A stretch of DNA of 64,000 nt, from assembly GCF_032854445.1 (NCBI RefSeq), contig NC_088295.1:23237385-23301384 (forward strand). Direction: 5' to 3'. The notes under the pieces were generated by a model. That model was not told where the DNA came from. It saw nothing but the letters and a program-made list of their open reading frames with translations, and made no database searches. Shown piece after piece: positions 1 to 64,000 of the stretch. The position numbers were made by a program, and so were the translations under genes. The DNA comes from Liolophura sinensis. Lineage: Eukaryota > Mollusca > Polyplacophora > Chitonida > Chitonidae. Position 1 is the first letter of the stretch; the number at the start of each line of letters is the position of its first letter.

Positions 1-110
1 GATACTTGTACCACCTGAGGATTACAAGTTTACACTAAAGCAGTTATTCTTAAGAACGGCCCTCAGAATACTTGTTACTGGTATACGATCTATGTTCCAT
101 GTGATTAGTG

Positions 111-290
111 GTTAATCTTGTTCACTTAATTCAAAAAGCAGTATCAATTCATATTTCTGAAAATTTTGTCCGTATGTTTGTTTGATCTAACATTTAGAGC
201 AAGAACTGCTCTAAGTTAACCGTGTTCACTTAATTCAAAAATCAGTGTCAGATCATATTTCTGAAAATTTTGTTTCTACGTTTGTTTCAA
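111..290. repeat. Direct repeat, two ~75-bp copies
   Basis: Two similar copies at about 111-187 and 216-290, 104 bp apart. Both contain ttcacttaattcaaaaa followed by catatttctgaaaattttgt. No coding potential seen. Confidence 0.7.
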
Positions 291-3200
291 GGGACATGTA
301 AGTAAGAATATTGCATGGTACAAAAATCGGAGACAGACATGACATGAAGTCGCAGCTATTGCCGTAGGTCAGCGTTAATCCTACTAGCACAACAATGACA
401 CATTAAGGATTTTCGATAGTCGCTCATTATATGTGTAATGTTGCAAGAACTGATCGGCATGCTGTAATTGGTAAGATGGGCATTGACAATACGTATTAAC
501 CAGCCAATATTTTACCATTCTTACTTGGTAAACATATACTATTTATACTATATTATCTGATATGCCCGAGCGTTACTGTCGCCGTAACAGATTATGCTGT
601 AATCAATGTCAGATAATCTGAGTTGTGCGGTTGAGAACTAGGCCCCACATGACCCCGCCTCCCGGAAGTAAACACGTGGTATTACCGGAGAGAGGCTAGG
701 TCATAAGGCCCTGATAACTGGCACGTTTTTCCCCTTAAGGACCTGCAAATACTGAACTGTCACGTGACAACGCTCACGTGGTACGCGTATAATTTATGTC
801 ACAGTAGAAGTGAATTTTCTATAACTACCATGTTGACCAGCTTCTTGTACGTAAATGACTGTATGTATAGTAAAGTCTGTAATATGTGTCATTTACTTTT
901 TATAACGTGATAGGGAAATACCACACTTATAGATGATGTAGATAGGGCATCATGTGACAAACCCAGACAGTGTTCCTGTGGAATGTCACAAAAGGAATTG
1001 TGCTCTATTTTAACATGCTTCCGTGAGTATAAAATGTTGCTGTTGCAAAATTATTCACTAATCAGCATTTAATTCTTAAACGAGTAGGCCATCAATAAAG
1101 TTTTCGAAAAACTTACATCTTTGCAGTGGGGAATTTCAACCAGTATGAGGTTACATCTGTGAAAGCATGCAGGCGTTGAGATATTCGAGTTACACAACTT
1201 TACCGCATGCCGTTTCTGTTGCGCTCCCTGGACATTGCATTCAACATTTGTTGTTAAAATAAGCACGAGAAATTCTGACTGACGGCAAAATTGATCGTGA
1301 TTTAAAAGTTTTCATTTAAAAATTTTCACAGATATCCACAAGAGTATGATCTACAAAAACACGCAGCCGCTTTTTTGTACAAGTCTGTCCATAGAGTCTA
1401 GGCATTCTGTCCTGCTTGTTATTGCATGAGCATTATTGCATTATTAACATTACCGGAGGATATCCATCTTACTGTTATTAACGAGCCCCCTAAAAGTAAG
1501 TGTTAACTTACCTGTACCTTACATGTTTCTCTACTGCCTGTATAATACAGACCTCCGTGGCTAGAGGATGTTGTTAAGTGGCCTGGGTACGACGAATTCT
1601 TTCCTACATAACTGTTGGAATGTGGTTCCTCTCTCTGCTGTGCGGTGACACATACTGACGATAAATGCGAAGGCGTTCATGAACAGTTTCCAGATTTCCA
1701 CTCAGAATCCGTCCTCATCTGTTGTACAGGTGGGGAAAACCGTGTCTGGATACTCGAGGGTACTCCAGAGGCGCACTCAATAGAAAAACCATCGCAAAGA
1801 CATAATGATAATAGCGACAGAAATGCCATGGGACTATATACATCTACATAGTTTTGCAAGTTTTTTTTAAAGCAAAATCTCTTTCATGTAACTCAAGTAA
1901 ATGGAAAAGATGATCATGCTTTTTGGTTATTAAATCTCCGTGGTCGATTTTTTTTATCTAAATCTAAATTTACATCTTGAATTTTATGTATGTTGTTCGA
2001 AATTTTAATCAATGGTGTTTACAAATAATCATTTTAACAAAATATTAAATAATGATTTAATGAAAGTGAGGCTTTGTGTCATTCTCGTCTGGCAGAAATC
2101 AGTTAGCTATTCGTCTAACTCATGTATGCATCCAAGGATTCAATAGAAAAGCACATGTACTTATGGATTACCGTTCTAGTATTAGGCTGATGTTCACTGA
2201 ATTTCGTATCTGACGTAGACTTGCGTATATCCAACATATAACAATAAAAAATAACGAAACAACGTAGAGTTTGTTCCAGCGTGACGAAACTATTCCATCC
2301 TTGGGATAAATAAAAAATAAGAAAATGTTGGAAGACTGTGCACACATGTTTAATTACAGGAATGTATATTGTAAAAATATGCTTAACTGCAAAAGTCTAC
2401 ACACCGAAATTCCAACTTGTGCAACATAATAATCCCTCAAGCATTTGATAAAAAGAATTTCTAAATATGTGGCTTCCGTTGTTAACCAAACATCACTTTA
2501 CTTTAGAGTAGGCCCTATTGAGAGAAGAGCAAACCAAAACAAACTCTTCCAATAACAATACTCCCTGTGACATTCCCATGTATTTATGTTATTCTGTTTA
2601 GCATGAATCTTATGTTCCCGAAACTTAGTCACACGATTTAATCTGAAAAGTTCGTCAGTTTATAGCGTAATCATAGCTTAAAAATTAATATACAAGCTTG
2701 CATTCTTCGGAAAATTCCAATGCCCACAATATTTCAAGCCTGTGAATATAGAAGTATCATATTCGAGAACCGTAACATATCTTCGTTATGACCACTTATT
2801 TTCCTATAATACACCATCCAGCTGACATTCGGCTGCCATGCGCTGGTGCACGAATATTTTAGTAGATGTTATAAGATTTTGACGGAGTAGCTACCAGGTA
2901 GTAAGTGATCCTCTATATTTGTTTTGTTGTTATTGAAACAGCTGACCTTATCCAATGTATGAAATCAGCTTAATTTTAGTTTGCTGATGTTTGTGATATC
3001 TTGTGGCTATTGTCACCGTTAAAAGTGTTAATACTAGTGTATTAGTTTTAATTTCTAGTGTAGGCCTAGAAAGAAATGTGTGTCATATAGTATAGAATAT
3101 AGCATTGTATAGCATTAATAAACATGCCATCACCAAGAGGGGAAGAAATCAATAAACTGTGATCCGATTTCGGCGATATATATTCTTGGGCATGTTGCCA

Positions 3201-3814
3201 AATTCTCGTAAACCCGTAAAGGATACTATAGTTGGAGGTTACGGACCAGCTCCAGTCATTATGAATCGAGGTCGACGCAAAGTAAGGCTAGCCTTGGCGA
3301 TGTTGTGAATTAATTAGGCAATTCTGTCCCATAATAGACACGACGTCATACTTAATTAATAACCTCAAGATCGATAGCGCTATTGTCGGGGGATCAAGAT
3401 ATAACAGTGGTCAGCTGACGAATTGGTGGTCGTTTGTCTGTTGTTCTTCTACTGCTAGCAAACGGTGACCCATCGATATCTTTGGCACATGCTCTGGTGA
3501 TGTACTAATAGTAACCCTGTGTGCCCTGGAGTCGGGCTACTGACGATACATGCTGGCTAATACCGTGTCGCTAGAAGCTGTTCAGAGCCGAAGCCGCTTG
3601 CAAAACCAATTTGCATTTGCATGTAAGCAGTAGCACTGTTACCGGCCTCGGGTCTGGATGCTTGGCTGCCACGTAACGTAATCCATGGGTTTGCGGAGCT
3701 CTTTTGTGCATCCGATATGAGAGTTGCTTGACAATGGTGCGTGGACGGAATACCGTAACATCAGGGGGCTCCTCTGAATTTGTCAGTTCAATGTTGCCAC
3801 CATACCATAGCTCG
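291..3814. other. Upstream non-coding stretch
   Basis: Only short, unconserved open frames occur here on either strand. No recognisable gene, RNA gene or repeat was found. The 3' part probably includes the promoter and 5' UTR of the Ly6-type gene that starts translation at 3815, but no core promoter motif stands out. Confidence 0.4.
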
Positions 3815-5189
3815 ATGATGGGGAGGGCATTGTTGTCGCTGATAGTACTGACAACTGTAATCTGGACGCGTAAGTTAACAATGCATCTGTACATACCACA
3901 TTTCATTTGTCTAACTTTGTAATTTGGTTTATGCTTTTATTGCGTCACCATTCTTCGTTCTACACAAAAAACCATGTTTATACCGTTATATATACATCTA
4001 TTTGCACATCATTCGTGGTTCGTGTTTCATCAGTTGGACTTACGGACTTTTTTCTGTTTAAATGCTCAGCGTTAGCAAGTGGCGTTACCATGGCGATATT
4101 GATTCCTGTAAAGTCAGGGCCCACAGGCTTTCATAGACATGGTTTGTAGCCGATGAATATATGGGTTTATACAGCCAAAGAATGTCTTGCTTTCATTTCT
4201 GTCATCACTATCACCCCAGTACATCAATTAAATTCAAAGATATAGTACTATAATGTGGCAGGAAATGTCTGGTATGATAAATTCTCTTATTATTTTATTG
4301 CTTCATGCCACTGATTTCCCTGCAGAATCTGTCTACAAGCTTACAGTAAAGGAATTTGGAGCTTAAACCAGGTACCGCCATATCCGAGCTATGACTGTGG
4401 GTATAATTCTCCTTCACGCCTAAATCACATTGAGAAATCCACTTCCCATATTCAATTTATTTTCCTACAGAAGCCGCCGATGAGGTTGTTGTAAAGCAAA
4501 TGGAGCCAAAACAAAAGGAACTGAAATGCTACAAGTGCCTTGATTACGAACCCCACTGCCAGTCGCTGGCCAACATAAGCGTCGTGGGTGTGGCCACATG
4601 TGGACCTGACGAGACTTTCTGCCAGGTAAAAGGTCGCATATTGGGCATAGGTGAACATTTATGGTTTTGAGTGCAAAATGGGTCCACTTTTAGATATAAA
4701 TATGTACGCTTAAATGAATAATCAACAGTCACCCGTACCGTAATGTCCTTCAAACCTGAACACCTGACAATGGTTGAACACACCATACAAATCCTCTCCT
4801 TAAACTGTTGCTTATATTTTGGTAGCCTGCAAGTTAGAAAAGCTCTAGTTTGATAAACAATGAAAACTACAATTTATTGTAAACTAAATCCTTGAGATAC
4901 ATTTAACTCAAATTTCTTAGCTATTGTTTAATCGCGTAGTACAATATTGCATTTTACTTTTAAATAGGTTCAGAGACAGCATCTAAATGATGGCCTGATC
5001 ACATTTGAGCGCCGTTGTGCGAGCTCTTGTAAACCGGGTTGTGAAAATGCTGGCGACTACAAACGCTGCTCATCGTGCTGTACAAACCAGCTGTGTAACA
5101 CAGACAATTCGGCACCGGGAATCATCAGGGACCAGCTGATTATTACCACCGTCACTTTCAGTTTTCTTGTTTACCTGAGCGTCCTCTGA
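3815..5189 (+). CDS. Ly6/uPAR-type three-finger protein, GPI-anchored (3 exons)
   Basis: Coding exons 3815-3869, 4471-4625 and 4968-5189 join in phase (donor GTAAGT, acceptor tttcctacag; donor GTAAAA, acceptor taaatag) to give 143 residues. Exon 1 encodes a signal peptide (MMGRALLSLIVLTTVIW). The mature part has the Ly6/uPAR cysteine pattern: CYKC near the N-terminus, CGPDETFC, RRCASSCKPGC, then the closing CSSCC-x4-LCN. A final hydrophobic stretch (IITTVTFSFLVYLSVL) after a small-residue region fits a GPI-attachment signal. An NIS N-glycosylation site lies in finger 1. Members of this family sit on the outer cell surface as receptors, co-receptors or channel modulators; the sequence alone does not show which. 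A second ATG three bases downstream of the first could also be used. The ORF shadow on the opposite strand was ignored. Confidence 0.88.
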
Positions 5190-5548
5190 ATGGAGTGATA
5201 CAAGTGTGCTGTGATTGTGGATTCCAGTGGGATAATTTCTGTACAAAGAGCTGAAGGATCACATAGATTCTATATGTACATCATATATCTTGCCCTGGCT
5301 ATGTATTCGGGTGGAAGTGTTGCTTGAGTAGACCTAGGATACATACATGTGTATACTATACCTTCAGTATCAATGGCACGATGGACGTCCGTATTTCACA
5401 ACGTGTAGTCGCTTAATTTGTGTATTAGCATTTGCATTAAGTATTGATCTTTGAAGTTATCGCAAAAACAAGAGTGAACGGCAATTGAGTTTCTGTATAA
5501 AACAGTCGTGTTGTTTTGACCCAAAATATGTAATTTAACTAACAGTGA

Positions 5549-5554
5549 AATAAA
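5549..5554 (+). terminator. Polyadenylation signal AATAAA of the Ly6-type gene
   Basis: A canonical AATAAA lies 360 bases after the stop codon at 5187-5189. The intervening sequence is a plausible 3' UTR with no other gene. Confidence 0.6.
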
Positions 5555-6335
5555 GAGATTGGCGTTCGGTGATTATATTGAAGATGTATTATATAACGTT
5601 AGGGTATATGTGACATTGGAGTATGTCGTAAGTATGTTCCAATCTTTAAACAAGGTAAGTAACAAAGTAAGAAATTTGGAGTAATGTATACAGAGAGCAG
5701 TCAAAACTTCGAAGTGATGCCCGAAAGACGCCAGGAATATCCTAGACGCGTAAATTTAATCAGTGTTCAAATAATGAAGTATGCTAGTTTACATCAAAAA
5801 CACGATTCCTTTATCAGAAATGCTTCCATCAAACGCTTTCAATCTAAGGTTCTTGAATGGACAAGTTGTCCAGGAGCGCTTTCGTCCTGCTTCATAATTG
5901 TGGTTGTGAGGTTGTAAATGCACCATGTTGTATAAAATCGCCATGCCGGATACACTAACAGTGAGGTAATGGCCGAAAGTGTCTGAAAATGTATTTATTT
6001 TGTGAATTTGTGCCGTTGTCATGGATCGTTTTTGGTCCGGTGAGACTCACAACAAGTTAGTTGATTATGGGGACCACTCAGTTAACATCCATTTACGCTT
6101 GGGAAGACTTAATGCGCTTGTGAAGATGCGGTAAATGTGGCTTACCGTCGATCCGGCTCGTTAGAAGCAGTTATTCTTCGTAATTCGACCAACACTTTGT
6201 GTCGGTCGATTTCAGAGTTACATTTCGCAACTACAGCTGAATTACCCCAACTTTCGGACAGCAAACTGAATCCATGCTCATTGCACAGGCTTCAACAAAA
6301 GTTGACACCACAAACAATTCATTACCTATTTCTGG

Positions 6336-6725
6336 AGCCTCCGTGGCCGAGTGGTTAGTGTGCTAGCGTAGTATAGTGATTAATTCATTCGCCTAGAATT
6401 TCTTTCCACCATCACTGAAAACTGTTGACTGCTTTTCTTTGCATGATTCCGTCCTAATTTCGTACTTAATATACTATCTTAGTTCTTCGGTGGTTTGTGT
6501 TAAATGTGGTTTTTTGGAGACTGACCTTGCCATTATTGATCCAGAACGTTGATCCTTTTTTGTTGGAGGCCTGTAGACCTGGACCTGTATGAATGTCTGT
6601 TGCGACGCATAGATTCAGCTCCCTCTCAAATCATACATGGGAAAGTTTGTCACCAACCTGCTGATGGTGATGGGTTTCCTCTAAGCTTTGTTTGGTTTCC
6701 TCCAACCCTGACGCTGTAGTGTGAT
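6336..6725 (+). repeat. Decayed tRNA-derived SINE-like element, apparently interrupted
   Basis: The tRNA-like head (cctccgtggccgagtggtta) is at 6339-6370. Body sequence matching the same family (aacctgctgatggtgatggg, then tttggtttcctcc) resumes only at about 6610-6725. The ~240 bases between them do not match other copies, so this is either an insertion or two unrelated fragments. Confidence 0.4.
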
Positions 6726-7926
6726 TGAAATGTGTGATCAATCTGGTATAGATTACTGCTTGAGCTTGTACAAACGTTTCCCTGCACAAGTTCCACATAA
6801 GATTGCAAGTCACAGACATTTATACAAGATTTCTCAAGCGGTAGACAACAGTGTCGTTCAGTGACCAAAAAGTAGCAAGTAACCTGGAAATTTTTCAAGG
6901 ATTGTACGAGTCTAAAAATTGAATTATATGTCAGAAAACTGATGACTGCTTCTTATTTACATGTTAATTATTTACTAATTATGCATTATTTCTTACATAT
7001 TCCGTTGAGAACTGGTGTTTACCTCGTTTTGGAAATGGGTTTTGCGAATGTGGACTTTGAACACCCCTTCATGCTACACGAGTGTGCGGCATTCGACGTT
7101 TTGATGATCAACACTGTTTTCTTGACTCAAGAAATTTGAACAAATATCAACCTGACTTTGTAAAGACTTTGTTCCATGAAGTATTGAAGTAAAGAAAATG
7201 GTGTCATGGTTTTCCATTTGTCATTGTAGAGTACTAATTTGTGACAATTTAAGTACATTCAGCTTTACTCTTAAAGCCAAATTTGTTTCACCCGTTTTCA
7301 TCATATGACAAGCCAGTGCTTGATGGAACGCCCTAGCTGTAAGATATAACGCCTGCCTCCATTGAAATAATAGTATTTCATTAGTTCACCCTTGATTAGG
7401 TGTGCTCTAAAACATCGCGTGAGAACAGATTGGGAAGGGTAGCTAACACCCTTGCTTATTCCCGCAATGGCTCTTTGAATTAATGATTATATGGTCCTTC
7501 GAAAAGCTTCCTCAAATTTCTATATGTATCTGCAATCGTGATTCTTCTGACCGTTTAACATAAGTAGCCACGATTTTCGCCGGGAGTACAATTCATTCCA
7601 ATAAAACTGAAGTATAACCCTTATAACGCACTGGTGTGACTGCCATGTGGATCCGGTCGTGTACATTTGATACCACAGAATTCCACCTATATGCTTGTCT
7701 AGGCATCCTGCTGGACTAAACGCCCGTCGACGTACCTTCTATCATACAGCTTACTGGCATTGCTTATTTGCCAATCAGCAGTTTTCTCACGGCACTCAAA
7801 ATTCGTCCACTCAAGAGTGCCACACTGCATGTGATAGCCATTCAGATTTTACGATATATATTCTCTATTCCTATAGTAAACATCACATTAAACTTATTCG
7901 CGCAAGCCTCCTGCATCTCAGAAATA

Positions 7927-8167
7927 GGGGCCTTAGTGGCCGCGAGGGTTAGCACGCCAGCACAACGTTGCTGTGAGTTCAAGTTCAGCTCATGCTGGCT
8001 TCCTCTCCGGCTGTTAGTGGAAAGGTCTCCCAGCAACCTGCGGATGGTCATGTGTTTCCCCCGGGCTCTGCCCGATTTCCTCACAACATAATGCTTGCCA
8101 GTGTCGTATAAGTTAAATATTCTTAAGCACGGCGTAAAACACCAATCAAATCGAATAAATAAATAAA
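7927..8167 (+). repeat. tRNA-derived SINE-like element
   Basis: A near full-length copy. It has an A-box-like segment (gtggccgcgagggttagca), a B-box-like gagttcaagttc at 7975-7986, then the family body (ctcatgctggcttcctctcc ... cccccgggctctgcccg ... gtcgtataagttaaatattc) and a 3' tail of aaataaataaataa. Other copies or fragments in the window are at 13155-13205, 23136-23265, 29918-30030, 33645-33835, 61240-61500 and 63945-64000. Assignment as a tRNA-derived SINE rests on the A/B boxes and the repeated simple tail. Confidence 0.75.
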
Positions 8168-8360
8168 TTATTGAAATAGGTTAGCTTTAGCATTAATAAG
8201 TTTCTTTCAGCACTATCTCCATCATTATGAAGAAATGAAAATGTTCATTTTCTTGATTATTCTGACGCTATCTTTCCTCTTCTTACAATATTAAGTAGTT
8301 AAATTTTAGTAACTTTATGGAGAAAACTAAGACAGTATTTGTGTTTGTGTTAAGTTCTTT

Positions 8361-10372
8361 TAACATTTTATTGTAATGTATGTTACATAGTCATGACAAG
8401 AAAGAGTTGTATCAAACATTCTGAATTGAACTCCATATCACAGTATATTAAACCTATGAACAAGCACAAATATATATATATATAAAGTAAGTTTCATAGG
8501 AAATATATGTAAGTTGTGAATATGCATGACGGGTTGTGAAAATAATCAACCTTCAATGACTAGATTTTGTCTACAACGTTTCAATTAAAGAATAAAAATA
8601 ACATTGGGCACTATGCACATCATAAAACTATGTATATAAGCAACTCTCACAATGGACTTTGTTTAATCTCAGATCTCAAACACATGATACAGGCATTAAG
8701 GACATTCTTCCAGAATGTGGATGCTGACTTGAAAAATCACCTAACTTAGCTGCCATGAAACTATGAGATTCTTCTTCACCATCGATAAAAAAATACAAGG
8801 AACTCAAAGCAATCTTGCACAAACAAAGTAATTTTGTATGAAAGAAAACATCTAGTTTGGAAAATCTAAAATGATAACATTCCTACATAATACAGTTATA
8901 TAATGCAGCAATGCTAGACAAGTGAAATGGACATGGAATACTGACTTCCAGTCAGGTGAAATATAATTGAAATCTGAAACAAACTGAAATCACCATTTTC
9001 ACACTGTTAGCAGATGTAATTATTTTTTGTTTCCTCCAACACTTTGCAGTCAGGAAGCTCGAAAAAGTTCTAAATGAAATCTCTGAGTTCACATAAACAG
9101 AAGTAAAAACATGAAATGATAATTATGTAGACTGTCAAAATCAAGGAAGCCTTTGCAAGATAACAAATTAAATTTATATAAGGCAACTGATGAATATGTA
9201 TGGCATAAATAACAAATCTGAAATTGTTTATCCATGGTCGACACATGTTGAATTCTGTTTTGCAAAAATGACCACGACCATGGAAAACGTAATGACCATG
9301 AATTGGTCCCTGTAATAAACAATGTTTACACCAAGCCATGCAGACTTTCTGACAAGCATGCTTAATGCTAATATCAAAGAGGGAGACTTTGCTGGCACAT
9401 TATGCTAAAGCTTTGTCCTCCCTCTTGCTGCTACCAAGTTGAAAGGTTTGCAACATATTCAGTAAATATTCTACTTACAAATCTTGGCCCGCTTGCGCGA
9501 CGCCCTTTAGTGTTACATGAATATAAATACCATGGCAACCAGAACTGTATAAATGTTATCATGGCAGTTACTTGATCATAATGTTAGGCGGACCGTGACG
9601 GCTATCGTGTAAGAGAGAGCTTCTTCAGTATGGGGTTTACACCAATCCTGTTAATAAACAGACATATAAAAACAGGGGTCATAATGGACGTCCAACTGTA
9701 ACGTTTCAATATTATGATACTTCATACTGACTGCGCCATATTGCAGGGATGAAACAATCAGAAACTTGTAAAACTCCTTCCTACCTTTAACAAAGTGGCC
9801 CAAGTCTAAGTCATCTTTTAGGTTTCCTCTATTTGGACCTATTGAGTATCTAGCCATATCTCCCATTAATCCCATTGTTTTCGGATGTGTGCCAAAAAGT
9901 GTAAACACACGTTTGAAAACAATACACAGCCTGAATAGAATTCACATGGGGTAAAAAAGGCATCTCCGCTCAACAACTTTGAAAATTAGATCTGTGACAA
10001 CTATATACAGTTTGTACAAGGATCTTTATACACCTGGAAAAACTGTTCGTGCAATACTGTGATACATGTACATGATAACTGTTATTCATATACTGCAGCC
10101 AACAAAGTCAGCTCACATTTATCCACATCTCCATGCAACATAATGATTGTCAAGAGATCACTGACCAGAAGTTCAACAGCTAAGAAACAATGAGAACAGT
10201 TCTGAATCTAAGTGCACCATTCGTATACCACTCATAAACCATACATGGGCAGTCCAAGCTGATTATCGCAAGACCCTTCATATAATACACAGATGTATGT
10301 AATACCTTAATCTAAAAACATGACCATGACATCTGCTACAATTCCTCCTTCATACAGAGGAGTTACAGGTAG
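8361..10372 (-). other. PALD1: Probable paladin 3' UTR / downstream region
   Basis: No open frame of interest. Reading the minus strand, this follows the paladin stop codon. An AATAAA on the minus strand (tttatt at 8367-8372) is one possible polyadenylation signal, which would give a UTR of about 2.7 kb. A small fragment at 9615-9655 resembles the SINE 3' end. The true transcript end cannot be fixed from sequence. Confidence 0.3.
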
Positions 10373-11047
10373 ATGAGGATTCATGTGGCTGTCAGTGTCT
10401 AAAACAATGTGACAATCTGGGCCTGCAGTGCAAGTGTAGCAGATCACGAAATAAAACATGAGGACTCATGTGGCTGTCAGAGTCTAAACCACTGTGAAAA
10501 TTTGAGCTTCTAGTGCAAGTGTAGCAGATCATCATATAAAACAATGTGACGGTTTGGGTGTCTGACACACAAGTAGTACATCATGATACAAAACACTGCG
10601 ATGATCTGTGCCTTCAGTGCAGGTGTAGCAGATTGTGATACAAAACAATGTGTCAATTTGGACCTACAGTGCAAGTGTAGCAGATCATGATGTAAGACAT
10701 TGTGACGTTTTGAGCCTGCAGTGCAGGTGTAGCAGATCATGATATAAAAGTCTGTGAAAATCTGGGCCTACAGTGCAAGTGTAGCAGATCATGATATAAA
10801 ACACTGACATTTTGGGCCTGCAGTGCAGGTGTAGCAGATCATGATATCAAACACTGTGACATTTTGGCCCTGCAGTGCAGGTGTAGCAAATCATGATATA
10901 AAATACTGTGACATTTTGGGCCTGCAGTACAGGTGTAACAGATCATGATATAAAACACTGACAATTTGGGCCTGCAGTACATGTGTAGCAGATCATGAGA
11001 TCAAACACTGTGACATTTTGGGCCACCAACACACATGCAGCAGATCA
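10373..11047. repeat. 52-bp minisatellite overlapping the paladin stop codon
   Basis: Tandem units of about 50-52 bp (longer and more diverged at 10373-10520), recognised by the recurring gtgtagcagatcatgatat and gggcctgcagtgcaggtg. Successive cagatcat positions are 10681, 10733, 10785, 10835 and 10887. The last unit contains the paladin stop codon (tca at 11045-11047 on the plus strand), so the 3' UTR starts inside the array. Confidence 0.9.
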
Positions 11048-14000
11048 TGAGAACACTCCTCTGACAGCAGCATGGGGTCTGCGGTTTGACCAGCGTGCCG
11101 CCATGGACTTCAGCTCACAAGGCACAGGGGAGAAGTCATAGAAGGCCAGGTTATCCAGTATCTTATACACTCCAGCTTTAGAGGCCACCTGGGAAAAGGG
11201 AAAACAAGAAAAAATGACCCATATGTGACCCAAGCTACGACAGAAGCATATTTCAGAAATGCACGCCATTATTAAGAACAAGAAGTAATCCATTCCCAAC
11301 AATTTAGGAGCTAGAGTTTGGCTTGATTTGCAAAAATAAACACTGTCCACACCTTCAGAATCTTTTCCTCTATAATCCTATGTCACAGGAGTCCTCACCT
11401 GTTTCATCCACTGACTAAAGCGTTTTTTCCACCTGGTCCACCTCTCAGCATGAAGGTAGGCATTGAACAGAATCATGTATATATACCGCTCCAGATAGTC
11501 CAGACTCCTCCACTTTAAGCGCTTCCTCTCCTCTTCAGTCTTGGCTTTCTTCATCTTTAAACACATGAACATATAAAAATCTGTGCATCACAAAAACAAG
11601 TGCCATACACACTTTCTTATCTTGGCTTTTAAATTTAAGAGCTTGAAGCATTTGTAATGAAAGTTTAGTCACACATAAAATTTTACATTGGTCTGATTTC
11701 TAATGAATAACAAATGGAACTTGCTTTGCCTTACATAAATTGCAGGTTTAAATCTTACTACACGGAACACTGGGGCCTACATGCTACCCACCCATAGCAA
11801 CAATTTCGAAAGAATGACATCCTACTTACTTTATTGTAAGTCACAAAGATGACTTCTCTCATGTGGAAATGCATGGGGGTCATGGTCTCAAAACACTTGT
11901 CCAGGATAAAGTCCACTTCTCGCTTGACCTGATGACCATTGGGCAGCAAATGAACCAACTTCTGAACCACCTGAAGAGCAGCAAAACTTCCATGGTGTTA
12001 TATAAACATAAGTGCTTGATTATGTATGCATGCAAGCTTTGATATATTATATTGTGGCAAAGGCACCATAAATACCCTAACTGAGCTGAAATTTTGCCCT
12101 TAAACAGTATATTTTTCAAGGCAAATAAATGTCACAAAATATTATTATTGGTGCTGAAACTTACAATTTTCTAGTAGAATATCATTCCAGGTGCCAAGCA
12201 AACTTCAAAACACCTATAAACATTAATATAATTCTCAGAATCATTAAAAATGGGTAAGTTGGTCACTGACAAAATTTTTGGTCATTTAAGGTAAATCTCC
12301 ACACAAATAAGGTCACTGACTAGAAAAATTGATGGAACATTGAGTACTCACAATGAAGTCTCCTTTTGTGTACTGAGCATTCGGACACGACACTCTTTCC
12401 TGCTCTCCTAGTTTTGCTCCATAAGGAAAACCCTGAGACAAAACGATGAGAGCCCATGATATTTAAGTGCCACAAGTTCACTGTCAATGTCTCCGATGAT
12501 CTGACAGTAAAGTATATAAATCATACTACATATACTATCGTGTACTACATGTATTACCTGACTCTGATTTCCTGCTATTAAGCAGAAAACATTATTTGGT
12601 GAACATCGTTAAACACCATGTGTTCTTATATGTATTTAGCAGAGTACAGCTTTAAAATTGAGCAGGTAATGGCATCAACAGAAACAATGTTTACCACAAA
12701 GACACTTTGGGAAACCATTTCTGTTCTCCTTATCCACCACTCTCCCTGCAGTTTTCCTTGAGTTACCTTTTTGTGACACATAATGAGCCCTGCGAGTGCC
12801 ATGGCGGTAGTGGTTCTGCTCTTCCCAGTGCGACAGTAGAACACCACAGCTGGCCCATCCTCATCTGTGTGCACCTCCCTCAGCCCATTCATTATGTCCA
12901 TCAGCTGGTCAAACGTCTGCCAAAGTACACAATGTTCTCAATGTTAGAAAACAGTGCCATGTTCGTTCAAAATTATCACACTGAATCCTCATGGATATCA
13001 AATTCTTCACAAACATTACTAAATACCTACATATTAAACTAAATGTTTTGACTGTTCAAGGAATGAACACATTTCTTAACACAGGCCCCTCTGAATGCAG
13101 TGTTAAATATTCATCATGATCCTGAATATATTTACTTATCTGATCAGTGTTTTCACAATACTCAGGTATATTTCACTTATACGATGGCAGCCAGCATTAT
13201 GATGCCTTACCTGTTCGTCAGGGAGCTTCTCCACATCCATGGGCACTCTGCAATACATCACCCATGGGGACATCAGTCTCTGCTAGACAGACTAGCAGAG
13301 ACTTCCTCCTTACCTGTTCATCAGGGACCTTCTCCCCATCCATGGGCACTCTGTAATACATCACTTATGGGGACATCAGTCACTGCTACTCTACCTTCTC
13401 CTTACCTGTTCATCAGGGACCTTCTCCCCATCCATGGGCACTCTGTAATACATCACCTATGGGGACATCAGTCTCTGCTCCTCTACCTTCCCCTTATCTG
13501 TTCATCAGGGACCTTCTCCCCATCCATGAGCACTCTGTAATACATCACCTTTGGGGGCATCAGCCTCTGCTACTCTACCTTCTCCTTACCTGTTCATCCG
13601 GCGCCTTCTCCCCATCCATTGGTACTCTGTAATACAGCATTTCTGGGGTCAGCAGTTTTTGTTGCTCCACCATGTCTTTACTGGTTAGTATACTGCCAAT
13701 CTGCAATGTCTCTGGCAGGTTTGAAATATCCCTGTAAACCTGAATAAAGTCAAAACATTCATATTTTACATGTATTTTTATAGCCATATTTGCATAACAC
13801 ACCTGTTTAACCCATGAAGTGAAGGATATTTAACAAATATATCCCACATAAAAGTTAAAACTTTTTAGTGAAACTAACCGATAAAGTGTTCTTCTTCTCT
13901 ATTTCCTCTTTCAGTTTTTCTTCTTTTTCCTGTAAAATCAAGAAAAAATTCAAAAATCAAGATAGAGCCACTATTCATTTTCCTTCTTTCTTTTAGAGTT

Positions 14001-17000
14001 CATGAACAGGCTTAAAGCACTTTCCTCTTCTTTTTTACTCTATAGCTGTGTTCTATAATATTAGTCTAAAGTTCTGTCACTAACACTAACATAAACCGGT
14101 ATATCAAATCTACCATCTCTCCCAGGGCTAATACAAATTGTTTATTTTGCCTTTGTACAACTAACTTTTGATCCAGTCCGGCAATAGGTGATGAATTCAG
14201 CTACACATACCTCAATATCTTTCCTGGTGACACCATGCATGATGACAGGCTCCTCCAAGTCTGTCGAATCCCTCACGCTGAAGGTCTCTGTATCACAGTC
14301 AACAACCACATCATCCCTCAGGTTCACCAGCACTACAACAGGGTGACCCTGCTTCTTACTTAACAGGTGACTCACCACCTTACACAAGCCCTGAAACAAT
14401 GCAGGTGCATGCAGATGGTAGTAACAGAAGCTAAGTGAGATATAAAATGACAGACTCCGAGCAAAACTTAACTACACAATGACACCTTCATGGATTGGAT
14501 ATAAACGATGCTGCATTCACTTCAGGGAAAAACACCTACATGATCTGAAATTCTCCATATCCAAATGAACACAATTTCCACATAAACAGCAGAATTATTA
14601 GCTATGAAACGAAATTTATCACTTCCAAGTAATTTTAATTAAGATCAGATGTTCCATTTGTGTTTTCATCAGGTTCTTACAGGATCACATCCCTGTATCG
14701 CTTTCTCCAACACAAATTGGTTATCTCCCTTTATTACATACTTGTAGCAAAAGCTCAAAACAAACCATTCAAAGTAGATTGCATTAGAAAGAGAAGCTTA
14801 CATTTCTGTTAGGCTGAGCCATGCCATAAACAGGTAGGCCTGTGACTTTACGGAAGTTGGACACTTGTACATCCATTTGTGAGCTGAGGACATCTAAGCC
14901 TATGTAATCATCGGATACCTGCAATCAACAGCAGTCAGTTCATCTGTAAGCATGTTTTAACAGCTTAATATGAAAAGAATTTTGTCCTCATCAGCAAAAA
15001 AAGGTACTTCAGACCCATGAAAAATATATGTATCAAAATGTAGTAATAAATATTTGCCAATTTGTACGTTGCATTCTTTTTATATTCTTTCCATCCTGTT
15101 TATTTGGACATCTTTGTAACATCAAAATTAATAAGTCCCATTCAAGTTTCACTTTAATTTGAAATTTGTTCTTACCTGTGAGATATCACCTATTCTGAAC
15201 TCTAAGATGATCATTTGTCTTCATATATTCTGGGAGATATATGTCATGTGAGATATCACCTACAGGTCAGAGTTTTCTCATAAGATATCTCAGCCCTGAG
15301 CTGACAAGACCATCAGGTATCTTCAAACCTGAGAGATACAAGTGATGTGAGATATAACCTAGACATCAAGAGTTTTTGGCATTCACCAGATATCTCTGCC
15401 TTGGGGTGATAAGAGCCGCAGGTGTCTTCATACCTGGGATATACAGGTAACCAGACATATCACTTACAGGTCAGAATTTGCCATACTTACCAGATACCTC
15501 ACTCCTGAGCTGATCAGACCAACAGGTGTCTTCCACTCTGTCCTGTCTAGGTGACTCCTGATGCGTATTAACTCAGGGTGGTGGTGTAACCAGGATGTGA
15601 AACTCGAACAAAACATCACATGAAACTGGGAACAAAACATTATCTTCAACAGCTTGCCCACAAAATCCAAAAAATTGTCAAATAAGTGCTTTGCATAAAA
15701 TTATATTGGCAGTAACAAAGATCCTTTGTAATCTTCATAACAAGTATATGCATTTCAATCATCAATGGATATATGAAACTCTTGGTGTTCATTTAGTATA
15801 TGATGTGTCCTAACATACAAAACTACTAAAAAGCTAAAAATCAGCTTTCTCTATAGGGTTTTAAACTACAGTTTCCTCAGGCACCAGCGGTCAGTCAAAA
15901 ATTATGTAGAATTGTCTGGTGACATCAACAATAATATCTGTCAAAACAACTTTGCTGAGGAGAGAGGCCCAATTGGGAGCATTAAACTGCATTTCCGGTG
16001 TATTCGTCGATGGCATCATTTCCGAATATTTCTGACCACTGACGGAAAATGTGCATAATATAGAGGGGTTATTAAGATATATAACATATGCCTCAAAAAA
16101 GAAACAAAGTATTTCTCATTTTTTGGCACATTTTTCACTATGTTCCTTGAAAACATACCCTTCGTTTTATAGTAGCTTTTTCTGTATCCTTTACACCAAC
16201 TTGATAGATTCACAACAATATCTTACAACCATTCACCATTTAAACTTCCTCTTTTAATTTACAACCATTATAAATATTATAACATGAACAACTAGTAGAC
16301 TTAAGTTAGAACTCACTTGCTCTCTGAGGTAGGCATTAAAGCAAATCAGGAAAAAGTACCTATCCAAGTACTGACAGCATTTATCCAGCAGGTATCCTTT
16401 AGCACTATGACCCTGTAGAATGTAACAAAATGACACGTAAAATATACATGTCTTAAATAAATTTTCCCACAAGTGACTCACAGATATGTACACAATATTG
16501 GCGGAAGACAAGCGGTCTTTACAAACTTAAGGCTTTACCAATGGCCTGGTGCAAAGTGTTGAGCACCTTAATTCTGTCACCAAGGTCTCACAAACAGTCA
16601 GTTTCACAAAATCTACAAATTCTGTGCACAACACGGAAAGCTCACCTCACTTAAACCAGCATGACAGAATACAACATTTGTTTTCAGTTGTCAAAGTTCA
16701 TGGTATGTAACATATAATAACTTATAATACGTTATAATTATTCATATTATAAAATTGAGCTGAAACAAATTTTATAGCCAGTTCTAGATAAATACATCAA
16801 CTGGTGTTCACATTTTAAATTTAAGTTTTACATAAATAAACAAGAAATAAACTGCAGTTACAGAAACCGGCAAGCAGCAGTGTGTATTGTATAACTGGGT
16901 AGAGCTCCCAACCATAATACATTGTATTACTATAATATTACTCAATGTATGCTATCAGTAGGGTATTTAATTAAACTTAAATAATTTCAAAAGCATAAGA

Positions 17001-20000
17001 TACACAGGTTTCACTTTAACTGTTATTTAATATGACTAGTAAATAATTAAGGAATTATTCATTATGTAAACATATATTAGTCCAATATTTTCCGCTGTCA
17101 TTAAAACTTAAAAGCAGAAGCCAAAAATAACGGTCGCTTACATCAACAATATAGTCATCTGTTATACCCTCCAAGCTGGCTTTTGTTTCTGCTATGATTG
17201 TTCTCAGATTCAACAACTCGGCACATGAATCTACAGCAAGGTCAACCTAGAAATGTAGAGCAATGAATAATATTAATGTATATGTACCCATAATTTTACA
17301 TGTCAGTTAATACTTATTTCTTTAACAGAGTGCTTGAGGCGAGCCACCAATATCTGGCAAGCAAAATTTCCCATTTGTGACACACTGATATGCTCAGCAT
17401 ACTGGTTGATGACCTGCTGCAAACATGCAGTCATTGTTAACCCTTTATTGTAGCACTGACCCGACATACACTGAGAACTGGAGAATGTGTAAATTACCTG
17501 TCCATGGCTACAGGACTGAATTCACACCTTTTGTATGTTAGCCGCAGAAAGACAATTAGCATCTAAACCACTCAATGATGACCAGCTCCCGTACCCATTA
17601 ATGGCTTCTCAAACTGAAATTTTACACATATGAAAAAACAATCCATAGAAATTACAGACGTAACTATATTTATAGGTTATTGGATTGTATGGTCCTGTAC
17701 GGACGAGTCCTGGGTGCCCAGGAAAAGGACTATTTATTATACATCCACTTGTCAAAAACGTAAGTAAATAAACTCGAACGCTAAACAAATTGGGTAAAAC
17801 TAATTATTTCATATCGCGTAACAATAGCAGATAGCCGGTTGTGGATGAATATGGAATACTGAAAGGTGCACTTTCATCAGCTGACGGAAAACTGGGTCAG
17901 GCGCACGTGGCTGAAGCAGTATTTTACAAACAGAAGTGTAAAGAAAAGGAATGTAGACGTTTCAGTGAAAATTAAAAGTGCAGTTATTGAAAACTGCTCC
18001 ACCGAACAGACTAGTGTAATATTTACTGGATGAGGATGAAAGAGAAGTAGAGTTTGCTGAGAAAGTTAGCTGATTATCCTTGGGATTCTGTGCGGAAGTT
18101 GATGGCATCGGAGTCCTGAAAACTTCGTTTGTGTGCACTTGAACTGACCGGCCAGGGAGTGGAAGCGCGAGAGATGGTTGACAGAAGGCGCGATTGCCCT
18201 GAAGTAAACTCGACATTTGCTTCTGCTCTACATGATCGAATTTAAAATCATACTCCTGGATGCTAGCAAGGGATTTGTGTCCGGTGACCTGCATACTTTT
18301 ATGTGGATCAGATTTTACAAGGGTTTGGACGGTTGTTTTTTCAGACCGAGTGATTAGTTTTCTGGCCTGTCAGTCCAGCAGCCTCGGCTGCCCTCTTCAT
18401 TAGCTCTCCCAAACGATGCTCTCCCATTGGAGTGGAGTAATACCACACAGCTGCATCAGGTTGAGGCGACATTCGGGAATTGGTGTGAGGTAGAACGTTC
18501 TGTCCTGAGACACAGATTTTTTGGGACGAGCACGGACGAACATCATGTTGTGTCGTCTGCTTGTTGACAAACAAAAAGTAGTCCGTACGTGTGACGTCAC
18601 AGTTACAACTGTCCAATATATTAAAACATATTGGACAGTTGTGTTTACTACATAATATAGTAGGAGCTGGACACTGTGGTGTATAAACTTCTTCACTGGA
18701 CTGTTGCTTTCTGCTCCAATAACATACTTAACATACTTCCAACATATGTTGGAAAGTTATCATCTGTAGCTGGAGCCATTTTAAATACATACAAACCTGA
18801 TTTTTAATGAGTAGCCCATTAGGTAAAGCTTGCACCAACTGACAAATAGCCATAAATTCTCCCCTCTCAAAGTTTGGATTCATTTCACTGATGGAAGGCC
18901 CCTTCTTGCTGAAAAACAAAATTATTTGCACACAGGCTTTAACAGGTATTCAGTACAATTTCCGGGTAGCAGTTTTTTTCAACACAAAGTGATGTGCTAT
19001 ACAATAATTACTTTCAACCTTCTGACATGATTTTAATAATAAATAGCAATTTTTTCTTGATAATAGGGAGATATACTTACTTTGTTTCTGGAGGAAATCC
19101 TGACATATGTGCCAACATAAGACAACCCATCACCATGCCAACATGGCTCCTCCCTATTCCTGAATGACATGTGAAGATCAAAGCTGGGTTTGAACTATCC
19201 TTGCACAGAAAGAACTCCGGAACTTCCTAAATTTATATTGTTAAAATACAGAAAGCAAATTAATATTAACAAACAAATCAGCTTTTTCAGATGAATCAGG
19301 CTATTATTGTATTAGGTAAATACTTTGCAAAGCAATGTGGATAAGTAATTTATTTACTCACTTGATTGGTACTTAACACCGTACTTCATGATATTTCACC
19401 TCTATGAGAACAAAGTGTATTATACAATGTAGGTTGAGGCTGAGTATCTACACACATCTACGTGCATGGTTTGTTATTGATGGCAATTAATGCAGTGTTT
19501 ATATACTGCATTATTTACATGTATTTCATTATTTACCTAACACTCTCAAGAAAATGTCAGCCTTGGAAGAGAAATGAATACTGGCAGTTTAATAACTGGG
19601 AAATACAAGTAAATATCATTATACCCGGAAAACACTGATAAAGGCATCTACATCTTCTGTGGAGGGTGCACCGTCTGCAGGAAAACACATCCTCTGGTAC
19701 CTACAGGTGTAATACACAGGTGGGAAAAACAGATAAGAATATAGAGCTAAAATATATTTTGTTGAACTGCATGATTGTAACTAGGCATGATGTCCAGCGA
19801 TATCTGCACATTACTTAGATGAACATATCAATTAAGAGTGAGGAGGAACCTGTCCAGCATGTTAAAGACTGAGAGACAATTAAAAGGCATGCACTTTCCA
19901 ACAGAGGCACGAGATGAAATCATGAAATATAATCATCTCTTCATATGAATGACAAACACAGGAAAAAAGGGTTAATTGCTTCCTAAAATATATATCAGAT

Positions 20001-23000
20001 AGATTTTGCTGAATCTGAATCTAAGGAAGTCAAGTGAATTTAAAGCTGCATTGACATGGGTCAAATTTTTGTCAACTTGTACACTGAATTTGACATGATG
20101 AACGAACACAGATGTAGGACAAATGCTGGTTTAGAATGTTGTGACCCTGTATGCAGTACATTGTGATTATTTAATTGTTATGAATTGAAAATGGCAGTAA
20201 GCAGTGTTCATATGACACACTTTGTCAAACTGTAGAAATTGTACCAAACTACATTAGTCCTGTTTTTGTTCGACTAATCAAATTTGACATGTTGAATGAG
20301 CATAGGACAAACTCCTATTTAATAAGCCGCATTTACAAATTGCAAAATTGTATGAAATTAGGTTTTCCAGATTTTGTTAGACTAATTGAACTCAACATGT
20401 TGATACAACAAGCAAAGTATAAATGTGGTTTGACAAGACAGCTTCAGAATTGTGTTCTCACCTGATCCGTTCATTGTTGAAGCAAGGTCTCTGATAGATT
20501 TCCTCTGACACCAACAGGTAATCCTCATACTGGACAGGTAACACATGCGGCTCATTTGACAGATCCTCAAGGTTGTTATAGAAGTAAAACTTGTTCTCAT
20601 CATTCACAGTTGCCAAGTCTATAATCTGGGAAACATAACATATTAACATTTATTAATGATAATTTTCTGCATCATGACTACCTTTATCTGGAAACACTTA
20701 TAGGCTTAAACGTATTGCTTCCATACAGCTTCATATATTCAACAAAAATTTGTCTGTTGGTATGATAATATAAAGAGATTAACTGAAGGTATGGACTAGT
20801 TACATACTTAATCATCTTTGGTAACACCTATACATATATACATGTATATCTACATGTATGTAAAACTTAGCAATAATGATACGTTTTGATGTTAATTATC
20901 CCTCCCACACTGTAAAGAAGCATGTGTAATTCTACAAGGCTTAACAATCTGCTGGGCATCAGCTTTCACAAGGAAATTCTAAAGATAGGCACCATCCGGA
21001 CATAAATTAGGCATTGTTATCTGTTTATATGGTTAATCCAAATACACAGATCTCAAGAACAAATTAGAAACAAAATTTCTAATAAAGAAGTTATTGTATT
21101 ATCACAACAAGAAAGGGTCAGAATGGAATTGTGCCATTGTTTATGGGAGGCTGCTTTCACTGGTAATGAACTGATTTGTCATCTTTGATAACACACAGAA
21201 ATTCGGATGTCACAACTAAGAAGTACGTATCCATGATTTGTTCCCTACATAATAGTGGAGATATCTGCATGGCACGTGGAAACACTTTACTTAACCCTTT
21301 TTACCTATCGGGAAAATTGTAACTGTTTCTTAAAAACATTAAAAGAAAAGTTTGATAGAAATGAGATCACAAATGGTTTACCATTTTTCTCAGACTGATT
21401 TCCTGTTCAGCAGCCTCATGAGGGGTTTTGCCAGAGAGCACATAATCTTGCAGATTGTCCGAATCCCTTAGAGAGTAGGACACCATGTCTGAGCCATCAG
21501 GAACAAGAAATACTGGTTCCTCACGCAGGTTGAACACCAGAATGTCCTGACAGATACAAACACACACATCTGCTCAAAACAAGATGATTATAAGCCACAT
21601 TTGCTCCTATTTTCTACATACACCAACACTTAGAGACCTGTCAATGCCACAATTGAGGTCAGATTTGCACATGTACTTTCACTGTAAATATAAAATATCT
21701 CCCACTGTCATGTCAGAAGAGGACGGACTCTTCTGTCACCCACTTTGTTGATGTCCTTCAAGATTACAGTGTATGGTGCAAAGTTACCTTTATGTACATA
21801 AATTAATAACTGACTGGACTATAAGTTCTTATTTATATACAGAAGTTAAATTTTAGATTTTCCTGACATATTTATGTTAGATTTCAGGCAGCACACATGT
21901 AATACAAAAAGTTCTTTGTACACAAACATAACAAATATATGTAGAATACTGCACAGTTAGAATGAAATATCATACAATTCTCATGAATGATACAAAAGAT
22001 ACTTTCACATGTCACTAGGACAATATATGGCATTCCATTTATACCATGAAGTACACTGCATTTTACCATTAAGCAGTTGTCCCTTCAAAAAGTCCATGTA
22101 CATGTACACTTTGTAACTAAAACTAATGCAGCTATCTCCTCCAACGCATAAAAGCAAAGATCCCACATTATTAATAACACTGAAAGTGAACTAAACTTCA
22201 TGGACCTTGCATTGGTAGATACACTGTACATATACATATTTAATAGTGCCACAGAGCTCTCGGGCTAGGTGAATTGAGACGAACTTCTCTCACAGTCTCA
22301 TTATTGCACTATTGACATCAAGTAAATCAATAGATTAACCAGAGCAGAGCCTGTGAATAAGTGTCTATACCTACTCATCCAGAACCAATTTCACCTTGCT
22401 ACCTCCATACATTAAATCCATGAAAGCTCTGCACTACGGACAGGATACTGTTGTATGGTAGAAACAGGCACATTAACATGTACAAGAAGCCCAAGTAAAT
22501 GTAGCTGAAGCATGAGATATTTCAAATGGAGAATCCAACAATAAGAGTATAAATGCTTCTACAAACTAAACTAATTTGCTAGAGATCAAAGACCCCAAAA
22601 CTGACTCAGTAATGAATCAGCCTCCTTAAAGGTGTTTTCCAGAAAAATCAGTCGCCAATCAATACACCGCAAGGGGGTTTCTCTATTAACAGACCATAAG
22701 TCTCTAAAAAGGTGTAAGAAATTTATTATTTCCCACAATAATAACCAAATTCTACAAGAGATATATAATTACAAACATGTCTTCGTTAGACAAACAAAAT
22801 ACAATGACAGTTTTGCATGTCATCTGTAGACCTCACAGCTACAGACAAGACATAGATTTCTCTTTGTAACTGGGGTATTTACAGGATTTGAGTAAAAATA
22901 TATATTGTTGAACCTTATGTTACATAGCCATTTACCATGAACCAAGGAATCAGCTTCCAACATTGTCTTCTTTGAATTATCATGGCTGGAAAATATCTCC

Positions 23001-25308
23001 CTACACAAGACATCTAGTGACTAACACTAGATGTCTTGTTTATGTAAGCCATTCCACCAAAAAGTTGTTTGCAGTTGTTTACTGGATACATAACACCATT
23101 TGATCCCGGATCTGGCATTACTTTTGAAAACATGACTAGACTGGTGTTTTTTTTTATTTTATGCCATAGGCCAAAATATTTTATTTATGTTGTGGCTGTC
23201 AACATTATGTTGGGAGGAAACTGAGCAAAACCCACGGTCACTTGCAGGTTATTGTCTGACCTTGTTCACTAGTTCACACGTTCATACAAACAACAAAATG
23301 TTCTTCTGATTGAACAGACTTTCTGTAACGAGTTCTACTGAGACTTACAGACTGACGATCCTCCAGCAGACTGCAGATGACATAGAGTAAGCCATCCTGT
23401 GAAGGCTGGCCCATACCCAGTACTGAAAAACCCTTAGCCTGGCGAACATTGGGGGCCTGAAACTTCTTCAAGGTGTTTAGTTTGTCAACACAGGTACTTC
23501 TGTCCTTCACAAGGAAGTATTTACCCTGAAATGTTGAAAAGACATTATTGGCTCTGAACTCTTCTTTCTATATGTCTTGAAATTGTTATGGCTTGTGATG
23601 CAATCACAGAGGACAGATCTACATACCTTTGAAGTGCAAGAGAACATGTGAAGTCTTGATCTGCACGAACATCTCGTATTAATACCCGCTGAAGTACATG
23701 TGCCCAAAGTACATTGCTCAACAAATAAAGGCAATTACACATACATGTGCATTATATTACTTTTGTATCATGTTATCCATTCCTTTTGGAATTTGAAAAA
23801 TAAATAAGTGAAACCACTTTGTACTGGGTTAGACAATATTTTCTGATTCATTTCAAATTGTTTTCATGTAGTACACAAGTCTTTAACCCGAATTACAAAA
23901 GACAACGCTTTGTCTTGACACCATATTTTTGCCATAATCAGGAGAGTTCATTTTCATTTCATCCCCTCTTCTAAATTCTGCCTATATGATGCAAAGGAAA
24001 TTGATCAAAGATAGTCTTTCATACACTGCCACATATCCATAACTTTATACAAGTTAACAATATAATCTGATTCCAAACCTTTATTCCAAAAAAATTACAA
24101 AAGCATTCTGACAAAACATAAGGGTTGCGTGTATTTCCTGTATTTATCTGTGTTCATTCATAATTAGAATTATCTACACTCTCTCACCTGTATTTTTCTC
24201 TTACCTTTAAGAGAGGGTGTTCCTTCATGCCCACAGCCAGACTACCCATAACGATAGGCTCCTTCAGATCCACTATGTTCTGGAACTCCTCCTTACAGTT
24301 CTTGATGATCACTGGTGCCACACGGTTTGTTCTCACCACACATGATTTGTTCTCTTCTCCGTTACCCTCTATCATGACACAAACAATCTACAGTCAGACC
24401 TCAGCATGGGAGCATGCTGTGTATCAGCGTCATCACACTTCACAGTCTTACAGGTTAGTTAAGAATTCTAATTACAGTATAATATACAATATGTTTTCAG
24501 TGGTATTGTGACTCCAATTTAATGTTAATAATATTATAATAATTTAATGTTTATTTTAGGAAATTCTTCATTCCTACATGAGCAAAACAATTATTTATAA
24601 AATCAATTTTAGACAATATTATCAAAATAACCTTAAATACAGCAAAAACTACCAAAGAAATATGTAAAATGTACAATGTGTTGATCACTTCTCTTTGAAC
24701 TCAAGTCTAACCGTAACCTAATCTTGGACGACACAGCCTGCCGTAATGAAGCAAAAGGACAAAATGTTCATTGGTATTAAATATGATGAAATATAATGCG
24801 GTTTGAACACTACATGTACATGTAATATTCCTACTAGCACACCATCATCAGTTGTCTTTTTTTTGTCTCTATGATGTTGTCTTTTTTATCCACCAAAGCC
24901 TTTTTCTTCAGGAGCCAGTCTGCCATTGGCCTGGCATGGCAGTGGTATCTTCTGCCCATAAACCTGACAGCCATTGTATGAGCTGGGTGCACTATTGGAT
25001 TTTCATAAATTATCAAGCGAAATTTGTAATATTGGAGCATAGAGTGTAAATGAGAATTTGTGAATGACATGGACTGTCTGGCGGAGAAAAGCCTATAGTG
25101 CACCTTAATGCATCGTATAAGTGAGAAATGTAAACCTAATCAAATGAGTACAACATGAATTCTGAGAACTGATATTTGTCTTACCTTGCTTTGTTCTCTT
25201 GTTGTCTGACTGTCTGTGGGATGTACTCCCCTTAAGGCTTTTTGGGCTGCTCTCTAAGGACCCATCGGGGCTCATTGGGGGGCTGCTGGAGCTGGCCCCT
25301 GAACCCAT
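11045..25308 (-). CDS. PALD1: Paladin, tandem phosphatase-domain protein (20 coding exons)
   Basis: Coding exons in transcript order (minus strand): 25185-25308, 24205-24368, 23349-23525, 21382-21546, 20462-20625, 19625-19700, 19081-19226, 18797-18908, 17142-17246, 16317-16412, 15491-15625, 14802-14918, 14211-14390, 13879-13929, 13590-13739, 12767-12916, 12352-12432, 11830-11970, 11399-11554, 11045-11188. All join in phase with GT-AG sites to give 877 residues, close to the 856 of human paladin. The N-terminus MGSGASSS is a candidate myristoylation site. Two CX5R signatures are intact: CHSGIGR (Cys about 310) and CRTGKSR (Cys about 682). Other family hallmarks are VLGMGQPS, ETMTPMHFHMREVI and YLERYIYMILFNAYLH. 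Known vertebrate paladin is a cytoplasmic/membrane-associated protein acting in receptor trafficking and phosphoinositide turnover; protein-tyrosine phosphatase activity is disputed. The start exon begins at 25321 after an acceptor (gcccag), so at least one 5' non-coding exon lies upstream. Confidence 0.95.
12767..12916 (-). CDS. PALD1: Paladin exon with second CX5R signature
   Basis: Encodes TFDQLMDIMNGLREV..., then VVFYCRTGKSRTTTAMALAG. CRTGKSR keeps the catalytic-type Cys (about 682) and Arg (about 688), and the following TTTAM matches vertebrate paladin. Phase 0 at both ends; donor GTAACT. Confidence 0.93.
13155..13205 (-). repeat. SINE fragment at the edge of the exon-copy array
   Basis: The segment tatttcacttatacgatggc and agccagcattatgatg match the 3' half of the SINE family in reverse orientation. 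Homology stops exactly where the first 92-bp exon-end copy begins. Confidence 0.6.
13203..13589 (-). repeat. Tandem copies of a paladin exon end plus splice donor
   Basis: Four copies lie directly downstream (minus strand) of exon 13590-13739. The donor-side ttacctg or its variant occurs at 13207, 13310, 13402, 13494 and, for the real exon, 13586, so spacing is 103, 92, 92 and 92 bp. Each copy repeats about 60 bases of exon end (encoding variants of YYRVPMDGEKxPDEQ), the donor, and about 30 bases of intron. Three copies keep GTAAGG; the copy nearest the exon has ATAAGG. Two copies carry an in-frame TAA or TAG just upstream of the repeated coding part. Confidence 0.9.
15178..15490 (-). repeat. 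104-bp tandem copies of another paladin exon end
   Basis: Degenerate copies of the 3' end of exon 15491-15625 and its adjacent intron begin near 15178, 15282 and 15387, with the real exon edge at 15491. Matching blocks include agatatctc-x-cctgagctgacaagacc against agatacctcactcctgagctgatcagacc in the exon. Donor positions in the copies are altered (for example GTGAAT at 15381-15386). Confidence 0.8.
15975..16205 (+). repeat. Unnamed dispersed repeat, copy 1
   Basis: Resembles 56355-56575 in the same orientation. Shared blocks are catcatttccga/ctgacca, aacatatgcctcaa, ccttgaaaacata and tagctttttctgtatcct. It lies in a paladin intron. No coding capacity. Confidence 0.6.
17682..17746 (+). ncRNA. 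Compact folded element resembling a decayed hammerhead ribozyme
   Basis: An outer stem pairs 17682-17690 with 17739-17746 (8 pairs, one bulged base). Inside, 17708-17714 pairs perfectly with 17717-17723 as a stem II-like hairpin. It is preceded by CGGACGAG, one base from the hammerhead core CUGANGAG, and followed by GGAAAAGG where the core would have GAAA. Two core deviations suggest it is inactive or only similar. It lies in a paladin intron, antisense to that gene. Confidence 0.35.
17962..18560 (-). pseudogene. Broken tyrosine recombinase (Crypton/DUF3504-type) fragment
   Basis: The minus strand shows the C-terminal part of a tyrosine-recombinase-like domain: VWYYSTPMGEHRLGELMKRA, then GLTGQKTNHSV, then (after a TGA at about 18342-18344) KTTVQTLV, then QVTGHKSLASIQEYDF, QKQMSSLLQGN and the tail GAVFNNCTFNF. 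The TGA falls where the arginine of the H-x-x-R motif is expected, consistent with a CGA to TGA change. A frameshift near 18480 separates it from FYLTPIPE in another frame. The second catalytic His (TGH) and a candidate nucleophile Tyr remain. The family includes Crypton transposases and their domesticated relatives (KCTD1/ZMYM/QRICH1 C-terminal domains). It sits in a paladin intron, same strand as the gene, and is not expected to be functional. Confidence 0.75.
18606..18641. repeat. Perfect 14-bp inverted repeat
   Basis: Arms 18606-18619 and 18628-18641 (caactgtccaatat and its reverse complement) are separated by 8 bases. It lies just upstream of the recombinase remnant as read on the minus strand. 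Confidence 0.9.
19081..19226 (-). CDS. PALD1: Paladin exon with first CX5R signature
   Basis: Encodes EVPEFFLCKD..., then LIFTCHSGIGRSHVGMVMG. The loop CHSGIGR has the cysteine and arginine of the CX5R phosphate-binding loop (residues about 310 and 316). Human paladin has CQMGVGR at the same place by family knowledge. The exon ends in phase 2 before donor GTAAGT and continues at 18908. Confidence 0.92.
19345..19410 (-). repeat. Decayed SINE 3'-end fragment
   Basis: cttgattggtacttaacacc followed by gtacttcatgatatttcacc resembles the SINE terminus in reverse orientation. Short and diverged. Confidence 0.45.
23005..23039. repeat. Perfect 15-bp inverted repeat
   Basis: Arms acaagacatctagtg (23005-23019) and cactagatgtcttgt (23025-23039) enclose a 5-base loop. 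It lies in a paladin intron. Confidence 0.92.
23136..23265 (-). repeat. Decayed SINE-like fragment
   Basis: A tttttttattttatgcc start, then caacattatgttgggaggaa and cccacggtcacttgcaggtt, correspond to the SINE family in reverse orientation. Confidence 0.55.
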
Positions 25309-25321
25309 CTTACAACAGTAC
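25185..25321 (-). CDS. PALD1: Paladin start exon
   Basis: The exon follows an acceptor ending at 25322 and contains 13 bases of 5' UTR, the ATG at 25308-25306, and 41 codons plus one base before donor GTAAGA. It encodes a Ser/Lys-rich, probably disordered N-terminus with Gly2-Ser-Gly-Ala-Ser, a plausible N-myristoylation context. The next exon (24205-24368) has acceptor ATAG and supplies the other two bases of the Glu codon. Confidence 0.85.
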
Positions 25322-28193
25322 CTGGGCAAAAAACATGTACAGTACAACTTAATATCTTCTTTCCTGTATGCGATTACCACTAATAAGTACAAATACAAAC
25401 TTACACATATAAAATGATTCTCATGTTAAAACCACAACGTCCACAAGATTATCAACAAGCTGCAACTAATCAACTAAAACTTAAAGTGCAATGTAGTGTT
25501 GGTGCACTTTGTTCAAGTTCATGTCTCATGAGGCTGAATCCAGTGATAACTTAGTTCCATACACAATCTAATTCTGCTTGCTACCAGTAATACCACTGTA
25601 TGCTTTCTGCTAGTTTAACACTGCTTTCAGCATTACTCTGGCCACACCACGATGGGGTCTCCTTGGTGATAGTCTCATTACTACATCACACCTATGACAC
25701 CTGACCTAGTTGCGGAATATGTACACTGTGCTGACAATTAACTTTTTGATTTGTCCTCTTGTGCTGAGTGCCATGTGAGATGCAAAATTGTTCATTTTGT
25801 AGTTATATGTACAAATATCACAAGAGTTTCTTCTAAATTTGTGTTTGATTGTTTATAAGAGAGATATGCTCCAACTAATAATCAGTTGTAGTGTAGCTTC
25901 CTTATTTTAGTTCAGTAGAGCAATACAAGCACAATATAGTATAATGTCCAAACCACATACATGAATTCACTCCTCAAAAGTGTTAAATTTTGTGAAACGC
26001 AGCTATGAGACGAGGCAGCCATTGAAACTACTCTCCTGATTATTCGCTTAATAATTTACAGGCTGTAAAATCACTTGCTTCTATTATACAAGTGTCCCTG
26101 CTCAGCTAAGCACTTCACTCGGACAACACCTGTTTCCTCCCAGTCTGGAGGCTGGTTACCTGATAGGTGTTAATGAGCCAGTCTCACCTGCACATGGATA
26201 TACCTGCATGCATCTACCTGTAATTTACACAACTACATGTACACCAGGATGTTATAGCCAGAAATGTGACAGAGGGCGTCAAAACAGCCCTTCATGACAT
26301 TTTTTTAGAGCAGGGTAACCAGATTTCCCATTTCTCCAAGTTAGAAGTGTTGAAAACAGGGAACCCAGTTAGCACTAATTTTCTATTTAATTCATTTACA
26401 TTCAAACATTTACACACCTGTATTTATGTATATCTCAGTATCAAACATAATGAGATCCTGGAGTCTAGAAACTGAAATGCTTTTGGTATATTGCATCCAA
26501 GTGCCCATGAAAAATAGATACCACTGATACAGTAAACATGCAATTTTACCTCTTTTCATCTGTAAGCATCACACCTATTAATGTGATTGTTACAGTTGGT
26601 GCACTGAATTTTAGTGTTTTCAAACCAGACTTCACCACCATCATCACCAACTTAAACCTACAAGTTGTGGAAGAGACAACAGTCATGACAGTGTCATGAA
26701 CGGATATTACAGCTTGGATAGAAATTTTGGCTAAAATTTGTTTTTATACATTCTCTAGCTACTGTGTATTCATCACAACTAAATGCATTCAACAGTCAAA
26801 GACACTTAAGATGAAAATGAAACCAAATTTCAGAAAACCATGGAGCATTCCTCTCCTCCTTCAGTCAATGCTGCCTGATTTATGATATGAGCAATAGGCT
26901 GACAAGATGCATGATTTGCCTGGTCAAAACAGATTAATATAAATTTATGAGGTATTGTCAGTTTGTGATAAATGAACACTAAGCATGGTTAATATAAATT
27001 TAATCCTCAACAAGATCAATCCTTCATCAAAGCTTCATACAAAAATATGGTAGCAATAACTCTGTTCAATCCACAGCATGCCAAGTCTATGATAATGGAA
27101 ACACAGCAGGTAGACCAGTGCTCCACTACTGACTGACGACCTCACATGGCAATCACACTGAAACTCTTCCATCCAAATCTCCCTTCAGCAACCAATCACC
27201 TCCCTGGAACTAGTGTGTGTACTGATGAGCATTACAACAACTTTCTCTCCTTTCCACTGCTCTCTATACCATCAAATTTGCAAAAAAATATTTAAATTGA
27301 TACCACAGTCAAATGATTAATTATGTTAGGTTAGCAATTTCCTGCCTATAATACATACATGTGATGCTTTCATTGTTGGTTATCATAACCAACCCCAAAA
27401 CAGAACATGTTTACTCAAATACATGGTTAACCTTTGTACAATTGATGTTCTGTGTGACAACTGACGGAACATACATTCATCTACACATGCATGATGCCCA
27501 CTACATATATTTCCCTGACTGCATAATGGACCACTTCGGTATAATGCAAGACTTGCAACATTATAATGCCAGTGCACTTGGACTTATAGATCTAGACATT
27601 CATATAACAGCCTTCAACCATATTGGATGTCTGTATTAAATAATCACAAGACCATTTTCCACAACAACATTCAAAACAAACTATCAAAGGGAGAAAGTAT
27701 CTAGAAGAATTTAGAATTCATGCAAAGAGAAGCATGTAGTCAATAGTTCTCAATGATGATGCAAAGATGCAAAGAATGTTTTACATGAGTAAATAAAATT
27801 AATTCATAAGTGCTTCATATCTGGAGTCCCCAGCATGATACATATTTTATCCTAATGAGGCAGCTGTATATCAAATATGTCATCAATGAAACCTGAGGCC
27901 TATACTACACTAATACACCATCATGATCTGAATGAAGTAATGACAAAAGCAATGTGAAACAAATGATGCCCAAGAAACAAGGAAACAGTCATAATAACTC
28001 CCTTCACCATTATTTTTTGAATAACATATGCAAGTGCACCACTTACAAATGCTGACTATGGGAACATTGGGACACTGCACTTATTTACATCTATAAATTC
28101 ACTAGGGTTAGAATCGCTGAGTATTGTCCAAAGTTCATTTTATACATATGTAGCAATTGTGACTTATTCTGTAGAGAGTGGCGGAAATCAAAG

Positions 28194-28266
28194 ATGGCCG
28201 ATTATGGAGCTCAACAAAAAGCAATCCCTAACTTCCTTTCACCAATGGCTAAGGCAGTGATTGAAG
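28194..28266 (+). CDS. Candidate first coding exon of an unknown gene
   Basis: ATG in a favourable context (aaagATGG) opens 24 codons (MADYGAQQKAIPNFLSPMAK...) ending in a GAAG|GTAAAT donor, phase 1. No following exon was identified on this strand and I do not recognise the peptide. It could be chance. Confidence 0.2.
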
Positions 28267-29917
28267 GTAAATCATCTTAATTGTTTTTAAGGTATTGAAT
28301 TCACATAATGTACAAGTCAAAGACAGTTCAACTATCACTTAATTAAGTCAAACTTAAGTTTTACAACTTAATATTTTTTTTAAGGAAGTAATGATGCAAT
28401 GTGTTCTTGCTTGTACGTTTCAAGTAAAATGATGAAAAAATTTGTGAGACAACAAGCAAAACTCGGTATTACACTAGAATCCTCAATGTGACAGTCCATC
28501 ACTGAAGGCTTAGAGTGTATAATGAATGGCTGATTGAGCAATGAACATTGGGACAATCACAGGGAAGGACTTCTGCTGCTTCCAAGCCTCCATTATACCG
28601 CATGACAGCTTTCCTTTCTGATTTGGGATAAGGATGATCCAGATTCTCCTGCTCTCACTAATCCTGGAGCCTTGATGGCAGTAAACGGTCAGTGGTGCTA
28701 TTGTGGCCATTTGTGCAGACTTAAAGATTGCTTGTCTTCCACCAATACAGCGTGCTAATCTTTAAGTCAGTTTACACGCAATGGTCATCAGTAATTTGCC
28801 AAGGGCCTCTGGTTTCCCCTGATCTCTCTTGGTTCAACTGACCATAAAACTGACAGACATAGATGTATGGTACAAGTGAAAAATTAAATATAGTATTAAA
28901 CATCAGTTAGCAGTAACACGGTTGTTGGTTTTAATTAACATCACAGCAGACATGTTTTGACATTATTTCATCTAAAACTGATTCGCTGCACATCAGATCT
29001 GCCCCATTTAACATCATAGCAGGCATATTTTAACATCACATCATGTGATAAAGCAATAAGATTTGGGTTTTGATCACACCTTTGTTGTCATGGCTTCCTT
29101 TATATACTAGTCATCATCATAATTGTCAATAATTTCAATCCGATATACATGTACATGAGTCTGCCTGGGTTACATGTAGATATGCATCTGTCTGGGCTGG
29201 TCGTCTCACCTGAGCAAACAATAGGGCTCCAGCATCATGTAGCTATCTGTTCTTTCTAACAAGTGGGTTTAATGATGATTTAAACAATATGGTCCCTAGA
29301 GCACTGACAAAGTTGTGCAGGGTTCATCAAAGTTACACAGATCGACAAGACTGAGAAGGTCTGGGTCATCCAGGCCAACAGGTTCCAGATGACCTTGTTG
29401 AGGTTATTCAAACTTACATGTACTTGTGCCAATAACGTTTATCAAAAAATGAGACTTGCACTGCAAGGCGTAGCTAGGATCGCAGATCTACTTAGTTGTT
29501 TGAACTAATTACAAGCACACAGAAGAATTAATGGATCTCCTGGGCTGAACCAGTAAGGGCTTCAAAAGAAATGAGGGAATAAAGGCAGAAAATCCACAGC
29601 ATTTCTTTAATTACACTGTAAGCAAGCCTATGCAGCAATAGTTGAACAAATCAGTTTATCACACACACGTCAGCTTGTACATAATGAATCATCATCAGAA
29701 GCTGTAGGAATTCTGGAATACAATATTTCAATAAGGAAAATGATGGGAGCAACTGTGAAATATTCCTTTTCTTCATCAAAACACTGTAATGCTTTCAAGC
29801 ACGATTCAAGTCATATTTATCTGAATCATTCCCTGACACTGTATTACAATAGAGTGTTACCACCATCACCATGCTCTTACTACCCTTGATCTACCATGAT
29901 TATATATACAATGATAT

Positions 29918-30030
29918 ATTTATTTATTTGATAGATGATTTATGCAGTATGGTGCTCAGGAATATTTCACTTCTATGACTGTGGTTAGGCTTATTGGTGG
30001 AGGAAGCCAAACAAACCCATGAGGTCTCAC
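29918..30030 (-). repeat. Decayed SINE fragment
   Basis: tatttatttatttgatagat, then tgctcaggaatatttcactt and ggtggaggaagccaaacaaa match the SINE family in reverse orientation. Confidence 0.6.
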
Positions 30031-33000
30031 CTAACTAAGCTCTTGACGTACATGTACTGATGACTTCGTAGGAACTGACTTACAAACATTAATTCCCATG
30101 GTCAAGAGCAATAGTCTGATTGAAGTAGTTTAGACCACCTGACCAACACGGGCCTTTAATCTTCAATCACATGTACGAGATGAAACAAGTTAGTGAATCA
30201 CTGTGATACATGTTTAGATATTTGTTTCTTCAGAACCTTAAATCTATACTTTATTAAGATGTTTCAATAGCAGATGCATTCTTCAACATCAATGGATCCT
30301 TAGATGTATTTCAGCCTACATATGGTGCACTATTAGGAAATGTGGTAAACTTTCCTTTTTCAACATGTATATTTATGTGACATTTGGAACATGCATGAAG
30401 CACATCATTCCACATGCTGTATATTCATAACCTGCTGCCCTAACATGTAAGAGTGTAAGTAAACTTCCTAGTCTCCTTAGGAGGTAAAAAGGCCATAAAA
30501 AGATATGGTTCATTCACCAACTCTCGACTGTCTGCCCAAAAGTTTATGCCCCAAAAATTGAAAAATAACTGTTTTATTCATTTCTGCAGCATTGGCTTAA
30601 ATGTTGAATATTTACAATCATCATTTAACACTTACCTGTTAATTAATATTTCCACAAAGCTTAAGCTGCATTGTATTTGACATGTACATGTATATTTTTA
30701 TCCCAAGTTTTTTTTTTGTTACCAGTTACTGGGCATTACAAAATACCTCACTGCATAGTAAGCGGAGATGAGATTTACCTGCAGTGTCCTCAAACCACAT
30801 CCCTGGGTCAGGTCAGAATAACTGTAAGGATACCTGAGCTATGCTCTGTACAGAAGCTCCAGCCTTGTCATGTCTATACCCACCTCATTGCCCTATCCTA
30901 CATTCCCCAATAGGCCTGTGGCTTTAAACTGTCCAACCTCACACCACCGTGAAAAATAGCTACATACCCTAACCATTAGTAAGATCAGTACTCAGACAGA
31001 TCGTGGTCATACAAGAGGAGAGAAGAAGAATTATAAACAAAAATCACATTTATGACTGTAACATAACGTATATAGTATAAGAATAGTCTACAAGTTAATC
31101 TCTGACTAAATGAGCACTTGTAAATGAGCTAATTACATGAGCACATGTAACATCTTGGTCGTTTGTTACTACCTACTAATTATTCTTCCACCAGAATGGC
31201 TAGATGATGAGTTAATTCCATTTACTTACTCCACTCTTACAGGAGTCGTAACATTAAAGGTCTGCTCTGAGTAATTGCCCAAAACTTTATATACACGTAT
31301 GTAATTACCTTTCAAGTACAGTACACCATCAAGCTCCAAAACTGGTTTCACTTAAATGAATGACATACAGATTGTGTTTGACTGTCATATACAGGTACGT
31401 GCATATGTACCTATCACAGAATAAATAACAAAAATGACTAGCCCTGCACAGTAACTACATCTTATATCTGACGATGAAAAAACATTATAAATAACTAACT
31501 TTTCTTCCTTTTATCAGACACCTATTAAACTAAGACTAAATTTTAACTTTTTAATGAACTGATGATTTTCATGCAATCATTCACTAGTATATAGTGCCAA
31601 AAAGTATTTGAACATTTCATCTTTAGATTTGAGAACGAGCTCACAACAAAGGAAGGTTATATACCTTAAACAAATCACTTCACGTAAAATTTGTCCATAA
31701 CAGTGAAAACTTAGTAATCAGATGCTGTTACATAAAATATCAATATATTTCGTGTGAATGCGGAAATGTTTTTGTCAGGTTAGTTAACATGCTAATCATA
31801 ATTGTCACAGCAAACCTGAAGAAATGGTAGGCTACACTGAGAGATAAGTTATATACATAAATATATACACTGATTACAAAACAACCTCCATCAGTGTACA
31901 TGCACTCAGATGTAAGCATTCTGAGCTCAGAGACACAAGGCTGTTCCTATCCCAGGCTTTGTATATATGTAACAGAATAAACAAGGCTTACAGCCATTGA
32001 TCCACTCATTTACTAATATAGTATTACAGGAGAGTGGATCATTATACATGCATAGCAGATTCTACTAATAACCTGCATGTCCTCTTCAGAGGCTGGGTAA
32101 ATGTGGAGACAGCATTGAAATGGGTCAATAGAAACATAACATGAAGGTCAGAGCATAAATGACACTGATAAATGAGCAGGACATACTTTATCCATGTTTT
32201 ACACAAAGTAGTTTTATAAACAGAATAATAATAATAACTACAAAAATGAAAGCATCTTTGGCAACTGGTTCTATTTTCAGACCCTACATGAGTGAAATGC
32301 AAGAACAAATAGGGTGTATTTGTCAGCTAGGCAGGTGTTCCATGACTAAAGATTGACTGATTGATAGCAACTATACTGATTGTTCAGGATTTCCATTATA
32401 TAAAGACTACAATAGTGAGTAATGACATGAATGCCCTACAGCAGAAGGCAGAGGCATCTTTGTCCATCATCCATAATATATGTCTTCGAGGACTTTCCTG
32501 TTGGCAATGATGTGATCTTTAGAAACCAGCTTAAATGAATAATCTTTATCGATTCATAAAGTCTGAAGACAAAACATGATTACACCTTGTACAGTAGGCA
32601 TATGTTTCATTTACACAAAGGGCATATTACCACAGAGTACCACTAATAATACAATATGCCAATTTTATTCAAGGGATTGAAATGAAGAACAATTTGGTAA
32701 CAGCTAAAGATGCCAAAAAACACTGTTCTACCTTTACCTTTGCCAGATATTATTTTGTCAGCAAAACAAAATTTCCCATATCAATCATTAGCACTTAAAA
32801 CTTGAAAAGAAATCTCAAATTCCTTGCTTGTTTTCTTTAAACTTCTGGATTCAAAGACTACAGTTTGCTAACAGACTTCTTTGCAACTGTCTTAACAGTA
32901 CATGTACCAGTACACTGCCCTGAATAATATACCACAATAAGCATCTAGACATACTGACTGCATAGCTTTATTTTACTGACATTCTACAGAAAGGTATGTA

Positions 33001-33644
33001 AGGAAACAGTCATGCATATTTTACGGTGCCTATCAAAGACTCTAACTACAGGTACACTGATTGATAACTAACATTATTTCTGGCTCCTCTGGGTAAACCA
33101 AATGTAATACACATATTAACATATTACAATCATCTGATGCAACTGCTCAGCATCCTTACACTAGCTGTCACAGGGATTACAGCAGGTCAGATAAAACAGA
33201 ATCTCGGAGCACCCCCATCGGTCACTAATTCCCATCAGTGTTGTCAGAGGACAAAATCTGATGCTTTACTGATATGGTCCTGTGTTTATTTCTGCAATGG
33301 TTCTCAACACACTGTGCTGTACTTTAATCTGCAATACCAAAGCCTACCCCAACCCATCCTTGAAAATCCACCATATATAATTACAGGTTATTTATGTGCA
33401 CAAATGTTGCAACATACCTAGAAATGGAGAGCAATGGAGACCAAACTTTACACTTGACAGGTCCTTGAAAAATAAGGCCCTGTGTTCAAATCCAGCTGAT
33501 GTTTGGCTGTGGCTTTGTGTCAGGAATTTTAAATATCTTTACAGAGATATAAAATATACATACATATATTTGAAAAAAAAACTTTCCATGTGGAGAAGAC
33601 TTTTTCCACAATGAGGTAATAAGAAGAAGGTTGATTTTCTATTG

Positions 33645-33835
33645 TGGATACCTGGTACATGTCCAGCTCATGCTGGCTTCCTTTCCGGCCGTACGCAGGC
33701 GGGTCTGTCAGCCACCTAAAAATGGTCATGGGCTTCCCCCGGGCTCTGCCCAATTTCTTCCCACCATAATGCTGGCTGCCGTACATATAAGAGAAATATT
33801 CTTCAGTATGATGTAAGACACCAATCAAATAAATA
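33645..33835 (+). repeat. 5'-truncated SINE-like element
   Basis: Starts within the body (gtccagctcatgctggcttc) and continues through gggcttcccccgggctctgc, cataatgctggctgccgt and the tail caccaatcaaataaata. The head with the A and B boxes is missing. Confidence 0.75.
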
Positions 33836-34556
33836 ATTTTTTCAGCATAGTTCCATCACTGTTAAAGCAGCTCTAACAGTCTAAAATTTGTAGTACATTT
33901 GTACATGAATGGTATATGAATGGTAAATTATTTCCATGTCCACAACTCCTCATATTGCCTGATGCTACTAACTGGTGACCGAGTTCTGCAAATTATATTT
34001 ATCATATATTACTTCCCATTCATCCACTGTCTCCTTCACTTATATAACCACCCCTTGACTTGTGATGGTTGTTTAGTTAAACCATAATATACAAATATGC
34101 TTTCATGGTTGTTGTTTTTTTTGTTTGTTTGTTTTTTGGCGTTTTTTTATGCAGTTGTTACTACATGAACTTGAATTATTCACATTTTCAATCAACTAAT
34201 GGAACAGAACAAGAAGATGACATACCAGTAAATGACTTTATGTGAACAATGCTCATATCTTTCGGTTTAATCTGGTCATCATATGATTTAAGTACGTACT
34301 TTGCTAATCTACTTTGCAACATTTTTACTCTACTGTCTCCGTATAGTACAGGATGTTATAGCCTGATATGAGGTACCTGGTGTCCACTAGAGGGGTGTCC
34401 ACACCTTGCATGCTATGTGCCAAATGGTCAAGCTGGCTAGCTGCTCAGGTAAAATAACCCCAGTCTGTCAAAAACTGACGCAAAGACAATAATTGCTTCC
34501 TGTCACAGAAAATCTGAGCTGTGATCTTTGCATCTTTAACAAACTGATGAGCTTAC

Positions 34557-34678
34557 CTTGACACAGGTTATCCTACAGCCATTGATGAGTGTCACTGGAG
34601 TTGGTACACCTGATGCCACTTCCACACACCAAGATGCAGCTCCCTCCCTCAGGTGTGTCCTCTCTCTATCCGTGAAAT
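34557..34678 (-). CDS. Orphan candidate internal exon
   Basis: On the minus strand an acceptor (tctttgcgcag) precedes 122 bases open in one frame, ending at donor AAG|GTAAGC. It would encode DFTDRERTHLREGAASWCVE... ending GCRITCVK, entering in phase 1 and leaving in phase 0. It does not join paladin's start exon in frame. The product is unknown; it may be an exon of an undetected minus-strand gene, or chance. Confidence 0.25.
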
Positions 34679-36269
34679 CTGCGCAAAGACAGGTGGTCAG
34701 TTCAGGCAGGTAACGTTAAAGACATATGACCTGTGCTACTCTCACACTCTCAAAGCTGTCTCTGGACTGGCAGATGATAGCCTCCTGTGATCAATATAGA
34801 GTTAGGAGCCAACGAGGCTCCACAGGGTGAGAAGTGAGCACTAACAAGATTAATAATCAGGCAGGTTGACACACTCACCATGGGCAAAATGTGGCAGTCT
34901 AAAAATCAGATACCAGCAATGTGCAGGTTCATATGTAAAATCATAACTGATCTGAGCCTGAGTCAAGCTGAGTCAGTGGTTTAACCAAGCTGTGAAAGCA
35001 TACAGTGGGGATTTAGCAATCTTGATATCATTACCTGTCCATGTAGCTTTTGTGTCCTATTATCATTAGACTAATGAGGGCACCTGAATACTTATCTCTT
35101 ATACACACTTCCTCACAAGATAATGTGCTGCTAAAAGTGTGGTTATTTAAGTATTTTCCACCCTCCTCAAACAGGTGTTTAGCAGAATCTTGATAATGAG
35201 CTAAATTAGGCCTGTGGTCAGAATGAACTGTTATTGTATCAACATCAATGGCTTCAGTTGCTGGAATGTGTTCGAATTTAAAAGTGCATAAACTTCACTT
35301 CAAACTCTGAAGAATATCCAAACAAACTGTTTATGGACATTATCGGTTAGTCCACTTGATAGCTGTGATGAAAACAAAATTGGTCGATCAGACATGTAGT
35401 TTAAGCGGATGCAATTTGAGAGGCTCAAGGGTGGAACATGGTGTGCCTCCATTAGCCATAATGTCTAGCCCCTTGTGGTGTTGACATAGTCTTCCCATCC
35501 AACATACTTCCTGAATATACCGGGCAGTTGAATAGAGCACCACAATTACTGGCATGGGCTGAAGACAAAACATCCATGTACGTCACAGCGGGGACAAACT
35601 TAGTGCCTACTTGCTGGTGCTGTAAAGATACTGAAATAACACCTGCATCAATAACTACTGAGAACAATTAGGTAAGTTAAGTTTCTTCTCTTTCTTGACA
35701 CAGAAAAAGTGCATCCAGTCACAGCAACGTGGTGGGGAAGGGGAGGGGGGATTTGTTTGTTATATAAAACAAGCCTAAAACAACAATAGTTTTCACACCT
35801 GCCAAAAGTAAATATCATCTTACACTCTCACCCCGTGTTAAGTGAATGGACCGTTCATGATGTTGGAAACAATGTCAAAACTTTCAACGACTCTCAAATA
35901 AATGTCTTTATTTTAATATTGCCATTAAGTTACCCTAAATGACCTAAATTTTGGAAAAACAAAGTACATCTTTGGAGGCAAATAAATGTGATAAAATACT
36001 ATTTTTGGTGCTGAAACTTACATTTTCTTTATGGTATGATACCATCGTACCTTCCAAACCTTCGAACACCTTTCTGAAATCAAATAACTCTCAGTATCTG
36101 AACACTTAAGCAGCTGAGTCATGGATGAAATTTTAAGTCAGCTGAAATCTTCACGTCAGTCACAGTGCCATAGTTTTTTGTACGAAAAATCATAAATGAA
36201 AAACCAAGATGACTTATAATATAGGGAGTGCTTTAAAAGTCCCAACTGCTCACTACTGAAGCAATCCAG

Positions 36270-37590
36270 GAAATGCTTCAACAAAAACCTTCCCCTGGAT
36301 ATCTATGGCCGAACAAAAGCTGATGATTCACCCAGGTATATCTGTGGCCTAAACAAAAACCTTCCCCTGTGTATCTGTGACCTAAACAAAAACCTTCACC
36401 TGGGTATCTGTGGCCTAAACAAAAACCTTCACCTTGGTATCTGTGGCCTAAACAAAAACCTTCCCCTGTGTATCTGTGACCTAAACAAAAACCTTCACCT
36501 GAGTATCTGTGGCCTAAACAAAAACCTTCACCTTGGTATCTGTGACCTAAACAAAAATCTTCCCCTGTGTATCTGTGGCCTAAACAAAAACCTTCACCTT
36601 GGTATCTCTGACCTAAACAAAAACCTTCACCTGGGTATCTGTGACCTTTAATAACAAAAGCCTTCCCCTGGGTATCTGTGGCCTAAACAAAAACCTTCAC
36701 CTGGGTGTCTGTGACCTAACAAAAACCTTCACCTTGGTATCTCTGACCTAAACAAAAACCTTCACCTGGGTATCTGTGACCTAAACAAAAACCTTCACCT
36801 TGGTATCTGTGACCTAAACAAAAACTTTCATCTGGGTATCTGTGACCTAAACGAAAACCTTCACCTGGGTATCTCTGACCTAAACAAAAACCTGGGTATC
36901 TGTGACCTAAACAAAAACCTTCACCTGGGTATCTGTGACCTAAACAAAAACCTTCACCTGGGGATGTGTGGCCTAAACAAAAACCTTCACCTTGGTATCT
37001 GTGACCTAAACGAAAACCTTCACCTGGGTATCTGTGGCCTAAACAAAAACCTTCACCTGGGTATCTGTGACCTAAAACAAAAACCTTCACCTTGGTATAT
37101 GTGACCTAAACAAAAACCTTCCCCTGGGTATCTGTGACCTAAACAAAAACCTTCACCTGGGTATCTGTGGCCTAAACAAAAACCTTCCCCTGGGTATCTG
37201 TGACCTAAACAAAAACCATCGCCTGGGTATCTGTGACCTTTAATAACAAAAACCTTCACCTCAGTTTCTATGATTTAAATGAAAAAATCTTCACCGAGTA
37301 TGTCTGGGCTAAACAAATAAACTTCAACTGTGTTTCTGTGACCTAAACAAATAAACTTCAAATGTGTATCTGTGACCTAAACAAATAAACTTCAACTGTG
37401 TATCTGTGACCTAAACAAATAACATTCAACTGGGTATCTGCAACCTAAACAAATAACATTCAACTGGGTATCTGCGACCTAAACAAATAACCTTCAACTG
37501 GGTATCTGTGACCTAAACAAATAACCTTCAACTGTGTATCTGTGACCTAAACAAATAACCTTCTTCTGGGTAGCTATGAACTTTACAAGA
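36270..37590. repeat. 33-bp minisatellite, about 40 copies
   Basis: Units of cctaaacaaaaaccttcacc plus tgggtatctgtga, near 33 bp, with variants (cttggtatct, ataaccttcaactgtg) towards the right end. Because the unit is a multiple of three, the minus strand stays open for 124 and 68 codons, reading repeats of GHRYPGEGFCL. No splice or start context supports translation. Confidence 0.93.
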
Positions 37591-37599
37591 CCCTCATCT

Positions 37600-39497
37600 G
37601 AGTACACAAACAAATTTCACTTGGGTATTAGTGACCGAAACAAAAACGCTTCACCTGGGTACAGATAACCTGAATGAAAAAGCTTTATCTGTCAATCACT
37701 AAATAAACATTTTGCTCTGAAGCCATCAACATAAACCATCAATTTGTGCATATATTAAACTCAACCTGGACTAAACAAAAAACAATTAATCCAAGAACAC
37801 ATTTTCTCCGTCCAATTTTTACTGTGCAATGGAGTGGGATAAAAATTTAACCATTTCCCGGGACAGAACATTGTACCATTAATTACCCCACTTTTAACTG
37901 CTAAAACCAATTAGTTGGGTTATATTTAGGCAGAAAAACTGGTGTTTTATTGAACCCTATGAAGATATACATGTAGTTCATGGATTTTCTATTGTCAATG
38001 ACCTTTTGTTTCAAAAACATAAATGATCTTGACAACTTGTTCTTTCCCACTGAAGCTTTAATTCCCACCTTGTGTTATCAGCCAGAAATCAATATGACAT
38101 TTATAAACCAGTTTTTCTGAAGATTTCAATGACCAGCACAGTGTATTAAGGGCAGACTCAGAATGTTGACATAGTGCACAGGGCCTGGTCATTCCTAACA
38201 ATGCACCCTCTAGAAGAGTAGAGTGCAAACACATGGATGTGAGCAAACAGGCCTCTGGGAATGCTAGCTCTACCCCCTGCTATCCTCAGAAACACTGGCC
38301 ATGTCACTCAGATGCAACAAGCTGTTACTATGGAAACACTCAGCCATGTGTCAAACAACATCCATGGTGATTATGGCTATTCAGCTGAGCAATATATTCA
38401 GTTCACAGCTGGATCACTTTGTACTTCAAACCAACAATATCCCATGCATGACAGTAACACAAACATAGCACAACTGAACATGAGTAAACATCTCAGGTTA
38501 AAAGTATACTATTAGGTAAATGTAGCACAGACAAAAAATATTTCTTTACTTATTGTTAATAGCTGAAATTGATTACTATAATTATAATTATCAACTACAG
38601 TATCTTAGACAATGCCTTTTCCCCCAGTGTACATTGCATGTGGCAATGTGCATCAGACGGTCTCCTACAACATTCTCAATAACAATTAGGCCTACACTAT
38701 TAAAAACATGTACCCTAGTACAAAAATTTCTGCAATAGACAATAAAAGGGCAGTGATATTTCATAATTTACCATTACTCTTTGAAAAAGTTAACTGGAAC
38801 AAAATTCAATGATTTCACTCAAACACTGTGAACAAAAAAGCGATTAGCAGGAACAGATGGACTGATAAATGAACAGACAGATGGACACCTGACATTGGGG
38901 CATAAGGGGCAAAAGCAAATCATAATATAAAATCTAAGTAACCATTGGCCTACAAAATGATGTAAACAGATATTTTACTGCTATAATAGTTACCAAACTT
39001 TATACATGTAACTGAACTATAAAAAAAATTATCCATCTTACATGAAGATGGGCCACATGTATTTGCACAACAAACAAAAATAGCATCCTGAGTAAAAATA
39101 TATACAATTAGCTGGGGTATGCTGGTAATTCTAGTACACATGCACACATACATATCTATATCCCTATCCTACAGCGTTTCTCACTGTATTGATTTACTGT
39201 AGTTCTAGCTCCTATCCGTCTAAGATGACTTGATAAGATGGCCCTTGTAGTATTTCTGGTGGGTAAACCAGCACTTACATCAACATGACCTGCCTGGGGT
39301 GAATGCATTAGTAAGCTGAGCACATAATAAGCCACACATAAGTGGTGTAAGGCCTAATTATCAACATCTGCATGTGTACATGTACCCGGTACACTTACCA
39401 GGTAAGCAGAACACGTAGAACCTGCATGTGGACACAAAAGTAGTTCTACAGCTAAATCAGAAAGCTTACACAACAGACTTACACCAGGCAACAACAT
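37600..39497. other. Non-coding stretch between two minisatellites
   Basis: AT-rich sequence with only short open frames. No gene or repeat family was recognised. Confidence 0.4.
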
Positions 39498-40210
39498 AAA
39501 CACTTCCCTAGCCTTCTACCATTAGCACACTTTTCCATCGTTAGCACTGATGGAGGAGGCATAAATCCCAGACAACAACAACAAAAACACTTCCCTAGCC
39601 TTCTACTATAAGCACACTGATGACAATGATGGAGGAGACATCAAGACCAGACAACAACAAAAACACTTCCCCAGCCCTCTATCGCTAGCACACTGATGAC
39701 AATGATGGAGGAGACATCAACACCAGACAACAACACAAACACTTCCCCAGCCTTCTACCATTATCACACTGATGACAATGATGGAGGAGACATCAACACC
39801 AGACAACAACACAAACACTTCCCCAGCCTTCTACCATTATCACAATGATGGTACTGATGGAGGAGACATCAACACCAGACAACAACAAAAACACTTCCCC
39901 AGCCTTCTACCATTATCACAATGATGACAATGATGGAGGAGACATCAACACCAGACAACAACACAAACACTTCCCCAGCCTTCTACCATTATCACAATGA
40001 TGGTACTGATGGAGGAGACATCAACACCAGACAACAACAAAAACACTTCCCCAGCCTTCTACCATTATCACAATGATGACAATGATGGAGGAGACATCAA
40101 CACCAGACAACAACACAAACACTTCCCCAGCCTTCTACCATTATCACACTGATGACAATGATGGAGGAGACATCAACACCAGACAACAACACAAATATTT
40201 CCCCAGCCCC
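39498..40210. repeat. 76-bp minisatellite, about nine to ten copies
   Basis: Unit aaacacttccccagccttct, accattatcacactgatgac, aatgatggaggagacatcaa, caccagacaacaacac. Starts fall at 39661, 39737, 39813, 39889, 39965, 40041 and 40117, exactly 76 bp apart. The first units near 39498 and 39587 are longer and more diverged. No open frame spans it. Confidence 0.93.
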
Positions 40211-40254
40211 CCAAATCTCCACGAACAGTTAGAGTGAGGAATACACAAATTCCA

Positions 40255-40320
40255 TGTCTAAGGCCAGGTTTGAACCTACAGCTAGTGTGTTTTAATGACT
40301 GAACACACTAGGTGTGGGTA
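40255..40320 (-). repeat. tRNA-like fragment (possible second SINE type)
   Basis: The minus strand reads an A-box-like start, then gtaggttcaaacctggcc resembling a B box. The segment also contains a 10-bp inverted repeat (ctagtgtgtt at 40282-40291 and its complement at 40302-40311). Not a complete tRNA gene. Confidence 0.3.
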
Positions 40321-43300
40321 AACACCTTTAAAAAGTGGTTCCATAGCTGATCCTGTTATAGGTATTACCTCTGCACGTCAAAAAGTTGCATATCAGTATC
40401 TTAAATAGCTGCTTACAAATACCACCTAGTATAATCTAAATTTGAGCTGGCCCGCATGATTGATTGATTGATATTTCACTCAGATTTATATGTGGAGAAA
40501 ACCACAGTGCACACAGTACACCACTGGCCTTCCCCAGGTTGCTAACCCATACAGAAGTAACAATGTGAATATATAATACCAAAAAATGCAACATTTACAA
40601 ATTTTAAGTACTTCAATCTCCATATTAATCACCTTAATTTTTCACACATAAAACTTACTACCGATGTACATGTAAATTCTTGTATTTGGTGTTAGACACT
40701 AAACAAATAAATAAATGAATCAAGCTCAAATCTTATTACCTTTCTTCCCAGCAAAGTGTCATACTATTTTGACTAAAACCATAATCTGATTATGTACAGA
40801 GATTCAAAGTTATAACAGTGAATTATTCAAAAGCAGAAAAGTCAGTCTCTGAGCAAGAATTATTGCAAATGTTAATCCTCTCAGATAAGTTTATTTCTTT
40901 TCCAAAAACGAATAATTGTCTCAAAACAATACTAATTATCAACTTATCAAAGGAAAATGTGAATGCTGCTGTTTAAAGATGCCCGTCCTTGTCCTATATA
41001 ATCTAAAACAAAATGCCCTTTAAACTAACTGGCTACAAATAACTGATGTACATTATAAGAACAGTTTGAACAAAGAGGCAATAAGTGAGCTTCTACAAGT
41101 TAACCATATTTAACTATGTATTCACATCATTTTGTACATCCACAATACAGTAGTACCTACAAATGGACAATTACATGTACATATATTTATTCTGCAAAAG
41201 GTTTGCCTGAACAAAATTCCCCTTTAAATCATTTTTGTATACAATAAAGCAATCAAAGGAATGTGGAAAACTATTCATTGACTCTGTTAGTAAAAATAAA
41301 GCCATGCAGTGTTTCATAGTTTTGTAACATTGTGAGTACAGACTTTCAAAAATACATATCACCAGTCTTAACAGTTTGCAATACTGTACCTCTTAATGAA
41401 ACAGGCTTACAAACACCAGTAGGCCTACTTACAAAACAGTTAAAACTTCCACATATGCAGTTTAGATTATAGGATGTGATACGTTCTCCCCACAACAATT
41501 TAGACAGAAATTGTGGTTAGGTGCTACACATTATGAATTTTTACTGTTATAGTGAAGACAATGATGTAAAAATTATGCCCATGTGCAATACTTGAACTTT
41601 GCTGGGATTCACTGCTGAAACAAACAAAAAAAGAGATGAATCCATCAATGGCACCTGAAAATATACTTACAAGAGTAGTCTCCCATTACTGCTTCTGAAT
41701 TTCACAGTTACCTGAAACATTTAATATCCTGCATCACCAAAGTGAAACAGTGGTTTGTCTGAGTTGGGTATTTGGATTAAGGATTATTATGGATTAAGGA
41801 GATACTTTGTCACAAAGAAGTCATACAGGGGTTTAAACTCAAGTCTGCGAATCCAAATTTCAGCACTGTGTCTTTTAAGCTATAAAAAAAATTGCTGCTG
41901 TCTGCTGCTTCTATTTAACGTGCCTGAAAGCAGTTTCCTTTGTAATGAGTTGAACCATGTGCAAATGTTAGGTTTTTATAGCAAAGGAATTCATAAAGCA
42001 CCAGTATTAAACAAGTAACTTAAAAATTCAAAACAATTTCCCAATACAGGGTAATGCAGCTAGAGCTCTGGACCTCTAGTACCTATCCAGATTGATTCAT
42101 TAGTAAGGATTTGTGTGGATTCATTTGGATAAGATTTGGGTAGATTTGCACCTGGTTTACTAAAAGACGGATACCACACAGCTACCTGCAGCCTGTTATT
42201 TTAGTAAAATTTTGAGCAAGTTAGCCATTTACTCTGACCAAAACTGCTATTTTACTTTATTTAATTATCTGCCACTATTTTTCCAGGATATATCCTTTTC
42301 CTCAGAAAGATAACGAAAGTCCTGATTCGGGTAAATCATGCAGACTGCACGCTATTCTAATATGATATGATACCCTGTACGTGTTTACCCAGGTGAGGCT
42401 GAGATTACAAGGTTGGATGCTCAGTGTGGAGATCTTTCCCACTGAATCTCCATAGCCGTACTGCGATTAGCCAACCTATATTAACACGACTCCAATATGG
42501 CTAACTGGCTATTGTTCTGTGCAATGTGCAACCCCTCTGTGATACTTGCCAGAGGCTAGTTGCTCGGTACGTGATTTACTCATGGAATTTCAGTTCCCAA
42601 CACCCTTACTTAGTGTCATGACTAGTTGTGTTTATATACAGTGTTAACTACCCACCAATCAATCAGTCAATCAGTTTTTATGAACATTATATTATGAACG
42701 ACACAAGTAAAATATTGTACTAAAAATACCTCCGAGTGAAAGCTACAGGTTGATCCGGAAGAACTGTATACTTTTAGAAACTTTCGTGTTATTTATGTCT
42801 TCATTATATTTCCTAATTGTTGAAACAAAATTTGCTACACAGCAGATTATCATTCATTTACGATTACATCTCGAGGTACTTTTGGTCCTTTATATCCCTT
42901 ACGAACATGGTCTTATGCGGGCATATAGGCCTACTAAGCATATCCAAGCCTTATGCAACTTTTGTGTTTATGCTAGTCTCGTACATTTCGCGCGAAGTCA
43001 ACGTACGAGTGTGACATTTGCGTTTCGGTGATCGAGAACTTACGAAATAAGTATTACGTATGTGTGGCAGAATTTATGAAAAGTGGTTTGTCAGTTTAGG
43101 AATGAACATTCTCGGGGCTGTTCCTTGAAGGTTCTCACATGTTTAGTTTTGCAGATTTGCAGCACTGTTGAACTTAAACGTCAGTGTTTCACCCGAAAGG
43201 GCTTCTGCGCCTTAACCGAAATAACGTGTGTTGTAGTTGTTGTAGTTATATACGATAACACGTGTAGGTATGCATTCTCGAAACGTCGACAGTGGTTTAA

Positions 43301-43488
43301 CACGCTAGGCTTTTGGTATTTAAGGGGAACTTCCACGATCCGTCTCCTTTAGAGCACGGACCTGTAACAAAATAACTTATTATCAAACATTTGGTTGGAC
43401 AAGCCATTGTCATCAGTTAATAACACCTGGTTATTCTTCTGTCTGTCAGGTTGATTGCTGTCTTCGATAAAGACAACAGACTGTCACG
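40321..43488. other. Upstream region of GHITM
   Basis: No confident gene. A short SINE-like remnant lies at about 40455-40740. The last 500 bases are relatively CpG-rich for this window (for example ttcgcgcgaagtcaacgtac near 42989) and probably hold the GHITM promoter and 5' UTR. A shared promoter with paladin, which is transcribed away from it, is possible but not shown. Confidence 0.35.
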
Positions 43489-46400
43489 ATGATTGCAGCT
43501 CGTTTTGCCAGAATTCCGATCACAGCTTTCGTAAGTGGTGTGTCCAAACAGTCTTTTTCAAATCTTCGACCGGGACAGAGATGTGTCTATTCACAGCTAA
43601 GAAACTATGCTTCAGAAACAAGAGCAGCTCGGCGAACAAGAGCAAGGAGTTTAAAAGAAATAGCTATGGCTCCAGCTGGCTCCTCAGGTAAAATGGTTTT
43701 TCTGTATGATATAATATCAGACAGTACTGTGCTACTTGTTAGCAGAACAAATTAGACATTATGGCCATTTTGTTGGCATTTTTAGACGTCAACATATGAT
43801 TTTTTTCCCATTAGGTTGAGAGGTTGAAGCAGGCCAAAAACTTTTAAACTCTAGACATTTCATTGTAAATATGACATGCCTCATACCAACTGAATCTTAA
43901 AGAGCAAGCTGTCAAGCTCAGACATATGGTCATCCATACTTCAGGACTTAATTATTACAATAATTATCCAACCTAGGTGTGTCTTGTTTATTACCTGCAT
44001 CTCATTCATCCACAGAGTTATTCCTCATTACCTCAATCAAAATATTTTATGCACATCAGTTGTCTATATTATGTTTTCATTTCATTCATGTATTTCAGCA
44101 TTTCATTCAGAAATTTCATTTGTGACCTTTTAAACCAAGCCCATTATCTATGTATTTCAGCTTTCAATTTGGGTAGAGGTGTTGTTGCTGGAGCATCCTT
44201 AGTGGGAGTTGGAGCCCTATGCTTTTATGGCCTTGGAATGTCCAGTGAAGTTGGAGCAGTTGACAGATCTGTGTATGTTTACACTTACTATTGTAGGTTT
44301 TCAGCTGTGATTAACTTGAATGTCGCCAGAATTTGGGAAGTGACAAAATTTAAAGTTCAATGTTTCTCAGCACTTCATTTTATCGGTTGAAACATGCCCC
44401 TTTAGTTTCTATATTCAAATTCACACTTTTATTAAACAGCAAAATAAAATTACTTGCAGTTATACTATTTGAATGAAACTTGGTTCCTTCAATGTTTCCA
44501 GCCCTAGATATTGGGACAGGAAATGAGGAATCAAGTTTCATTGGCCTTATTTTTCAGATTTATTCAACCAACAAAATAATAAATGTATGTTAAATGGTCT
44601 GTTGCGTGTTTCAGGTTATGGCCAGATGAAGTTAAGAAGCGTATCCGTGACACATACATGTATTTTGGTGGCACCATTGGTTTGACGGCAGCCTCTGCTG
44701 TGGCTGTCAGCAGAACTCCTGCTTTGATGAACCTCATGATGAGAGGTTCTTGGCTGGTAAGGCTCATTCTGACTTCATGTAATGTGATTCACCATCTTAG
44801 TTTAGATTATTTTCAGCATATAGGCCTGTAAGGATTTCAACTCAACCATCCCAATTCTTATTTTATATATTAAAGGTCATGGATATCTAGGCTTTTGCCA
44901 TTTTATATGCTCCTAGTTGCTTTCAAGGAGTTTTCTTGCCACTTTTCCATTTACAATTTTTTTCAACAAATATTGCATTGAGTTTTTATTAAATAAATCG
45001 AGTTTTTTCTGCATTTTTTGGACCACCAAAGTCTTGAGTAAAGTACCGGTAAGTACATGAGCCTGCAAAAAACATGGATAGTTCGAAAGGTCAAGGTGGT
45101 TATCTCCCTAGTTATGGATCAAAAGAAATGTGTAGAAATTTTAGTCATATGGAATTATGTTGAAGATGTGGAAGATGGCAGTTTTAACTTTTTTGAGGAA
45201 AGAATCAAGAGTTAAGGATGAAAATTTGATGGAAAGTGATATTTTCTTTCATTTCATGGTCTCGTGCAAATCTAGTCTATCACCCTTGACATATTTACAC
45301 ATTTATATGAACATTTGATACATGTACATATGAATTTAAATTACAAAAACACTGATAGTATTCAGAGAAAATTAATCCAGTAAGCCAGACCCAAAGTTTA
45401 AGTGGGCTCCGAAAGCCCTGAAAATCAAGAGGCCAGCAGGGCCACTTGCCATGAAAACAAACAGGCCCTTCTTTGAAATAGAAAAAAAGTACCACGTGAA
45501 CAAGATATAACGTTGTAGGTTTTTCTGATAGGCCCATTATAGTGTATTGTTGTCTATTTTCAAAGAATTACTTGTACATGTGACAGGTTACTATAAATGA
45601 CATGAAAAAAGGCATTAAGAAGTTCAGGTACTAGAGGATAGTAGCCATGAAATCAGCTGTGAACTTTTAATATTGGGTTAGATGTTTGGGGGACCGACAA
45701 TCCATGCATAGACCCTATCTATAAATACTGGTAGTAAGTTATGTATAAGCCATCCTTAGACCAAAGCTTTCAGGTACAGAAGACTGAAGACCGCTCTAGC
45801 TGATAAAGATGCTACAGAAAGAATTTGCTACATCGCTGCGACATTTAACCTTACATGTGGTATCATGTCACGATAAAATCGTCCCTTTAGTTTCACAGAT
45901 GCGATCAAATTTGCAAGTAAACTTTTATTTTAAAGTCGTCATGATTCCCGCTGTTTCCAGTGTTTCATCGCTATTTAATATTAGTAACCACCAAAATATT
46001 GTTACAAACATGTCTTTACGCACCCCTTTACATACTCTCAGTTGCAATCTTCCCATTAGTTTTGGATATGTTTCGGTTTTAATCGTCCTCTGTAGCTGGT
46101 CAGAACCCCTACCACTGCTGTAGATGTCAGACGACCATTGCATTGTTGAACACAGGTGACATTTCCAACAATTTGTTAGAAGCTCACTCATTGGTCCATA
46201 GAAGGCACACAGCCAATGGGATGGCATGTATTATAGCAACATTCTCTGGAAGCCAGTGTGTGTTGGTATCTACTTCTCTTTCCATCACGCCCTAACTCAC
46301 AAGAGTTGTAGATATGTTTAACGCCTAGTTTTTCGTCACTGCTGTTAAAATTTAGCTGACCTGCTGGACTTTCTTGTTCAACTCTTGGAACCCCAGCAAA

Positions 46401-48332
46401 GTTTTACTGAAATATCGGCTGTTTTACTAGCGCACAGGTTAAATTCCAACCAATCAAAGACTGTATTATGGGATCAGCCAAGTCCCTCGCGAAGCTCGCT
46501 CCTTGCACCATGGTTGTTGTTGATAACACTGAAGTTGGTCTTTGGTGAATTTTATCCTCAGCTACTTACTCTAAATTAAACTCTCTATTAGCCAGCACAT
46601 TGAAGTAAAAGATGCACAACTTGTAGCAGGAACTGCTGAGCCGTGCATGAAATATTTAGCCCTGTTTTCTCAGATCTGACTGTGCAAATCACAGCTGCAC
46701 GGTATGCATGCTAAATGCATGAAACACTTCTCCTAGATGTACAGTGTACGTGTGATGTCAGTATATAAATATGCTGTATTTCTTTCAGGCCATTGGAGCA
46801 TCATTTGTGGCTATGATTGGAGCTGGCATAGTAGTGCGGTCTCTCCCCTACAAGGAAGGGTTTGGAGCCAAGCAGTTAGCCTGGGTGGGGTATTCCAGTA
46901 TTATGGGTGCAATCGTTGCTCCTCTCTGCATGTTGGGTGGCCCCCTGTTGGTGAGGGCAGCCTGGTACACAGCAGGAGTTGTGGGAGGTATGGGTCCTGT
47001 ATTATATTCTACGTTGACTTGATATATTGGTAAAGTGCTAATTGACAGAGATGAAGGATAGGACATTTGCATGACCTACATGGACAAGTGTCATTTAGAT
47101 ATTTATACTTTAGTAACTGACAAATGTGCATTTTGATCACGTTTTGATTGCGTTAAGAGCATATACATTCTCCTCTATTGTCAGTATTTGTGGGTTTACA
47201 GGGCTGTCAACAGTAGCAATGTGCGCTCCGAGTGAGAAGTTTTTGAACATGGGAGGACCGCTAGCAATAGGATTGGGGCTGGTATTTGCCTCTTCTGTTG
47301 GTGAGTGGATCATAGGCCAGAAAATATATGAGTAATTTGACATTTCTGAAGGCATAAAATTTCATTTGGTTAGCTAGGTGAAGACTGTCCTTTTTTTTTT
47401 CAAAGGGCATAAGAGTTTATGCTTTTCAAGAATCACAAGACAGAATTTTTGTCCTGTACTAAGCATATGCTATTAGTATATATGTGTACATATGGTTACT
47501 ACCATCTGTAACTTTCACCACATGTTATGAATGGTATTTCAATGGATAACAATATATTGAAAAAAAAAAAAACATATAAATCTCTTCCATTCAGTGAAAA
47601 CTTGCTTTGATGTTCCAGGTGGGATGTTCTTGCCGCCCACAACAGCATTAGGTGCTGGCCTCTACTCAGTCAGTATCTATGGAGGTCTAGTTCTTTTTGG
47701 ACTTCTCTTACTGTATGACACACAGAAAGTCATCAAGAGAGCAGAGACCTATCCTACCTACACCGCACAGCCCTATGACCCTATCAATGGGTAAGACTTT
47801 TTCACTGTGTCATTGTCAGAGAAGACCTTTCAGCTTGTTCATATAAGAAAAGTGATTGAGAGATATGCAGCTCTTCAGTTTAAATTCAGTACGTTAGCTG
47901 TTTGCAAACTTACCTGTATTTACCTGCATTTATGAACATTGTAGCATTCATGGACTTGTCTGTGCAACATTCATGGAGGGTGTAGCATTTATGCACATTG
48001 TAGCATTTATGGATGTTGTGGCATTTATGGACATTGTATCATTTATGGACTTTGTGGCATTTATGGACAATGTAGCAATTGTGGACATTGTAGCCTTTAT
48101 AGGATCTTACCGTAAAATTACCATAGTTTTGATTAGGCATATGTTTTACTCTACATTGTGGAAGAAGACTGACGGTTGGGGGGGATTTATTTTACAGTTG
48201 AAGTGACAAACATGTTTTATGTAATATTTCTTTGATTTTTGTTTTAGGTGCCTTGGAATTTATTTAGACACGTTGAACATCTTTGTTCGTATTGCGACAA
48301 TCCTTGCTGGTGGGGGAGGTCGGAAGAAGTAA
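43489..48332 (+). CDS. GHITM: Growth hormone-inducible transmembrane protein / TMBIM5 (7 coding exons)
   Basis: Coding exons 43489-43687, 44161-44272, 44615-44756, 46789-46987, 47202-47300, 47619-47790 and 48248-48332 join in phase to 335 residues (human is 345). The first 60 residues are Arg/Ser-rich without acidic clusters (MIAARFARIPITAF...), a mitochondrial targeting sequence, and SQLRNYASETR matches the human processing region. The Bax-inhibitor-1 core follows: GVVAGASLVGVGALCFYGLG, TYMYFGGTIGLTAASAVAVS, SWLAIGASFVAMIGAGIVVR, APLCMLGGPLLVRAAWYTAG, LSTVAMCAPSEKFLNMGGPL, SGMFLPPTT-like GGMFLPPTT, LVLFGLLLLYDTQKVIKRAE and YLDTLNIFVRIATILAGGGG-RKK. The family protein is in the inner mitochondrial membrane, where it supports cristae and cytochrome c retention and acts in Ca2+/H+ exchange. 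Several membrane segments and the conserved YDTQ are intact, so it should be functional. Confidence 0.97.
47940..48105. repeat. 21-bp minisatellite in the last GHITM intron
   Basis: About seven to eight units of gtagcatttatggacattgt. In one frame it reads repeats of VAFMDI, but it lies wholly between the exon ending 47790 and the exon starting 48248. Confidence 0.85.
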
Positions 48333-48870
48333 TCATGACAAGTGTACATACATGTATCTTCCTGTGATCCTATTGAGACTCTGTGAGGAGCTATAACTCA
48401 GTACATGAAACTGTACAGTATCACAAAGTCACCCCCTTTTAACTCAAAAGATGAAATTCATTTTTCAAAGAAGGAAAAGAAAACAAATGAACTCTGATGT
48501 TGTAGCATTGTGCTCAAAACATCTGTTCATCATTGCATCAGTGCTGTGTTGAAATAATTGTATAAAAGATTTTGAAGTGTATAGTGAGTTTGTAATACAA
48601 TGATTAGAGTTGTGAGAATATCATGTCTCTTTCTAGCTCCCAGTGCTCTCATGAGTGTTTTGTTTCTTATACCTGTACACATTCGAATAATAAGCAGCTA
48701 AAGATGGATTCTCTTATTAGTATTTTCAGTAAGTCAACACTTTCATTGATTCATTTTTGTGTAAGTGAATTTTTTTGGCCCAAGAACAACAGGGAACATT
48801 TTTATGATCTACAATTCAATCATACACCTGCTTGTAACATCATTTGCCAAACATGAGAAGAAAACAGTAA

Positions 48871-48876
48871 AATAAA
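48871..48876 (+). terminator. GHITM: Possible GHITM polyadenylation signal
   Basis: AATAAA 540 bases after the stop, followed by an A-run. It is the first canonical signal noticed in the 3' region. Confidence 0.4.
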
Positions 48877-49479
48877 AAAAAAACAATTCTTAGAGGTCTA
48901 GTTTTGGGTGTACGACAGTTAAATAGCATGCTTAGCTTTATACATGTGAATTGTTTCCATCGACCATGTTTCTGCATTCTTGTTCCTAACTAACTGACAG
49001 GTTATTTTAAATAAGCTGCCCAGAAGAGATCTTCAGAGATCTGTGTATATATCACGGAATATTAAAACATCACTTGACAAATTTGTATCCTTTTGTTTGG
49101 TCATAGATAGTCTAGGTATGAAAGTCCACAACAGTTGCAAAAATGTTTGGTCCTATTTAATAAAAAATATTGGAGAGAAACCCTTAGCAACAAGATTGTC
49201 GTTTGCTTGTTGTACTTCATGTTTTGTTGCTTAGTAAGATCTGATATCTTACGATGTTCTGATGGACCGAAGGTAGCTTTGGGTGTTCTACAGTCAAACA
49301 AATTGACTGCTTGGCTAGGTGTAAGTATTCGACGCAAATCTGGGAAGCGATTCGCGCAAGGACTCGTGCCATGCTTGTCTAAAAGAATCTATTCGGATTC
49401 GCACAGAGGAAGTGTTTATTTATTTTTTCTGAGGCGTTCCACAAATTGTGACATTTGGGCGATAAGGCACGCAGCACCT

Positions 49480-50060
49480 CCTGAAGCCAAGCTCTTCATC
49501 TCCGACAGAAAACATCGGCTAGGTTATCCATCTCCGACAGACAACGTACGTCTGGCTCTTCATCACCAGGAGGAAATGCCTTCCGGGTTCTCCATCTCCG
49601 GCAAACAATGTCCTCTCGGATCTCCACCCCAAACAGACAATGTCCGCTAGGGTCTCCATCTCCGGCAGACAATGTTTTCCAGGGTCTCCATCTCCGGCAG
49701 ACAATGTTTTCCAGGGTCTCCATCTACGACAGACAATGTCTTCCAGGGCCTCCGTCTCTGGCAGACAATGTCCACCTGATCGCCCGTATCCAGTAGACAT
49801 GTCCGCCAGAATCATCTTCGACAGACTGCCAGATGCTCTATCTCTGGCAGATAATGTACGGTAACTTATCCATCTCCCACAGACAATTTCTGCCAGGTTC
49901 TGGTTCTCCGGCGCACATTGTACTCCAGGGTCTCCATCTCTGGCAGACAATGTCCGCCTGATTGTCCGTATCCAGTAGATATGTCGCCAGGATCGTCTCT
50001 GACAGACAATGTCTGCTAGGTTCTGCTTCTCCAGCACACATTGTACGCCAGGGTTTCAAT
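49480..50060. repeat. ~32-bp minisatellite with variable unit length
   Basis: Units such as gggtctccatctccggcaga plus caatgttttcca start at 49650, 49682 and 49714 (32 bp apart). Flanking units are longer and diverged, with variants such as cgcccgtatccagtagacat. The array stays open by chance for over 170 codons on each strand. Confidence 0.88.
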
Positions 50061-50463
50061 CTCTGATTGTCTCAATCTACGTTTTTTGTTATGAGATGTC
50101 GATCATTTGGTAAATTTTTGTCAGGTTAATATTCTCCGGCAGACAATGACCATCAAACTCTAATGACCATCAGCCTTCTCTAATAGACAACTAAGTTCCC
50201 CATCCTTCAATAAAACGCATGTTTCTGCATGTGCCTAAGAACTCTTGTAAAAAGTGACCTACAATCATCCATTTTGAATATACCTATTGCTTTTTGATTC
50301 TAATTTATGAATGATACCTAACCCTTTTCAAACTTAATGGATGCCAAAATTTGTTAATCATAGATAAATTAGGACTCTGTCCTATCAAGTAACAGCAAAT
50401 AAAAAAAGGGTTTTTTGCGTTTACTATCATCACCTGAGCTTAGTTGCTTAATGAGCAGTAATA

Positions 50464-50542
50464 ATGTCAGTGACATACATTGGTGCCTACGAAATCTACA
50501 ATGTCTTTGACGTCGTGCAATTGCCATGCTCCGAGTGGAAAC
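50464..50542 (+). CDS. Candidate first coding exon of an unknown gene
   Basis: ATG opens 26 codons (MSVTYIGAYEIYNVFDVVQL...) ending at AAAC|GTAAGT, a strong donor, phase 1. The phase would match the lectin-gene exons, which mostly start in phase 1, but that gene has its own good signal-peptide exon. I do not recognise the peptide. Confidence 0.22.
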
Positions 50543-52987
50543 GTAAGTCGAAGTGCTTTCTGATGCAGTTATTTAGAAGAATTACAGTGTGGCGTGCGCG
50601 TATGTAGGTACATTCTACAACAATGTATAATAAAACATGGGCTCTTTGATAGACTAGTTGGCTGACCACAGTTTTCAGTGCAAAGCCGTGTGTATATCAA
50701 AGCCAACCTTTTTACATGCCACAGCTGACGTCTGGTTCTTACAGTACTGGTGATTAGTTTGGCATATTAGTGTTTATCGATATCGAAAACCCATAATAAG
50801 GTGATTGTGGCGGTACTTGGTTCAATCAGATGCTCCTTGGAGATTCAAACTGAACACGCATACCCCACGAGCCTACTTGGCGTAGTCTGTGGATAATCCT
50901 TTGCCTTTTTCATGCTTATTAAAGCATCGCGTGAAGAGGGGGGCTCAGAGGCTGTTTTCTGTGAGAAACCCGTCTTTGAGTTATCTGGTAACCTTTGACA
51001 TCTTCATTTCAAATTTTTACTGCTCGTTTGCTCGTGCTTTAGATTAGGTCATCTTTTCTTTGTCCGAGTTCCTTTCTTCATCATTATACCTAGAACTAAT
51101 TAGACATCAATCAAAATAAATAAGCGGTATAAAAAATTTTTAGGTATTAAAACTCTAGGGTTTCAATGACATCACATCCGTATTTTGGGGTGAAATAGTT
51201 CGTTTTAGGGTTCAGCAGGCGAATACATTTATAGACTTTTATGTATATGCATGTAAGTTGTAAAAAAACTGATGTGACGTCACTGGTCCCAATATGATAA
51301 GAAAATGGCACCGTAAAATCCAAAGTTTTAAAATACATTTCACAAGTTTGACAAGAAAAATCCAACTATATTTCAGGACAGCATTTAGTTGACTTCCATC
51401 TGTAGTAAACGTTGGTGTTTTCTTCACCTTCAACGGTAACTCAACCGGGCTATAATTTATGCATGTCGTAAGCAGAAAAACATTTGTATTATCACATGTA
51501 AACTATAAATTTTCTCTAGCGATCCATTCAAGTAACTGGAATTACATATAGTTCATAAAGGCTTCTATGGGGTAAATATTCTCCCGTCAAAACGTATGCA
51601 GTCATAACTGGCTCGTTAATCTAGTGTACCATTCAGTTGTCTCAGTTAAAGGAGATATAACTTTTTAAAGTATTGATTTGGACGATTATGGTTGCCGTTG
51701 ATAGAACTCGTGTATTTCTCTAGTGTTTTATTTTAATAACAAGGGTGTACATCTACATATGCACATAATAATTTCATCACCATACACTGTACGTAATTTA
51801 TAACTGAAATTTTGAATTTTGTAAGAATTTATCGCAAACAATTATGGGATACGAGGAACTCTCTGCACTTTGGTTTTATTCCCGCACACTTGAGAATAAT
51901 TGTTTTATATATTAATATTGCTATGAATAGTGAATAAAAGAAACTGAACGAAAAAAAATGGAAATAAAAAAAAAATGGATATAAATCTGGTTATTGACAG
52001 AAGTCTATTTACTTCCGGTGATATAATATAATGATAACATGTTTAAGACTGTGAGTCTGGGACGTCTCCAGCAAGAGATTTGTATGAGGCACATTACTGA
52101 CACAGCTGGATTTTTATTAAGAAATGAAATTAAGAAAAATGTAGATATCATCAAAATGACAATATCATCAAAATGACACAAACAAAAACAGACAAAAATA
52201 GGGTACAATTCTTCACTCAACCAAACCCTATATCCTTAAACTGACAATGCCTAATCAATGAATACATTAAACAACATCCGACCCAAAGACACCGTTGGTA
52301 AGCAGCTAAAACCGATCCGTAAATTTGACATCTACATGTTTTTGAAGATTTAAAATCAGAAACTTTGAAACTTGATGTTTGCTTCAAGCTTTTGGATTGT
52401 CCCAATTTCACCTTGAGAGTTGATATCAGGGTTATTGCCAAAGCGAGCCGGCGTGATTGTGAACATGTCTGATTACAAACCTGAACACGTCTTGGTGAAA
52501 TGTATAGCTATTGTATAGCGTGACAAACAGCACTCGGCTGGGTTCAGGTGTGAGACCTATAATTGGGTCCGAGAACTGAGTACAAATTGTAAAGGAAGTT
52601 GTTTCCATTGCAGAAAAACCAAATGTTTGAGGAACAATGGAGTTTTCGTGATCACACATGAAGTCAGGCAGAACTTAATCGATCATTATGGTACTTACCA
52701 ATCTCATACGTATAGCTGATTTAATACAAGCAAAGAACATTGTTAAGAATCTACCCGAAGAAACTTGGCGCAAAGTTGACTTCGACCAGTTAGGGTTGAT
52801 GGGCGTGAGTTGGACAAAGCTCAGTCCGATTCTTAATTAACGCACGAGATCCGACTCCTTGTGATTGTGTAAGTCAGACGTGTACATCTATCAGGCCATG
52901 TACACGGCCAGCGTAGTTCCATAACCGGGATAACATTCTCTCTTACACACCATACGTCATCCGACCAACAACGGGAGAAGAAGTAAA

Positions 52988-55900
52988 ATGATCTTACTTC
53001 TTGTGGCTGCTTACTTTGTTCATGTTTCTCAAGGTAAGAAATGTAGTATCAAGGGGTCAGACATATTTTTAGGGAACGGCTTCAAATGTCCAAAAGATAC
53101 ATTTGTTGCACAAAAAATGGATGCTTTTCAAGTATATTCGTTTATGTTGCATATTTAGTGCAATCGCATATGTAATTATCCAGTCTGTTTCAACTGACTG
53201 GATAATAAATTTAAATGCGTGCCTTCCTAGTATATTTTCGTATAAATTTTATGAATATAATGAAAACCTTTCTAAATTCACTTTCACATGAACTCAATAT
53301 ATGCCTATGGTTTTTTTTTTCAAATTTACCTGTATCCTTGAACATAAGGCCTGTCCAAAGCAAATAGTCGTTTTCCTCAGCTGAGCTAATTTTTGACATC
53401 AGTGTTCTTCACTGCACTAGTGCGGCTATTTTATTTCCCGCTTAACCCGCTGGAAAAACTATTTGTGCCGGTATGGTGTAAAATGAATTGGCTACTGTGG
53501 ATACATGAACAGTTGCAAGCAAAGCGCACGTGAAGTACATATTTTTGATTAATCACAACTTATGGACTAGCATGGTACACAATTTGGATATCTATTAAGT
53601 TTTTTTCCCTGGAATATTCCGTGTGCCTTTCGGGAATTATTGAAAACTTCGGACAGCTTTGCTATACATTATTTCGCCCTTATTTTATATTTTTTATATA
53701 CTTAATGTATGCTTTCTTAGTTTTTTGGTGGTTTATGTTGAACACTTTCTTGGACGTTGTTCTTGTGAATATTGACCTGGAATGCCCATTACTGACGATT
53801 GGTAAAGGTTTATTCAGTTAAGAAGCCTAGATTTATAAATTCTGGCCTGAAATAGCTTACACCAGTATTCAAAGAATCCAAGAAGGTGACATTTGCTCAC
53901 ATATGTTATTGTCTATGAGATTATACGTCTGTGCAATTGCTACTATATTTCTGCGTGCCCATTTTCTTGGCGGTTCTCGGCTTATAGATTCAGTCTCCCT
54001 GACATCATGTACTTCTCTCCCATTTGCTTTCCATCAGCCACGTGCCCTCACAATTTCACTTCAATCAATGGCCGATGTTACCTGGCGTCTAAGGAACAGG
54101 TGGACTGGCAGACTGCCGTGGAGGAGTGTTCTGACCTGGGAGGATTCCTGGCTCTGTCCACAACCCCGGACCGACGCACTGCCATACACCTCTTCACACA
54201 TGTATCAGGCATGGGTGAGTTATCTATAGTTGCCCAACAACTGATTGTGTAATTCATCACATCTTACAGCTATTATTCATTGGGATGAGAAAATTTGCCA
54301 ACAAAAATTTTCTAATTTCTATATGACACACTACAACGCAATTTGTCGTCGGTGGTGAGTTTTTCAACGTTTGATACACATATTTGTATATCCAGAGAGA
54401 AGAAAAACATGGGATACAGATGGTAATGGTAATTAGGTGTTCTGGCGGTTATTAGCAATCTAGTGAAATATGATCACATATTGTAATATGATGATTTACA
54501 TATATAGCGCACATTTTCTGTAGAATATACCGCTGTACTGAACTAGTCATTGTAATAAACATGGGTCATTGAGACAGACGAGTGAGGATGAATTTCAGAG
54601 GGAACATTTGATTATCATGAAGACCCTCTTTATTGGTTATATAACATATAGCTTCGTCCGCCTTGGTGACTGAGCGATACTGCCAGCGTATAGACGAAGT
54701 CGAAAAATCCGTTGTACAAGAGCTGATTAACACAGCCGCATGTTTGTTCCTTGGGTTTTGTGTCGCAAGTCGGAAAGTCCGTTGTACAAGAGCAGATTAA
54801 CATAACTGAATGTTTGTTCCGTTGCATGAGTGTTGTGCCGGAAGTTGAATATTCCATTGTAAAAGAGCAGATAAGCATGACTGCCTTTTGGTTTCGATGC
54901 GTTTTATGTCGAATGACGTTGTTGTGACTGTGAGACTGTAACTGTTAAGTGTGTGTTCTCATGTATATCTTTGTTTCAGAGCTGTATTTCTGGTCACCGG
55001 TCATCCTCTCAGACGGAGAATCGGTGTCCTGGAATGGCCCGTCGGAATTCGCCTCTCAGTCTGGCGGGAGATTACAATGGAAGCATAACATGAATGAGAC
55101 TGGTCCGGACGACTGCGTGGCCATGGCTGTGGTCGGAATCAGAATCGAGTTCTACAATATCGACTGTCTGGAACCTCTGCGTTACATTTGTGAAACTATT
55201 CCAGGTAGTACCCCCCCCCCCCCCCCCCCACGCCCACGCCCCCGTCTTAATCGTTGTGCTAAGGTTCAGACAGTCGCGTATCACGATGCCACAACCTACA
55301 ACTATGCAGGAACTAGTGCCGACTCTGGCGTGATCATTGGCCAGTGTAACAAAAAAGCTTTGAATAATCTTAGTTGTCTTCAGGATACCAGGAGACAGAA
55401 AAGCTTTGATTAACCTTAGTTGTCTCCAGAATACCAGGAAATCCACTGACAATTTCAAGGCCAAGTAATGATGTATGGCACAAATATTTGATGTAAACCT
55501 AGATAGACAGCCCAGAGTTAGGCTTGTTCAATACCGTAAAGAAGCAGAAACATTCGTCAATATATAGTATAGAAAGTGATACACGCCAATTGGCATACCG
55601 GTGTGTTTCCATTTGATTCACGTTTGATTGCATATATAATGAATTAATGAATGACTAAATTAAATATAAACTTTGCAGAAAATGAAACCTTGTCAACTTT
55701 TACCGACGGTGACTTAGATGATGTTGTGACCAGTTCTTTGCCACTTTATGTAACAACGATAGAGGAGTGCGCTCTCCTGTGTATGTCGTCAGAAAACTGC
55801 ACTGGAATAAACTTGTCCCCAAACGGCACAGAGTGTTATCTGCTCACCACAGTCAGCGCCAGCAACAGCACCGCGAATGCCACGGTCGGCCACAGTGTGC

Positions 55901-58900
55901 ACATAGTCTCTGGTAAGCAATACATAATATCATAGATCACATTTGGACTGACCAGCTTCCCGAGCTCCCATTGTTCATGCCTCCGACCTGTATGTCGTGG
56001 AGTTTATATAGTCGTTACACTTGGGGAAGTCCCTCGGTAGATGGTTTAACGGCACTCCGGTGATGTCCTTCTCCTGTCACAAAATTGACCGCCATCGTAT
56101 AAGTTAAAAATTCTTGATTCTTGGTTGCGTTAAAGGATACGCGAAACGCTTGGTTTTTATTTCTTAATATAACATTCTTAAGGCTTAAAAATGGCTGTGA
56201 ACTACATTTTTCTTATGGCTTCATGTAGCGGTCACTCCGGAAATTAAGTACGGTAGCCTGTTGTGGTTATAATTGTCAGAAGAAGTTTGCTTGGTGGTGG
56301 GTGGGGGTGGGGGGGGGACCCGAATTGGGGGGCGCTAGGCTGGTCCTGCGTTCCCAGTATGTTCATGGATGACGTCATTTCCGAATTGAGGGGCGCTAGG
56401 CTGGTCCTGCGTTCCCAGTATGTTCATGGATGACGTCATTTCTGACCATTATATTAATACAACATATACCTCAAGAAATTTGTTTTCTAATTTTGTTGGT
56501 ATACCTTTCTTCATTTTCTTAAAAAAACATATTCTTGGACTTATAGTATCTTTTGATGTATCCTGTAAACAAGGAGCTAAAGTAGAAGATGTATAAGCGA
56601 CAATTCTGTTCCAACATTTCAATGTTTGGTATACAAAAACCGCTGTCAGAAAAGAATAATTTCAATATTTCGAGCAAGAAAGTCAAGCTCTCAGCTGAAG
56701 TGTAATAATAAAGATCAAAGAGTTTTTAACAAATAACTCCTACGATCTTTAGTTCTTTTATACACGATGTTGCGTTTTCAGTGTTAATTCTATGGCGTGC
56801 CACATTGCATAAGCACCGCAATCAAAATCTACTTGAACAATTGATCATATACATGAGCCATTAATTTTGCTGCGTACAATCTTGCATAATTAGCACAGCA
56901 ATTAAGATCGGTCCTTCAAACTATTTTATTCAGATAAACACAACGCGTGGATCCTTCCTCGTCGATTCTTCACATTTTCACACAAGTGCCCCAAGCCGTA
57001 CTTGCAAGCTCTCATACTGATCGAGTCTTGTATATTGACCACCTTTAACGTACTTTACCACCAGGAGATCTTTTCCTATTAGTTTCCTGTTTCAGTTTAA
57101 ATATTTCTTTATCCCGTGCATGGGTTATTTGTTAGCAGTGATTTGTCGGTTGCGTTCAAATTCGGAGGTTGAAGTGCAAGACATATACATGCATATAGGC
57201 CTACGTGACGTAGTCAAGGAATGATCCCTTCCCGTCTTGGATCACGCGCGTGGCCTTTCTTTATTGTGGCTATTTTTTCTCGTATTATGTAACTCTGTCA
57301 CGACAAATATTGTAGAAGACATCTTGCAACAATCTGTTACTGTTGAAACTATTTATAACCTATTGATTTTCCCATTCGCATGGACTCATTCGACAAATGT
57401 GTTACCATTGCATGACATGCACTAAACATATACAGCTCTCAAACTCGAGCTCGGGGCAAGCTGACTTTTCAACCATATCAGTCAATGTGGTGAACTTTTA
57501 TTAAGCTGGTAAATCAAAGTTACACCACCACAAGAGGGTAAAGTTACAACAACGCATTACACTGCAATACAAGAATACATGCACATATACCCAGCCTTAC
57601 CATAACAAAATTTACTGGAAGGTTCTTGTGTTGTCCGCTGAATTCAGTACTCCTGAATGTGTACATATACGAGGTCTATCTATCGGTGACCGCCAGTCAG
57701 TTGTCCACCGCCTAGATATTTCGCAGGCAAAGGCTATTAAACGAATTTGTGAAGTTCTCAACTATACCCTCAATCCGTTGATACTCCCCTTTATGGTCCC
57801 CTTCACGACCAAAATATTTAGCAAAATAATGCATATACCAATTAACCTTCTTGTGGCGAGAAGATAACGCACGGCTTTCTCCCGTAAATGAAGTCCGTTA
57901 ACCAGACTGGCGGGCTGTGACCCGGCTCCTTTAGATACGATCCAGATACGGTGCAGGAGGAAGCTTTTTAAAGCCGAGGACACACTAGACGGATTGTTTC
58001 CCTCGTATAGGCGTATTTTGTGAACTTCTAAAATCCGCAAAGTGTGTCCTCGACGGTGTATTTTGCTGGCGATATCAGTCCGCCCTGATATTTGCTTGCA
58101 TCAAAAAAATTTGATGCAAATTTTGGCGATCCAGACGATCGAGCTGACCAATGAAACAATGCGAAATTGTGTTGACCCGTGACATTTTGTTGGTACCACA
58201 TGGTTTACTAGGTCACATGACATAAAAAAAAAAGTTAAAGTAACATACATATGACGTTATTTCATTGTGTGCAAGTTAGCAGTGGACGGCGCAATTTCGG
58301 TAATTTCCGTAGCCTTCGGTCGTATCTCTAGGTTCTTTCATTAGCTCATTTTTATTTGATGGTAAGGTGAAAGATGTTCTCTGAGGTGTGCCATTTCGCA
58401 TGCCGCTTTGTTACCAGAAATTCAGAAAGAACTACTTTGCGCTAGGGGTAAAACGAACTCCATTGGAATACAAATTTGACTCGAAAATCGGAAATATTTG
58501 ATTTTATTTGGCAAATGAACGGCCAACTAGTTTATATATTTCAACATAAGAAACACCGTGACTACTCGATGGGTTTGTTTCGTGGCTTAATATTTGATAA
58601 TTCCTGAAGAAGTCATGTGAGTGGGAGTTAAACAGTTGGGTCTAAATGAATGTAGGATAGCTATTTTGGTACCGTGTTTATTTTCTAATGGGAAGACGGC
58701 ATGTTTTTTAATCCCGTAAGGTGGTGATAGTCTGAACCAGGATCACGATCTGTTCTTATGTTAAAAATCATTATTGCGCAACGTCTACAGTGTTACAATT
58801 TGTCAGTTTCTACTCTAACGCCGTTTTGTCTTTATTGTGACGGCATAATGATGAGCTGAAGAACGAACATTTGATGTCAGTAAAATGGCGTCAAGGTCTT

Positions 58901-58959
58901 AATGCCGAAAGTGTGACAGGTCCACATTATATACATGTGCATTATACATATATATTTAC

Positions 58960-59019
<60 letters not shown>

Positions 59020-62000
59020 GCTGAAGAGTTGAGCATGTTCCTAATTCATTTGTACAAATGTGAAGTTGGCTCACCGTACATATGTCATAATTCGTTTACG
59101 TCAAGTCAAATCTATAATGATTCTTTTATACATGTAGGCCTACAAATTATTTGAAAGCCTACAGATGTGAAATAAATTTTAATTTGAATATGGCGCAGAA
59201 AGGATTGAACATACGTATATGTACAAAACAATGGCGAACTCAGAAAACTCAAAGCTGTGAAAGCTTTTTTTTTTTTCATTCCTTATGATTCCTTATTATG
59301 TCACAGCTCATAACACATATAACCATGGTTGTAAAATGTATTTCTGTTGATTTTGTGTGAGCAAATGTCAGTAAATGAATTGACTTTGAACTGATAATAC
59401 CTGGTAGGCTATTGATTAAGTATTTTATTTATTCATTTTATTTATGTTTTAAGGCTGTCAAGTGGTAACAACAGTAGAAAATGGCAGAGTTGATGGAATT
59501 CAAATGCCCCTGGTGGGTTCAAGCTTTAATTACAGCTGTGACCCTCTGTTTAGTAAGACTGAAGAAACAGACATTATCTGTCAGCCCAATGGCCGATGGT
59601 CAAGATCACCGAGCTGCCAATCAGGTGAAAAAGATTTATTTTCAGTATCATTAAACACACATACAGTTCTGGTATAAAATATATAATACCAGACATAATC
59701 ATGATTTAAATCCTTCCCGAGTTCATTCTGTAACTTTTACGTGATGAAAAACTTCAGCAATAATTTTCCATTTTAAGGCTTTTACTTTAACATTCTAATT
59801 TGGAAGTGATGTATTCGCACATGATATTCTTTTGCTGATATACAGAGTGTAGTCTACAGGGTTATGAATATAGGATTTCTGCCTTATTAATGAGATAACT
59901 AACTGTCTACATGTACATTGCCATTTTATAATGTGTTTTGTTTTAATATACAGAATTTTTCTTTCTCATCCATAGATATTCCATGTCCTTATGGGTGGGA
60001 GAGCCACAGAGGTAGCTGCTACTCCATCTCCTTGGAGCCACACACATGGGAAGAGGCCAGGGAGAAGTGCCAAAACTCCAGTGGTTTCTTGGTGGAAATA
60101 AATGACCGGGAAGAAATGACCTATCTGAACCTGCTTTTAGATTACAACAGAATCCTGTGGTATTGGACGGGTGGAAACGACCTATACAGGGTTTGTGAAC
60201 TTAAGTTATTTATGTCAGGATCATGGTTTTTTCTCAGTGCAGACTTTCTTGTTTGAAAACCTGTCTTGCCACACAGGTTACAAAAATCAGGTTGTGATAC
60301 ATTGTGACCTATGAAATAGTAGCCATATATGAACCAGTCATAAACAATAGACTATCCTCATTGCTCAGTAAGTTTGCCTGGTTGCATATTCTGGCTTTGC
60401 AGAAAACTGTATTAGGAAATATGTCAGGAATTTTCTGAGGGTGGGTGGGCGGGGGTGAGGTATCTTCCTTATGTCATCCATCTATTAAGCTGATAGCTGT
60501 CATATTAGTGAGGTGCATGTATTCTTGATTAGTGTGAAAAGCTTTAAGCATCAAATAAATGAATCCATAAACAGTAAACAATTAAAAAAAAATCCCAAAT
60601 TCCAGTACTGTGGTAACATTCTCCTAACATTTGATATATCAGCTGGCAGTTACATGTAACACATGTTTTCTGCATGGATGCTTCTCCTTCACTTTCTTCT
60701 AGTAATATCCCTGATGAAATACTCGAATTTTTAGGAAGGCTTCTTTAGCTGGTGGAGAGATCTGTACACACCTATGGAATACACAAAGTGGAAGTTGGGT
60801 CAGACAGTGACAACCCCAGCAGTCCTCACAAACAACAACCAGTTTGACTGTGTGTCATTACAAAGGACAATAGACAGTGTTGATGAGGGGCAGTACTTTT
60901 ACATGGAAACTGACTGTGAGATGAAACTACCCTTCATCTGTGAAAAAGAAAGTTAGTCACACTTTAGTATACCTACATCATTTTATTTATTTCACTCTGT
61001 AACATCTTGAAGTTGTGCCATGATAGAAAATCAAAGTTTCCAAGTTTTGTATTATGTGTTCATGGTTAAATATAGCCTAAAAGAATGGCAACTACCACAC
61101 TGCTCTTCTGTATGTTGGGACTAAGTAATATACAACCCAGTAGTAAATGAAAGAATAACTTTTCTGACAAAATTTTTTTAAGACAACCAAGTCTTTTAAG
61201 AGCATAATACCATGTAAAAAGTACTTGAATGTACATGTACTTAATTTATTTATTTTATATTTATTTATTTGATTGGTTTTTTATGACTTACTCAAGAATA
61301 TTTCACCTATATGAAAGCGACCAGCATTATGGTGGGAGGAAACCAAGCATAGCTTGTGGGAAACCCACAACTGTCTGCAGGAGGCTGACCGAGCTTCCAA
61401 TGTATGACCAGAGAGGAAGCCAACATGATCTGGACTTGAACTCAGAGTAGCTGAAAGTGAAAGGCTTCTGGGTCATTGTGATGCACTAACATGTTGTACT
61501 TAAATTTAAGAGTTTATTTTGTGTTTAATCATACCATGGCAACAGAGAAGCTCTCCCAGATACAGACTTGAATTGTTCTGTATGTTACTCCACCAGGGAT
61601 AAATGTTGGGGGATACAACTGCTCTCTATTTGAGCATGATGCTTGCTCTGGCCCAGCCGTGTGCATCTCTGACAAGTGTGTGTGCCCTGAGCTGAACTAC
61701 ATTAGGGTGGGAGAAGACGATCATCCCTCTACGACATGTCGTGATGGTAACTGTAGCACAATTATGCTAGCTGTCCAAGCATGATCATGTTTCAAAAGAA
61801 GATTTGGAACATAGATGTTTATAAAATATTCCCCCATGAAAGCAAAGTATTTTATCTTTAACCTGAGCATATTGTGGCAATTTTAACCGTTCAAAAATAT
61901 TTTGATCTCCGTGAGCTTTTTTGGGAAAATGAACAGACTTGAAATCCATCTCAGATACAGTTGCCTAGATGTATGTATTAAATGTTTGATGGTTTTAAAG

Positions 62001-63402
62001 CTAATTATCCTTACATTTTATTATTTAATGCCAAATTTTTATAAATATGTTTCAGCAACATATGACACTTCTTAAATATGATCTTGACCTGCATCAGCGT
62101 ACAACATTCTTATGGTAACAGAAAAGGACATGGATCATTAACTCTCCATAGTCAAAACTATCATGGTAGAAGACAGGTTTATTGGGACATTGAAGAACAT
62201 GTACATGTGTAAGGTTACTGTTAAAGCATTCTGAGCTAAGCTCACTGTCTATTCTTCCCAGTGCTGCCTGTTGGGAGTGAGGGGTGTGGGGGCAGAGATG
62301 ACTCCTGCCAGAACATCTCTATCTGTGTGGCAGATCGCTGTGTCTGTCCTCCAGGCACTTATCAGAATGGCCAAGACCAACATTATGGGACCACTTGTGA
62401 GCTGAGTAAGTAACAATCAAATCAATCCTTGGTTTTGCACTTTGTTGAAGTCCATTTATAATTTTAAACTGTCACTATCACCCAGGAAAATATTTGTAAA
62501 ATTGGCCACTTATTTCAAATAATCATGCTTGGTTAAGTGAAGTTTTTTTTTCTTTGGGCATATCTACTTTAAATTATATAGGTGACTTGTATGTCAAGTG
62601 AATTGTGGTATATGATTTATGTTGTACATAGGTAAAGTTCTAGCTTCCATAAAGTTTCATTTGCATAAATCATAATTGGAAAAACAAGTGAAGGCTTTAA
62701 TTTACAGATGAACCACAGTGTCCACCTGGATGGAAGACTTACCTAGAATCGTGTTACCGGCTGGCCACTTCTCATTGGACAATGGAAGAGGCAGAAGCTA
62801 ACTGTGTCAGTAAGGGAGGTTACTTGGCTAAGGCAGAGACAGTTGAGCAAAATGACTTCCTCATATTGATGGGGTGGGTAATGCTGTGCATGTATAATGA
62901 AGCATAGAAGCATTTTGACCTAAGCAACCTGGCATATCTTATTACTATCTGAGTAAACCTTAGTGATCTAATGTAAAATTAGATGTGGTCGATTTTTGTA
63001 TAATGTTAAAAGGATATAAAACATACATTTAATAATACACTGCTAAATATGCATCATTTTTCTTATTAAAGCTGTAAGCTACCATAAATCTTCTTTGAAT
63101 TGCCTGATTCAACAAAGTTGATATCTGTCAATTCTGCTAAATTTGCGGCAGTGGTGAAAACATGGAAGGTTATTTTGTTGGTTTTATCAGAGAGCGAGAG
63201 ACTGTGTGGAGTGGAGCTCACACCCGATATGGGGCCACGATGGGACTGGTGTGGGGTGATGAGACCCCTGTGACCTTCACTAACTGGCAGATTGATGTAG
63301 GCATACCAGAGGATAACCTGTGTGTATCGGTTAACCTCCTGGGGGTGTGGGGCATCCAGGCCTGTGACTCTAAGCTACCGTCCATCTGCCAGATTCCTCA
63401 TG
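52988..63402 (+). CDS. Multidomain C-type lectin protein, 3'-incomplete (11 exons seen)
   Basis: Exons 52988-53033, 54038-54214, 54980-55204, 55679-55912, 59454-59624, 59976-60190, 60735-60951, 61597-61746, 62262-62405, 62708-62873 and 63152-63402 join in phase to about 665 residues with no stop; the last donor (GTAACC) shows that it continues beyond the window. Order: signal peptide (MILLLVAAYFVHVSQ), CTLD1 (about 17-149), PAN/apple-like module (150-227), sushi (228-284), CTLD2 (285-428), two six-Cys EGF/EB-like modules (429-478, 479-526), CTLD3 (527-665). Every module is bounded by phase-1 introns, as expected for exon shuffling. None of the CTLDs shows a clear EPN/QPD plus WND calcium-sugar site, so ligand binding may be protein-based or divergent. 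Probably secreted or cell-surface, with an immune or adhesion role inferred only from the domains. The 3.5-kb intron before the sushi exon could instead be a gene boundary. Confidence 0.82.
54038..55204 (+). CDS. CTLD1 (two exons)
   Basis: Exons 54038-54214 and 54980-55204. It begins CPHNFTSINGRCYLASKE, has the first-helix pattern WQTAVEECSDLGGFLAL, and ends DCVAMAV... and DCLEPLRYICE, giving the expected disulfide cysteines. The WIGL-type motif is degenerate and the WND-like position reads YNIDC. It retains the CTLD fold but probably not canonical calcium-dependent sugar binding. Confidence 0.85.
54695..54890. repeat. Three ~71-76-bp tandem units
   Basis: tccgttgtacaagagc and its variants recur at about 54711, 54782 and 54858, each followed by gattaacat-like sequence and catgtttgttcc-like sequence. 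Intronic between the CTLD1 exons. Confidence 0.7.
55211..55229. repeat. Poly-C run just after a splice donor
   Basis: Nineteen consecutive C bases start six bases after the donor at 55205. If the intron is retained, the run reads as a proline stretch and the frame stays open to a stop at 55411-55413. Confidence 0.95.
55679..55912 (+). CDS. PAN/apple-like module exon
   Basis: A single phase-1 exon. The pattern ECALLCMSSENCTGINLSP followed by GTECYLL resembles the core of PAN/apple domains (C-x3-C ... C ... C). Several N-x-S/T sites (NCT, NGT, NST, NAT) suggest heavy glycosylation. The assignment rests on cysteine spacing and is moderate. Confidence 0.6.
56321..56443. repeat. 61-bp tandem duplication
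   Basis: Two nearly identical copies of cgaattgrggggcgctaggc, tggtcctgcgttcccagtat, gttcatggatgacgtcattt, starting at 56321 and 56382. A G-rich tract (56293-56318) precedes it. Confidence 0.9.
56355..56575 (+). repeat. Unnamed dispersed repeat, copy 2
   Basis: Counterpart of 15975-16205 in the same orientation: gacgtcatttctgaccatta, aacatatacctcaagaaa, aaaaacatattcttgg, tagtatcttttgatgtatcc. Copy 2 overlaps the 61-bp duplication. Confidence 0.6.
57221..57281 (+). CDS. Candidate alternative signal-peptide exon
   Basis: ATG opens 20 codons (MIPSRLGSRAWPFFIVAIFS) plus one base before a GTATTA donor. It leaves in phase 1, so it would join the sushi exon at 59454 in frame, giving a hydrophobic leader directly before CQVV. 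This would make the second half (sushi to CTLD3) a separate secreted protein. The donor is weak and no acceptor is needed for a first exon. Confidence 0.3.
57973..58119. repeat. Imperfect inverted repeats, possible MITE remnant
   Basis: gccgaggacacact (57973-57986) is matched by agtgtgtcctcgac (58041-58054), 13 of 14 bases complementary. A second perfect 10-bp palindrome, ttgcatcaaa / tttgatgcaa, lies at 58096-58119. Confidence 0.55.
58962..59012. repeat. TA dinucleotide microsatellite
   Basis: About 25 uninterrupted TA units. Confidence 0.98.
59454..59624 (+). CDS. Sushi (CCP) module exon
   Basis: A single phase-1 exon encoding CQVVTTVENGRVDG, FNYSCDPLF, IICQPNGRWSRSPSC. The four cysteines, the NG turn and the tryptophan before the last cysteine are the CCP signature. 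Acceptor tttaag, donor GTGAAA. Confidence 0.9.
59976..60951 (+). CDS. CTLD2 (two exons)
   Basis: Exons 59976-60190 and 60735-60951, joined in phase 0. It starts CPYGWESHRGSCYSISLE, with TWEEAREKCQNSSGFLVEI, then YWTGGNDLYREGFFSWW, and closes with FDCVSLQ and DCEMKLPFICEKE. A long-form CTLD with all framework cysteines; the EPN/QPD position is not recognisable. If the last donor (GTTAGT) is not used, the frame stops at TAG immediately after (60954-60956), which would give a short secreted form. Confidence 0.9.
61240..61500 (-). repeat. tRNA-derived SINE-like element
   Basis: A nearly full copy in reverse orientation: AT-rich tail at 61240-61275, then actcaagaatatttcaccta, gcattatggtgggaggaaac, gagaggaagccaacatgatc, tggacttgaactcagagtag (B-box side), ending gggtcattgtgatgcactaa. 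Intronic in the lectin gene. Confidence 0.8.
61597..61746 (+). CDS. Six-cysteine EGF/EB-like module 1
   Basis: A single phase-1 exon encoding YNCSLFEHDACSGPAVCISD, KCVCPELNYIRVGED and a closing TTCRDG. Spacing C-x7-C-x5-C-x4-C-x-C, then a distant C, is shared with the next module, pointing to duplication. Confidence 0.8.
62262..62405 (+). CDS. Six-cysteine EGF/EB-like module 2
   Basis: A single phase-1 exon encoding GCGGRDDSCQNISICVADRC, VCPPGTYQNGQDQHYG and a closing TTCEL. The cysteine pattern parallels module 1, with a different first spacing (C-x6-C-x5-C-x4-C-x-C). Confidence 0.8.
   Translation, partial: CCLLGVRGVGAEMTPARTSLSVWQIAVSVLQALIRMAKTNIMGPLVS
62708..63402 (+). CDS. CTLD3 (two exons), last seen part of the gene
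   Basis: Exons 62708-62873 (donor GTGGGT, the only in-frame choice) and 63152-63402. CPPGWKTYLESCYRLATS, WTMEEAEANCVSKGGYLAK, then GYFVGFIRERETVWSGA, VTFTNWQIDVGIPEDNLC and ACDSKLPSICQIP. IPEDN sits near the position of the EPN/WND region but is not a canonical site. Donor GTAACC at 63403 points to a further exon outside the window. Confidence 0.88.
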
Positions 63403-63838
63403 GTAACCACAAGAGGCCTAAGAGAAGATGTTTGAAATACCTTTGATATCTTATTCTTAAACAAATGCAAGCTGCTTTGGACATACACTGTGATCGCACT
63501 ACAGATTGTTAGAATTTAATTCATTTCAGTTCTAAAGTGTGACAAGATAACACTTCACATTTTATCGATGTATTCATATTGCAATTTTGAATGTGTTACA
63601 TAAAATACATTTTTTTGATGGCAAGCAGATAAAACACCATTGTATGCCTAGCATGAAGACAACTGCAGGTTTTATTATTATTTTAAGTTTGTTTTATAAT
63701 GAATTCCTAGTTCTATAATTTCTAGACATGTAATCTGTTGCATTGATACATTTTTACTTGAAGATGCATTTGGTTGTTATCATTTTTTTTTGTCATCTTT
63801 GTAACATATGTTTCTTTCTGTAATAATCAGGTTTTGCC

Positions 63839-63870
63839 ATCCTCTGGTTTGCGATGGCAAACCAGAGGAT
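63839..63870. repeat. Perfect 14-bp inverted repeat
   Basis: atcctctggtttgc (63839-63852), four-base loop, and its exact reverse complement (63857-63870). Confidence 0.95.
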
Positions 63871-63944
63871 ATAGTATGAGTTATCCCCCTTGAAACTTGG
63901 ATTATTTCCCTTTATAATATTACATTCCACTTAGGAAGTATGAT

Positions 63945-64000
63945 TTTATTTATTTGTTTCATTGGTGTTTTACGCCGTACTGAAGAATATTTCACTTATA
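63945..64000 (-). repeat. SINE-like element cut by the window end
   Basis: tttatttatttgtttcattg then gtgttttacgccgtactgaa, gaatatttcacttata: the 3' end of the family in reverse orientation. Confidence 0.85.

Follow-up and report, generated by a model that had tools for sequence, protein, structure and literature searches.

A paladin-like gene on the minus strand

The window, which here means the whole stretch of 64,000 nucleotides of Liolophura sinensis DNA that was analysed, carries on its minus strand a gene whose exon peptides match the PTPlike_phytase family (Pfam PF14566) in two places: the joined exon peptides around the first repeat array (array 1) at 2.5e-29, and a second set, farther upstream in the gene, at 1.7e-19. 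The presence of two PTPlike_phytase-type domains in one gene supports its reading as a paladin (PALD) phosphatase-like gene, the specific name resting on homology. The original prediction was right to place the exon at 13590-13739 in a paladin-like gene, and to describe its splice donor as copied into the intron that follows. This exon terminates as GATGAACAG/GTAAGG (a slash marks the splice position throughout), and its reading frame carries on in the next exon from 12916; position 12917, previously proposed as the acceptor, is instead the final base of the intron. The features of this part of the gene are as follows.

13590-13739, minus strand: exon of the paladin-like gene, peptide VYRDIS...APDEQ, phase 0 at both ends, frame open from the first base to CAG
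13681-13590, minus strand: T0, the source copy, being the final 92 nt of exon 13739-13590
13498-13589, minus strand: unit U1, 92 nt, 71/92 identical to T0, one in-frame stop, end donor D1 lost
13406-13497, minus strand: unit U2, 92 nt, 71/92 identical to T0, one in-frame stop, end donor D2 CAG/GTAAGG
13314-13405, minus strand: unit U3, 92 nt, 73/92 identical to T0, three in-frame stops, end donor D3 CAG/GTAAGG
13211-13313, minus strand: unit U4, 103 nt, 63/92 identical to T0 without 11 nt, end donor D4 CAG/GTAAGG
13119-13204, minus strand: fragment of a dispersed SINE-like repeat, its alignment starting at the seventh intron base after D4
12767-12916, minus strand: following exon, TFDQLMDIM...CRTGKSRTTTAM, 150 nt, acceptor TTTGGCAG/ACG, phase 0

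The exon table of the gene has 19 entries, with boundaries set manually. Site scoring left out the three of 18 acceptors and one of 18 donors that lacked AG or GT at the listed coordinate, and used 15 acceptors and 16 donors, the sequence of array 1 itself being excluded from the latter. In the analysis with a first, self-trained matrix, 17 of the 18 donors entered, and 14 of the 17 acceptors, were found. The table lacks an exon near 24327, so the high-ranking "unannotated" donors at 24204 and 24187 may be real.

Tandem repeats also begin at the 3' end of this gene (10373-11050, minus strand), with a 52-bp period and 10.5 copies, also read as periods of 102 and 154 bp. The TGA stop of the last exon appears to fall within the first unit, and the 3' untranslated region would therefore be a minisatellite. 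Elsewhere in the window there is a 33-bp tandem array at 36339-37579 (about 37 copies, either strand of which has long open frames) and a 76-bp array at 39548-40208 (8.7 copies, 92% matches). Pieces resembling a C-type lectin domain, with Pfam matches under the curated cut-offs, lie at 53890-55413 on the plus strand, and a 70-bp tandem array lies between such pieces at 54696-54883.

Anatomy of the first array

The four tandem units U1-U4 repeat the final 92 nt of the exon (minus strand 13589-13211; 92, 92, 92 and 103 nt), to which they align over their full extent, and lengthen an existing intron by 379 nt. That four units of 92-103 bp are homologous to the exon, as had been proposed, is borne out by a local alignment score of 89 between the exon and its downstream intron, where none of 60 shuffles exceeded 25; Tandem Repeats Finder calls the same array as 92 bp x 3.6. 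Unit-unit junctions read GTAAGGAGAAGGTAGAG or variants of it, and align with the exon interior GTAAAGACATGGTGGAG. The sequence that follows GTAAGG within the units thus comes from inside the exon, meaning that each unit is exon save for about six donor bases. Hence each unit copies around 30 codons, rather than the 20 or so first suggested, and little of the intron start that was thought to accompany them. By contrast, the intron past D4 reads GTAAGGCATCAT, which differs from the GTAAGGAGAAGG of the unit junctions, where what follows matches sequence inside the exon.

The donors at 13589 (D0, that of the exon itself), 13405 (D2), 13313 (D3) and 13210 (D4) are all CAGGTAAGG, identical over nine bases, so three units do keep a good donor; D1 at 13497 is CAGATAAGG (ATAAGG), the unit nearest the exon having lost its GT as described. 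In-frame stops had been reported in two units, yet all four contain them (one, one, three and one), with that of U4 counted in the exon frame once its 11 extra nucleotides are omitted. This unit also overlaps a perfect 12-bp inverted repeat, with arms at 13275-13286 and 13292-13303 and 5 nt between them, which would fit a template switch during replication, of the kind that the available text of PMC8794818 describes. For RNA structure, z was -2.15, with two of 100 shuffles being equally good.

The fragment after D4 aligns with copies at 33762-33848 and 61256-61334, among others, of a dispersed element of up to around 200 bp, which is SINE-like in its sequence and AT-rich tail and is found at 7971-8168, 33655-33836, 61248-61447, 63944-64000 and 13119-13204. 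In four regions with this element, no inverted repeats of at least 14 nt were found.

A second array in the same gene

Each of the 19 exon entries was scanned against both neighbouring introns, with flagging set at 1.3-fold over the shuffle maximum. Two of the 19 were flagged downstream and none upstream; the first exon, compared with the 800 nt upstream of it, scored 29 where shuffles reached 25, under this line. Besides the exon of array 1, the scan identified exon 15625-15491, which scored 49 against its downstream intron (shuffle maximum 25). The tail copies of this exon are spaced 104-105 nt apart, in an array that Tandem Repeats Finder did not list.

15491-15625, minus strand: exon E0, its tail repeated in the downstream intron, donor CTG/GTAAGTATG
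15387-15490, minus strand: V1, tail copy 15431-15387 (32/45 identical), donor CTG/GTGAAT at 15386, acceptor-like site 15433
15282-15386, minus strand: V2, tail copy 15326-15282 (36/45 identical), donor lost (CTT/ATGAG), acceptor-like site 15328
15176-15281, minus strand: V3, strongly diverged and partial, limits set manually, adjoining the strong donor-like CAG/GTAAGA at 15175

As the donor of the first copy is weaker (GTGAAT) and that of the second lost, array 2 looks older, or faster-decaying. Among its splice-like sites, 15328 and 15433 rank 12 and 15 among 912 unannotated AGs, 15433 comes 11th as a donor among the matches listed of 978, and 15175, at the far end, is the top-ranking unannotated donor.

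A common origin of the two arrays was considered and rejected, their alignment score of 21 falling within those of 200 shuffles (maximum 28). With random placement in the gene, a pair of arrays as long as these would both span a donor with P ~0.15, a value that takes the number of arrays as given and omits the third array at the gene's 3' end. The occurrence of two donor-spanning arrays in one gene is therefore suggestive, a coincidence rather than a proven bias. A broader reading of the pair, in which exon tails and their donors are, in this lineage, repeatedly tandem-copied into the next intron, and the resulting decoys (full-strength donors and, for array 2, good acceptor-like sites) divert some of the paladin pre-mRNA to unproductive splicing, seems to us improbable.

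Divergence and age of the units

The units U1-U3 are mutually identical at 85-87 of 92 positions, and U4 matches them at 77-79 of 92 with its 11 extra nucleotides left out. Private substitutions number four in U1, three in U2, two in U3 and 11 in U4. Tandem arrays are prone to misassembly, and often suffer it, so the number of units might be wrong, or the array itself invented; but as the units carry private substitutions, an assembly duplicate is unlikely, and with U4 bearing its own palindrome, and a second, diverged array lying in the same gene, we regard such an artefact as extremely improbable.

Between the exon and the unit consensus, dS is 0.54 and dN 0.13 over 18 synonymous sites, giving an NG86 dN/dS of 0.24 once two stop codons are excluded; for the exon against single units, the range is 0.20-0.37. 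Between units, dN/dS is 0.81-1.02 in four of six pairs, with just 1 to 3.3 synonymous differences per pair, and in the remaining two, which have zero synonymous differences, it is not computable. The units therefore look to be diverging from one another neutrally. The first duplication looks old, as exon-unit synonymous divergence is about 0.5, albeit from 18 sites and with wide error, while U1-U3 look to have been recently amplified or homogenised. Hence the earlier description of a recent array caught decaying holds as regards decay, given the unit-unit ratios and the stops in all four units, but only partly as regards its recency.

The original prediction also drew attention to the conservative changes within YYRVPMDGEKxPDEQ. 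These can arise with no coding role for the units, from a constrained exon combined with a neutral unit branch: in simulations of this model, the few changes observed at codon positions 1 and 2 arose with P = 0.12-0.15, and at least two stops with P = 0.13-0.14. With both branches neutral, the codon-position pattern had P = 0.031. Constraint on the unit branch improved the fit to the codon positions (P 0.42-0.95, the 0.42 being at omega 0.5), although by construction such models are unable to produce stops. Given this fit, and the exon-unit dN/dS of 0.24, the units may conceivably have coded for a time before they decayed. Across codon positions, changes between exon and units (6, 3 and 10) did not differ significantly from those private to units (7, 7 and 5; P = 0.18). 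The donor-side half of the copied tail has diverged from the exon at five of 45 positions, against 14 of 45 in the other half (Fisher P = 0.037, uncorrected), and this lower divergence beside the donors could reflect either constraint or conversion there. Overall, coding use of the units is not favoured, as the changes between them look neutral and all four contain stops.

Strength of the extra donors

The shared nine bases of D0, D2, D3 and D4 give a pairing with U1 snRNA of -11.5 kcal/mol, the second-strongest value, after -11.6, for the 17 scored donors, and D2-D4 occupy ranks 3-5 among the 978 unannotated GTs of the gene. Splicing from them would extend the exon by 184, 276 and 379 nt respectively, and every such extension first reads VRRR*, with a stop at the fifth codon. 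Nonsense-mediated decay usually follows a 50-55-nt rule, under which this early stop means that decay of the message would be expected. As 92 is not a multiple of three, only splicing from D0 keeps the protein.

Such donors might be used as a regulated switch, in which a shift to a downstream donor would introduce a stop and thereby lower paladin output. Their strength would permit it, and a comparable human array, the VNTR in ABCA7 intron 18, does leak: in the available text of PMC5954066, a splice made one unit farther on yields an isoform that is out of frame, with a premature stop, and subject to decay, at 2 +/- 1% as matched by the order of values in the text. However, the donor 9-mers show no sign of selection, one of 36 sites having changed (P = 0.41 when set against the rate of the units themselves), which is no better conservation than elsewhere in the units. 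One of the four copied donors has been lost, the units diverge in an apparently neutral manner, and array 2 retains one copy with a weaker donor, the next having none. Hence a regulated switch appears unlikely. We think instead that D0 makes the protein, with the other donors being at most leaky decoys.

Unit ends as acceptors, and units as exons

The intact unit ends all read CAG/GTAAGG, and could in principle serve as tandem AG/GT dual-specific or recursive splice sites, through which the array would be removed stepwise. Human UBC uses arrays of such sites, according to the available text of PMC10809524, and in array 2 the site at 15433 is good both as an acceptor (15 of 912) and as a donor (11th among the matches listed of 978). 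In array 1, however, the unit-end sites are weak acceptors, scoring -3.7 to 0.9, whereas real acceptors have a median of 5.3. With the first matrix, which had been trained on the same acceptors that it scored, the separation was wider (-8.9 to -2.0 against 5.7-18.2 for real acceptors). Under leave-one-out scoring, the 15 real acceptors range from -4.7 to 12.7, with three below zero, and this range includes D2 and D3, which as acceptors score 0.9 and rank 187 and 188 of 912. This overlap with the weakest real acceptors makes the argument from weak acceptors less decisive than it was at first, yet on balance stepwise removal seems very unlikely.

The units might also be, or once have been, alternative or cassette exons for a variant form of YYRVPMDGEK.PDEQ. 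All four units keep open an in-phase stretch of 51 nt (17 codons), and the low exon-unit dN/dS fits with coding use, but the AGs that would open this stretch are poor (rank 520 in U1 and 471 in U2, of 912), that of U3 is misplaced by one base (rank 667) and U4 has none, such that only U2 has both AG and GT at the needed places. Alternatively, the site TATTACAG/AGTGCCC within the units (TATTGCAG in U4, AGTGCTC in U1) has an acceptor score of 2.9-4.2, well within what real acceptors reach under leave-one-out scoring, and from there to the donor would make an exon of 37 nt in U2-U4, although one that shifts the frame. The changes private to units are spread over the codon positions (7, 7 and 5), and tandem or mutually exclusive exons would need their own acceptor and donor with an open frame, whereas the full copies hold stops in all four cases. 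Hence we consider such exons highly improbable.

Origin of the arrays

The explanation that we favour, and hold to be quite probable on the sequence evidence, is that the exon tail and its donor were duplicated in tandem, then re-expanded, and have been decaying neutrally, with D0 remaining the main donor and any leakage being unproductive. Firstly, a duplication would have joined the donor CAG/GTAAGG to a similar stretch, CCAGTAAAGACATGG, within the same exon, thereby copying the exon's final 92 nt with the first intron bases of the donor. Secondly, as 92 nt breaks the frame, the copies would have been intron thereafter; D4 is probably the ancestral donor, and D0 its copy. Thirdly, the array would have grown to four units, probably via unequal exchange, and decayed neutrally since, with U4 additionally acquiring its template-switch-like palindrome. 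Fourthly, occasional use of D2-D4 would generate transcripts with early stops, which would be degraded. Array 2 would be a further product of this process, at a later stage of decay. This account assumes that D0 wins over identical donors that are closer to the acceptor, and the array is most likely tolerated on account of a first splice signal that remains functional.

Comparison with known systems

Among the matches listed in the literature on donor-spanning repeats, there was no case closer than ABCA7. In the available text of PMC5954066, the ABCA7 repeat likewise starts at the canonical donor, that of exon 18, and in array 1, as there, the donor is repeated by the units (D0, D2, D3 and D4, with D1 lost). 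However, the ABCA7 unit is 25 bp, starting from the intron GT, and present in about 12 to 427 copies, whereas that of array 1 is 92 nt, nearly all of it coding exon, in four copies. Use of downstream donors was measured in ABCA7, where skipping of the following exon also rose with array length; in array 1, any such use would bring in the predicted stops.

Internal tandem repeats at exon-intron boundaries are also reported for human segmental duplications (available text of PMC2812944), and there too the boundary repeats become intronic or alternatively spliced, although those cases are recent human paralogs with transcript support, whereas the copies in array 1 look old. Intron gain by tandem duplication, as far as the sources available describe it, is similar in that duplicated exonic DNA with splice motifs becomes intron, leaving the peptide unchanged, but array 1 needs no new intron, and extends an existing one. 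The tandem dual-specific sites of UBC share the AG/GT at repeat boundaries, although in the available text of PMC10809524 their units are 228 nt, in frame and coding, rather than 92 nt, out of frame and with stops. Hence the units of array 1 are not removable in frame as those of UBC would be, as 92 is not a multiple of three and stops occur in all four; as for site strength, the donors are strong, and the acceptor scores low, yet overlapping those of the weakest real acceptors under leave-one-out scoring.

By analogy, array 1 is the same class of event as the boundary tandem repeats of human duplicates and intron gain by tandem duplication. What is particular to the present case is the near-wholly coding unit, the four donors of equal strength, and the two arrays at different stages of decay. 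Four donors with an identical 9-base sequence, spaced 184, 92 and 103 nt apart and facing one acceptor, constitute a natural series of competing donors, which could be used to ask how cells choose the outermost among equals. Together, the pair of arrays would represent two stages of one route by which introns are lengthened from a duplicated exon.
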